This document shows positions 1 through 64,000 of a DNA stretch of 64,000 nucleotides, in pieces. This DNA is from Sclerotinia nivalis (Eukaryota > Ascomycota > Leotiomycetes > Helotiales > Sclerotiniaceae). The notes below the pieces were generated by a model that did no database searches, had not been told where the DNA came from, and was given only the letters and a program-made list of their open reading frames with translations. Both the position numbers and the translations under genes were made by a program. Every line of letters starts with the position of its first letter. The first letter of the stretch is position 1. The DNA is taken from NCBI GenBank assembly GCA_029531795.1, contig JAPEIS010000001.1, positions 7,130,001-7,194,000 on the forward strand, in the 5' to 3' direction.

Positions 1-2692
1 CAAATAGGGGAGAGATTCCAAGGAACAGTCTCGAGGAATGCCGAGAGCAGAATTTTCAAAATATCTGAAGAAGTGGAAGAGGCTACAAAATCTAACAAAC
101 CGGTTGTAGCTTTAGAAAGCACCATTTATACCCATGGATATTCATATCCTGAGAACGTCCAATTGGCCCTCGATCTAGAGAATATTGTTCGCCTTAATGG
201 AGGAATTCCAGCAACAATTGGAGTTTTGGATGGTGTAGCACGTGTTGGATTAAGTAAGGAGGAGTTGATTGCTGTTGCATCTGCACAAGGGAAACCGGAG
301 ACTATGAAGGTCTCTCGTAGGGATTTACCTTATATTCTAGGAATGGTGAGTGATATTTCCCTGTGTTAACCCGTTCACCCTGATATATTTTATCGATTGT
401 CAATGTCTTAATCACGAATAGGGCATTTCTGGACGCAAAATTACTGGAGGTACTACGGTCGCTGGTACCATGATATTAGCGCAAAAAGCTGGAATTAGTG
501 TTTTTGGTACTGGTGGTCTGGGAGGTGTTCACCGTGGAGGTCAGGACAGTATGGATATTTCTGCCGACCTCAGTGAACTTGGACGCACTGCAGTTGCCGT
601 GATTAGCAGTGGCTGTAAGAGCTTTTTGGATATTCCTCGGACATTGGAGTATTTAGAAACTCAAGGAGCTGGTGTTTTCACGTTTGCAGATGGACGTACT
701 GGACCAATCGACTATCCAGCATTTTACACACGTGATAGTGGTGTTAAGAGTCCGATGGTTGTTCAGAACGCTGAAGAGGCTGCTGCTATTATCTGTAAGT
801 TTTGATTGTACTCTAGGCGAGTTACGTTGAGTAGGTGATGATTAATACGAGTAGATGCCCAGGATTTCTTCAAACCTACTAGCGGTTTTCATTTTGCGAA
901 TCCAATTCCTGAAGAATTCTCCATTCCTAAATCCGAAATCGATTATGCAATCGATCAAGCGGTCCAAGAAGCCGCCGAACAGGGTTTCCATGGTCATAGG
1001 AATACTCCCTTCATACTGGCGAGGATCAAAGAACTTACAAAGGGTAATAGTGTTGCAGCGAATCGGGCGTTGATAGAATCCAATATTAGGATGGCGACTA
1101 GAGTTGCCATCGAGCTTTCCAGGTTGAGATCAGATGAAACCGAAAGCTGGTTAGTAAAGTGAGGTTCATTTAGATATATAGTAACTCAATAAATGTTATA
1201 GGAACAATGCTAGCAAAGTGCTCAGGCAGCCGTCCACTACAGCGGATGCAAGTAGGATGTATTCAAACCACCCTGGTGCCCTAGAGTCAAACTCTTCCAA
1301 CATCACCAATCCGAAGGTTTGCAAATTCCTCCCTGACTTTCAAAATATCTTTGCAAGAAATCCATGCTCTAAAGTATCATTATTGTCTAACCTTTGATAT
1401 GTTGTAGCCCAGTATAGTTGTCGTAGGCTCGGTAGCCATTGATCTTTCTTGTGACTATACTCCTCGTACCAACCAATCCACAGGAGGTTCTTCGCCCCAG
1501 ATGCACACATCGAATATTGCCAGAATCCGCTCATCGATTGGTGGAGTCGGCTATAACGTTTTACGAGCTGCTCAACTTAGTAGCAAAGAGCCTGTCAGCC
1601 TCTATACTTTTGTTGCTGATGACCAGTAAGTACCCTACGGTTCTATCACCGACCACATCTAATGAATCTAGGGCCGGAAAAACGATCCTTCAGAGCTTAC
1701 AAGCCAACGGAAACCATACCGATGATATCACAATATGCTCAAAGGAATCTGACTACCGCACAGCTCAATACGTCGCCATTAATGATGGAAAGAAAGACCT
1801 CGTCATAGCCATGGCCGATATGGATATATTCACTAGACCGCCAAATGACTCATCAATTCGAGCCATGTATAGTAAACTCAGCACTCTTACTTCCCCCACA
1901 AAATGGATCGTGATAGACGCAAACTGGCAACCAGAAGTTATCCACGAATTTCTGCACGCCGCCAAATCACCTTCCTCATCTATCAAAATCGCATTCGAGC
2001 CCGTTTCAACCACAAAATCAGCACGCCTTTTTGAGCACCCCACCAATCCATCTCTCAAAACCAATAAACTCCCCGTCTACCCAAATCACATTGTCGATCT
2101 TGCAACTCCTAATGAACATGAACTTACCTCTATGCATGAAGCCGCGACTACACAAGGAAAATTCGAAAGCGAAGAATGGTGGAAAACCATCGACGCGCTC
2201 GGTATTCCCAGCACTGGTGCTAGAGACCGCTTCGTACAAATAACATCCCAAGATCTCACTAATCAAGGCATTCCCGTCAAAGCCGTTCAACTCCTTCCCT
2301 ACATCCCCACTATCCTTACCAAACTTGGGGCTCGGGGAGTTCTACTCACTTCCATATTATCTCCTACTGATCCACGACTTCGCGATCCCGATCATGCACC
2401 ATATATCTTGTCGCGTTGTACGAATGGGAATGAAGAGGTAGGAGGTGTATATATGAGGTTATTTGCGGCGGTAGAGAAGGTTGAGGAGGGAGATGTGGTT
2501 AGTGTTAATGGGGTTGGTGATACGTTTATGGGAGTGTTGATTGCGGGGTTGGCGAGGGGGTGTGAGTTGGGAGATGGATTGATTGGGACTGCGCAGAGGG
2601 GGGCAGTGATGACGTTGAAAAGTAGTGAGAGTGTTAGTCCTGAGGTTGGGGGTTTGAAGGAAGAGTTGGATGAGTTATCAAGGACAAAGTAG
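1..2692 (+). CDS. Pseudouridine-5'-phosphate glycosidase / PfkB kinase fusion (5' partial)
   Basis: A bifunctional pseudouridine-catabolism enzyme. The kinase half (PsuK-like) would phosphorylate pseudouridine and the glycosidase half (PsuG) would split it into uracil and ribose 5-phosphate. The reading frame is open back to base 1, so the start codon lies outside the window. Phase-consistent exons are 1-345, 422-794, 855-1158, 1202-1316, 1408-1625 and 1672-2692. The 43-bp intron 1159-1201 is very short. The glycosidase half shows ALESTIYTHG, the lysine-containing KVSRRDLPY and GGLGGVHRGG. A Ser/Asn-rich linker follows (about 1203-1316). The kinase half starts with SIVVVGSVAID, has the ribokinase GGVGYN motif and ends with the anion-hole/base motif NGVGDTF. 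Domain order PsuG-PsuK is known in fungi, whereas bacteria usually use two genes. Both halves look intact. Confidence 0.93.
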
Positions 2693-4967
2693 TGGAAGAC
2701 TTCTTAAGTAAGATAAGGGAGATAGTATGCGATGTTATGATTGTTATAGGATTTATACGTTTAGGATATCATACTAGGAAGCAGCACCGCTTTTTGAATG
2801 TTCATTTCAACGTCTCTGAATTGATCTGCGACGTGCACCATATAACAACAGCTGTTGGCTGTTGGGAATGATTTCTCCACGGAGGCTAATGCGAAACGAC
2901 GATAAGTCGAAGATGGAAAGTCTTCCGGATACGGGTCAGGATATGAATTTTCATTTTAGTGCTAGTACGGGTTGTGGGACAATACTCGATTTTATTTCCT
3001 CATAGTCGGCCTAATTTTTTGTAATTAATTCAAACTTCTCCCTACTCTGGGCTTTTGACTTCACGTTCTGCGCCTTGAATCATCTTCACACCCTGTGAAC
3101 TTATCTATACAAAAGATATGTACGACTAAGCTTGGTTAGGACGCAAATGGCATGCTGAATCCCTTGGATGTCGTGCAGTATTCATACTCGCTTATGTTAG
3201 CCCCTATTAACGACGAGACACTGCAGCCATTGCTAATGCGGGATTCACTCCTTAACTGATCTGACCATGATGTATTGCTAGGACCCCAGTTAAAAGGAAG
3301 TATCGGAAACTCGGTCGCTGATTTTCGGATGAAAATAATACTGGCGAGGAGACCGATGAACGCTTTACTTAAAGCACGAGCAGTCCACAAGACGGCACAT
3401 GTATAATAGCGCGGTAAAACTTCCGTTCTTAATGAATTGGTCAGTCTAAGACTCTAAGAAGCACATCACAATTCGGTAAAGAAATTTTGACTTCCTCTCC
3501 AACATCGATTTTAATTGAAATGAAACAACTATTGGATATACATCATCGCCACGGAAGACACTAGTTGTCTCGGCCTGATAAGAGTATGAGATGAATACCC
3601 CGATAGAAGTCATATGAAGTTTTGAGAACGCTTCGTCATACATATGCAATAGAAAGTACTCCTGTTAAGGGTGGCGTGAAGTTGAAATTCTGCAGTTGGA
3701 GCCGGATGTGAGGAAGATTAAAGCAATAGCACTTGGATCTTCTAAATCAATGGGAGAAATAAATTGATTGATGAAGAGACCTACTGGCAACAACCAATGA
3801 AGGGACTTGAGTCACTTGACAAGTAGGCGTATATCTTTGTTGCGCATCCAGTGTTTGATTCATTGCTGTACACTAATCTTTCTCAGCAGGACTAAATCAA
3901 CCTTGAAAAACGATCTACAACAGAGTGGCTTGCACTAAAGCAACCGCCACAAGAATTTTCAGCCATTGCGTCCCTTGCACCCTCGGACACTGACACTTGT
4001 GTCTTGTCTTCAAGTAGATGGTTTACCTGTCTTGTACGAAAAGCATGTGCTAGAAGTAATTGCAGACCACTTAATGATCGACACGCGAGAGGCGGAGTTA
4101 ACAATCCATCAGGATCCCAAATATCTGCCCTCGCCCTCTCAACGCCCTTTCACCCTCACGCATGTTCCGCAACAACTGATTGGCCAACCTACCCAAGTAA
4201 CACAATGCCCCGCACGCCCTACATCTCGCCCTTGAATGCCCTTTGGCCGCCCTCTTCCTTACGACATGCAACAAATGCCTTCCTATCAGCTGATAATCAT
4301 CGAATCAAAAGTAAGGATACACTTTGCATACACCACACCTCAGACTTTCATTCATAACTCGCCCCCTCGCTCCTTTTTGACCCTGTCTATCACTCGGGGC
4401 ATTTGATGGTCTGGTCTCTTACCGTAATAAGAAAAGTACTCACTATGAGACAATGTTATTTGACAGACGATAAAATATATATGAGAGCTCATAGACTCGA
4501 TGATTATTTGACAAATGTTTTCATTCATTTCTTATTTCACATGTTTCTTTTGTTTGTCGAATCATATCTATTCGTTATTATCGGGTGATAGCAATAGCGG
4601 TGAATTTCTGCCGGATCCAATCACGCTAGTGAAAACATCGAGTTTCCCCTCATTATACTAACCATAACCATTCAATGCCAACGACGTCCCTTCATCTTTC
4701 AGATGTTCAAAATGTCACATAGATCTATCAATTCCCGAGTTTAATTATTTCATTCATTATGTGCTATGGATATAACCATTTCGTAGGTTACAATAAATAG
4801 TGAGGACGTTGCGTTTCTCCAAAATCCCAGCCAGCCAGTGTCCACCCAGGCACCAGCAGCAAAGTGGTATCAATCATCCCAAAATTCCCCAGAAATGCTA
4901 TACAAAACACCAGTTATGCTGATATTATTGTCCCAGTTGCGCCATGCTAAATATGAAACAACTTATA
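2693..4967. other. Intergenic spacer, no supported gene
   Basis: This spacer lies between the 3' ends of the fusion gene (+) and the PP1-regulator gene (-), so it is a convergent 3'-3' region. Short open frames at 3136-3390 (-), 3446-3649 (-) and 3966-4357 (+) show no recognisable domain and cannot be joined by clean splice sites. I see no gene in it. Confidence 0.6.
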
Positions 4968-6293
4968 TCAATAAACACTTCCAACCAACATCGAATTCGT
5001 TGGTGATTTAAAATCCATCCCTATCATTGAAAGCTCCCATTCATCATCATCACCATTTGCAGCACTCGCATATTCTTCATATTCAAACCTCGGCAACACG
5101 AAATGATCGTTCGTTAGGGAATCTTGTAAGCTTTGAACAGCCGCAGAGAGAGAATTAATGTCATCGACATTCTTGAGGGTCGAGTTTGGAAGTTTTGCGA
5201 CTAATAGCATACTTGCTGCTTTCAAAGATGGCTGGACATGAATTCCGGTGGACGCAGATATATCTTCTTTGACGGCAGATTCGCCCATCGCATAACAAGT
5301 TACGCCTTCGTTCCCATGTGAAGTATTTACTGCGATGAATTGTTCAACTTCGTCGTTGAAGCGAACACATTTCCTTGACGAGGTTGATGAAGGGGATGAT
5401 CTGCCAGATGTAAGGGAAGTCATCGAGGATTCCATCGAAACTGATGTGGCCGACGATGGTCGATTTAATAAAACATCGCATATTCGTCGCTGTTTAAGAA
5501 TAGGTTTTACATCCACGTCCGCGTATGATAGAGATCTCGTCAATTTTGGTCGACCCGATACCAATGGCGACACTGTTAGGGATTTCCAGGATGGTTGCTT
5601 GTGAAGTGGGCCATACAACCAAGTTGTATCATGATCCTTCTCCCTGTTGTTGTTGTGTTAGCATGCATTTCAGGAAGATTGAATTGGAAGCGCATACCAG
5701 CCAACCGTTGATGGTTCAATTGTTTTCAGATTCGATCGCTTTTTCGCCCAACTTCTCCAGGACGCGTTCTCCAATCTTCTGCCATTTTCATATGCAGTAC
5801 GATGTGATTGAATGTACTTCCACGACGCCCATAAATCCTCTTCTGGCCAATCATGTGCCAGATAATCTACTTGATGTGATGGTTTGATTCGAAGCTCTAT
5901 GTCATCCACGGTTTGGGTGATATCGCATGGTTCACAAGCTTCTGGGAGCTCTGAAAGTTCGGATGTTGGCGATTGATCTGCTGGAGAAAGTGAGGTTGGA
6001 GTACTGCATAATGATGTATCATCTTCGAGGTAGGTCGGTTGTAAGGAGGGAGATTGAAGGTAATATTCGACTTGGGCATCATATTCCTCCTTTGGAACTT
6101 GGTCCTCATTGTTATCATTCCATTTTATCTCGTCGTACATTGGAAATTCGATTTCATCGTCATCTTTATCTTCTTCCATGCAAATTATTCTCAAGGCTGA
6201 CACTTCGGGTTGTCGAATTATTCGAGGCGCAACATCCACCAAATCCGTCCGATCCACCCACTCAAAATACTCGTCTTCTCTTGAGAGATCCAT
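4968..6293 (-). CDS. DUF1752 / Reg1-like protein phosphatase 1 regulatory subunit
   Basis: Exons 6293-5698 and 5643-4968 join across a 54-bp intron (donor GTATGC, acceptor CAG, phase 2) to give 423 aa. The conserved fungal block is at residues 142-161: VDYLAHDWPEEDLWASWKYI. It is followed by a basic SWRSWAKKRSNL segment and, across the junction, TTWLYGPL. Residues 290-294 (KCVRF) fit the RVxF docking motif for the PP1 catalytic subunit and are followed by NDEVEQF. This matches the Reg1/Reg2 group, which targets Glc7 to Snf1 in glucose repression. The rest is Ser/Thr/Asp-rich and probably disordered. The first ATG of the open frame was taken as start. A role in carbon-source signalling is inferred from the family. 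Confidence 0.85.
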
Positions 6294-7355
6294 ATTTCTT
6301 CTGTTCGTTGTTGAATCGATAAGTGGTTTCCAAGTCGAGTTCGATCATTAAAAGATAAGTAATGGAGTTTTGAAATTGTAATACGAAATATATGCAATTT
6401 CCCTTTTTTTTTTAGTGTTGGTACGGTACTAACACTAACAAAATCGGTTGGGGTAGCTTTAGCTCCAGGGTTTCTGAGGTATATAATTTGATACAATCGC
6501 AAACCTCAAGAAAAGAATTTGGATTTCGTATCAGAATATTATATGGTATGAAGAGGTTCGCAATGTATTATGAAGAAAGTGAAGATATTTTGAATTGGTT
6601 TTAAATGGACAAAAGATCAGCATAAATTAAATGTGTTGTGAAATTGGACATGAGAAAATTGTTGAGATTCTGGGGTAAAGTGATGCAAGGGAGTGGATGA
6701 TAGTGGATTTTCGGAGCATATATGAATTTAATGAGTTACACGCTTATGGACAATAAATAACAAGCTTATGGGATTATATCTTATACAAAGTACAACATCC
6801 CGTCACACGGAATTTACAAGCATGATGATCCTACTCCGTACAAGACCTTCGAATATCTTCTAGCCGAGCCTTACGAAAGTTACGATATCAATGCGAATAT
6901 GCCAATTCTATTCCGTACTCATTAATTCATAACTATTTACAATTTGACGGTGGACTCTAACATCAAAGAAAGTTTGATTTATCAATGGCTTTAGCCTCAT
7001 TCTTGGTTTTTCGATGGATCAGAAGCTGATCATTTCTTAAAAGATTAACAACACAATCTTTTGACGATAGTCTCATTCCTGTTGTATCTATTGGAGATTG
7101 AAGCACGAACAGATCAAGTATGAAGTAGGAGCTTAAATTATGCTGATCCTCCCTACCGCCATGGGAATGTTCTCCCCCTAAGATTATTGCTGCGCTGTCA
7201 AAGCAACGCCAAATTAGCAAGATTAGGTACCTAGGTTATGGAGATCTTTCAGACTTTGACGATACTGGATAACTGGATCGTGAGGTATGATGATATTATG
7301 ATACACATATCACACTTTAACCTCGGTACGGAGTAAGGCTTCAACACTTCCATCT

Positions 7356-7387
7356 CGTACTTTTCGTACTTTTCGTACTTTTCGTAT
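7356..7387. repeat. Short tandem repeat of CGTACTTTT (about 3.3 copies)
   Basis: The 9-nt unit CGTACTTTT is repeated three times in perfect tandem and then runs into CGTATATTTT. It lies in the gene-free spacer upstream of the PP1-regulator gene. Confidence 0.85.
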
Positions 7388-8174
7388 ATTTTTCTGCTTG
7401 AGCTACCAACTCAAGGCGCTTATTCAACTTCCGTCCATTCAATATACGAGAATTCCGTACATCGTTTTAATAAGGCTAAGATAACCTTACAAATTGATCT
7501 TCAACTTCACGTAATCCACAAACATTCGGAGACCGAACATCTGAACGGGATTCCCATGCGCTTCTTGAAATTACCCCACGATCTGGATCTACTCATTGTA
7601 CGTGGTTGACACTATTGACTTGCTAAGATATATTTGAACGCCTTATACGCAGGAGGATGATAGTTAGTTTCAATAATTCAGGGCGTTGGTTAAAAAGGGA
7701 GATCATTTGGCTTGGTTTAGATCGATATCTGTTGCTTTCGCACTTCCCCATACCGGAACCCCGGCCGCGGTGTTCGATGATGGTGGATGGATGTAAGATA
7801 TAGATGTGAGATTGAGATTTAGATTGAGATATGACCCCCACGTTATTATTACACCCGACGGCTAGCTTTGGTACAACTTCCATATCATACTCTATATCAT
7901 ACCGATACATTGCTAGCAGAAGATAACCAACTACTCCCAAAAGATTCAAAGATGGGAAATATCGATTATGTATGTATGCATAGCGATATATAGCACAGCA
8001 CAGATAAAGTTTCATTTCAGCTGTACGGAGTATATTGAAGGAAGATCATGAACGTATTTTGATTACCTAGAATTAGGATTCGGTATGTATGTACGGAGTA
8101 GAGAGTAGAGAGTAAGTACCTACCGGTAGTTTTACTGTATGCATTGACAATTCCACAATGTGAAGAAATAAACC

Positions 8175-8209
8175 CAAACAAAACAAAACAAAACAAAACA
8201 AAACAAAAC
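8175..8209. repeat. (CAAAA)n microsatellite
   Basis: About seven perfect copies of the pentanucleotide CAAAA in an intergenic region. Confidence 0.9.
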
Positions 8210-8540
8210 CAGAGTCTAAAGTCAAAACTTCAAACAAAACACAAGTTACACTAAAATGACCAAACGAACGCACTTCCCTTTTCATCCGAGAGGATCATCA
8301 ATTTTTGAGGCTGCAATATCAATACCTAGTCTAACATCGATTCGGAATTTCAGCTCGTGAGTTGTGGACTCTTTAGGGTAATTTTTGGGTTGATCGTTTC
8401 TTCTTGGGGCTTTTTCTTCCCGTTGTGGTATGTACTGGGTGGGTATGTACTGGGTTGTACTGGGGGTAGATAAGTATGTAAGTAAGTGGTCTAGCTGTAC
8501 TCTGTAGTTGATAAGAGATGGGTGGATGGATGGCTTTTGT

Positions 8541-8601
8541 GATGATGATGATGATGATGATAATGATAATGATAATGATAATGATGATGATGATGATGAT
8601 G
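8541..8601. repeat. (GAT)n / (GATAAT)n compound microsatellite
   Basis: A run of GAT triplets, interrupted in the middle by alternating GATAAT units and then GAT again, about 60 bp. It is intergenic and not in an open reading frame. Confidence 0.9.
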
Positions 8602-10879
8602 GAGGATCTTTTCTTTGATGAAAGCTACGACTATGAAAGCTATGAGTAGGGTGTGTATCTCAATAGTACCTCGATATTACACCTACGTTACATTATGTGA
8701 AAAATCTAAAGTCTCAAAGTCTTGATTGTTGATAGTTGATTGATAGATCTTGCTTGCTTGCTGGCAAAGTTGGTAGTGGATAGGATATACTCATTCTGAT
8801 TCTAATTCATGAACGGGCTCCAGTTTCAATTTGTTGAGCTATGCACATCTACAAAACAAGTTCATGAGCTTACGAGCTCACAAGTGGATTAAATTGGTAC
8901 GAAGTATCCGTCCCGTTCCGTTATGCCTTGCTTTGGTATTCCTAGGTATGGAGTATCTACGAAGTATCGTACGTTTTATCCACCTATCCACCTATCTATC
9001 CATCTCTATTTCTATTTCTATCTATATCTATCTCTCTACGCTTGAATATTCGTACTCGTCTTTGAACCGAGGCGAAGTACGGAGTAAGGGATCAGAATTC
9101 TTGGATCCACTAATGGACATACGGAGTTTGATGGATGTACGGGTACTTGAGTATGAGGTATGATGCCGTCGCTTACCAGCCTGTGCCGGTATCGCCATCG
9201 TCAAACTTCTATGTTTTCATGCACTTTGTTATTTCATGCTGTTTGTTGTAACTTGTCTGAGATTATGCTATTTATTGATTTTTGGCTCTTGTAGCTGATA
9301 ACTTGTAATTTACTTCTGCCTTGAAAGATTAATATTTACTCCATATATCTATATCATGATTGAATTATACTAAGGATAAGAAAGGGGTCACATTTTACCT
9401 CATCTATACGAGTACTTCTAGCCAAAGTTTGCTTGCTTGACCTATCTAGTCGTTACCAAATCTAAGCGGAATGGAGCTGAGGTTTTGAGCTGAAACTTTT
9501 TATTTTTTATTTTGCTATAAGAATTTCATATTGTTTCTTTGATGTAATATTATGTTGTATTTATCTAATATCTATCAAGATGGTAGTTACTGTAAGATTG
9601 GTATAGAAATAGAAGTATAAGGGATTCTATTGGATTTTTCAATCAAACATATAATTATAGATTATTTTCTATTATTTACTCTCCTTTTTACTCAATTCAT
9701 TCATCCATTCACGTATTCATTCATCAACCTATACCTTAAATCTTACACATATATATCCACACTGCGTTAATATCTCACATCCCATTACATCCATCACATC
9801 TCCCTACCTCCTATACACCATATGTACCATCCTCAACTCATCTCATAGTGACTAATAAGTAACTAACTAAGCAAATAAGTAGTAAATAGTACTTACTGTA
9901 CCACACTACCACCAACAACTTCCACATGAGTATTATGTCCCATACACCATCATCAACTCATCTCAAGGTAGAAAGTAAATAGTAAATAATCCTCTGCTAC
10001 AGCCGACACTTTCGTCTCATCGATACTACAGCTTGAAAGGATATCCAAATCATCGGGATCATTCCCCAGGATTAGTTTTCACTTCCTCCATTCAATTCAA
10101 AAGATTGAGTCCACCTCAATCATTCAAATCATGTATTTAGCAGGCCCACAAGCCAGCTTACCTTCATTATGTTACCTGTTAGGAGTTCGCGAGAGCCTCT
10201 AGCCGTCTTAGATAGTCTTAGACTCAGTGTAGACGTTAATTTAATCAATCAATCGATATCCAAATCAGGTCCTGTATAATCAGATCCATCTAGTAATCCG
10301 ATCCGTTTAATATAAATTTGTAATACTTGACGACGAAATGACAGGATGAATATATAGTATATGATTATCAATACAAAGGCCATCTTATATATAGATTCTC
10401 AATTATATATATAAAAGTCACCTCACCTTATCTGCTCAATAATAGATTATACATATTTTCCTAGATTAACAATAGAAGAAAATAATAATATTATATATAC
10501 TTGTATATCCTCTCCTTTCCTTTTCTTATATATTACTAAACTCATTATTAAATTCCTAAACCCAAATTTTTTACAAAATTCATCTCATCCCATCTGATCT
10601 AAAAAAACTAAGGATGAGGGTGAGTGAGGGGGGAAAGGAGATAGATAATTAAATAGTTAAATATTTAATAATCGGTATTTAGTTGCTAAATAAGATGAAG
10701 ATGAAGATGAAGATATATATACTTTTTCTTAAAGAGAGATATTAGTTCCTCTTTAGAGAGTCGTACAATTCATACAATTCACACCCTTCACACCCTTCAC
10801 TCCCTCCATGCCCTAATCTTTTACCTACCCCCTACCTACCCTCTACCTAATCATAACCAAAAGCAACCTACTCGAGCTC

Positions 10880-10975
10880 CCATCTCCATCTCCATCTCCA
10901 TCTCCATCTCCATCTCCATCTCCATCTCCATCTCCATCTCCATCTCCATCTCCATCTCCATCTCCATCTCCATCC
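10880..10975. repeat. (CCATCT)n hexanucleotide array, about 16 units
   Basis: Near-perfect tandem hexanucleotide. The CT-rich strand is purine-free apart from one A per unit. It is the longest perfect microsatellite in the window and lies within the 5.3-kb spacer. Confidence 0.95.
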
Positions 10976-11561
10976 CCCTTCACCCCGCAAAGTCATCCCT
11001 TGAAATAAACCTTATCCTAAACCAAGCCAAGCCAAGCCAAGCCCAACCAATACTCCATACTCCTTATATACATACAAAACAAAACAATTTGTTGATTATT
11101 CATTTCCATTTCCATTTCCAATCAGAACCAGAATGAGAATCAAAATCAGTAGGCCATAAATAGATAGGACTTGGCGTTATGTCGAGGTCTTGCTGTGATA
11201 TAAGCGATCATAGGAATTATTGGTTTACCATGGTGTGGTGAGGATGAATGATGCGATTAAATGTTCATTATGAGAGGAGGGAAAAGGAGAGGAGAATGAA
11301 GAATAAAGAAGAAAGTCACACAACATATCCGCATAGCACATATCAAGTAGTAACTAGACTATCATTGAGTCATCAGAGCCATATTCCATCATATGTAAGC
11401 CATATCTAAGCTAAGCTATTTAAAAATACATTATTATGATTACCCATTTCCATTTCCATTTCCATCTCGCCAAATCTAGATATTGCAAGAGCTATCTCTC
11501 TCCTTTTAAAAACATTCCCAATCCCTTTTGTACAATCCATTCTTAAGCCTATATCGCGCAA

Positions 11562-13581
11562 TCAATCTCCTAGATAATCATGAAATTCATGAAATTCATC
11601 ACCATCACTATCACTACCAAATCCCTCAAACCACTCAAGCTCTTCATCCATCAAACCTTGACCTAATTTTCGATTGATCCTGCATCCAATGTCGGTGGTA
11701 TCATCTTTGAAAAGGCACTCCTTAGACCAACTGATAGATTGACACTCACTCCACATATCTTCAACAAGTCGTTTCGCCCATTTTGCTATTTGTGAAGGAT
11801 CTTTCACAAGAAGCTCTTGCTTTTGCATCCATCGTAATTTTCGAAAGAGCTTTTCCCTACTCAAATGAAAGTATGCTGAATCATACAATGTGGTTCCTTT
11901 GTCTACTTGAATTTGAATATGATCTGGCATAGCTCGCTTCAACAAATTAGCGATCTTATCAAGTTCATAGATGTAACGATCCAAATCTGTTCCAAGAGTA
12001 CTATCGTATGGATCTTCTTCATATTGATGAAACACTCCACAACCAACACACTCTCGAAAAACTCCTGAAAGTCTCTCTTTTTCGACAAAAGCTCTCAACT
12101 TTTTAGAAGCATCAATCATTCGTCGATATTGAGGTTCTAACTCCTTCAAAACCAAAGCTCTAGCAGCTTTGAACTCAGTGACGTCCTCCTTATCTTTGGC
12201 TACGATGGCTTCTATAGTAGGGAATTATTAGTGGTTTCCATGTAATGTCGCCCGAGAGATCATTTGATTGTCAAATATGATATGAAACATTGAAGAATGA
12301 CATTTGGCATTGAAGAATGAGAAATGACTTACTAGAGAAAGCAAGCTCCACTGGATGGTACGAGGAAGGACTGTAACCTTTGAATGGGTTGCCAAGAGAA
12401 TGGCCAGGAAGTTGCCAACCATAGTGACGAGTCTCTCTCCTACTACCTTCATGACCTCTCTGCAAAGTGCACATGTCCTTACTAAATTTTCCAGATCTTT
12501 CGAATGAATCTGCGTAATGCTCCAGTCGCGTATGCATCTTAAATACCTTCTCAACAGGTGAAAGATCCTCCACTAGAGCTTGATATTTTTGAACGATAGG
12601 TGAAGCTAAATCCATGAATCTTTCGAGATTGACCTCAACGCTCCCGGCTTCATTGTAAGGAAAGTAAAATTCAGGACTGCCGCCACACATATGCGTTGAT
12701 ACTGGCAGGTCTGTCTTAAATTGTGCGATATTTAACTCCAATTTAATATCTCTCAAAAGCCTCAACGGTTGTAACAGGAAGTTCAACTGTTCTTTAGAGA
12801 ATTGATATTGAGCATCTTCGGTCTTCGTAGCAGAACTAACTTTTCCAAGTGCAAGGACGATTTCGATAGACCTTTGTGGTTGTGTTGGTGCCTCTTGACA
12901 TAACGCCTGACAGAAGTGAACAAAAGACTTTGAGGGTATCGGGTTCAATGGAGTTGGTCTGTATGCACCGGTGATTATTCTCCAGCGTTTAACCTTCTTC
13001 AAAGCTTTGAAGGTGGTGAAATCAAAATGAAATTCCGTTCCCGAATATCCCATCAAATTGCGTTCCATCTCATCCTCTGTATCACTATCAACATCATTGA
13101 AATCATCCAAATGAGGATCGGTATATCTCGTGAGTGGTGATTGTGGGACATGAATGCAATCAACTGGACCATAACCACCAATGCATTCAATGATAAAAGT
13201 GTTTGAACCGTAAAGAATTGGTTCCGCTTCGTCTCGAACAACTTTGCAGGTACGTAAGATGGCTGGGGAGAGTTCGAACTTGACAGTCTTCCCATATTCG
13301 ACGGTCTGACCGATAGATTCGGTTTCGCTTAGTTTAGGATTGGTCAGGAGTAGTTTGTAGATCTTGAGACGAAGCTCTACAGGAAGTTTTTTCATGAAAA
13401 TTGAAGTAGATTTCGCTTGAATCAGTTTTTCTTCTGCAGCTTTCAATTGTCCGACAGTACCATCGATAGTAACTGATTGCGTATTGACCGTCTGGCGAAG
13501 AGTAGCACATACTTTCTTTTCTTCTTCAAGCTGAGCGCGAAGTTGCGCGATCTGTTCGTTTTTGGTTGGAGGTTTCGGCAT
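11562..13581 (-). CDS. 2EXR (F-box-like) domain protein, uncharacterised
   Basis: Exons 13581-12333 and 12211-11562 are joined over a 121-bp intron (donor GTAAGT) to give 632 aa. The ATG at 13581 (MPKPPTKNEQ) is the first ATG of the frame. Residues 10-60 form a charged, coiled-coil-like stretch. A 2EXR motif follows at about residues 64-78 (KKLPVELRLKIYKLL), then the typical ILRTCKVVRDEAEPILYGSN block. Such proteins are expanded in Leotiomycetes and their function is unknown. The second exon is helical and charged, with CVGC at about 12050-12040, and ends in an acidic tail. No signal peptide or membrane segment is visible. The promoter side carries a GA-rich tract at 13850-13905. Confidence 0.82.
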
Positions 13582-14698
13582 GATGATAATGATGTCACTT
13601 TCGACTTTTTTGAAGACTTTATTGAAGATCAGCCAGAGCGAACCCACGAAATTCAGAATTTATTCTTACCCTTTTCTTCCCTTTCCTCACACTTTTCTCG
13701 ATTGATTCCGCTTTAAACTCCTGACATTTATCGTGAACTCATGAGGTGGTATCTATCGTGAGAATTATACTGCACCACCACTTTTTGATTGATGAGTCGA
13801 GATCAGTCAAACACCAAATAATTTTCGGTGATTGAATTGATTGACTTGCTTGAGGAAGAGGAAGAGGAAGAAGAAGAGGAAGAGGAAGAGGGAGAAGAAG
13901 AGAATGGGGAAATTGAAGTGTTTGTAAGTAGTAGGTAAATAAAAATTTCAATGAGTGAAAGTGAATGATTTAGGTGTGACTTTAAATGCTTGGCTGCCTA
14001 GCGTTCTTTCTTAGTATGGAGGGGGAAGGAGGAAGGAGCAATTGCAATTGATGATGCAAGTCAGTTGCGATAAATCTATGCATACCACCAAACCGAATAT
14101 CAACCGACCACCAGGATGAATTAAAGAGGCTGAGATTAAATGAATGGTTGAATGAATAGAAATATCATTTCGAAATACAGAAATTGTTTCAAGGTATGTG
14201 CCATTTATGAAACATACCTCCTAACTCTCTATCTACCTACTTCCAAGCTTTACAAAGATTAAAAGAGAAGATATCAATGAAGAGAAACCGTCGGAATAAG
14301 AAAAGTCATCGTCTTGAATCATCAATCTACAAGCACCGAAGGAATGTACTAGATCCTTGAAGAACCATAATATTTGTATGCTATTTAAAAGTATATTTAA
14401 AAGCCTTTTCATCTCAGGTTCTCCATCTTTAAATACATACTGCTTAAATCGAGAGGTTAAGTAACCTATCCGTTGATTAATAAAGAAACCCAGCCTTTCC
14501 AGCACCTCAAAATCATAGTATAAGTTTGTATTTCTGAGTTTTCCATCCATTGTCCCCCAAATAAATAATACCTTTACTTCTATTGTATTGCCATTCGAGA
14601 AGGTCGTAACACTTCAGTTGCCATTTTCTCCAATCATTCTAGATACCATCATACGATGGCATTGCCATTCAACCATCATCCTTCCACTTTCCAGCATC
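13582..14698. other. Spacer between GH15 gene end and 2EXR gene start
   Basis: Contains the GA-rich purine tract 13850-13905 (GAGGAA and GAAGAA units) upstream of the 2EXR gene. An ATG-initiated 105-codon open frame at 14550-14233 (-) has no recognisable domain, no introns and no paralogue in the window. It may be chance or a small hypothetical protein, at low confidence. Confidence 0.5.
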
Positions 14699-17204
14699 TT
14701 AAACCTTTCCCTTCGTCGCCCTATCTAAATTAAACGCTGCACTAATCAAAGCCAAGTGACTAAATGCCTGTGGCGTATTCCCCAATTGTTCACCACTCCT
14801 CGCAATCTCCTCACTAAACATACTCAAATGATTACCGAAACTTAACATATTCTCAAAGATGCTAACTGCCTTTACCAAATACTTCCTATCATAAACACCC
14901 GCCCTAGTAAGTGCTTCAACCAACCAGAAAGTACACATAGAGAATGCACCTTCGCGACCACCAACACCATCTTCGGATGTAGCGGTATTGTAACGGAAAA
15001 CGAGACCGGTTTCTGTGAGACCTCCTTTTTCGGGGGAAAGAAGAATTTTATCGATTGTATTTAAGAAGCGTGGATCATTGGGAGAGATGAAAAAAACGAG
15101 AGGTGCAATGAGAATAGATGAGTCAAGCATGGTGCGGGATTCATAACTTTGGACAAAAACTTGCAGATCAGTGTTGTAACCTATGAATTTGTTAGTTAAT
15201 CCAAATGGAGGAATTCATCTCATAAGAATGTAGACTACCTACCTTTCTCCATGATTTCTTCGTAGATAGTATCACGAACTCTTAACCATTCTGCTTTATT
15301 CGGACAAGGCAAACAACGTTTCTCCGAAAGACGTACTCCACGGTCAAATGCTACCCAAAGCATAATCTTTGAATATGTGTAGTTTTGTTTTCTGCTTCGA
15401 ACTTCCCAAATTGACATATCGGAATCTTTCCAGATCTTTAAAACATAATCTGAAATTTGTTAGTATGATGTCCTTGCGAAATGTTGACAGAAACGCAACA
15501 TACCTAGAATTTCCCTCACTGCTACCCATTGATCCCACGTGACAGGCTTTCCATATTTGTTCCAAAGATAGATAGCATCCATAAGCTCACCATAGATATC
15601 GAACTGTTGATGAAAAGCTGCACCATTACCAATACGAACTGGACCACTATCTCTATAACCAGAGAGATGGCTATGAAGGATTAGTATAAGACAAGAAACA
15701 ACACTCTCAAAACACTCACTCAAGCTCAATTTCTGGAATATCAGTCTCGCCACGAATTGTGAACATTATCGGTAAAGCACCATCTGGACCTCTTGACAAT
15801 CTAAAACGATCACTGATGAAGCTCATGTATGCATCGGCTTCTTCAACGAATCCCATCCTGAGTAGAATATAAATTGTGAAACTGGAATCTCGTACCCAGG
15901 AGTATCGGTAATCCCAATTGCTTGAAAAGGTTAGTTGGGTATGCATAGAAGAGCTCCTTACTTACCGGACTCCCCCAATATCTTCAGGAATAGAGAAAGT
16001 AGGTGCCGCAATAATTGCACCAGTAGGCTCGTAAGTCAATAGCTTTAAAATCATCAAACTTCTAGCAACAACCTCTCTCCAGCGACCCGTATATTTACTT
16101 TGACCAATCCAATTTGACCAAAATCTTTGAGTATCATGTTGCTGTGTATCTAAAACTTCGGTAGTGACATCCCTGGTAATATGATTGGGAATATCATCAC
16201 GCAAGACGAACGAAATAGCTTGACCTTCTTGTAATCGTATATTTGCAACAACACCATCACCTTTACCTTCCTTTTGTCTTACTCGACGGAACTTCAGGGA
16301 AGGGCATGACTCTATATTCTCCTCACCATGATCAATAGTCACATCGAGTTGAAGTTTTATATCTTTACTGGTGAAGGTAACCGTTTTGCTCTCTAGTGCT
16401 CCTGGAGGATGCTCCGGCATAAGGATTTCGAGATTATGTTCATCGCGGGCATAATTGAAGGCTGGAAATATCTCTACATCTAAACAAAGTTGTGAGATAT
16501 GATGACTACCGCCGTGTTCCGGATCGTTCTCACCTAAATCGACACTACCTCGAATGCATTCGACTCGACGTACCAGCCATTTTTTCAATTCGCCTTGAAC
16601 TTTTGTAGTTTCTCGAAACGGCATGGAGCTTTTCTTTGCGACATGACTATGATTAGGACGTGGAAAGAAGTCGATCAAGTCAACTACACCCTCTTCATGA
16701 ATATATCGAGTTTGTAGGATATTTGAAGATGGAAGGTATTGTTGCTTTGTATTGAAAGTAACTCCACACGCAGGAGTGATTGAAAAATGACCACCTAAGA
16801 GGTTCGCAGAGTTAGCATTTGAAGTTGTGGTGTTTAGAAGTAGCATATAATCTGGGGTAATTCGTTGAGGGACATTAAAATGAGGGGTAGTTTAATATCC
16901 CCAGTATTCTGAGACAACACTGCAAGAGAAACCCCAAACCCACCTTTATCTTTATCTAGAAGTCGACCAAATACCGAAGGAGAATCGAAGTCGGGCCTAG
17001 ATGGATAAGTATAATAAGCATTTGGAGAGCTTAAAGATACTCCATCAATTGCAGAGCCATAGCTTACCAGCACATAAAATCAATACTTCCATCAATACCC
17101 ACCAAAGCACAAGTTCTCATATTCCCAATTAGACCATAATTTTCTATTGGTAAATATCCCGTATCATGGCGACGAGAAACTTGGGCAATGCCGGGGACAG
17201 ACAT
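14699..17204 (-). CDS. GH15 family glycosidase (trehalase/glucoamylase-like), cytosolic
   Basis: Seven exons close in phase to give 691 aa: 17204-17068, 16996-16944, 16794-15966, 15920-15720, 15670-15504, 15449-15243 and 15180-14699. The N-terminus [20 protein letters not shown] and SIDFMCWPDFDSP is the signature of the GH15 branch of glucoamylase-related and trehalase-like enzymes. The catalytic half shows [12 protein letters not shown] at about residue 340, [17 protein letters not shown], and [10 protein letters not shown] with Glu about 478 as the likely general acid. [16 protein letters not shown] lies near the C-terminus. There is no signal peptide, so it should act inside the cell, unlike secreted glucoamylases. 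Substrate is not settled by sequence. Trehalose or an alpha-glucan is likely. Confidence 0.9.
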
Positions 17205-19082
17205 TGTTGATAGATCAATGTACGCGTTTATTGAAGTGATTGATGCAAGTTGCCTTTGATGGGAGATGAGGAAACGAGGAAATAGTAAACAAGTGAAAAA
17301 GAACAAAGCAATCGAAACAGTGTAACGAAATGATTGCAGGTAAAGGAGATTTGATGCAATAAATCAATCTTACAGTGGGTGAATTATGTATGATACGTTT
17401 CACATAAGAAATTGAATGATTTGTGTAGCTATAAGATTTATTTATGGCTTTTGGTTGGGGGGTTTTGAAGCTGGAGATTGATAACCTTAACTTTAATACC
17501 TTGATACCTAGCTTATTGATGTTTGGTTCAAGAGAAGTTGCTCGGATTAGCCACGAGTGAAGCTTGAGGGGAAAACGCGATCTTTTCGTCATACTTACGG
17601 GAGGGATGGAGGGGAAGCTTGACATTTCCGTTCCGTTAACTAACCCCAACTCAGGTCCCTTTCTCTAATTTACTACTGGATTAACATGACGAGATGTGAT
17701 GATTGATTTGATTTGATTTGATTTGATTTGATTTGATTTGATTTGATTGATGATTGATGATTGATGAATGAATGAATGAATGAATGAATGAATGAATGAA
17801 TGATTGATTGATTGATTGATTGGTCGTCATAATCCAAAGTTGGGGGAAATCCCAAGAATGATTTTTCATTCAACAAAATGCTTAAAATGATCAGAGGACA
17901 ACATTAAGTACAGTAAGAGAATATGTTGTGTCTTCTCATTTAGGTGAAACACAATAACTAGAAGATGATGATTATGGCTTTCATCATCTGACACAACAGA
18001 AGCGGTCAAGAAGAGGAGCTGAACTGTATTGAGAGTTGAGAGTCTTCCACTTGGGAAACTGGTAATTGGAAATCTGGAAATCCTGCCAATATTGGAGACC
18101 GAATGAACATGGAAGGTTTTGTTTTTTTATATATTTAATTTTCACCGCTGACTTCATAGTCCATTCTTAAGGCTGATCATGACATTGAATTGAATTGAAT
18201 TGTACATTATCCTCTTCGATTTATGCATGGATCAAGAATACATTGATGTTCTTTGGGAAGAAATTTGAAGGATGTTCAAGACATTCAGGGACATTTACTT
18301 CTAGACCGATGTTATCATCCAAGGTATATCCCAATTGATGATCACCGGAACAGGGCGGAAAGAGTTCATCATCGTTCAGTGGGAACTGGAGTGGACTCGG
18401 TGGAGTGTGTGGAGTGAGAGCATCACCAATACCTAGTCAAGAGCTTGTACGGAGTAGAGCATATGGCCAATAGGATAGAGGGGGAGAGATACAAAAATGT
18501 ATATCTTGATCATCGTACTCGTACCTGATTCTTGTGTAGATAATTGGAGATGATGGAGGGCAATCTATGTCTCTATTCTACTTAACTTTCATAATATCTT
18601 TGTTGCGCAATCTACCTACGAGTTCATATATGCTATGTAAACCCCTTTGGAATGTAAATACTCGAGTATAAAATATACATTAAATTAGAAATACATAAAA
18701 TTACAAACTAACAACTAATTCATATAAAAATGTTCCTTTAATTTCGTTTCACAACATCTAATTCGTACAACTTATCAATCGCCAAGTCAAGTTAAACTGT
18801 TAAAGTAACCAGTCGCGTGTACCTCATACAAGCTTCAGTTGCTCACACGCATTTGTATCGTGTATCATGGTCACAATGTCACATACCTCCCCTCCCCCCT
18901 GATGCTTGCCAAGATTACCAGAAAAGCTCAAACTATCTACCTTTCGGGGATAAATCGCAACTTTATCACGGTACAGCGAGGGTCTGATCTCCACAATACT
19001 ACACCATTCGAAAGCTTACAGGCCCAAAGAATAATGAAAGTACATTAGCAAATCCACCTTGATTCAGTAATTACCATCTGCC
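17205..19082. other. Divergent promoter region between GH15 and SLC35C2-like genes
   Basis: Both flanking genes are transcribed away from this 1.9-kb spacer. It carries a compound microsatellite (17698-17822) and a TACGGAGTA copy at 18448. No supported gene. Confidence 0.6.
17698..17822. repeat. Compound (TTTGA)n-(TGAA)n-(TGAT)n microsatellite
   Basis: About 125 bp: eight or nine TTTGA units, then GATTGAT, then about nine TGAA units and five TGAT units. It lies about 500 bp upstream of the GH15 start codon. Confidence 0.93.
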
Positions 19083-21121
19083 ATGGCCTTAGAGGAGACG
19101 AGATCCAAGAATCCTGCACAACATCATTCACAATTCGAGGAAGAGGAAACACTACCGACATCCGATCAAATCTCCACTGGGACTGGGAACACTTCACTTG
19201 AATCTTCACAATCAAAACCACACTCACATCCACATCCACATCATCCACACTCACCTCAACGCTCAAAATCCCATTTTCCTATACAAACTTTACCAAGAAC
19301 CTCCACATCTGAAGCATCGGCGCGTTCGGAAGAAGAATTATTAGAGCCAGATGCTGCTACAGCTCTCGCAGATTTACATCCAACAGATACAAATATGGAT
19401 CCACAACCTTCGGCTTCGGGTCATCGGCGGAGGAGAAGTAGCATGATGAATAACTTAGATCCGAATTCAAGAGTTCTAAGGGCAAAGCGATCACCAAAAA
19501 CTTCTATAATTGGGGGGGATACGAAATCTGGAGATAGAGGGTCAGACGATGATTCGAGATCTACTAGTGATGATATGGAATTGAATAATTTCTCTGAAGA
19601 GGGTGATTTACAAGATGATGAGGAAACCGGTCTGACTGCTAAGTCTAAAGCAAAACGAAAGAAGAGGAAGATACGGCATCAATCAATGGATCATAGAATT
19701 GCGGGAGATATTAAAGTAACAACAGATGAGAAGAAAGAAGCGGATTGGAATGTTGTGAGGAAGAGTTTAATGAATGGGTCTCTAATAGGACTTTGGTATA
19801 TATTTTCTCTATCAATATCTATAGTAAGTTCATCTTCCCGTTCTCACAGATATTTGCTAACTTTCAAACAGTATAACAAATGGATGTTTGATCCAAAACA
19901 TCTTAATTTCCATTTCCCTCTATTTACAACATGTATGCATATGCTAGTACAATTCACACTCTCGAGTCTCGTCCTTTACTTTTTCCCTCAATTTCGACCT
20001 CGATACGATTCTATATCTAACCCTCACAATACACATGTATCGGATTCGGATATGGCTCAACATGAGGTTGACATGAAGAAACCGTTGATGACGAGAATGT
20101 TTTATTTTACACGAATTGGACCTTGCGGAATGGCAACAGGATTGGATATTGGTCTTGGAAATATGTCTTTAAAATTCATAACCCTTACATTTTATAGTTT
20201 GTACCCCTTTCCTAAGTGAAAATGATACCCTACTAACATATAACAAAAGCTATGTGCAAATCCTCGTCTCTTGCATTCGTACTTCTCTTCGCATTCGTAT
20301 TTCGTCTCGAAACTCCTTCATGGCGTTTGGTCGGTATCATATTTACTATGACAATTGGTGTGGTAATGATGGTATTTGGTGAAGTGGACTTTTCAACGAA
20401 GGGCTTTATTCTCGTCATATTTGCCGCATTTTTCTCCGGTTTCCGTTGGGGTTTAACACAAATCCTTCTTCTCCGCAACCCAGCAACTTCGAATCCTTTC
20501 TCCTCGATTTTCTACCTTGCTCCTATCATGTTCGCCTCTCTTCTAATCATTGCTACTCCCGTGGAAGGATTTCCAGCACTTTGGGAAGGTCTGAAAACCT
20601 TAGTCGAAGTGAAAGGTCCAATTTTTGGTCCTTTACTTTTACTATCCCCAGGTTGCATAGCTTTTTTCATGACCGCCTCGGAATTCGCTCTGCTACAGCG
20701 TACATCCGTCGTTACCCTTTCAATCGCAGGGATTTTCAAAGAAGTAGTTACGATTTCAGCCGCAGGACTAGTTTTCCATGATCCTCTTACGCTAATCAAT
20801 ATCTCCGGTCTCTTCGTCACAATCGGTGCAATCGCAGCATATAATTGGATCAAGATTCGAAAAATGAGAGAAGATGCTCAGACGGAGGCACATAGAATTC
20901 ACGAAGCTACAGAAAGAGCAAGAGAAAGTGGAAGTGATGCAGATGGAGAAGATGGAGAAGATGGAGAAAGTGATTGGGATGGTCAAGAAGGAAGTTATAT
21001 TACAAATGACGGAGACATTTTACCAAATCCGGATAGATTTCAAGTCAAAAAAGGAGAAAGCTCAAGAGCAGAAAGTGCACCCTTGGTTGGTGGCAGCGCC
21101 AAGAAAGATTTGAGTGATTGA
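19083..21121 (+). CDS. SLC35C2-type triose-phosphate/nucleotide-sugar transporter family protein
   Basis: Exons 19083-19823, 19872-20196 and 20250-21121 (introns 48 and 53 bp) give 645 aa. Residues 1-230 are hydrophilic, Ser/Asp/His-rich and probably cytosolic, including a basic KAKRKKRKIRH patch. A TPT/DMT membrane domain follows from about residue 235: GLWYIFSLSISIYNKWMFD, then ISLTFYT-like ITLTFYTMCKSS at the second junction and FAFVFRLE. About ten helices run to NISGLFVTIGAIAAYNWIKI. The tail is acidic and carries a degenerate DGEDGEDGE repeat. The family sits in Golgi or ER membranes and exchanges sugar phosphates or nucleotide sugars. The substrate is unknown. The gene is complete and convergent with the downstream Rtg2 gene. 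Confidence 0.9.
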
Positions 21122-21688
21122 CTGATTTCATTCCAATCATTACGTCGATACAAAATTTCTTATTTATATATTAAAGAGAGGAGAGAAGATCAGAAAGTTG
21201 AGTAACTTTCTTGGGTATATATATATTTATATTTATATCTATTTGTATATTATATAAATAGGAAATTGTGGTTATGCTACGAAAGCAGGAGATAGCATGA
21301 AATTGGATGGGGATACCCGGCGTTTTCGTGTATGCATTTTAGATACTGTCTTAGATGATACTAAGTAGGTAGTTTGATTGGGTTTGGGCTTGGGCTTGGG
21401 TGGTAATATATATGTGGTTGGTTGGTTGGTTTAGTAGAATAGCAGAGCATAGCATGCAAATGAGGATACTTATTTTCTGGATGAAGAATATGTTTTCGCC
21501 TTACCTTGTGGTTTGTGATGCAAGTGGATAATGGACTTGATTTGATTTGATTGTAAACTTATGTATGTAAATTGGATGGTTTTTCACTGTGTATAGAATT
21601 GGGTATCATATAAAGTACTTCCCTTCCTTTCCTTCATTCTTCCTCTCCGTCCCACCCCAGAGCAAGACCCTCAACTCGCCTTCTCTCC
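21122..21688. other. Convergent 3' spacer
   Basis: 567 bp between the stops of the transporter (+) and Rtg2 (-) genes. AT-rich with TATATA runs near 21215-21255, plausibly 3' UTR and poly(A) signals for both genes. Nothing else seen. Confidence 0.6.
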
Positions 21689-23531
21689 TCATACAACCTC
21701 AACCCTCCTCTTCAATCCCAACCCCTTCCCCACCTTCCCAACCAACTTCTCCAAATCCACATCTCTCCCCCGCCCCCCCAAATCCCCCAGAACCAACAAT
21801 CTCACCCCCTCCTTCCTCCCCTTCTTTCCCAACCCATCCGTCCATTCCCCCTTAAACCTAAACCCAAACCCCTTCTCTCCAACATCCCTTCCCGAACCAA
21901 GACCAGGAACCAACCCACAGACCCCCCTCGCCACCGCCCCCAAATAATCACACCACCAAGCCCCCTCCTCCCCCACAATCCCCCTCAACCCCCCAAATAC
22001 CCCTCTATCCACTTTCCCCACATCATTTTCCCATCGCGCACACATGGTCAATGAAAGTATCGCAATAACCTCATGCGTCAATCCCGGCATCCCTGCCATA
22101 GGTCCAGAAATAGGAGTATGTAATGCGCGCGCTGCGTTTAGATTCGATATATCTGCCATGTTGTCCCACATGTGTTTTACGATATATGATAAGATTTCCC
22201 GAGTGAAGATTTTAGTACCGGGTTGAGAAGCAGGGAGTGATGAGGAGAGGATTTCGACCAGCTCCGTGACTTGGATATCGGTCATAGAGTGATTGGAGGG
22301 GAGAAGTAATAAAGGATGAGTTTCTTGAATTTGGGACGGCAGTTTGAGAAATAGTACTCCTTCTCTATTTCCTCCGCCGCAGAAAATCACTTCTTTGATA
22401 TTTGGTACGACGGAAATGATCCCCTCGACCACTTCTACAATGGCGGGAAATTGTTCTCGGCGTCGCTTACTCATGCCGTGGATTTTTCCCTTCTCGACTT
22501 CGTTCACGCGGAGCATTTCTTTAGTTTGCTTGAATCGCTTTCCGGATACTTTGTAGCCGGCAATGGAGGGGATAGGATAGGGATTTATGGGATCAGTATG
22601 CATCAACATACTTCCATAACCCCTAAAACCTCCACCGCAGAAATATATCGTCGCCCCCTCATTCTCCACCTGCTTCTGCAGCTTTGAAAAACTTCCACAT
22701 AACCCCCGAAACGTCTCTTGAAATCGTGTTCGCATATCATTCCGAATATCATGAATATCTCCCTTCCCCAACATCGATGTCATTTTCGCAGCTCCGAACG
22801 GCATACTCTTCGCACATGCCGCACTCTTCCCCCAATACGTTTCCGCGCCCGTAGACGCTTCCAACATCTCAACAGAAGATGCAGAAGCACCACTATCCAT
22901 AAAAGTCATCTGAACACTCCCACCCCCCAAATCCATCATCAAACCCTCAACCCCCGCAAATCCACTCCGAGCCCCCATAGCCCCCAACAAGCTTTCCACC
23001 TGCGGACTTAAAATATCAACTTCTAGTCCACTTTCCCTCTTAATCGCATCCGTCATCTCCTCCCTATTTAGTGCCGTGCGCATAGCTTCCGTAGCGAAAA
23101 CGCCGATATTTTTCGAGAGCACCCCATAGGAATCACACGTATATTTAAAATGGGCAAGACGTTTCGCGACGCGCGCAATGGTTTCGGTATCGAAGATGAA
23201 TTCTCGAGAGCCGGGAAGAGAAGAATGCAGAGCATCGTAGAGGGAAATGGGAGCGCGGTCGCGGTAAATGCAAGGAAGGAGACGGGCGGTAGGAGGTGAG
23301 AGATCGGAGATGGAAAATCGGATTCCATTGCTATGGATTTAATTAGTTGGGGGGTGTTTTATTATGACATGTTTATGGAAGGATATCATACCTTCCCATA
23401 TCAACTAAGGCGTATAAATGATCTGTAGATTTTTCAGCACCGTCTGCATCATGAGAAGGCATCCTGCTAGAGATGTTATCGATGGTTATGACGGATGGAT
23501 CTGCCATGGTGGCATTTGCTTTGTTTCCCAT
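21689..23531 (-). CDS. RTG2: Retrograde regulation protein 2 (Ppx/GppA phosphatase family)
   Basis: Exons 23531-23392 and 23330-21689 (61-bp intron) give 593 aa, close to the 588 aa of yeast Rtg2. The ASKHA-fold nucleotide/phosphate loop is seen as VDMGSNGIRFSISDL across the junction. The second loop is GLMMDLGGGSVQMTF. FATEAMRTALN and YFCGGGFRGYGSML are typical of the fungal Rtg2 branch. Rtg2 relays mitochondrial dysfunction to nuclear genes in yeast and is a SLIK complex subunit. The branch is thought to bind nucleotide or polyphosphate rather than act as a strong hydrolase. Two starts are possible: the first ATG at 23531, or the ATG at 23507 with an ideal ACCATGG context. Confidence 0.92.
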
Positions 23532-24519
23532 TTTAAGATGGGAGATTTTTGGAGAATTATTGAACAGTTTAGATGAGTGTCTCTGTGACTTGAGCAAAAG
23601 TCATGTTGGAAAAGAAAATAAAGATGGCATTGTAGTGATCCGCTGCCAACTTTTTTGCTTCATGTCGTGTTTGTGGAAAATGTGCCACGCGTTTTGGAGG
23701 GGCACTGCATGTGATTGGAATTGACCATCTACATTTTGAACTTTGGGGCATTACCATTAGGAGCAATTACTAGTTAGATTGTTGCAAAGTTTTGCTTTTC
23801 AAGATCTTGGGTTTCAATATTTTAGATAATTTTGCTATTAGGTGTTTAGCAGTTGGCCCTGAATCTCATGTCACATTCGCGAGCGCAAGGTAAGGCAAAA
23901 CACAATAAGGTAAGGTTTTTATAAGTAATTTCTATTCATACAACTTATAGTAGAAGCATATAAGCATAACATGGGAAAAAAGCAAATAATCTAATCTAAC
24001 AATCAATACTCGAGTCTTTTGCTCAATAGGAATTAACCCATCCATCCATCAGTAAAAGTCTGCCCTCAGCCCAATCCATACCACAAAGGACCATCAGGAT
24101 TTTTAGAACCATCCAACCGCCAACCAATGAACCACCACACCCCATCAAACATCAGTTAAAGACCACTTCAGCTAGATTCGGCCCAATCCATATCATGGAA
24201 AGCTGTCAAGATCCCTAGAACATATCCTCCGATGCCCAAATCACCAGACCATAAACTAATTCCATCTCAGAATTCTAAACTACCATTTCTATCAATATCA
24301 AGGTTCTTACATGCCCCAAAGGATAAACCCAAGGAGGAAGTTCCCCACTCACAAAGTAGGAGTGTTTTTAATTGAAGAAATAAAAAGTTTGAGAAACCAA
24401 AGTAAATCGTTAGTTATGTTCCAGCGAAGCCCATCGTCGTAAAGTTGTTCATCAGAAACTCCTCCTATCCTCCATAAAGTCGGTGCCGATACCATAACCC
24501 ATCATAAACTTTACTTATC
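23532..24519. other. Spacer between Rtg2 start and Ssr4 stop
   Basis: Promoter of Rtg2 plus the 3' region of the Ssr4 gene. No gene or notable repeat recognised. Confidence 0.5.
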
Positions 24520-26877
24520 TTACATGCCTTGATTATCTCCATCCGTATCACCATGATCATGATCAATCCCATGAAAAGCTTCACCAAAAGCACTATCATC
24601 GACCAAATCACTCAAACCATGACTATCATCTTCCATATTATCACCAGCATCATATGAAGCTAAAGCATCACCAGCTGTATCCAAATCTTCAAGATCGAAA
24701 TCATTTTCATTAAGTTCAGTATGATGTTCTTGTTCTTGTTCTTCCTGTTCTTGTGGATGTTCAACTTGTGGTTCAGGTAAAGAGGTAGAATTTGTGGTTT
24801 GTTCTGGTGTATTGTTATCGGAAGAAGGCTTAAGATAATCTAATAGTGCTGATTGTTGATCGTGAGATTGAGGATTTGGTGTATTATTGTTTGTGTTTGT
24901 GTTTGAAGGATCTGCTGTAGGTGAAACACCTCCTGGTGGTATAACGACCCAATCTGAAGTATCACCAGTAGGTTGGGCAGTTGCTGTCATAGATTGTTGA
25001 GTTTCTGCTGTTGAAATTGAATCTTGCATATGTACATCTTGTTGTTCATGCTGCGGTGGAGATTGATGTTGAGTAGCCTGTGGTGTTCCCATAGTTTGAG
25101 AAAGATGTGGAGATGCCATATGTAGAGCTCCTGCTGGTGTGGTTGCTGCAGATGGATGTTGTAAGTGACCAGGAGTTGGATAATTCGCACTCATTGGTGT
25201 GGCATGTGAGGAAGATGGATTGCTATTGTGAAATTGATCGAGTAAACCAGCAGTAGAATTGGTCATATCAACATCAGCGACATCTGACTCATTGATAAGA
25301 ACACCACTTTGCTGAGAGCCATTTCGAGAAGGTTGAGGACTTGCTTGTGCAGCAACTTCTTCATATCCACCATCTTGAATTCGACGAAGTTCACTAATTG
25401 CAATTGCATGACGACCAAGAGAAGCTTCAACCTTTGCGAGAACATCATCAACCTTGGAAGGAATTTTGATAGGAGTTTCGGCATCTTCACTCTCTTCTTC
25501 ATCGATTTTTCCTTCAAGTCTCCAATATTCAGGACCAACATCTGAAGGATCATCAACAGCTGTACGTAATTCTTTCTCGGCTTGAGAAATAAGAGAACCC
25601 CTTTGAAATTTCGCGAGACGTTTTGCATGTTTGGCTTTTATCTTTTCGATATCCTTATTGGTTTGTGCAACAGTATCATGAGCTCTTTTGCGGAATTCTT
25701 CAGCCTTGCCTGGATCAAGACGGCCAACATAGTTGAGTGCTGGTGTTGGTTCTTCGGTTTCTTTAAGAGGAGCATTAAATATGCCTTCAGTGAGACTGCT
25801 CAATTCACCACGAACACCAAGTCCAAGGTCCGTGGGAACGATTTGATGAATGGCATAAGGTGAAGATAAAACTTCCTCCATCCAATCGTAATTTGTAAGG
25901 AATCTGCTGTAACTGATTTCACGAGGTGTTGTAAGGTCGAACCAATCTCCTCGAGAATTTTCTTCTTCGTCTTCTTCAACAACTGCAATGGAATTATTTG
26001 CGGCTGCGGCTTGAGCAACAGCTGTTCGAGCTCGTTTTGGAGGTGGGCCAGGTTGAGGATGAGTTGGATATGCCATTGATTGAGGAACTCTTGGTGGAAT
26101 GCTCGCTGCATACATTGGTGCGCCTCTTGGATGAGCACGAGGAAAATCGATTTTTGCCCAATTAGCTCTATCATGAAGTAAAAACTCCTTGTGAATGAGT
26201 TGACCTTGTTGATGTAAGTATTGTCTTGTGCTCATAATGGTTTGAATTTGTTGATTGATTGGGATGATGTGAGAGGGAAGACGGTCTTCGGGAAGAGCTT
26301 GAATGTAATGAATAATCCAGAGGTTTGGATCAGGTAAAGGGTTTTGATTTGGAATTCGAGGTGGTAAAATTCGATATCGGCGACGACTGTGAGATGCAAT
26401 AGATTCACTAGTACCATAACCAATTTTGCATTGATAAATTTCTAGAGTCTGCGAAAGTAACTAGAGTCAGTAGAAGTCTTTACAAATCATATTGATGGTA
26501 AACTCACGCATCCCATGACTTCCATAGAGAATGCCGTCTCTCCAGGAGCCCAGATATAACCATCACTTGGAAATTCATGACCCAATGTAGGTGTTTGCCA
26601 TGATAATAAGACTGTACCATCAACAGGTCGATCAAGGTAAGTCCAATAAACAGGAGCCTGATCGCGAGTAATTTTCGGTGCATTTAAAAGCCATTCTGCT
26701 ACTCTTTCCGGATGTAATTGTGAAGGTGTATTTGGAAATCGATAAGTAGAGAGAAGATGAACGTGATGTAACTGCGCGATCAAATTAGAATATTGTTTGA
26801 TAATTGAAGCTGGAAGAAGTTGTAAAACATACCAAGTCGCGATGAATCCCTTGAGAAGGGTCTTGCATTACCTGCAT
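24520..26877 (-). CDS. ssr4: SWI/SNF and RSC complex subunit Ssr4
   Basis: Exons 26877-26833, 26771-26508 and 26448-24520 (introns 61 and 59 bp) close in phase to 745 aa. The N-terminal block matches the fungal SWI-SNF Ssr4 domain (formerly DUF1750): PVYWTYLDRPVDGTVLLSWQ, then DGYIWAPGETAFSMEV and, in exon 3, YQCKIGYG. A second conserved block is DWFDLTTPREISYSRFLTNY followed by WMEEVLSSPY. Residues from about 420 onward are Gln/Ser/Thr/Pro-rich and end in a very acidic tail with Asp-His repeats. The protein is a structural subunit of chromatin remodellers in fission yeast and Pezizomycotina. The tiny first exon (15 codons) makes the start slightly uncertain, and the ATG at 26868 is in frame too. 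Confidence 0.88.
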
Positions 26878-27297
26878 CGTGAATGTAATGATTGAAATCG
26901 CAAAAAGAAAAGCTTGAAATTGCCGTAAAGTCGAAGAAAAGTTGACAAGAAAGTAACTGGTAAATCGAAAGGTAAACCTCGATCGATCTTGTCGCGAATG
27001 TTAGCAGACGCGAATTTGGTGATGGAAATTGGGAAGGCGCTAATGCGACACGTGACAGCTTACCTCGATGCACAAAAGAGGAAATAAGACAACTCGCTGA
27101 ATGAAAATCTATGCTTCTGAAGGCTTTGGGGTCAGATCAAGGGTTCGAGTAATGGGTAACTGTCGGTGCCAAACTTTTAAAAGAAAGTAAGGAAGTTATA
27201 ACAGCGGCCCATGGAATCGAACCCGAGGGGAAAAATACAAACAAAAATCAGGTCCTCCCAAGATCTGATTCTGAACCACCGCTGGGACGATGGTATC
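26878..27297. other. Spacer upstream of Ssr4
   Basis: 420 bp holding the Ssr4 promoter and the 3' end region of the next gene. No separate gene seen. Confidence 0.5.
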
Positions 27298-28249
27298 TTA
27301 AGCAATGCCATATTCATTAACTTCTCCAGCATAATACAGAAGCAAGACCTCCTTAGGCAATTCCATTTCTGGAAATTGCATTCTCTTGACACGCAACTCT
27401 TCCAAGAGATATCCTTTGAATCCAGGGTAGTCCCACTCGTAATCTTCTTTCTGATTGGGTCGTTAGTTTATTATATATTGATGATTTGAGGAGAGTAGTA
27501 TGCTGTCAGTAAACAAGATAGATAGGTAAAGTATACAACGAAGAGCTCATAGGTGGCAAAGAGTATATACTCACAGTATCCATTTCGTCAGGCTCACAGC
27601 ACCTCTGCACATTCTGAATGCCGATAATCTGTATCATTCGTATCAAAGGAGCAAATTTGCCATTGGGACGATGCAGGTGTCGATCAGGAGAAGGGTTTGA
27701 AGGAGATTTGGAAGAAGTTGTGGAAGAAGTTGCGGAGGGAGAGGTGGAAGGAGATGTAGACGTGGATTTGGAAGGAGATTTGAAAGGGGATTTAAAAGCA
27801 GATTTGGAAGCAGATTTGAGGCTGAGTGATGCCTTTCTCGTCTTCTTCGAAATACCACCAGATATAGTCTTCTTGGAAGCAGGTTTCTTGACAATTTTGA
27901 TAGTCGAAGGTTTCGTCTCGATATCCATCGATTCTGGCATATTCATTGGATCTTTTTCGGGCTCGAAAGATGGCGTTTCAACATCCATTCGTTCTGATAC
28001 GGGTACAGCGGGACCGCGGAACTTCGACACGTTCTGTTTTTCGACAGTCTGTAATCCTCGAAGTAAAGCAGTTCGTTGCTTGCCCGATGGACGACGAAGG
28101 AATTGAGTAGGAGATTTCGCTGAAGGGGATTTTGCGCTGAAAATCGGCTTTTTCGTCTTCTTCGAGATTTCACCACTTATCGTCTTGGTCAAAATTGGAT
28201 GGTGCTTTTTGGTAGGAGATAAAGGAGCTTTTGGTTGTGAGGAAGGCAT
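27298..28249 (-). CDS. Hypothetical basic Ser/Lys-rich repeat protein
   Basis: Exons 28249-27575 and 27450-27298 join in phase 0 over a 124-bp intron (donor GTGAGT, ACTAAC branch site 15 nt before the acceptor) to give 275 aa. I do not recognise the family. The first 200 residues are very rich in Ser, Lys and Pro. The segment KTISGEISKKTKK (about residue 22) recurs as KTISGGISKKTRK (about residue 129), each before a Ser-rich FSAKSPSAKSP or SLKSASKSAFKSP stretch, so the N-terminal part arose by internal duplication. Exon 2 encodes a compact acidic-aromatic end: YEWDYPGFKGYLLEELRV and VLLLYYAGEVNEYG. Composition suggests a nuclear or DNA-associated protein, but this is inference. Confidence 0.68.
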
Positions 28250-30568
28250 TGTGATGTAAATTTAAATTGTTAGTATGATATTGTTAGTTTAGTTTGGTTG
28301 TAAGTGTAGTTGTTGCAATGGTTGTTGTGGTTGTGATGGTCGTTATGGTTTGTCGTGATATGTTGTTTTGGAATTTGGTTTTGTTTGGAAGAAGAAGAAG
28401 ATGAAGGTAAGTTATTTTCAATTGAGGATAACACCAAATAAAGGAAGCCTGGAGAGATATTTCAACCTGTAAGGTATACCTGCTATACCTGCTGTACTAA
28501 ACATAGCCAATATTCAATTCGCTTAGATCTCAAATTTGATATGGTGCCTTCTACAGTGAATTTTGATAGGCGAATATGATTGGAGATGGAGATAACAGTG
28601 AAGATGAAGATGAAGATGAAGGTGGGTTTTGAAAAAGGTTAGTGTCGAACATTAATGTTTTAAAACCAATTGAGAGTTTGAATTACTGTTACCTAGTGGT
28701 AGCGGACTGGTTTTTGATATTGAAAATCAAAAAGATACACTTAAGTGGTAGGATGGAAGAGTACTGAGATACACAGCACCTATTGCAACTTGTGAGAGTT
28801 GGCTTTGGGCATACCGAAACATAATTTCCACATAACATGCTCTATTGAGTGGCAGTCAGTGGGCGCTCGAGAGCTATCACCTACTACCAACCAACCCGTT
28901 ACCTCCGAAAAGGATTTACTTGCGGTCCATTGTGATAGTCTAGATAGAGCTTTTCAACATAAAACCTCTATTATCCAGCGATCATACCACCTCCATAGCT
29001 CTTATCCCCTTGAAATGCGTCTAGTACCTACGGGTAGTGGGAGGGATGTCGTGCTTTAAGTATCTCAGATGGACCTTCTTGATACAACTTTCTTTATTGT
29101 CCAATGACTATTGAAGACTCAATCGCTATTACCTGCCTCTATAATGCTGTAATAAACAAGGAATGTAGATGCTTTAGAAGTGATCTAAACAGAGTTTCTT
29201 AGCTCAAAATGCTATAGTTCCAGGCGCAAACGAGAGCGTCAGATGCTGTCATCTTCTTTTCTCCTTGTATGTTACTTTGATGAATAAGTAAAAGTGATCT
29301 TGAGTATTCTCTGCAGAGCCCCTCACCAAGGTATAGCCTACTTTCCGATGCAATAGCACATACTAAACATATACTATATATCTCTCCTCGCCCTATGTTC
29401 CTGTGATAACCGCATAAAAGGATATTTCGAAATACTTTACCCTAAGATATCCCCATAAGACACCTCTGTTCCACGCAGCTGAACAGGTATTCAAACACTC
29501 TTCTCCGCCACTGCTAGAGCAGCCCGTCCCAAAAGTTAGCATAATAATACCCCCAATAGACTTATATAACAATATACCCTACCATCTACAATCATAACAA
29601 GTATCCCCAATTCCACTAATTCCCCGATAATCTAGTGCCAAGTGCCCGAAAATATAATACCTCAAGTAGCCTACTCCCGATATCTTAGCAAGCACGGCTT
29701 TTTCTTCTCTACATAAAGATATCAGAGAATCATTGGCGAATGAATCATTCAGTGGTTTCTAACACTCTTGACTTGGATAATTTCTAGTATATTTTAGTTA
29801 TATTATAAAAGCTAAAAACCGCTCTTTGCTCAGCGTTCAGCTCCTGCTCTTCCTCATTCATACCCATATTTTATTATACTCATCTTCATCCTCAGTATAT
29901 CCAATAGTCTGGACTGCAGTCTGGATTATTATAACACTGCTCATCCTCATCTCTATCTCCATCCCCCACAACCCAAACAACCCTGTGCACCTCCCACTCC
30001 CTCACCTCCCACCCTCCTAATCTCATCCCCCCCCCCCCCTTTTCCAAACCTCAAAGTCTGCTCAATTCCATACTCTTATAACTAAAACTATAATTACATC
30101 CCTCAACAAAAAGACCTCTAGTCCCCTAATAATAAAAAAGCCCCCATCTAGCAATATATCCTCCGGATATAAGATATTATATTTTGTTTTTCCAAAGTTG
30201 GAAATAGAAAAGTATACTCTTATGTATTTATCAATAACAAGGACCGCAAAACAAAGCGTGAGAACTTATGGATGGAAGTATAATCGTCGAGCTTGGTCGC
30301 TGGGTCGCTAGGTCACTAGGTTGTGTTTAAGAGCGAAGATGTAATAGAAGATGAAGAAGCTTAATAGTACTTTTGGGGATTTGGAGTTAATCCCAATGGT
30401 TCTTTGTAATCTTATATCATTTAGAAAGTGAAAAATGGTATTGCGTTATCCTAACTAGCAATTAAATTGACGCCGAATAGATATCCACTCATAAACCAAA
30501 GAAAACCCCCTTCCTCTTCCCCTTCCCAACACCACAACTCCCTCACATCATTTCACCTACTAACCCAC
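28250..30568. other. Intergenic spacer, 2.3 kb
   Basis: Contains a (GATGAA)n stretch near 28600-28620 and AT-rich DNA with CT-rich patches near 29940-30040, including a C-run at 30028-30038. The open frame at 28799-29059 has no domain and is not supported. No gene seen. Confidence 0.55.
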
Positions 30569-32267
30569 CTACCAACCCACCTTCCTCATCCTGACATTCA
30601 TCCCCCCAACAGGTTTCGTAGTAACCACCCCCCCAACCCTCACCACCTCCCCCCTATCCCACATCTCCCACTCCAACCCGCCTACCACCCCCGCCAACAA
30701 ACACTTAAACTCACTAATCGCAAAGCCCTTCCCAATACAACTTCTCTCCCCATGAAAAAATGTCATATTAGCAAAATTACTATCTGCGCCGCCAGTATTA
30801 GCACATCCATCTTCGAGCCAGCGTTCGGGAGACCATTCGTCGGCTTTGGGGCCCCAGAGTTCCGGAGAGCGGTTGATGGCTAAGGGGGAGATGAGCATGC
30901 GTGTTCCGAGGGGGATGTGAAGGGGTGGAGAGTCGGGGAGGGTGATGGATGTAGGTCGTGTGGAGGTACGGACGGAGAGAGGGACGGTGGGGTAGAGACG
31001 GAGGGTTTCTTGTATAACTGCGTTTAGGATTGGGAGGGAATTGATGATAGTGTGATTTGGTTCTGTGGAATTTGGATCGGAGGGTGAAGGGATTGCGGCG
31101 TGAATTTCTTGACGGAGTTTGGTTTGCCAGTCTGGATGAATGGCTAGGAGATAGATGGCCCATGTAAGAGCTGAAGATGTAGTTTCATGACCAGCTGCTA
31201 AGAATGTAAGGAGTTGATCTTCGAGATCTTCGTCGCTGAAATCGTTAGAACGGACGAGGATACTTAGGATATCCATTCCATCGACTGTTTTACCTTCGCG
31301 TACTGCTTGACGTTTTTGATCGATGACTTCACGACAGAAAGTACGAAGGTTCCCCGCTGTTTCGGCAATTACTTTGCTATATTTGAATGGGAGTTTTTGA
31401 ATGAGATCTTGAGGACCGAAGATGTTGGCTGCGAAGTAAAGACCTTTACTAATGGTGGGTTCGAGAAGTTCGTTATAGTCTCGTACTAGAGGATCATCTG
31501 GGTTTCTAGGAGCACCAAAATCTCTACCTACTCCAGCAACACCAATTATGTCCAATGTAACACGAGCTGCCCATTCGTTGAACGCGATACGTGATTCATT
31601 TCTTTTTTCCAATGTACTTGTTTCGGTAATTTCTTGGGTGATACCTTCGACAAGACCAAGAGCTTTGGACCAGAAAACTGGATATAGTTCTCTAATATGT
31701 TTGACTTGAAAAGCGGGTAACAAATGTTTTCGTTGAAATTTATGAAGAGAACCTTCTGACATAATAGGTCCTTCACCCAAGATCAAGGTGAGGAATTTGC
31801 GAACTCCAGATGGTTTTTCATAATCGTATGAATTATCGGCTAGAATGCTTTTTAACACTAGAGGAGATGTAGGAATAAGTCTTTCGATATTTGCAAATGT
31901 TCGAATGCGGAGTAAACCATCATTTGGTACATCTTTAACGAACTGTTGAATTTCATATCCAGGTGGTTTACTGAATTGTGAAGTACCATTACCCCAGAGG
32001 AAGTTATAAGACTATGAACGTGTTAATGAATGAATGAATGAATGAATGTGAACAGTAAAGTAAACTTACCACTGGACCTGGTAGATGACGAAGAGGACTA
32101 AAGAAGAAAGGATATATGAACATGCGCCAAAAAGAAAACAATGAAATATCAAGTAGAAGAAAACGAATTGCTGATCTCGAAACTCGATCGACGGTCAAAT
32201 ATTGTGGAAAAGTATAAACCAAGGCAGCAGTAAGAGCTGTACAAGCTAACCATTCTGTTTTACCCAT
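30569..32267 (-). CDS. Cytochrome P450 monooxygenase
   Basis: Exons 32267-32070 and 32011-30569 (58-bp intron) give 546 aa. The first 50 residues hold membrane anchors: LACTALTAALVYTFPQYL and FLLLDISLFSFWRMFIYPFF. The proline hinge RHLPGP then leads into the fold. The I-helix oxygen-binding motif is AAGHETTSS, the K-helix ExxR is ETLR, and the heme loop is FFHGERSCIG with the axial Cys at about residue 491. All landmarks are present, so it is likely active and ER-bound. The substrate cannot be read from the sequence. It has no obvious biosynthetic partners beside it. The ATG at 32267 is the first in frame. The intron contains a small (TGAA)n repeat near 32025-32047. Confidence 0.92.
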
Positions 32268-33127
32268 TGTTTCGATATCCTCATTCAAGTATGTTATGTA
32301 TCGTAATATAAAAAGTAGAGTAGAAATAGTTCACAATAGTAGAAAAAAGGAATCAATGTATCTTATACCCAAACCCCGAATCGCTCGATCATATATCAAT
32401 GTACTGGTAATAATTCAGAAACAACCTAATCCTGTGAATGTTTTATCCAAACTCATCAACTGAAGCCGAGCTATCAAAATCATCACTTCAAATCCCGTAC
32501 ATCTCGGAATCACATGAAGATTCGATACTTTAACAACACCAAAACTCTTTGGCCTTTTTCCTGAAACACGAGTCAAGGTGGCAAGCGATACGTTTCTAAC
32601 TTTTCTTGAGAATTCCATGCGAGCCAGTAAGATTTCTTGAGATGATTGTTGTATTCTGAAAAGGCTGTTTAATAAATCTTGATAGAAAATGATGAGGGCG
32701 GGGATATGATTGTTGTATGGGGAAGTTTTGATTGTGGCTAAATGTCTAATGGCTGACTAACCAACTACACGCATTTCCTTCCTAGTGACCCCTTTCCTCT
32801 GTGCAGGAGCCGATAATCATGGTCAAACCAATCATATAATTTTGAAGATTCTATTCCGGATATATATCTCTGGGTATTATAAATGTAACCTATTATTATA
32901 CTTCTCTATTAAGTAAAGAATAGAAGCTCCAGGTAAAAGTCGAGCCACCCATGTCATCGTGGCGATGTACCTTATTGACCAGCTTGAACTAAAGTTTATC
33001 ATCAATAAATTCAAAGCCAAACCTCGATAAACGTTTCTGACATGCGCCGACGATCTTCACTATTCCCTCTCCGGCCCTTTCTTTCCGTAACCTCTGACAA
33101 ACCTGATATCAAATCTTGCTATTACCA
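32268..33127. other. Spacer upstream of the P450
   Basis: Promoter of the P450 and 3' region of the RNA-binding protein gene. A 67-codon ATG-initiated frame at 32618-32415 (-) has no recognisable features and is not called. Confidence 0.5.
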
Positions 33128-34249
33128 TTATCCTAAAACCTTCAAGCCACCCTTAGTTTTACTTCCTGCCTTTTGAACGCCAGCTCCAGTCTTATCTCTA
33201 TTGCTTTGTCCCCCATCATGTCTATCACCATCTTTACCCTTATTCTTATTATTCTTTCCATGCTTGTTATCCTTTGGTGTTACAGCCTTGATCTCGGTGG
33301 TACTTCTTCTCAAAAGAACAGGATGACTACCGATATATTTTCCTTGCATATCCCTAGCAGCTTGAAAGAAATCATCTCCATCACTGAAACTAACAAATCC
33401 ATAACCTTTACTTTTCGTAGTACGTTTATCTCGAATAACTCTTGCTTTTTGTAAAGATGACCAACGTGAAAATGCCTTGTGTAAAGATTCATCAGTAACT
33501 TCACCAGCAAGATTACCAACGAAAAGGCGAAAATGAGAAGGATCCCATTCAAGAAGAGAGGAATCTGTCCATTGTGTACCACCACCTGTTCGTACAACTG
33601 TCTTTTGATTGGTTTTGGAATCTGATACAATTGCTGCAACACCTGTATCATTGTGCGCGGCATTCGTAATTGCTTGTGAAGTCATATTTGGTCCAGCCTC
33701 GGTTCTACCTAATGGCGTCGCATTTGCATTTGATGCTGATGTAGAACCTTCTCCAGTTGTTGGATACTTTCGAACGGCCCCAGTATATCCACCATTAGAA
33801 GTAGAAGTCGTATTTGCATCCTTTCCAGCATATGCGCTTTGCCATTGTGCTATTTGTGCTGCCATCTCTGGATCTTCATCATATCCACCTATACCACGTC
33901 CTGCAGCTGCTGTCGGTGGCGCAAAAGGATTTCGAATTTGTGGTGCAGCTCCATATGCAGCTTCTTGTTGTGGTGCATTGGAATATGGATTATATGGTTG
34001 AGCTTGCTGGTAAGCAGCGGAAGGTTGTTGATATGCTTGATAACTTGGTTGTGCCGGGGCAGCTACCGATCTGGGAGCGAAGCCAGTAAAGCCACCATAT
34101 CCTCCAGGTGCAGGGGGTCTCGAGGCACCATTATTGCTGAAGGCAGGTTTGAAACCTGTTTGTGGATTCGCGGATGGAGGTGGTCGAGCGGGTAAGGAGG
34201 GATGGGGCGAAGGAGTAGATTTAAGACCTGGTGGTGGCGGATAGGACAT
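33128..34249 (-). CDS. RBM42-type RRM RNA-binding protein
   Basis: Intronless 373-aa protein. Residues 1-130 are Pro/Ala/Gln/Tyr-rich and disordered. One RRM lies at about 240-320, with RNP2 LFVGNL at 242-247 and RNP1 KGYGFVSF at 281-288. The segment SLLEWDPSHFRLFVGNLAGE is characteristic of the RBM42 family (single C-terminal RRM). The tail is Lys/Asp/Gly-rich. RBM42 proteins bind mRNA or pre-mRNA and associate with hnRNP K or splicing factors in animals. The fungal role is not defined. The start is the first ATG and the end is a normal stop. Confidence 0.9.
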   Translation of the reverse strand: MSYPPPPGLKSTPSPHPSLPARPPPSANPQTGFKPAFSNNGASRPPAPGGYGGFTGFAPRSVAAPAQPSYQAYQQPSAAYQQAQPYNPYSNAPQQEAAYGAAPQIRNPFAPPTAAAGRGIGGYDEDPEMAAQIAQWQSAYAGKDANTTSTSNGGYTGAVRKYPTTGEGSTSASNANATPLGRTEAGPNMTSQAITNAAHNDTGVAAIVSDSKTNQKTVVRTGGGTQWTDSSLLEWDPSHFRLFVGNLAGEVTDESLHKAFSRWSSLQKARVIRDKRTTKSKGYGFVSFSDGDDFFQAARDMQGKYIGSHPVLLRRSTTEIKAVTPKDNKHGKNNKNKGKDGDRHDGGQSNRDKTGAGVQKAGSKTKGGLKVLG

Positions 34250-35834
34250 GATGAATTGCTGTACGTATATATCTCTTGATAAGTGTTTAGACGTACCTTT
34301 GCGCTTTCAAAACGCACTGGTTATACCAAAAACCTAAACAGAAAATTACGAGTTCTAACGGGACTTTTGTCGTGACCGTTGCGATCCCTTTTGATGGGTT
34401 CTCTTGATTTGGTTTAGTAGAAGGAAACGTGTCTCGTGTTATTGATGCGATCGTGGTGGGAGTTTTATGATTTGACAAATTTATGATTGACGTTGTTGTT
34501 CAAGATGAGGCTGTGACAAAGAAGGAATTCTAGAATAATTTAATGTCATGTGATTAATGATTAGTCATACTTTAAATGATCCCGAGCTGAGTTAGTGGTG
34601 CCTGAATTAATAGGTTTTAAAATGTTATAGTTTGGATAATGGGATTGAAATGCTTCGGGCCGATCGGAAACTTTGGATTTCCCGTCAGTTTTAGCTTGGT
34701 GGGGTAAATATCAAACGACTTGGCTCGATGTCATAACTTGTTGGGTCTTTTTGGTGTGGATGGGAATTTAAAGTTATTGAGAGGGAAAAGGAATCATCTA
34801 GAAGTCTAGAAGTTCTATTAACGTGGACCTGAGTTGGAATAGTTGGTTGACCGAGATGAATTTTGCTGATGAGATTGTGATACAGATATATTCGGAGAAA
34901 ATGACAAAAAGATAGAAATAAAGAGATAAAGTGGGGGGAATAGCAAGCAAAAATAGAAGAACACCCGGGCAAGTTGTTACGCAGAAATGTCATGGCATGA
35001 GTATATTAGAGTACCTGATTGGTATAGAATCTATATGGAGAAGATCCATCTTAGCAATTAGCAAGCTTAATTCAGATGAATAATCACAAAGCGTCACCGA
35101 AGAGTGAAGCTCATACGTAGTACGTAGTAGATATGACAGTAAGACAAGCAAAGCCATATTTTCACTGACCGGAATGCTTTTCATTCTCAATACAGCTTCA
35201 CCGAAGATATGAAGGAGGGACGAGTTAGTAAGGAGGGGTAATACATTTGACCAATGAATATCATTAATTAATAGAAATTAACTAAAAGAGACTAAAATGA
35301 GCTAATGATTAAATAATTCTATGAAGAAAGAATCCAATCATTTTCAATCATTTCCTACTCATCATAATATTCTCTCTATAATTTCCAAAAGTTCTTTCCG
35401 AAAACAGCTCATCGGCCTTCGATTTCTTTGGACAACACCAGGGGGAATTCTTGATACGAGTAACTTTTACGGAGTACTAGCTTTTCTATCAAGGTAAAGC
35501 AGAGTAGAAGTAAGCTTTTTAGGACGAGGGGCGAGTACGAATATTATGAACATGAGACCGGATGGTAATGGTAATGGTGCTTTGGAAGTAAGTTAATTAC
35601 TAAAATAAAAGCTTTGCCCCTCCTTTAAATTATGTTTTGAAGAAGGCCCAACCATCTTTCATCACTCACTCAACTAAATCAAACCCATCTTTCCCGCCTT
35701 AATTAATCTTCCTTCACTCTCCATTTTCTTCCGAACAACAAATTCCCATTCTTCAACCTTTGACATCAACAATCATTGAAAATCATCAGGATAAATTTAA
35801 TCAACGTTTGATTCATCTACGAAATCATCTAAAG
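34250..35834. other. Divergent promoter region (RBM42-like / 6PGDH)
   Basis: 1.6 kb between two divergent genes. A TACGGAGTA copy lies at 35468-35476. CT-rich, TC-tract-containing DNA near 35650-35770 probably serves the 6-phosphogluconate dehydrogenase promoter. No gene seen. Confidence 0.55.
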
Positions 35835-37637
35835 ATGTCTGAACCAACGTAAGTATACTTCACGATTCTTATATGCACTCTTCAAAGGAGCTACTCCCCT
35901 CCATCCCGTTACAGCAGAATGAATACCCCGCCATCGACAACCTTTCTTGCTTACCAGTCAACAACACAATAAGTATAACTTCATATATACTGACAATGAA
36001 ATAGAGGAGATTTCGGCCTCATCGGCTTGGCTGTTATGGGTCAGAACATTATCCTTAACGCTGCTGATCATGGTTTCAACGTTATTGCTTTCAACCGTAC
36101 TACATCAAAGGTTGATCATTTTCTCGAGAATGAGGCTAAAGGTATGATAACCCTTCATTGTTCTTTTGGCAGATGATGAGAATGAAAAACCTAACTTTGA
36201 TGATAATCTATAGGCAAATCCATTGAGGGTGCACACTCAATTAAAGAGTTCTGTGCCAAGTTGAAGAAACCCCGTCGTATTATGCTTTTGGTCATGGCTG
36301 GTAAGCCAGTCGACGACTTTATCGAGACTATTCTCCCACATATTGAGGAAGGTGATATCATCATTGATGGTGGTAACTCACATTTCCCCGATACCAACCG
36401 TAGAACAAAATACTTGGCTAGCAAGGGTATCCGTTTCGTTGGTAGTGGTGTTTCCGGTGGTGAAGAGGGTGCCAGATATGGTCCATCTTTGATGCCTGGT
36501 GGAAACGAAGAGGCATGGCCATATATTAAGGATATTTTCCAAAGCATTGCTGCCAAATCTGATGGTGAGGCATGCTGTGAATGGGTTGGTGATGAGGGTG
36601 CTGGTCACTACGTCAAGATGGTTCACAACGGTATTGAGTATGGTGACATGCAACTCATTTGTGAAGTATGCAACTTCAATTACCTCCAACGTTCTTAACT
36701 AACTTCTATAGGCTTATGATATTATGAAGCGTGGTCTTGGTATGCAAGACAAGGAAATTGGTGACGTTTTCGCCGAATGGAATAAGGGTGTTCTCGATTC
36801 ATTCTTGATCGAAATTACCCGTGATATCATGTACTTCAATGATGATGATGGAACTCCACTTCTCGAGAAGATTATGGATTCCGCTGGACAAAAAGGTACT
36901 GGAAAGTGGACTGCTATCAACGCTCTTGATCTTGGTATGCCAGTTACTTTGATCGCCGAATCCGTCCTTTCCCGTTGTCTTTCATCCCTTAAGGAGGAAC
37001 GTACTCGTGCTTCCAAGGTCCTCTCTTACGTTGGACGATCAAACAAATTCGAGGGTGACAAGAAACAATTCCTTGAAGATTTGGAGCAAGCTTTGTATGC
37101 ATCAAAGATTATTTCATACGCACAAGGTTTCATGCTTATGCAAGAGGTACGATCCGACCCTAGTTCGTTTTAATATGCATACTAATAATATTTTAGGCTG
37201 CTAAGGAATTCAAATGGAAGCTTAACAAGCCATCCATTGCTTTGATGTGGAGAGGTGGATGCATCATTAGATCCGTTTTCCTTAAGGATATCACAGCTGC
37301 TTACCGTGCTGATGATAACTTGGAGAACTTGTTGTTCAGTGATTTCTTCAACAAGGCTATTCACAAGGCTCAACCAGGATGGAGAGATGTTGTTTCTAAG
37401 GCTGCTCTTATGGGTATCCCAACTCCAGCTTTCAGTACTGCTTTGTCTTGGTTCGATGGTTACCGTACCAAGGATCTCCCAGCCAACCTTCTCCAAGCTC
37501 AAAGAGATTACTTTGGTGCTCACACCTTCAAGATTAAGCCAGAGCACGCCTCTGAGAAATACCCAGAAGGAAAAGATATCCACGTTAACTGGACTGGACG
37601 TGGTGGAAATGTTTCCGCTTCTACTTACCAAGCATAA
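35835..37637 (+). CDS. gnd1: 6-phosphogluconate dehydrogenase, decarboxylating
   Basis: Five exons: 35835-35848, 36005-36141, 36214-36665, 36712-37146 and 37197-37637. They close in phase to 492 aa, the usual eukaryotic length. The enzyme oxidises 6-phosphogluconate to ribulose 5-phosphate and CO2, making NADPH in the cytosolic pentose-phosphate pathway. Visible hallmarks are [12 protein letters not shown] (NADP-binding loop), [47 protein letters not shown] and [16 protein letters not shown], which contains the catalytic Lys. The C-terminus keeps [13 protein letters not shown]. The first exon holds only 14 bases (MSEP plus two bases of Thr). That layout is inferred from the match of FGLIGLAVM to the family N-terminus. 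Confidence 0.96.
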
Positions 37638-37843
37638 ATTGGATATATTTTTTATTGATGGGTCACGATATCATGCCTAAAATTGGCGATAGGGGAAATG
37701 TATTTAGACTGAGCATGCAATGAATGAATTTGACATACACTGTGTGACAAATAGTTAATTCTTTTTTGTCAATGGACAGTGTCCGGAGATCCTTTCAATA
37801 TATATAATAGTGAGCATAAAAAAAGCCTAAAGAACAAGAAAGC

Positions 37844-38093
37844 AGGGTTACAAAACCCTGAAACCCCTAAAAAGGTAAGGTAAGGACAAGTAAATCCATT
37901 AAAGCTCCACAAAAAGCTAGAAACTCTATAAGAGTTTAAAGGACAAGTAAGTCCAAGAAGCTTTCCTAAAAGCTATAAGCCCTACAAAAGGCTGAAAACC
38001 CTACAAAAGGTTCAAAAGGATAAGTAAATCCAAGATTCAAAGGACGAGTAAGTCCATGAAGCTCTAGAAAAAGCTCTTTGGGCAAGTAAGCCC
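37844..38093 (-). repeat. Hairpin array A: about 13 short hairpins, ~20-nt period
   Basis: Successive small inverted repeats start at about 37844, 37863, 37884, 37903, 37921, 37941, 37959, 37978, 37997, 38018, 38042, 38060 and 38080. Examples read on + are AGGGTT-ACAA-AACCCT (37844-37859), AAACTC-TATAA-GAGTTT (37921-37937), GGAC-AAGTAA-GTCC (37941-37954), AGCTTT-CCTA-AAAGCT (37959-37974) and GGGC-AAGTAA-GCCC (38080-38093). Stems are 3-6 bp and loops mostly 4-8 nt. Stem sequences differ from unit to unit but both arms change together. The first units, read on -, lie inside the C-terminal codons and stop of the adjacent minus-strand gene. Confidence 0.85.
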
Positions 38094-39887
38094 ATGAAAA
38101 TGAGATAAATTAAAAGCAAAATAAAATATGCCAAGCCATAAATTGGCTGGTTAAATAGAAGCGGATGATGAAGACCCCCCGGGACTTCTGGCATAGAAAA
38201 TGAAGATGGCTGTTGAGCTCCTCCCGAAGCTTCTATGGTAGAAGTAGAGGCTGGTTGTTGAACGGTCTCCATGGTGTTTGAAGAAGAAGATGCAGCTTGT
38301 TGGGCCACTCCAGCAGCTTCAGATGCAGAAGCAGATGCTGCTTGGTTGATGTTTTTAACTTCTTTCGCGTCTTTTAACCATGTTTTGACACTTTTCAGGA
38401 AGTTTCCGGAGAGTGCGTATTTTTGGTTGAGGGCTTCACGGTTCTCCAAGTTATTTCCTGATGTAGCAAGTTTGGCCTTCGAAGTTTGGAGAGTTGATTC
38501 TGCTAGCTTCCTAGTCTCCGTCATTTTCGCTTGTAGATCCGAGAAGTTTTCGAGTTGATCATCCCATTTCTTCTCGACTTCTTCATCGCAACATTTAGCA
38601 ACAGTATCTACTGGTTCAAGTTCTGCAACGAGTTCCGGTGGGCACTGCGCAAACCGCTCTTCGTACCAATTTAATGTGCTGTGGAGGTCACCGACTTCTT
38701 TCCTTGTTTCCGTAAGATTCTCTTGATAATGAGGGTTGTCGGTGAACACTTCAATTTTCTCGGCCTTATATTGGTATTTCATATCTCGAGCATTGTTTGT
38801 GCCGGGCTGCTTAGGATTGAATCCGCCATCATGAACCATGGTTCCACCAAGGCTAGTGAGCAAGTTCTCTGACAATCTGTACTGGGGTTCCTGCCATACT
38901 TTAAAGATGGGACAGGATACAAGCTTGACTTTGAACTTGAGAACTTCGAGACAGCTAAGCGTCAAGCCCCATGGAGCTGTAGAAGATCGAAGTCCACTAG
39001 AAGAGTCGTGAGCACCCATTCGGATAGATAATTGCCTCGCACATCCTGCCTCTAGTGGATTCTGAATTTGTTGAATATCGCCGGAAGGGTCGAGTTCCAT
39101 CGCATTCCTTTCTAGCATTTTATCATAGAAAACTTCTAGTTCCCCCATAGCATTCGTGAAATATCGTTCACCGATCTGTTGATTTAATTTTCGTCGACCA
39201 AATGCTTCATCAATTTCCTCTGCTTTGCGGGCATTTTCTTTCTCCTCAGCTGTCCTAGCGATATTTCCCCAGCCATCTATGTATCCACATGTTGCATATG
39301 TCAGTATCTTTCTGAGCAGCGTAGATAAAATAAACACACAAAATTATGGAAAGAAACTTACGTTTGAATCATCTTTTGAACTTTCTCCATTCATGTCTGG
39401 TGAGGCCTTTGCCTATATTCTCGACTTTCTTGGATTTAATTACAAAAGTGTTCAAATGCGAACCACTGGTTGCATCAGACTGATAGATGAGCTTTCTGAA
39501 GCTTTCATCCGTCATATACTGATAACCAAAATTGTTCCATATGATGGCTTCGGTGACACGCTTTGGAATACTGAGTAGCAAAGATGAAACGCATTTTTGA
39601 TTCTCATAATCAGCAATAAAAGCGCTTGATGCAGCCCTCATCTTGCCTCTAGTGATGTACTCATTAGGATTGTCCCCCCTTTCAGCTTCGCTAATCGCAA
39701 AGTCTTCTTTAGCAAGTAAATAAAGTTCCTTATGTAGTTTTGAAAAACTGTAGTTCTCAAATGCTTTGATGAGTCTTAATCGTCTGGTGTCAAGGGCTGG
39801 GTATTCGGCAGTTGGTGATCGTGGCAGATGTTTCATTGAACTTTGAATAGGTACGAGACCCATATCATCATGTCTATCGTCTGCCAT
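38012..39887 (-). pseudogene. Uncharacterised tail-anchored-like protein, broken by one in-frame TGA
   Basis: Exon 1 starts at ATG 39887 and runs to 39362. Exon 2 is 39276-38012. The 85-bp intron has a canonical GTAAGT donor and a TAG acceptor and joins both open frames in phase (AAA C|AT). The only obstacle in 597 codons is TGA at 39371-39369, seven bases before the donor, where CGA would give Arg. The protein is charged and helical. It has EEKENARKAEEIDEAFGRR, a Glu/Lys-rich middle, an Ala/Ser/Gln-rich stretch with SASEAAGVAQQAASSSS, and a hydrophobic segment (IYGLAYFILLLIYLIFMGLL) about 30 residues from the end. No family recognised. The last codons are made of hairpin-array units. It could be a fresh pseudogene, a stop-terminated 172-aa protein, or an allele-specific stop. 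Confidence 0.6.
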
Positions 39888-40382
39888 GGTTGTTTGTATG
39901 TTGATGATTGATGATTTATATCGTGGTGAACTAGTCTGATGATTGTAGTTTGATAATATGATAATGGATATTTTTTAGGACGCGTTTGTGGGTAAGGTGA
40001 GATTATACGCGAAAAACCCCTTCACTACATTTACGCACCTTGTCGACTACATTTTATGAAGTTTCCTTCACTGTGGTTTACTATCTCGTTTTATCAACCC
40101 ATTATAGAGGTCTCTAAGATATTGATATGTATATCTCATCAGACGTTTTAACTCACTCCGTGAAAGATAAAAAAATCGGAAAATTTGGGATCTCATATTA
40201 TTCATATAGTGGGATGCTCAACTATAAAAATTTTCATATAATCATCGTTTATGAATCGTGTTTGTGGCCCTGTCGGAAAAATATCCGCGCTAGGGAAATC
40301 TATTCCAAAAGTCGCGAGCTTCCCTCTTCACATTCACATCCAAATCGCGATTCAAATATTCACAACACACAAATCGTTCACT
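39888..40382. other. Divergent promoter between the two array-associated genes
   Basis: 495 bp between the two start codons. AT-rich. No gene. Likely a shared bidirectional promoter (inference). Confidence 0.5.
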
Positions 40383-42280
40383 ATGGATGGCAAAGAATCA
40401 CAATGGCGTCGCCGTCATGATGATGACGATGACGATGACGAACAAAAACAACGAGAAATGGAAGCCGAGGATGATGAAATACGACAGCGTCAAAGACTCA
40501 TTGATAACATCGAAGAGAGGATCGCCGCTGACCACACGGTCAATACAACTCTCGTCAATGAAATCCGAAGCATTAAGCAACAACATGAGGACAACCTTAG
40601 GAAAGTTGATGCATCTTACAAGGAGTATGTCCAATCACGAAAAAACACTGAAGCTGTTCAAAGAGATATTTTATGTTATAGTAGAGAACAACTAACTCTG
40701 ATTGTATGTAAAAGTGTGTATATTGAATAAAGGTTCCAAGCTAAAGATTATTTATAATAAAGTGTAAGACTAAATAAGGTTAGTGTAAGTGATCACGTGA
40801 TCACTGTAACATTTTATCTTTGAACGCTGATGTGGATGTGGATGTGGAAGACGAGATTGCTTTAAGTATGCGCGATGACCCTGAGGGTTTTGCAACTCAG
40901 TTACTCGAAGCAGCTGAGATCTTACCTCCTCCCGCACTAGTCGAGCAGGCCTTGGTTATTCTCGAAGCAGCTAAGGTTGACATATCTGAGCTTAATGAGT
41001 CTGTTCGGGAACTTGCGACGAGTCGATTTCTTGAAGCCGAAAGGTCAAAAGCCGTAGGTGGAAGGAGAAATATGAACAGTTAAGGGACCAGCAGCAGCGA
41101 GTTCGACCTCAACCTCAACTTCAACCAATTCAAGATTTTTCAGCGCTTAATTCAGAGCTCAGGCAACAATTGGCAACAGTTAACTTGAGACTTACAAAGC
41201 TTCGAAGAAGCAAATTCATGAATGAACAGGAGCTTAAAACGAAAATCGATGGGATTGAGGAGGTCAAAAGCAGCCAGGTGTTGAAAATCGCACATCTTGA
41301 TGGTCAGATAGAAACCCAGTCCTCTACTATCGATTCCAACAATACGGAGATTCAACGCCTCAACGACCAGGTTAGCTTCCTTAGCGATAGCTTGACGGCA
41401 GAACAGAAGGCTCATACCAAAACTAATGGACTCTTAGGAGACATGAAATGGCAGAGAGACGACTGGGCAAAGGCGACTGGAGAATTCATCGATAAACTTG
41501 CGGCCCTTCAGTCGACAAACGAAGCTCTTCAACAAAACCTCAGCCAGTTAACAAGGGAAAATACTTCGTTGAAAAGAATGGCCAAGAAAAGTTCCACGGA
41601 GATCCAGCACATCAAAACTCTCAATGTCAACAAGGACAATGAAATCCGTCTCCTCAATGTCGAGAAGGAAGCTTTGCGCAACGAAATCGCCAAATATTTG
41701 GATGCTCGTGTCGAAGGAATGTCTGAATCAAGGGGTGCATCTGCCGAATCTCACAATGAAGGAATCTCCGACTTAGAAAGCCGAAATATCCGACTCTTAC
41801 GAGAAGGCAATTTTAGTTTTACGAGAGGCACAGAAGAAGGTACAACAATCTGGTCAAGTCGATTATGTAAACCCGAAGAAACGGAAAGTCTCTGAAGTTA
41901 CTGACTACCAAAACGAAGATGAAATTCGTACTGTGGAAGAAAATTGCCAAGGGAAAGAAAGACTTTAATTGGAGATGTTTCTTAGAAATCTGCGACTCCA
42001 GACATTTCGACTACGAGAAGCTCTCAATTTTGACCGACGAATCTACTCAGTGTCTGACATGCAAATATCAATCATTGAAATTTTGCATACAAGTTATACA
42101 GAGGAAGGGTCGATTTGTCCGATTAGTGAAGCAGGAATGATTCCTATTTGGAGTTTCTCTCTCTTCTCTTTCAATCTATGGCTATGTGCCCTGTTTCTTC
42201 ATTTTCTTCGTGGGCTTCGTAGCCCTTCCTTAAGCTTTCCAGCTTTCAAAAGTTTTTTTAAACTATTTTTTAAAGTTTAG
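40383..42280 (+). pseudogene. Uncharacterised coiled-coil protein with C-terminal hydrophobic segment, multiple lesions
   Basis: Exon 1 (40383-40703, donor GTATGT) encodes MDGKESQWRRRHDDDDDDDE and a charged helix. The next exon begins around 40820 (acceptor unresolved) with GFATQLLEAAEILPPPALVE. Coding then continues only if the frame changes near 41050, giving RWKEKYEQLRDQQQRV and a long coiled coil, and again near 41805, giving LREAQKKVQQSGQ, the basic NPKKRKV and a Glu/Asp-rich stretch. A TAA at 41966-41968 follows, beyond which the same frame encodes FLRNLRLQTFRLREALNF and a hydrophobic stretch (SFNLWLCALFLHFLRGL), ending at 42280 inside hairpin array B. PKKRKV resembles a classical nuclear localisation signal. 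Family unknown. The lesions suggest a decayed gene. Sequence error or missed introns are alternatives. Confidence 0.55.
40788..40805. other. Perfect 18-bp palindrome AGTGATCACGTGATCACT
   Basis: The 18 bases equal their own reverse complement and contain CACGTG (E-box-type core) flanked by two TGATCA boxes. It lies in the presumed first intron of the coiled-coil pseudogene. A binding site for a dimeric bHLH factor is possible but untested. Confidence 0.6.
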
Positions 42281-42465
42281 TAACTTTTCATGGGAGTTTT
42301 TACCCCTTCCTCAAAGCTCTCTAGCTTTCATGGGTTTCGTAACCCTTCTTTGAAGTTTAGTAACTTTTCATGGGTTTTCTAACCCTTCTGCAAAGCTTTC
42401 TAGCTTTTCACGGGCTTCGTAGCTCATTCTTAAAGCTTGGTAGCTTTCTATAGGCTCAGTAGTCT
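42212..42465 (+). repeat. Hairpin array B: 12-13 short hairpins, 20-nt period, covarying stems
   Basis: Hairpins start at 42212, 42232, 42251, 42273, (42292 imperfect), 42313, 42332, 42353, 42372, 42392, 42412, 42432 and 42452. Most are 5-6 bp stems with 4-nt loops: GGGCT-TCGT-AGCCC, AAGCT-TTCC-AGCTT, AGTTT-TTTT-AAACT, AAGTT-TAGT-AACTT, AAAGCT-CTCT-AGCTTT, GGGTT-TCGT-AACCC, GGGTT-TTCT-AACCC, AAAGCT-TTCT-AGCTTT and AAAGCT-TGGT-AGCTTT. The ~6-nt linkers are TTCNTN-like, often TTTCATG. Both arms change together between units (GGGCT/AGCCC, GGGTT/AACCC, AAGTT/AACTT), and three or four units lie inside the end of the preceding open frame. Confidence 0.92.
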
Positions 42466-42663
42466 TCTTCATATGTTCTATAGCTTCTCTTATTAATGTA
42501 ATTGTAACTAATCAAATCACTTGCTCAAGGTAGCCTTTGAACCGAAGAATATATGGTTCGTGATTGGAACCTTTGTTTGATAGATAGACCTTACAATTAT
42601 GAGCGTCGGTTTAATCACAAATTAAGCGGGTGAGACAATGAATACATGTTGATTGATAGAAAC

Positions 42664-44186
42664 CTATGGTGACCAAATCTTCGTCCCACTAACCATTGGC
42701 AAAATCACATTCGCTACATCAGTTGGATCTCTCCACGCGGACCAATCGTGCGTAAGTAAACCTATACATCATTTGTTAGTCTCTGGTTATAAGGGGAAGG
42801 GGGAGGGAATCCTGAAGATTTCATTCATCACTCATAGCAGTAAAATAAAACCTTACCCCACGACTCATCAAGATCCTGAGCACCAGATCTAATATAATAA
42901 CTACCACTCAAAACCCAAATCATCCAACCGCCCTTGATAGAAGTCAAATAAGTCTTCAAACAAGTCGAATAAACCGTGGCGTAATCGGAAGCTGTCTGCG
43001 CATGACCCCATTCTGTCAATACCACCGGCATTTGATTCGTCGCTCCATCATTCAAAGCATTATAGCCCGAGGACCTCAAACTACTTTCTAAACTCGAACA
43101 ACTACTCGTCGAAGAAGCATAATTGTGAAGTTCCAAAACCAACTTGTTGGCAAATGAAAAAGAAGATTTGAGGAATTTTTGGGTGGTGGAAGGAGTTAAG
43201 AGGCCTGCGTTTGGGATGGGTGATAAATCGGTGTCGAAGTTTAGACCGGAGAGGAAAATTAGAACGTTGGGGTTGGCGTTATGGATACTGTTCATGCTAG
43301 GTACGACGTTTGCGTACCAGTTTTCCCAGTTGTAGGAGGATGAATCGAGAGTGGGGTTGGATTTTGGTTCACGAAGTTCGTTACGGAGTGACATGGACAT
43401 TAGATTACCCCAGGAGGCGCCCTAATTTATGTTAGAGTGTTTCTTACGGATAGAATAAATGATATTATAAAGTCATGCGATTGTGTCGGAGGTGAGGTGG
43501 CTCCGAATAAAAATGACTTACTCGAGCAGCCATGTATGCAAGACCCCGTTGCCAATTTGTAACATTAAAATAAGTATCTCCAAACCAAGAGTTACCATCG
43601 GTATTAGAGCAACACCACTCAGCCTTTGAGATATGATTATCAAGATGCACATAAATTTGCTGTTTGAAGCACTCTGCAGCAATAGCATCAAAGACCTTTA
43701 AATCAACAATCAGATCAGCAATCTCCTACACTCATTCATCCGATAACTACATACCTGCAATCTAGTAGTCTTACTCGAAAACGTAGGGTTATTCTTAATA
43801 ACTTGATTGTAAACAGCAGTACCATTTGCCGTCCCCAGGGCATTCTGAAAGCTTGTCAAAATCGGTACATCCACCCCCCCATTCGCATAAAAATCATCAA
43901 TCATTTCGATAGGATATGTAAGACGAATAACATTCATGCCTAAACTTTTGATCTTCGCCGCAATAGTGGCAATCGACTGATATTGAAGTCCTTCAGGTAA
44001 CATGGTATCTGCCGCACCGGGCCAATTGGCGCCAGCGTAAGTGACATTGTGGCCGGCGGAATCAAGAATCCATCGTCCGGTTGTGGTGAAGGGAGCGTAG
44101 GGCCATGTGGCTCGTTCTTCGATTGGTGATGCGATGGTAGATGTGAGGAGAGGGGAAAGCAGGAGGAGGGCTTTGGAGAAATACAT
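42664..44186 (-). CDS. Secreted GH5 glycoside hydrolase (endoglucanase-like)
   Basis: Exons 44186-43755, 43695-43522, 43421-42857 and 42761-42664 join in phase to 422 aa. Residues 1-19 are a signal peptide (MYFSKALLLLSPLLTSTIAS), so the enzyme is secreted. The TIM-barrel GH5 pattern is clear: NVTYAGANWPGA, GMNVIRLTYPIEM, YVHLDNHISKAEWCC, LRNELREP with the acid/base Glu at about residue 217, and VVLTEWGH with the nucleophile Glu at about 339. Likely N-glycosylation sites are present (NVT, NGT). It should cut a beta-glucan or related plant or fungal polysaccharide, with the exact substrate open. The short last exon ends THDWSAWRDPTDVANVIL and MVSGTKIWSP. A degraded copy of that end lies at 63215-63330. 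Confidence 0.93.
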
Positions 44187-45396
44187 GATGGGTAGGAGAA
44201 GAGTCGTACTGGGTGACTGGGCAGAAACTTCTTCATCTTGTCGGGGCAGGACATCATATTATAGAAATACTGAACTGACCACCCAGAATGCAAGGACGCG
44301 TAGTCCGTATCAATTTAGCCATACAGATACATCAATTCATTTTCTCGTCCCCAGAATCTAGAATTAATCATAGAAATTTCCTTTTCGGGTTTACTGGTGA
44401 ACTATAATGATTGGAGCGCATAGCATACCATGGTTACCTCGACTCCACCTGGGTCATGTCATAGAGCTCAAAGAACATCCGTTAGCCTCCTTTGTGGTCC
44501 ATAGCAAAATAATTTCATCACAAGATCAGTAGCAACCTTAACCTCGGGAGATTCGGGGAACCATGGAAAGTTCGGCAATTTAACTGCCGGATGATGATAC
44601 GGAATATATACAACTAATTTCAACAGGGCAAAATCAAGAATTTTATGAAAAAAGCTTAATTATTTAAAGCTAGTGTTAAATAATTATTAAATGCACAAGA
44701 ATTTTTTTAATAATATGATAAATTGATTGAGCTATAAAGGTTTAATATTCCAGTAGAATAACCAAAAGAGAAATTCATATGCATCATTACCCATGTAGTT
44801 TATATCAAGTTTTGAGAAAGTATCCTTTCGAAGAAAAGCTAAAACTAGTCGTGCATATCGTGATAATGGGGAGAGCGCGAATTGATGATGTCGTGTTGTA
44901 ACTTTTGACGCAGGTTCAATAGTGGTGGAAAATTAGAGTTGTGGGGTAATGGCGGGGTATGTTGGGTATGAATTTATCCAAAAACTACGCAACATAACTG
45001 TATCACGGGCTCTTGGTGTTTGCTAAACTCCTGTACGGTCGAATAACATGCCGATTCTGTCTGATGTTTTCGATGCAGCAAGTTGTGATGATATCGCCAA
45101 TCAATGAAGCTACGGAAATGGTCTAATATTCATCCGACCGAATTTAAGCAGAATACCAAGAGCCCGGATCTCTCGAGGTTATACGGTATGGCCCGCATGA
45201 GTTGCCGCCAGCCACAGCAAAAACACTAAAAACTCAAGATCTTCTATTTATATCAATGAAGCCCATCTTGCTTCCATAAATGGGGTGTATAAAATGCACA
45301 TGCCAAAAACTAGTAACTGCTTTGAAAAAAATTATCCACACGTCATATTAAAACTCCTTCTATCAAAAATTTCCGGACACTTTCCAAGTTGGTTCA
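44187..45396. other. Spacer upstream of GH5, AT-rich
   Basis: 1.2 kb containing the GH5 promoter and the 3' region of the lipid kinase gene. A strongly AT-rich block lies at 44640-44770. No gene recognised. Confidence 0.5.
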
Positions 45397-47033
45397 TTAT
45401 TTAGGACCAGGAGTCTCATATTTATAACCTGATACTGATAGTACCGTTCCTAACCCACGATGCACTTCGGCCTGGAATGGTGCAAATGGTACTCGCTCTC
45501 CGTCAATGGAAATGTAACCATCGGGTTGATTCTTTGGAGTGATGCGGTATGCTTCTACTTTTCGATAGTTGACATAGGGAAGACCAAAGAATTTACCACT
45601 TTCAACAGCGGGAAAGAGTTGTAGTGCTTGGAGTCGACTAAGATTAGAATAATCAATGGTGACCATATCCATACAGCCATCGCTTGGAAGTGCAGCTGGA
45701 AAATAATCCACATCTGCGCCCATCCAAGACATCTAAAACATGAATTAGCTCAGTTGTACGATCATGCGGCAATTCTACCATATAATACTTACATTACCAC
45801 AATAAAAACTTCCCATATTATCATGTTGTTCGATTTTCCAGTCTTGAGGTAATGGGTCCGCTGAAGTTCCAAATTTCAACTCCGGTAAGCCACCCTCTAA
45901 TGAACCATTTTCTCGTAATACTTCTTCAGATGTACCCCCAAGCTGCATAGCTTCATGATAACGTCGCTTGATATCTTCTTTATCATCTGTAACCACCTTG
46001 ACGGCAATATCACAAGGGTAGATTTTCTTTTGAAGAGATTTCAAAACAAAACCGTAGATGAATCTTGTCCCTCCCATCCATCGCAAATGCTCTGTTCCCA
46101 AATCAAATTCGGCCACGATACCAAGGGCTTGGGAGAGGAATGATAAATGTCTTTCTTCGCCCTGCGTGACCGAGATTAAATCTAATGGCGTAGGAATACC
46201 TTTGACTATAGAAAGAGCTGCAATACTGGTAGATCTAATATTACCATGAAGACTGCAATGTAATCCATTTCCGGACCCACAAGGAATATGCGCAATAGCC
46301 ATTTTCGAAAGAGCTCTCTTCGCATCTTTACGTTTTCCAAGACCATTGAAAACCTCGAATGGAAGACCATCTCCAGAACAACAAATTATCACATCGTAAG
46401 CTTCAATATCAAGCTTTTCCACGATATCTATGGCTTCCTTTGAGGCTTTGGTTACTGTCACGTCAATATTTAAATGCGCAGCATCGAGAATTGGTGCAAC
46501 ATCTTTTGCATAGATCTTCTCGGATTGCCCTTTTCCACTCTTTGGATTGATCAATACTTTAACTCGTTTCTGTTGTTGGGATTCGCCATATGCTCGATCT
46601 CTAAGCCTAGAAATCCATGCTTCCACTCGATCTGGTTCCTCTTCGATAACATACTTCAGTACTGCTGGTTGAATAATAGTCTTCGAAAGCTCCTTTGCGT
46701 AATTTATGACGAGTTCTCTCTCAGTCAATTCCGCCCAAAGAATGTGACGTAAAGGTATTGCACGTGAAGTTGTAGACCCCACAGGCTCCGAAGAGGCGGA
46801 TGTGTCTAGAGTCACAGAACGACGGGGACCGGCTCCTATGACTCTTTAGTTTAAACATTCTATATGAAAGAGGCCTACATACCTTTGATAACCAATGACT
46901 CGGGACTTAAGATTAATGATACATCTTTACTGACAAATAGTGTATTGTCAATGTCGGAATTCCCAGCGTTACCACTTGCAGCACTTTGCCCTGATGGTGG
47001 AATTGAGCTAGAGGACGCAGGAGATGTCGCCAT
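45397..47033 (-). CDS. Sphingosine (long-chain base) kinase, DAGK-catalytic family
   Basis: Exons 47033-46883, 46835-45793 and 45732-45397 (introns 47 and 60 bp) give 509 aa. The diacylglycerol-kinase catalytic domain begins with KVLINPKSGKGQ (about residues 144-154). CCSGDGLPFEVFNGL follows. Its SGDGL at about 204-208 is the nucleotide loop typical of sphingosine kinases rather than the GGDGT of bacterial diacylglycerol kinases. PCGSGNGLHCSL completes the ATP site. The C-terminal half has DLGTEHLRWMGGTRF and ISIDGERVPF. It should phosphorylate long-chain bases to sphingoid-base 1-phosphates, working on membranes without a transmembrane anchor. The N-terminal 60 residues are Ser/Gly-rich. Complete and apparently functional. 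Confidence 0.93.
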
Positions 47034-47973
47034 CTCAAATTCTGAACACTGAAAACAATTTTCGATAAATAATTAAGCTGTCTATCTAAGATGAACGTGA
47101 TACCGAGGTTCCGAGATTATCCGGAATCAAATTGTCCAGCGATAGAGAAATAAGCTGGGTGGTTGATTGTCTTCGTGTCAGGAAATGGCAAATTGTTCTT
47201 CTAAAAAACCCAATGGAAGGACAGAATTCAATCAAATTGAGGTGTAAATCATTTCACAAACTGATATGATGCCAACGATGTTGGTGTGATGCGCGACCTT
47301 CCTCATCTAGTGGACGAGGTTGATGATTATGAGGTTGTAATTTGCACAGACGCGTTGTAACCCTTGTTCATTGGCAGGGATAAGAAATGCCATCAATTTT
47401 TGTGATTGTTCTCCGTTGACTCAGCGACAAGGTCCAGAAAAGCAGAGTTTTTGGTACTGATGATGGTGGTCGGCAGTGAATACAGGAGAATTCAATAACC
47501 CTCCTACCTATTCGGCATTGTCCGTTTGACAATTGGTGGAAGCTTAAGGCACACCCCTTTGACATCGCTTGAATATGATTTCTGCGACATTGGTATTCGT
47601 AACAAGAGAATAGGCATATATCGATCATCAATGCATCCATTTCAAGACCCAAAGTATGGCAAAGATATATCAGACCACCACGACAGATCTGTTCGCCGCG
47701 CGAAATAGAAAAAGATGACTTGGGAAGGTGTTTGATGATATTCACGTGACTGTATGGTCCGTGCATTGGAATGGCCTCCAATCACCGGTTCCTGATGGGG
47801 AACATCGGCATCCCTTATTCATGTTTCTTCCAGCTCCCAGGCTCGCCGGCCATGTCATTCGAGCTTCGGCTTTTTCAAGATATATCCAGCCAATACAATC
47901 TTTGACATCGTTACTTCTGTCCCTGAGCCCCTCAAACAAAGTCTTTCCCGGCCAACAATAGCTCGACGAAGCT
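47034..47973. other. Spacer between lipid kinase and APH pseudogene
   Basis: Promoter side of the lipid kinase gene. Several overlapping short frames on both strands have no domain. No gene supported. Confidence 0.5.
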
Positions 47974-49246
47974 ATGCATTTCGATTCATTGGCTCAGAAA
48001 GAACAAGTGAGAGTCTTCATGGGATGGTTCCGAACCCTATGAAAGAAGAGCCCGAACAAATCGCATGTCAACTCGCGGGGAAACATAGGCCTGGAAATGG
48101 ACTCACTGCGATTCAATGGGAGACTGGAGGGTATAACGTGACCTTTCGTGTCAAATATGATGATAGCTTCCAGGCCATTGTTCGTTTCGCTGCGCTTGGT
48201 CAATCGCTCTATCGTACCGAGAAGGTTGAGAATGAGGCCATTGTTCTTCAATATCTCCGTAAGAACACCAATATTCCTGTTCCACGGTTATTAGGGGTTG
48301 GAAAAATTGCCCTTGCACCCTACATCGTTGAAGAATTTGTGGAGGGAGAACTTGCTTCTGGTCCTTTCATGGAATCTAGAATAGAGCGACAGAATCTGAA
48401 TTCCAACGTAAGTGAGAAGAAGCTGAAAGTTCTCTACCGCGAAATGGCCAGCATTGTGCTTGAAATGTCGAAACCAGAGTTCACGCATATTGGCTCTCTG
48501 GTTCAAACCGAAAATGGATATGCTATTGGCAGACGTCCACTTACAAAATATGTGAACGAGCTGGCGATGAAGGCTCTCGGTTCAACAACACATGGCTCAA
48601 CTCCGCAACCAACGAAACGACTGCGTAAAAGACGAACATGACTACAAGAAAAAATACATAGCTCGCTGCCTTATCCTTAGGATTTCTCATTATATGGCTA
48701 TAAAATACTCCACCGGCCCATTTCGATTGTTTTGTGAGGATTTTCGACCATCAAATATTATCGCCAACACAGAACCATTTCGCATCAATGCAGTCATCGA
48801 TCTCGAGTTCACATATGATGCCCCTGCAGCCTTCACGTATTCAGCACCTTGGTGGATTTTATTACAAAATCCAGAAGAATGGGAGCTTTATCCAAAGGAT
48901 GCCTTTTTGCCTAGGTATAAACCACGACTTCGTCTTTTCCTTGAGGCTTTGCGGGAAGTCGAAGAAGAACAGATCAAGAGTGAGAAGCTTCTCGAGGATC
49001 AAAGACTCTCAGCACACATGGAACAATCAATGGAAAATGGATTGTTTTAGTTTTGTCTTGCAATAAGGAACAGTCAAATGTTTGACGATATTTATTGGAC
49101 CTTTAAATAAACTTGAAGATCGAATTCAATTTCTCAGCGAGGAGGAAAAAAGTGAGCTTAATACCCTATATGAGATCAAACAAAAGCAAGCAAATGATGG
49201 AACGCTAGATGCTGTCTATGATGCAGGAGATCAATTGGACTATTAG
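47974..49246 (+). pseudogene. Decayed APH-family phosphotransferase
   Basis: Reads as a fungal aminoglycoside-phosphotransferase-like (kinase-fold) protein in several frames. The start MHFDSLAQKEQVRVFMGWF (47974) breaks into another frame near 48035. That frame then gives HRPGNGLTAIQWETGGYNVTF, IVRFAALG, NTNIPVPRLLGVG and PYIVEEFVEGELASGPF. Near 48575 a deletion of roughly 20-25 codons shifts frame again to MAQLRNQRND, KYIARCL, GPFRLFCEDFRPSN (the catalytic-loop region) and INAVIDLEFTYDAP. A TAG at 49048-49050 interrupts ENGLF-FCLAIRN where the family normally has Trp. A last shift near 49105 leads to LEDRIQFLSEEEKSEL and the natural end at 49246. At least four lesions, so not functional. Original substrate unknown. 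Confidence 0.8.
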
Positions 49247-49997
49247 GGTTCATCCAATGGGTTTGGTAAGGTTCGCTTCTTATTTTTGCAAGAGTTGTAT
49301 ATTTCTTCCTTGTTAATTATGTTTGGTTCCTAATGCATTCATGTTATTGATTTTCCTGACTCATAGCACAGGAAGCCGTTCCCTTGCCAAAACATTTGAA
49401 GTCCATTCCTGTCTCACTCCACATTTGCCCAATGAACCTTCACGGCACGGCATTTGACTTGATACAAAGTCGCAGCATTTCTGAACTTTCCCATCATTAG
49501 CTGTATCACGATCTTGCCTTTCAACATTCGCCGGAGTTTGCGCATCATCGAAATTGTCTCTTATACCCACAGTTAGCACAAATAATCACACACATCACCC
49601 CACCGGGCCTATCACCCCCATCACCTCTAATCTCCGTTTAACAATACTTCCTAGAAAATTAAAACTAAACATATACCCGATCCAAACTAGTCTCCCAACA
49701 TTTTCCATGCCTTGAATCCCTTTCCCGCTGATGTTTGTCCAAACGGTGGTTGAATCTCCCTTATTGGCCATAAGCTCGATATTGCTACAATGAATATACG
49801 ACGCTCACACCAGGTAGTTTTTCCAACATAATCAAACGAGTTTTAGGACCAACGGTTGGTCATTAATTAGTTGCAACCAAAAATCATTCTTGCTCTCCAC
49901 CCCAAAACAATACAGCAAATTTGACCTTAGTATTATTTCGACATTTTATGTCGGATTCTACTATCCTAGGTACATAACATCCCGAAAATAAATCGAC
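49247..49997. other. Spacer between pseudogenes
   Basis: About 750 bp, with no coding sequence recognised on either strand. Confidence 0.5.
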
Positions 49998-51784
49998 ATG
50001 ATTGCACAAATAATCGGCGCATTAGGTCTGGGGTATTTGCTATGGAGCATTATCGCGATGGAGATTAACCATCGTCGTGCCTCAAAAATGGGAATTCCTC
50101 TTATTCGACTTCCCGTGGATCCAATGAATATGATTTGGTTGATCTTAGAGCCATATCTCTGGCGTGTTCTTGATCGATTACCTATCAATTTTGGTACATT
50201 TAGTCACTATTCGCGACAAAGCAAAATCCCATTTGAAATATGGTCCAATATATGCACTTGTCACTCCTTGCGATATCTACATTTATGTTGCGGATCCTGA
50301 TGCAATACATGAAATATTTACTCGGCGTGGAGATTTTCTTCGTCCGTCAAAAATGTACAGTAAGTCATTAGCAGCTTTTAAAATCAACAAGAACTAAAAC
50401 AATTTAGCTCTCCTTGAGGTTTATGGTCCATGTATCTCTACAGCAAGCTGGACTGATTGGCCACGGCACAGAAAGGTCCTGGCGACACCTTTCAACGAAA
50501 ATATCATGAAGTTCGTTTGGCAGGAGTCACTTAAACAAGCAAGAGAAATGCTGGAGATATGGACTCAAAGCTCGAACGCTCAAGAAATATCTACTGCCAA
50601 AGATACACGCACTCTATCTTTGAATGTTCTCGCTGCGACTGGGTTTCGAAAGTCATATCAATTTCGCGGCTCTGGCCAGGCTGGTAATGATGAAGCTGGT
50701 AGCTATCGTGATGCGTTACAAACTGTTTTGGATAATGTAATACTGATCATGATTATTCCATTCCGATATCTGAAACTACAATTCATGCCAAAGTCCTGGT
50801 AGAGAGTTGGTCGGGCTGCAGCGGATTTTAAGTTATATATGGAAAATATGTTGGATGAGGAGACATCCTCGCTCAAAGAAGGAAAAGTGGGTAATGGAAC
50901 TTTGATGACATCTTTTGTGAGAGCTTTAGGAGTCAATCAAAAAGGTCAAGTTAATTCATCCCGACAAACAACACAATCTCCACCCAAAGGTCTTACAATT
51001 GACGAAATCTTTGGGAACATCTTCGTTATTAACTTTGCTGGGCACGATACTACTGCCAATACATTAGCCTTCAGCATGATTCTTCTTGCAGCTTATCCTG
51101 AAGTCCAAGATTGGGTTGCGGAAGAATTGAAAGAAGTCATCAAGGATCCTAAAGATGACATTCTAGAATACGAGAAGGTATTCGAAAAACTCAATAGATG
51201 TAGAGCTGTGTTGGTAAGTCAGGTTTTGAATCTTTCGTGTATTTTAATCCTATCTGTTCTGACGCGTCGCATAGCTCGAGACTCTCCGACAGTTCCCTCC
51301 TATCATGGTACTACCAAAATGGAGCAACGACAAACCGCAGATTATACAAGTAGAGGGGAAAACAATCGTCATACCTTCCCAGACAGGAGTAACTTCTAGT
51401 GTGCTTGCAATTCAAATGTATCCTAAATACTGGAAAGATCCTCTTCGTTGGGACCTTTCACGTTGGGTTACATCTACGTCAAACCTAAGTTCTCAAATCA
51501 GTCAACTGTATGCAGAGAAGGTTATTAATCCTGCTAATAGCACGTTCTTCTCCTGGTCCGATGGCCCACAAAATTGTCCTGGACAGAAGTTCTCTCAAGT
51601 CGAGTTCATAGCAGTTCTGGCAATTCTCTTACGAGATCATAGGGTGAATATTGTTCAGAATGATGGTGAAAGCCCTGAAGAGGCAAAAGAGTGAGCTTTG
51701 GCTGTCACTCAGGATTGTGACATGGAGTTACTTCTAAGAATGCGTGACGCCGACCAAGTACGTTTGATCTGGAAGAAAGTGTAG
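49998..51784 (+). pseudogene. Cytochrome P450 pseudogene (full length, three lesions)
   Basis: An N-terminal anchor (MIAQIIGALGLGYLLWSIIA) leads to RLPINFGTFSHYSR. A frameshift at about 50205-50220 then moves to the frame with RDKAKSHLKYGPIYALVTP and GDFLRPSKMY. Introns at 50360-50407 and 51214-51274 splice in phase. The body keeps TASWTDWPRHRKVLATPF, the I-helix NFAGHDTTANT, ETLRQFPP (ExxR) and the heme loop FSWSDGPQNCPGQ. Two stops break it: TAG at 50800-50802, after PKSW and before RVGRAAADF, and TGA at 51692-51694, before ALAVTQDCDMELLLRMRDAD, where CGA/Arg is expected. The natural stop is at 51782-51784. All catalytic motifs survive, so the decay looks recent. Substrate unknown. Confidence 0.85.
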
Positions 51785-52163
51785 GGACAAAGTATAGATA
51801 TTGCAAGATGAGATTCGGTACTTAATTATGAGATGTGCAACTACTGGCTATCTATGTATCTCTTTCAACCACTGCTGATTCTTTTGAACAACCGAGCTTA
51901 TGTTTATTTGCTTGTCCATTCCGCGACAATAATTGCCATACTGGCTTTTGGAGGAACAGTAATTCCCATTAGTTGGAATCTTCGATCGGCTCTTGAGGAC
52001 AAGGAGGCCCAGATTTGGGGTTCTCGCTCCCTAGCATTATTGGAAGCCTTCATAGAGATGTCCATAAGCCTGTTACACGTCTGGTTAGACCCACGCCGTT
52101 CGGGTTAGGCTGCTACGATTATCCCCGCCAGAAGAAGAAACAGGTACTCACCCCAGAGCTCGA
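51785..52163. other. Convergent spacer between P450 and O-methyltransferase remnants
   Basis: 380 bp. An open frame at 51833-52108 (+) contains a hydrophobic stretch but no known motif. Not called. Confidence 0.4.
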
Positions 52164-52668
52164 TCAGTAGCGATACCCAACTGCCCGGGTGGGTGGGGGA
52201 ACCCAAATATCAGTGATGAGTACTTTGGCACCCATCTTCAGTGCCGGAATAAGTTCCTGTATCATTTTGACGCAATATTTGTCCTATCAGTGGTGAAGGA
52301 TCCATCGAAAAAGATAGAAATCAGTCCCTTTAACGGGCTGTGGGGTCAGAAAACCATGTTCCATTCTGCTTATGGGGCCTTTAATGTCTTCTGGTAGTTT
52401 GCCATCCAGTTCTGCAATTGTATCAGGAAGGTCTTGTACAATGCTCTTTACCTTCGGGAACTTTCGTGCTATTGCAATGCCGACTTGCGCGTGATTCACC
52501 AACATCCAGTCCCAATGGACCCGAAATCGAAATTTCCTTTGAGATGTTTCATGCTGTACGATGAATGAAGATGGGAGTAGCTCATGGCATCAATGAATTG
52601 TTGCTGTCTCTTTGGTTCTTTCTTGATGACGTCACATGGGTTCTTGTCGGTGTTATATGCGATTCAGT
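52164..52668 (-). pseudogene. O-methyltransferase pseudogene fragment
   Basis: Minus-strand remnant of a fungal O-methyltransferase, readable in pieces: AYNTDKNPCDVIKKEPKR, QFIDAMSY, KGNFDFGSIG, then a frameshift inside the SAM-binding GxG region (reading LDVGES in one frame, NHAQVGIAIARKFPKV in the next). VQDLPDTIAELDGKLPEDIK, PQPVKGTDFYLFRWILHH follow. Two consecutive stops (TGA TAG, at about 52285-52290) stand where the family has Trp-Ser. The same frame continues as DKYCVKMIQELIPALKMGAK and VLITDIWVPPP. The N-terminal domain and the C-terminal end are missing. It converges on the P450 pseudogene, which suggests a former pathway partner (inference). Confidence 0.8.
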
Positions 52669-54110
52669 AACCCTGTCACTCATATTTAGAACAGTTCTTA
52701 ATAAAGTTCAGGATATATAAATATACCGATTCGTTTGACTCCTCAATTCCCGGTCATTTAATAGTAGCGTCCACTGTCTGGTAATAAACTTAGTCTTTTT
52801 CCATTTAAGAAGAGTGTGAGAAATCGTGCTCTGGATAAATTCATAATCCATGCCTCAAGCATGCAATCATCAACCAGCAGCCGTTATGCTGCCGAATGGA
52901 TAATCTTTCCTACTTGAGGCTCACAGAAAACATGGTAGGATATAGCCACGTGGAGAAAGCGTTGCACATCGGTGATGTCAGTTCCACGTTCCGTTGTGAT
53001 ATTCTCGAATGTGGTTCCAGTTGCTCTCTTTCGATCTCCAGGTTTCAATTCACCTGCCCCGCCGTTTCCATACTTGCTCTAACTCAGCCCCTCTCACCCT
53101 AGTCTGTATATCTCCCTCCACTCTCAGGCCGGCTCCTTGCTACCGAGTAGAAATGTAGACTGCAGGCTGCACGTCATTTGCGTAAGCTCGGGCGCCGTTT
53201 GGATTTAATGCAGGTTGCCAGGAATACATGTCTGTATTACAGTTTCATCGATGCACTAAATTGTGGTAACTAATATAAAAATCAAGCCATAAAAAGCCAC
53301 TTTTACTTGATTGCCCTTATATGTGCTCACATGTGCAGCTTGTAATGAAGACAATGCAATGGCCAAACAGTTTGGTCATGCTAGACTTGACGATTTAGAG
53401 ATAAATATCCGTGATCTCGATGAAATAATGATGTAAGCTTCAAATGTAAGTCCGGTGGCACAGCAGCTTGGCATGTGAATTTAGCCGCAGTCAACAATGG
53501 TTCAATTTTATGATGCCCTATGCGGAACGGGCCGTAGTGAATAGACACCGTTGAAGTACAAAATCCAAATCCAGCAAATGACAATATCGTACGATTTGTG
53601 TCCCAATTTAACCCCCCTATCTGTAAATTTGGGATGCTCGAATGAATTTGACCTTGTCATGGACGGACCTATCGCGACCTGCCAGTAAGCCTTTCCACAC
53701 AACTTATTTTCTTTGTTTGCTGATATTATTCTGTGTTGAAGAGGCTCGGATCCCAAAACGATGACTAGACGGTAGATCTCATTGAAGGGTGAGACACTGA
53801 TGCACACAAACTTCCAACGAATTTGGGGCTGCAAGTGACACCGTTCGATGACTGCATGCACCCTAGTCGGTTGCAACGCAGCCAAACAGTGGCATAGTCG
53901 CTATGATTGGGGGCTATTATGAGGGTACTCTTTTGTTCCTAAAAATAGGTCTAAAAACATACATGAAAATGTCCCTTTAAGTTTCTAATATAGCATAGAT
54001 GATATGTGACTAGGGAAAATTTCCATAACTACACTTTCTTCTAAAGGATTGCTGCATTTGTACTCGTTCAAATTTTTAACTTTCTCTCGTTCGTCTCGAT
54101 TCTTTGAACT
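52669..54110. other. Spacer upstream of the membrane protein gene
   Basis: 1.4 kb. Frames at 52896-53102 (+) and 53508-53885 (-) carry no recognised motif. It may include further worn pseudogene DNA, but nothing is clear. Confidence 0.45.
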
Positions 54111-55428
54111 ATGGCCCTGTTTCTACTCCCGGCGGCACGAGTGACAAGGAATACCTTTCTAGTAAGATAAATCATTCCTTACAACGCTAAGTTGACTGAC
54201 TCACTGAAATCAGGGCCTTCTGTGGGCAGGAACCACTGTATCACTTTGTTTTGTCCTCTTCCGTCTGTGGGTTAGGATTAAGACCTTTAAAAGATTCTTC
54301 TCCGACGACTACCTTGTTATTTTGGCATGGTCGATGCTCTTAGGGACTTCTATTCTTTGGCAAATAGAAAGTTTTGCTCTCTACGACCAATACGCCGTAT
54401 TTAGAGGGGAGAAAGCAATATACCCAGGCTTCCTTGAAAAAGGCGAGGCATTCATGCATACTATTGTACCCTTTGGGATCCTTTTCTACTCTGGTCTTTG
54501 GAGCGTGAAACTAGCTCTTTTGTTCTTCTTTAAGAGATTGGGATACGAGATTAAGGTCCACAAAATATGGTGGTGGTCTGTCATGTCTATCACTGTTATA
54601 ACGTATATTGTTTGTATTGCCGATATGAACTATAAATGCTCTCTGAATTCTTACGAATATATTCTAAGTAAGTTCTACCAGTCATACAGAGGACACTTGT
54701 GACTGACAATGTAAAGCTGTCTGTGGGACGAAAGAGAATGCGCATTCGAATAATCACACTTTCTACGCGAACTGTGCGATTGATATATTCACGGATTGTT
54801 GCAGTAAGTGTTATTGCTTTTCGCCGACAAAGTGCTGATGAAATAAAGTTCTGTCGGTTCCAATTCTAATTTTGTGGAACTCTCGAGTTCCAACACGGAA
54901 GAAGATTATCTTGTTGGGTCTCTTTTCTCTTACCGTCATTGTAATAATTATTTCAATTATTCGAGTTGCTGTTGTAAGCTCAACGGACACAAATGTCGAC
55001 ACATCTTGGCTATACTTTTGGAGCAATATCGAGGTGACTACCTGTAAGTAGTCAAATCCATATTTGCATCTCGTTTATTAATATGCCTTACCTCAACAGC
55101 CATCATTATTGCTTGTCTCACCTCATTCCGTCAACTCTTCGTCCACTCTCAAACGCGTACCAACCAAGAGCCAAACCCGAGTCACTATGTTATCGCACCT
55201 GCCTCCACATCTCGCAAGGGATCCTTACCTTACTTTACGACCAGTTTAAAAAATTCCCATGGTTCGAATCCCAGGAAGCCAACGTGGCCGAGCGAAAGGC
55301 TTGAGAGCCAGACTTATATTGTTCCACTGGACAGTGTTCATATCAAGCACAATGTGGATGTTTCGAATACTTCAAAGCGCAGCCTGGACAGAGCCCCATC
55401 TCATCACACATTTTGTGAATCGGTATAG
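54111..55428 (+). CDS. Fungal rhodopsin-like seven-helix integral membrane protein
   Basis: Five exons close exactly in phase to 371 aa: 54111-54161, 54214-54667, 54717-54803, 54849-55043 and 55100-55428. All introns are 45-56 bp with GTAAG-type donors. Hydrophobic helices alternate with short loops: LLWAGTTVSLCFVLFRLWVR, the DDYLVILAWSMLLGTSI segment, FGILFYSGLWSVKLALLFF followed by FKRLGYE, then WWSVMSITVITYIVCIADM, HTFYANCAIDIFTDCC followed by ILSVPILILW, and a basic loop before LLGLFSLTVIVIIISIIRVA. This is the layout of the fungal rhodopsin-domain (PTH11-related) family. The C-terminal tail from about 290 is Ser/Pro-rich and cytosolic. Function unknown. Relatives often occur in secondary-metabolite clusters or act in surface sensing. 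It is the only intact gene between 48 and 59 kb. Confidence 0.85.
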
Positions 55429-56595
55429 TAGCACCAGGGGTTATACCTCTGGTTATGATGGTTGCTTGCTCAGTTAACAACTTATTAAGCGGAGGCTTCA
55501 CGTTCCGTTATACTGGGCTGGAAGACATTGTCAGTATCCTTACCGAACCATGAATAAAGCACTATCACTCTTAACGAGCAGGGCTCTCATGATGAATATC
55601 AGCTTTTCTCAATATCTAAGAGTTTTGTAATTACATGTATTTGGAAAAAAGCTATATTTTCTAGTCAATTTTGGTCAAAAGCCCCGACAGCAGACAATAT
55701 CATTGGTAGAATCAAAATTGTAACACAGGCGTAGACCATCCGAGAGCTCTAGCTTTTAAGGCGAGGGCGGCTTCAACCCGCAGAGTTAAGAAATTACCTT
55801 CGTGTGGAAGCATATGCGGCTGTCAGCACCTACCCCATCGCCTTATTCCTCCATCGTCTGCAGGAGCCTTAACTAAATCTCAAATGCGTATTTTTATGAA
55901 TACTAGCATTGAGGTTGATGACATGCATATGGTATCTGGTACATCACCAAGGACAGTGAAGTGAAGGTGGAACCAATATGATGAACTAATGACCTCGCAT
56001 CGTGGGTTTGTGATAAGCTAGGGTTTAATTTCGATGACAAATAACAGTCGCTACTCGTACGGCAAGAAAATGTAGCACACTTTAGTAATAGGAGATTTTT
56101 ATTCTCTTTACAATTTATCATTTTATGGTACATATTCAAAAGGAAAGACCAAGTGCAACCCTCCCAGAGCTCCACTGCAATCATATGCAGGCAGTTTATG
56201 GATGCATTGAGGGTATTCAGTCCTTCAAATGGGTATATGAGTGCGTGTAGCATGGTTATGCAGCATATAAGATCTTACTATTTTGAAGAAACAATATCCT
56301 TGGCGGAAACGACTCGTAAAATGTCACACTCTATGGTCATGTTTGGCACTAATGTGGCCGTGGACTGGTGGCCAGCCATGCAGATCACTCCGCTGAAGAA
56401 TCATATGCATACTCGCGAGCCATTCGGCTGAGACGTGCGGCACAACGGTAGAGCTAACCTCAATATCCCGTATGGATTCCTCACCGAGCGGCCTCTTTTA
56501 TTTCTTAACAGGGCATTCTAGGGCAAAGTTGCATCTCCCTGCCCTGTAATTATTACCCACTATCATTTAGGGGCCACGGCGAAGTAATCAATCCT
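55429..56595. other. Spacer between membrane protein gene and second P450 remnant
   Basis: 1.2 kb without a recognisable gene. Short frames at 55903-56253 (-) and 56153-56431 (+) overlap each other and show no motif. Confidence 0.45.
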
Positions 56596-57906
56596 CTTGA
56601 CTGCCGACCTTCGGAAAATTTTTGTGCTCCTCAGCTGAGTGAGCCTCCCGTGATTCCACAATTCATTCCATACATCGGTCACTTGATTGGAATTTTAAAT
56701 TACGGTTCGCGATACTACACGAAATTTAGGTGAGCAGCTGTCAGTAAAGCTTTTGCCAGTACTCAACTAATCTCTAAGCGTGAACTAGCTCTAGCTTTCC
56801 AAAATCTGTATACACCCCCCTTTTGCCGGGGGCTCAAATTTATTTTGTCACCTCGCCTCAAGCTGTGGATCGCAACGCCAAAAATATGTCCTTCACCCCA
56901 TACGTGGTCCAATTTGCCAACCGAATTCTAATTCCCAGCCCTGAGGGGCTGGATGCTTTGGCTGCAAACATAAAGGAAGACGACGGAGCATGGGGTTGTC
57001 GACCACAGACACTGGAGGCTATGCATTCTTCTTTGGCGTCGGGCAAAGATCTGAATTGTGCAACGCTAGTTGTTCTCGATAGTATCAGTAACTTCCTGTC
57101 GTTGGATAATGCCATCTCAGATCCGAACCACCAGACCATTCACCTATTCTCTTGGAACAAAAAGTTCGTCACAAGAGCTATTTACGGATCAAAAGCGAAC
57201 CTTTCCTGGTTCCCAAAGTCGAAGCTCGGTTTTGGTGAGTACATACATGGCAAGATTCCCTGCTGTTGGAATGCCAGTTTGTACGATACTTTCTAACTTT
57301 CGTAGGGAAATTGACAAGGCTTTTGCTTTCCTAGGAATAAATTTCCTCCTAAGCCTCACATCACCCAAAGGAAACCATGGCCGTCAAACTCTATTCAAGG
57401 CATTCCGAAAGTACTATGCTGATAAAGGGTATGAAAGACACAATGCTATTGATACCTTCAGCCGAGCTCCATAACAACGCGGAAATCTGGGGCTCTTCCT
57501 TTGACCAATTTGACGCTTTGCGACTTATGCAAAAGAGAAAGGGGGCAACAAAGGCACCAGCTTCAGCGTACAGGGCTTTTGGGGGGGGGGGGGCGCTTCA
57601 ATTTGCCTCGGACACCACTTTGCAATGAATGAGATGGTGATGATTCTAGTTATCATGGTCTTGAAGTATAACATTAGTCCAATCGGTGGACTTTGGAAAA
57701 TGCCGAAAACTCGTCCACATATAACAACTTCTATTCTCACACCGAATAAAGATATACCCGTCAGAATACTTCAGAGGACGGATATCAAGCATGGTGATTG
57801 GAACTTCCTGGAAAGGATCTTCTTAAAGTCTCCATTCTTAATCTTCGCATGCAGTCAAAGTTTCATTCGAAATCGATCGCGACGATTGATCAGGATTGAG
57901 TGTTGA
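56596..57906 (+). pseudogene. Second cytochrome P450 pseudogene, internally deleted
   Basis: The start reads SEPPVIPQFIPYIGHLIGIL with YGSRYYTKF, spliced by GTGAGC...CTCTAG to FPKSVYTPLLPGAQIYFVTS, then PYVVQFANRILIPSPEGL and DGAWGCRPQTLEAM. This is the fungal P450 branch usually annotated as cholesterol 7-alpha-monooxygenase-like. A donor near 57235 no longer matches the next exon's phase (DKAFAFLGINFLLSL). After FKAFRKYY the sequence jumps to MLLIPSAELHNNAEIWG, so the I-helix and ExxR region is deleted. The heme loop is split by a run of 13 G (57581-57593): AYRAFGGG, then ASICLGHHFA in another frame, then NEMVMILVIMVL, MPKTRPHITTSILTP and RILQRTDIKHGDW. Clearly non-functional. Confidence 0.82.
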
Positions 57907-59230
57907 CTGCTGTAATTACTGCCAAAAGCACGTATCAAGTCAGTCTCGATGTAGATAATGGCAGCGATAGTAGCTCTTTATGTGCATTTTCTAGTTATGA
58001 TCCCAAGTTAGAGCCTAAGCCTCGAATAGCAATAATTCATCACACTCTACGTCTGTAACTCGCGCTATAAGTATCATCTTCTATTAGTTGAATAAGTCCA
58101 CAGCTCGGTAAATGTGGTTAGGCATGAGACCAACCCTCAATTGGTAAGTCTTGCATGCTAGAATTCAAAGCATTGAGGATCGCCGAGAGACTTCATGCGC
58201 AGGAATCGAGTGAGAAATTGAGGCGCACTGCAATTTGCAGCCCATCGCATGGACAGAGAAAAGCAATACACAAGGTCAACACCTTGAAGCCAGTGGCCAA
58301 GGATTTCTTTACCGAAGCGCATCTCTTGTTGGTGTTTTCCTTCTCAATATCAGCTGAGGCAAGCATTCTTCGTACCTCATCTATCAAGGTAGAGATAGTC
58401 TTCTGGTCGGAGATGCTTCGTTGGAGTATTGTGGCGAGTTGAACGAGTTGAACTCCGAGACATTAGGTTAATCCCAGTTTTCAGGTGAATGATAGGTAAT
58501 CTTCGGTATCACGCGTGGATACATTGGCGGCGTCCAACGGCTGAATTCCGTTACCCGCCACCATCATCTTGTCTCTACTGAATGGTTCCATCTTCTTATT
58601 CCAGGAGTTGAGTTAAATTGGAAATTGAAATAGCTAAGCTTAAGTTAAGTCCTAGAAGGGGGCAATCTTATTATACATGGGTAGGGTCCCTTATAATTAT
58701 GATATCATTAAATTAAATTGACCAAAAAAGGGTTAAAAAGTCTAGTTATAAACTAAAAACAACTTTTATAAGGATTTGAACTAGCAGATCCCACTAGGTA
58801 TCTCCCTTTTTTAGTACAAGTGATTATCTTTCTCCTGATTTGGTATCAAGGCCTTGACTAAAACCAAGTGAACCTTTTTCGCGAGGCCGATGGCTGCAAC
58901 AGAAGCGGGGCATGGAAAAGTCCCACCACTTTATGATTCTTGAGAATACCTAAATGAATATATTTATTCCTTTTAACAATTATTAAAAGAACATCTCTCG
59001 AGGGGAGGTTTTAGATTCAGCTATTTTATTCACATGATATCGTGTTGTATTAGTCTGGAAGTTCCGTTAAGTGGGCAGACCAGCGCAATCTCAACTAAAA
59101 TTGGGATGTATTTTCTATCAAATTAATTCGACTATTTGCGGTGTACCACTTGTTCTAATATGTTACGCTCAAACATTTTACATATTGTGTTTAAACCTTG
59201 GCTGCAAAGAATATTGTAACAAATTTCAGG
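57907..59230. other. AT-rich spacer, no supported gene
   Basis: 1.3 kb. Frames at 58155-58442 (+) and 58193-58387 (-) have no recognised motif. A TTTGGTATCAAGG string near 58840 resembles a copia-type primer-binding site, but no LTR pair was found. Confidence 0.45.
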
Positions 59231-62200
59231 ATGGTCGAAATAGTAATCACAGGGCCTTCACCTGAGAGACTTGAACGCGCGAGAGCTCTTCAGTCAAAAC
59301 TTTTGGGACTCATCGGTAAGTACATTAACTGGTAACATCCTTTTATCACTTCGGATACTAATATCGAATGCAGTAGCTGCAAGGGAAGACTATTTCAGAG
59401 TTGGATCACCTCGAGAGACAAGTCTCAGATTTGAAGTTTCCGAGTTCGGAATATGAGGGGTTTCCTAGTGAAACAGAGGATATGAATGAAGTCTGTCCAC
59501 TACCGCAAAAGATTGTCCTGAAGTGGAGATTGGAGGATATCGATGAATGTAATAAGGCAATTGATGAAGGGTTTGTCAAAATTACAGCATTTCGCCGGAC
59601 ACATACGTGGAGTAAGGTTGAGATCCATAAGTATTCGAGATATCGAGTATACGATTTTATAGGTGAGTTTACGGGATTCTCACTCTAATATCATAGAGCT
59701 TAAGTTTTTAGAATCATCACTCGGACGTCCCCTTATTCCTCGAGCAGCTTGGCATAGTCCAATCTCAAATGACGACCAGGTAAACTTTTACAGATGGGAG
59801 TTTAGCGAAAAGTATCCTTATTTTCTACACGTATCTTTTTCTTCATGGCCGCTGGCGTGTTACTTCAAACTCAATGAAGCTTTAGACGCTGGGTATCTTA
59901 CAATTGTTCCAATTGGTGAGAATGAAGCCTCAGGAAGTAGAATGTCACCAAAGACCGGTGGTTCAATCAGTACTCAGGTACATCACAAAAAACATAAACG
60001 CCGATCAGATCAAGATGCTATACACCATTCTCATTCCATGCCAAAAGAGATTAACAGAACTCCAACAAGCACCATCGTCGAGTCTTCACGAAATGAAGTT
60101 TTCTATTGGAATACTGATTCTTCAGATTTATCATCGGCACGTCTATCCTCGCCTGAGGATACCATACAGGTATCAACCAGCAAAAATGTTCAGCATGGAA
60201 AGATTCATTCAGACGTAGCTGATGCTGAAATTCCATCACCGGCACCGGCAACGCTATCCTCTCGTGAACGTGGCGCTCAGATACCAACGAGCAAAACTGT
60301 TTAGCATAGCAAGACACATTCAGAAGGAATAGTAGGTGAACCCAGCCAGGAAATCAACAACTCCGATCTCAAAAATTTATGCAACCAAGCATGGACCAGC
60401 TTAGAAAATGAGCACAAAACCGACAGTTGTAAAGAAAGATATACTCGAGTTACACTCAACATGGGCCTAATTTATGCAATCGAACTAAAAGAGCAGGTCC
60501 AGCGAGCCAACACTCTCGAGCATGAGAATGATAATCTAAAGATACAGGTTTTACGCCTAGAGCACAATCAGGAAATCCTACAACAGCAGATTTTAAATAT
60601 CCGGGAGAAATATGAGAAAGAAATTTCAAACGCAAGGTTAAAGGGAGAGAAAATTGCGGAGAAAAACATTGAACGACTTTGGAATTCGGCAAAAGAACGT
60701 GGCAGAGTCATAGGGGTGTCGGCTATGGAAAAAAAGTATAAAATGGAAGGATGTCCATCGAATGTTAATAGTCTTTATCGTACTAAACCATCGCCTCGAC
60801 CTTCGGCTACGCTGAACACTGGAATGGGAAGGAATCACCGTTCGACTGATGTTTTGGAAAAGGTGAGGCTATAATATTTATATAACGAACTTCCTATTGA
60901 ATGTATTATCTAGATTTCTTCAACGTATGATGGAAGTCGCAGCTATCTTCCTAAAGCAGCCGCTGCCTCTTCACCCCCGCCATCCAATCCAACGTCGCTA
61001 GTAGATGCGACTCCCTGGTCTTCTTCCAACCATCACAGGATTCCAAGACCAACATTCTCAACATCAGATTCCTATCACTAATACCTCCGTTCAGATTCCA
61101 CCTACTACACAAGGATTCCATGAGTCATTTCTCAATAATTTCTTCGGACCAATTAATAGCACACTCAACAATATTCCACCATGGCACATTCCAAACCCAG
61201 TTGAATGGACTAAGTTCTTCACGATACATTTGGATACACAACCATATATCTTCCCTCTATCGAACCCTACGCAGGCTTATGGCCAGATTGTTCACTTTGT
61301 CTCCCAAGCTTCGGTGGAAACATCCCGAGCAACTCAAGGAATTACTTACCCTACCCTTCTGCGACATTCACAAGATGTAAATAAATATTATTACATTGGT
61401 CATTTTGTTGTTAACAGTATCGTCACAACAACAGATTTCGATCGATTATTAAACAGTATGCCCGAAACTTTGGAAACTGATAAGCACACTAAACACAAAC
61501 TACTTAAGGAAAGAGATCGGGCTTTGGGCTCTGAGCCAACATTCGCGGAGGATATGCCGGTGGATTTCTACACTTTACAATATGTCTTCTTCGGGGAAGA
61601 GCAATATAAAATTCTTGTAGGTGCGCAAGAGAAGTTTGATGCTGCGAAGGATGCAGAGGATAATATCGATTCATTGTTAAAGGCAAATGATCGTAACCAA
61701 TCTCTTTCACTAGCCAACAATGTCCCTAACACGCCAGCGGCAATGAAGAGAGTCCGTCCATCCGATCTGTTGAAGTCGCAAGATCGGAACACATCTTTTT
61801 CTCTAGCCAACAAAATACCTAATGCGCCTGCGGCAATGAGGAGAGAACGTTTTTCTGCTGGCAAGAATCAAAGTTCTTCGCAGTCAAAGCATGCTATTAC
61901 CATAAGTTCGCCTCTTTCACAGGTTAAAAATATCCCCAATGGACCAGCAGCAATGAGGAGAAATTGCCCGTCTATTTCTAGACATAAAAGCCCGTCAAAG
62001 TTACATCGTCTTAGCAACATGAGCACACATAGTCTTTCGGTCAGAAGGAACCCTAATGAATTAGCAGCAATTCATAGGCGCCATCTGTCAAGCGGCGAGA
62101 ATCAACCCCCAGCAGAATCAAATCATCAAAACATCACGAGCACATTTCCTCCTGTAAACAAGGATTCTTATGAAGAAACTGCGCCGATGAAGAGAAAACA

Positions 62201-62336
62201 TTACTCAGGCAATAAAAATGAAAGTCCATGGGAGGAGGATGGTTCAAGGTGGAAGAAAAGAAATACGCCTGGTTCTATGCAAATTGATAGGGGCCGGGGT
62301 GGTCATGTTAATTGGTTAGCTAATCAGTTATGCTAA
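59231..62336 (+). CDS. Large Ser/Pro-rich repeat protein, uncharacterised; one in-frame TAG
   Basis: Proposed exons are 59231-59315, 59399-59662, 59712-60862, 60914-61000 and 61068-62336. All junctions are in phase, about 952 codons. The N-terminal part has ELDHLERQVSDLKF and KIVLKWRLEDIDECNKAI. FYRWEFSEKYPYFLHVSFSS then looks like a small folded domain. The central part carries a ~25-residue tandem repeat (LSSxxxxxQxxTSKxVQHxKxHS) and then a coiled coil (LEHENDNLKIQVLRLEHNQE). The C-terminal third has about five degenerate NxPNxPAAMRR units and a basic end. No known family. TAG at 60302-60304 replaces the Gln of the repeat. Either the gene is broken, or a 90-nt in-frame segment (60215-60304, GT...AG) is spliced out. 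Intron 61001-61067 has a weak GTAGAT donor. With it refused, the frame stops at 61079-61081. Confidence 0.5.
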
Positions 62337-63214
62337 TAAGCAGTTTTAATAACTAGTTAATATATCTACCGTTGGCTTACGCATGTGATTCATAGTATCG
62401 GCAGAAGTACGTTGCAAGATGTAATGGAAGTTTCGGAAGCCTGGATAAATACATGCATACCTACGTATTTTTGACAGTACAACGGCGAAATGGTGTCGGA
62501 AATTGACCTTTACTAATTGTGTTTTCTGGTGAATGCCAGAAAAGAAATTCTATAAAAGAATCCAAACTTTAAACAACGGATTATTTTGTAGTTTAGGTCC
62601 ATCAGTTAGGTTCTAGAAGTTATCGCTACTTAGAGATATTGACCAAGGACCATGAGATGCAAGCTTTCAAGAGGAAATTTGTGTGCAAGGGACTAGAAAT
62701 AGCGCGGCTGAAAAGGTTCGAAACGGAAAAATAATGGCTCGAGGAATATGATTGAGCGTATAGCGCCGGTACGAACGGAATAAGCGAGGACGTGAGATAT
62801 AAGGAGAATGAAGACATGAAAAGACCGATGAAATCACAAGAGGAGCGAGGAAAGAAAATAGAGGGAAGGGAAGGAAGATTGGGAAGTGGGAAGAAGTAGT
62901 GTCGATATTGCTGGATCGTCTGAAATAGGAGGAACGGAGAGCTTGGAGTAAAATTTTGGCATACATGGTTTGGGCCTGACATTTTTTCACGCACATTATT
63001 CTTACAGATTGGAGATACTAATCTTTTGGGTTATTGGTAGATCACGGGGTAGTTTCTTCGATATCCTCGGAGTGGGTATTGTTAGATTTTCACAGGAGGA
63101 TATTGCACCTACAAATGATCTGGGCGAGTTTCTTAGGTACGAAGGCATGTCAATCTTATTACCTACTGGCAATTGTGAGTCGTGACTGATCCATCTTGGC
63201 CATATCAATAACAC
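62337..63214. other. Spacer downstream of the repeat protein
   Basis: The frame 62970-63185 (+), containing FSQEDIAPTNDLGEFLRYEG, is open but has no recognised motif. A purine-rich block lies at 62800-62950. No gene supported. Confidence 0.45.
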
Positions 63215-63330
63215 CTACGGAGACCAAATTTTTGTCACGCTAACCATTGGTATAATTACATTCGCTACATCATTGGGATTCGAAATCAACAATTGTGGAA
63301 CCTTTTCCAGAATCCACATCAAGATATTCT
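63215..63330 (-). pseudogene. Orphan fragment of a GH5 C-terminus
   Basis: On the minus strand the frame LLISNPNDVANVIIPMVS then VTKIWSP and a TAG at 63215-63217 matches the last exon of the intact GH5 gene (DPTDVANVILPMVSG then TKIWSP, 42664-42761) over about 28 codons. No upstream GH5 exon is present here: the DNA beyond it is unrelated and then enters hairpin array C. Several differences are G to A in the coding strand (GTG/GTA, ACG/ACA, AAG/AAA). This is a truncated duplicate without function. Confidence 0.75.
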
Positions 63331-63430
63331 GTGGGTGTTGTGTAGTACGCTGACGAAGTCAAAATTTGCTGCTTTCGAAGTCTTTGAAGCAGGGCTAGGT
63401 AGCTTGGTCGTGACTTTTATATCCTCGTTT

Positions 63431-63462
63431 CGCTTCACTTCACTCACTTCACTCACTTCACT
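63431..63462. repeat. (CACTTCACT)n short tandem repeat
   Basis: Three to four copies of a CACTTCACT-type unit between the GH5 fragment and hairpin array C. Confidence 0.8.
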
Positions 63463-63663
63463 TTGATTCCCTTCCACAATATGAATTCGGTTCATTGGTT
63501 AGAACTAAATAAGGTTTAGCTCACCCATAACAAACGAGGATTCGATAAAATCAAAATATTAATCGATCTTATTTTCAAATTTTACAACCTACAATTCCTC
63601 CATACCATTCTTCTTTTCTTTTTCTAGAATTTTGTATTCTCAGTGCCTTTCATGGGGCTTAAT

Positions 63664-63792
63664 GGACTTACTTGTCCTCTAGGCCTTTCTCTGGGGTTTG
63701 TGCCTTTGTATGGCTCAATGGACTTACTTGTCCTTCAACCTTTTTTGGGGGTTTTACATGCCTTTTCTAGGGTTTCAGGGTTTAGTAACCCT
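63664..63792 (+). repeat. Hairpin array C, same family as arrays A and B
   Basis: Clear hairpins are GGAC-TTACTT-GTCC (63664-63677), the identical unit at 63720-63733, AACC...GGTT (63737-63753) and AGGGTT-TAGT-AACCCT (63777-63792). More worn units lie between them at the same ~20-nt spacing. GGACTTACTTGTCC is the exact reverse complement of units in array A, and the TAGT loop is shared with array B. Like array A read on the minus strand, it ends in an AGGGTT...AACCCT hairpin. A reading frame with FMGL at its entry is reminiscent of the other two loci. Confidence 0.78.
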
Positions 63793-64000
63793 TTTCTTCT
63801 TTTCTCCTTTTTATGTAAATAATCTTTTGTAGGGAGGAAAGAATATAAATTATTCCATAACTATTAAACTCAAGGTCCTGCGGATCCTTATAGGAATTTA
63901 GAATGATAGTGCGGGGTTGTATCTGAGAGCTCATTTTGATTATACAGTACTGGCTCGAAAGCAAAAGGTACTTCGTCAAGGAATGGATGGGAGATGATAT

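Follow-up and report, generated by a model that had tools for sequence, protein, structure and literature searches.

Within 26 kb of a 64,000-nucleotide stretch of Sclerotinia nivalis DNA (the window, about 64 kb), we found three tandem arrays of short hairpins. One of them, an array with a 20-nt period at positions 42212 to 42465, had been claimed in a preliminary description made from the sequence; its coordinates, its layout and its excess over shuffled sequence were confirmed, and two related arrays in the same window had been missed. Our preferred but tentative reading is that these are a locally duplicated family of structured-RNA arrays in the 3' flanks of genes, in which pairing would be kept by selection on the RNA.

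Results

Array 1 spans positions 42212 to 42486 on the plus strand, 317 nt past the stop of OCU04_002022, and consists of 14 hairpin units in which GGGYT-NNNN-ARCCC alternates with AAGYT-NNNN-ARCTT. A strict search (stem of at least 5 bp, loop of exactly 4 nt) found 10 perfect hairpins between 42212 and 42465, and the shuffle check proposed earlier gave a mean of 0.42 and a maximum of 5 in 5000 dinucleotide-preserving shuffles. Among the stretches listed that start at hairpins outside array 1, no 254-nt stretch held more than two perfect hairpins. Loop lengths of 3, 5 and 7 nt gave no hairpin in array 1, and the five cases with a 6-nt loop and the one with an 8-nt loop are the same hairpins as those with 4-nt loops or overlap them. 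The row is as regular as described, although the 12 to 13 units at 19 to 22 nt become 14 units at 18 to 22 nt, with start-to-start spacings in the periodic register of 20, 19, 22, 19, 22, 18, 21, 19, 21, 19, 21, 19 and 21 nt. The alternation of the two unit types produces a 40-nt period, on top of which lies an 80-nt higher-order repeat; Tandem Repeats Finder reported period 40 with 4.2 copies (42272 to 42438) and period 80 with 2.2 copies (42269 to 42447), and positions 42220 to 42367 match 42301 to 42447 at 77%. The unit AAGUU-UAGU-AACUU occurs identically at 42273 and 42353. Three units depart from the pattern by degeneracy or loss of register: the one at 42251 pairs perfectly but is apparently shifted by one base, and those at 42292 and 42473 contain mismatches. 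The units at 42412 and 42452 have one G.T pair each.

Arrays 2 and 3 were found by reading around two further matches to GGGYUNNGUARCCC in the window. Array 2 (37845 to 38093, minus strand) contains about 12 to 13 hairpins, mostly 17 to 24 nt apart as read from the sequence. Read 5' to 3' along the minus strand, it is made up of five hairpins with a UUACUY loop, six of ARCYYU type, one degenerate hairpin and a final GGGUU-UUGU-AACCC. The stems carrying the UUACUU or UUACUC loops are GGGC/GCCC, GGAC/GUCC, GGAU/AUCC, GGAC/GUCC and GGAU/GUCC, and the ARCYYU-type loops (3 to 4 nt) are UUCU, UUGU, UUGU, UAGG, UAU and UUGU. Array 3 (63640 to 63791, plus strand) is more degraded and comprises two GGAC-UUACUU-GUCC hairpins, wobble-rich GCC/GGG hairpins and a final GGGUU-UAGU-AACCC. 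About 22 nt after it, at 63814 to 63821, lies UGUAAAUA, which resembles a Puf3-type 3'-UTR site. The sense alignment of arrays 2 and 3 scores 123 (best of 200 mononucleotide shuffles, 54; reverse, 24), and the two match by BLASTN at E = 4.5e-5; judged by sequence, array 3 is a homologue of array 2. The sense alignment of arrays 1 and 2 passes too (score 76; shuffle maximum, 60; reverse, 20), and that of arrays 1 and 3 was not significant (46 versus a shuffle maximum of 50); no alignment in reverse orientation passed.

The claim that both arms change together while pairing is kept was supported, most clearly by the tetraloop units, which exceed both shuffles and slid registers. This set has 16 units (15 distinct), namely all 14 of array 1, degenerate or not, taken in register, and the final unit of each of arrays 2 and 3. 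Pairing occurs in 97.3% of 75 cells, compared with 79.4% after shuffling, a level reached by none of 500 shuffles, which overstate independence because the units share ancestry. Two-sided changes are present at all five pairs. When the 3' arm was slid, pairing was at most 72%, and the covariation score of 0.707 compares with maxima of 0.200 for slides of -3 to -1 and 0.455 for slides of +1 to +3. Because part of the covariation was inherited through the 40- and 80-nt duplications, there are fewer events than units.

Support for joint change is weaker in the other two classes. The UUACUY hairpins, first spotted by pairing, number seven (5 distinct), and a loop-only re-scan of the arrays returned the same seven and no others; their stems are GGGC/GCCC, GGAC/GUCC and GGAU/AUCC, one with a U-G pair. 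All are paired (100% versus 93.0% in shuffles), and the observed covariation was reached by 40 of 500 shuffles. Five ARCYYU units, selected by folding and pattern, likewise show 100% pairing compared with 93.4% in shuffles, 10 of 500 of which reach it. As a comparison with the rest of the genome, the pattern GGNNTTACTTNNCC has 68 matches, 6 in the arrays and 62 elsewhere. Both free pairs are Watson-Crick in 5/6 of the former and 5/62 of the latter (Fisher p = 1.4e-4, a value that does not count independent events, since the array matches share ancestry); with G-U counted, the figures are 6/6 and 8/62.

Divergence was compared between arms and loops. In A units (n = 6) the arms differ by 0.11 per site and the loops by 0.50, whereas in B units (n = 5) the arms differ by 0.20 and 0.36 and the loops by 0.38; the arm-loop contrast therefore rests on the A units, since B-unit arms are hardly more conserved than their loops. 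Taken together, A and B units differ by 0.31 to 0.34 in the arms and 0.45 in the loops.

The kind of change was counted in 25 regular units, namely 11 of the 14 units of array 1, the last units of arrays 2 and 3, 5 ARCYYU units and the 7 UUACUY hairpins. None of the 10 variable pairs contained a transversion, whereas five of the eight loop columns that vary did (p = 0.0065); counting by arm column gave 0 of 17 against the same five of eight (p = 0.001). This selection omits units 42251, 42292 and 42473, whose inclusion brings transversions into 6 of 10 stem columns, as well as the ARCYYU unit with a 3-nt loop, the degenerate unit of array 2 and the wobble-rich hairpins of array 3. The variable pairs of the regular units move only along A-U/G-U/G-C or C-G/U-G/U-A. 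The preliminary description had left a choice between selected structure and a copying mechanism that re-makes the second arm from the first; short of proof, the transition-only stem changes lean towards stepwise selection rather than copying. A study of template switching (Monttinen and Loytynoja 2022, PMC8794818) puts the share of transition-type events among instantaneous compensatory changes at 61%, so transitions by themselves do not decide against copying. No inverted loop was seen by eye among the aligned units (alignments A3, A4 and A5), a weak argument because loop inversions are rare in that study too.

Folding was computed with pairs limited to 26 nt. Under this limit, the local fold energy of the sense strand was reached by 0 of 1000 shuffles for each of the three arrays, and that of the antisense strand by 0, 0 and 4 of 1000 for arrays 1, 2 and 3. 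The difference between the strands lay within the shuffles (239, 401 and 138 of 1000 as extreme, in the same order). When the span is left free, array 1 adopts on its plus strand a mixture of long-range helices and hairpins at -75.0 kcal/mol, versus -58.6 for separate local hairpins. This unconstrained fold beats all of 200 shuffles (z = -5.4); the minus strand (z = -3.7, 1/200 shuffles as good) is largely a string of hairpins. The description of each unit as a local hairpin needs a correction here: a simple hairpin string appears on the plus strand once pairs are limited to 26 nt, whereas the unconstrained plus strand favors helices between units. A strand-specific RNA signature was considered and dropped: sense-stem mismatches comprise 12 G.T and 2 A.C, but shuffles give 70% G.T (p = 0.17), and both the G.T excess and the energy difference between sense and antisense strands vanish under composition controls. 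The RNA-level reading is therefore based on where the arrays lie, how they are oriented and the transition pattern, and not on strand-specific energy.

Array 1 sits in the middle of a 0.93-kb gap between two convergent genes, OCU04_002022 (40868 to 41895, plus strand, 329 aa) and an open reading frame (ORF) with a glycoside hydrolase family 5 (GH5) domain (42828 to 43400, minus strand). The next ORF (43710 to 44186) had no Pfam match and is presumed to be part of the same gene as the GH5-domain ORF. OCU04_002022 is without a Pfam domain, and a protein search at E<=0.001 among 421 candidates returned only itself, at 100% identity over the 241 aa searched. Array 2 lies at the 3' end of the gene model OCU04_002020 (38012 to 39887, minus strand, 562 aa in NCBI), which is convergent with a 6-phosphogluconate dehydrogenase gene and for which one other relative was found, at 66% identity. 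The genes 5' of arrays 1 and 2 are apparently lineage specific. As annotated by NCBI, the reading frame of OCU04_002020 passes through the first four hairpins of array 2 and then stops, so that its last residues (38012 to 38093) come from hairpin sequence; the 3' end of the gene model may be in error. Array 3 is flanked by an ORF with no Pfam domain (61005 to 62336, plus strand), which ends 1.3 kb before it, and by a frame with a P450 domain about 1.3 kb after it, on the same strand. The upstream ORF gave nine matches, none with a Pfam domain, and all eight named relatives belong to Botrytis/Botryotinia, Monilinia or Ciborinia. Arrays 1 and 2 are oriented alike with respect to the genes on whose 3' side they lie, and array 3 is oriented in that way with respect to the ORF 1.3 kb upstream. 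Kinship of the neighboring genes was dropped as an idea, since BLASTP among seven neighboring proteins matched no two different ones below E = 0.1.

At E<=10, DNA searches of the 50.3-Mb genome found for each of the three arrays only the array itself; because such searches skip simple repeats, the counts are lower bounds, and arrays of unrelated sequence would escape them. Two dimer patterns matched array 1 alone, twice each (controls, 0 and 0), and with up to 2 mismatches they still matched only array 1 (controls, 1 and 1). The single-unit pattern GGGYUNNGUARCCC, as GGGYTNNGTARCCC, was found at 9 places in the genome, not above controls (6 and 4), 4 of the 9 lying within the window and inside the three arrays; ARCYTTTTGTRGRGYT had 5 matches (controls, 0 and 2), 3 of them in array 2, and AAGYTNNNTARCTTTNCAT had 3, 2 of them in array 1 (controls, 12 and 3). 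The immediate surroundings of all 5 outside matches to GGGYTNNGTARCCC, and of 3 of the 5 outside fully paired TTACTT matches, contained no array when read by eye. The preliminary description had raised a selfish hairpin repeat; one spread through the genome was not borne out: the DNA and pattern searches place the arrays only in the 26-kb stretch, and in these searches arrays 1 to 3 lack the many copies of a dispersed transposable element or MITE. Rfam gave no hit at gathering score for the whole window (0 of 4227 families), the best weak match for 37800 to 42520, which holds arrays 1 and 2, being CRISPR-DR21 (23.9 bits versus 48 needed). A covariance model (R1) was built from five of the six array 1 dimers, the row at 42313 being dropped because the aligner gapped its stem.

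An earlier hairpin scan had been too strict and left arrays 2 and 3 unflagged. A local-folding scan of 200-nt segments, on both strands and with pairs of up to 26 nt, covered the window and 183 kb elsewhere (9764 segments, each strand counted). In the resulting list the three arrays came at row 1 (array 2), row 6 (array 1) and row 18 (array 3). Nine other strongly folding stretches (7340 to 7620 and 10030 to 10310 of the window, one each from samples L015, L018 and L019, and two each from L020 and L026) showed by eye a few longer hairpins and no 20-nt arrays. Five mixed hairpins in L014 (6480 to 6634) were taken as chance. Two places in L026 (180 to 420, minus strand, and 3430 to 3770, plus strand) contain related versions of one repeat that carries several strong hairpins; by eye they differ mostly by C-to-T and G-to-A changes, the kind expected from repeat-induced point mutation. 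In L033 (G000:C1:2828851-2829130), the minus strand carries similar hairpins, GGGUUUAGUAGCCC and GGGUUUAGCAGCCC, within about 50 nt; this pair is of the GGGUUUAG..GCCC type, and a longer array was not seen in the 280-nt stretch. No array was seen in 16 further kb, 8 adjoining the window and 8 on its opposite side from 3 kb beyond, the intervening 3.1 kb being covered by the local-folding scan. Overall, the genome sequence searches and about 200 kb of samples revealed no fourth array; arrays of the same design may exist elsewhere, since the samples amount to about 0.4% of the genome and sequence searches miss unrelated arrays.

Discussion

The likeliest account, which we nevertheless hold at somewhat less than an even chance, is that of a 3'-flank structured RNA, followed by a hairpin minisatellite kept tidy by copying. 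From the 3'-UTR structural RNA proposed in the preliminary description, the 3'-flank position has stood, arrays 1 and 2 each being found on the 3' side of a gene. In our reading, tandem growth in the 40- and 80-nt steps seen in array 1 would have built the arrays, and local duplication would have multiplied them, sequence homology being found for arrays 2 and 3 and for arrays 1 and 2. The arrays would most likely be transcribed within the 3' untranslated region and folded into hairpins, and selection on the RNA would keep pairing stem by stem through G-U intermediates. The UUACUY class, which keeps its loop while the stem changes, fits a candidate role as a hairpin presenting its loop to a binding protein; presumably, UUACUU loops also resemble the anticodon loops used by fungal A-to-I editing. 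The tetraloop class, in which the loop varies more than the stem, would fit a structural spacer or barrier. The putative effect would likely be on mRNA stability, 3'-end formation or localization. Opposed to this reading is the NCBI annotation of the start of array 2 as coding. A more specific version, a Sclerotinia nuclear family of 3'-UTR hairpin arrays with local spread, RNA-selected folding and two kinds of bead (constant-loop UUACUY with drifting stems, and tetraloop with drifting loops), seems doubtful in its entirety; if true, it would give mRNAs of fast-evolving genes an RNA control element that is modular and can be copied.

Should the arrays have no function, they could be a hairpin minisatellite in which folding of single-stranded DNA promotes slippage and expansion, and template switching re-makes one arm from the other without selection. 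We consider this rather unlikely, although several observations agree with it: the arrays are tandem and local, the DNA and pattern searches used turned up no other copy, folding is good on both strands, and template switching is described (PMC8794818) as both maker and mender of hairpins. Copying should, however, bring transversions into stems as it does into loops, and the variable pairs of the regular units hold none; the lack of inverted loops also speaks weakly against it. Pure inheritance would dispense with both copying and selection by supposing that duplication in 40- and 80-nt steps multiplied an ancestral palindromic unit and a few paired differences, and that the copies are now decaying. 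The 80-nt period, the self-match and the identical units of array 1 are signs of copying, and its degenerate units and the degraded state of array 3 agree with decay. In a star-tree simulation without constraint, which lacks duplication and is a rough null only, up to 97% of cells stayed paired by chance at a pairwise divergence of about 0.19, whereas at the divergence of A and B units together the maximum in 2000 runs was 86% (pairwise 0.35) or 83% (0.43), below what is observed. Together with the excess of loop over arm divergence in A units (small in B units) and the presence of paired differences in three hairpin classes, this makes pure inheritance improbable. Least probable of all, in our view, is an element acting as DNA, either dyad-symmetric sites for a protein or a fork or transcription barrier between convergent genes. 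The dyads are 18 to 22 bp apart, near two helical turns, and convergent genes stand on either side of arrays 1 and 2; yet a fixed protein would fix its half-sites, while here the half-sites covary and states of G-U type are tolerated, and array 3 is flanked by an ORF and a P450-domain frame on one strand.

Fungal mitochondrial genomes contain double-hairpin elements, which are mobile and consist of small paired hairpins whose stems vary while folding is kept. Unlike these, the arrays described here are local, tandem and 3' flanking, and they are nuclear, because the 8.1-Mb contig carries the OCU04_002022, GH5-domain and 6-phosphogluconate dehydrogenase genes. The A/B pairs of array 1 form a 40-nt unit, and the spread seen is local duplication. 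With minisatellites, tandem repeats of 10 to 60 bp, array 1 shares its head-to-tail units and its 40- and 80-nt tandem structure; to our knowledge, ordinary minisatellites are not known for covarying arms or constant-loop classes. Nor is a 3'-flank RNA array of this kind known to us by name, in Rfam or otherwise. Template-switch hairpins (PMC8794818) have perfect short stems and paired stem changes as here, but are mostly single and in RNA genes, whereas the present ones form tandem arrays and are transition-only in regular units.

If selection keeps the stems, some thirty related hairpins would provide a mutational record of RNA structure within one genome. Double changes and G-U intermediates could then be counted, and a two-step path versus a single template-switch event could be tested with genomes of sister species. 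The arrays would also represent a 3'-flank RNA array in plant-pathogenic fungi.

Two other kinds of repeated sequence were observed near the arrays. Directly upstream of OCU04_002022, at 40670 to 40816, lies a short dispersed repeat of about 140 bp with 9 further full or partial matches on other contigs (76 to 96% identity). In addition, positions 42662 to 42728, about 0.2 kb after array 1, are 84% identical to positions 63213 to 63279, about 0.4 kb before array 3; both can be read in one frame as YGDQIFV-LTIG-ITFATS-G and are probably relics of one exon.
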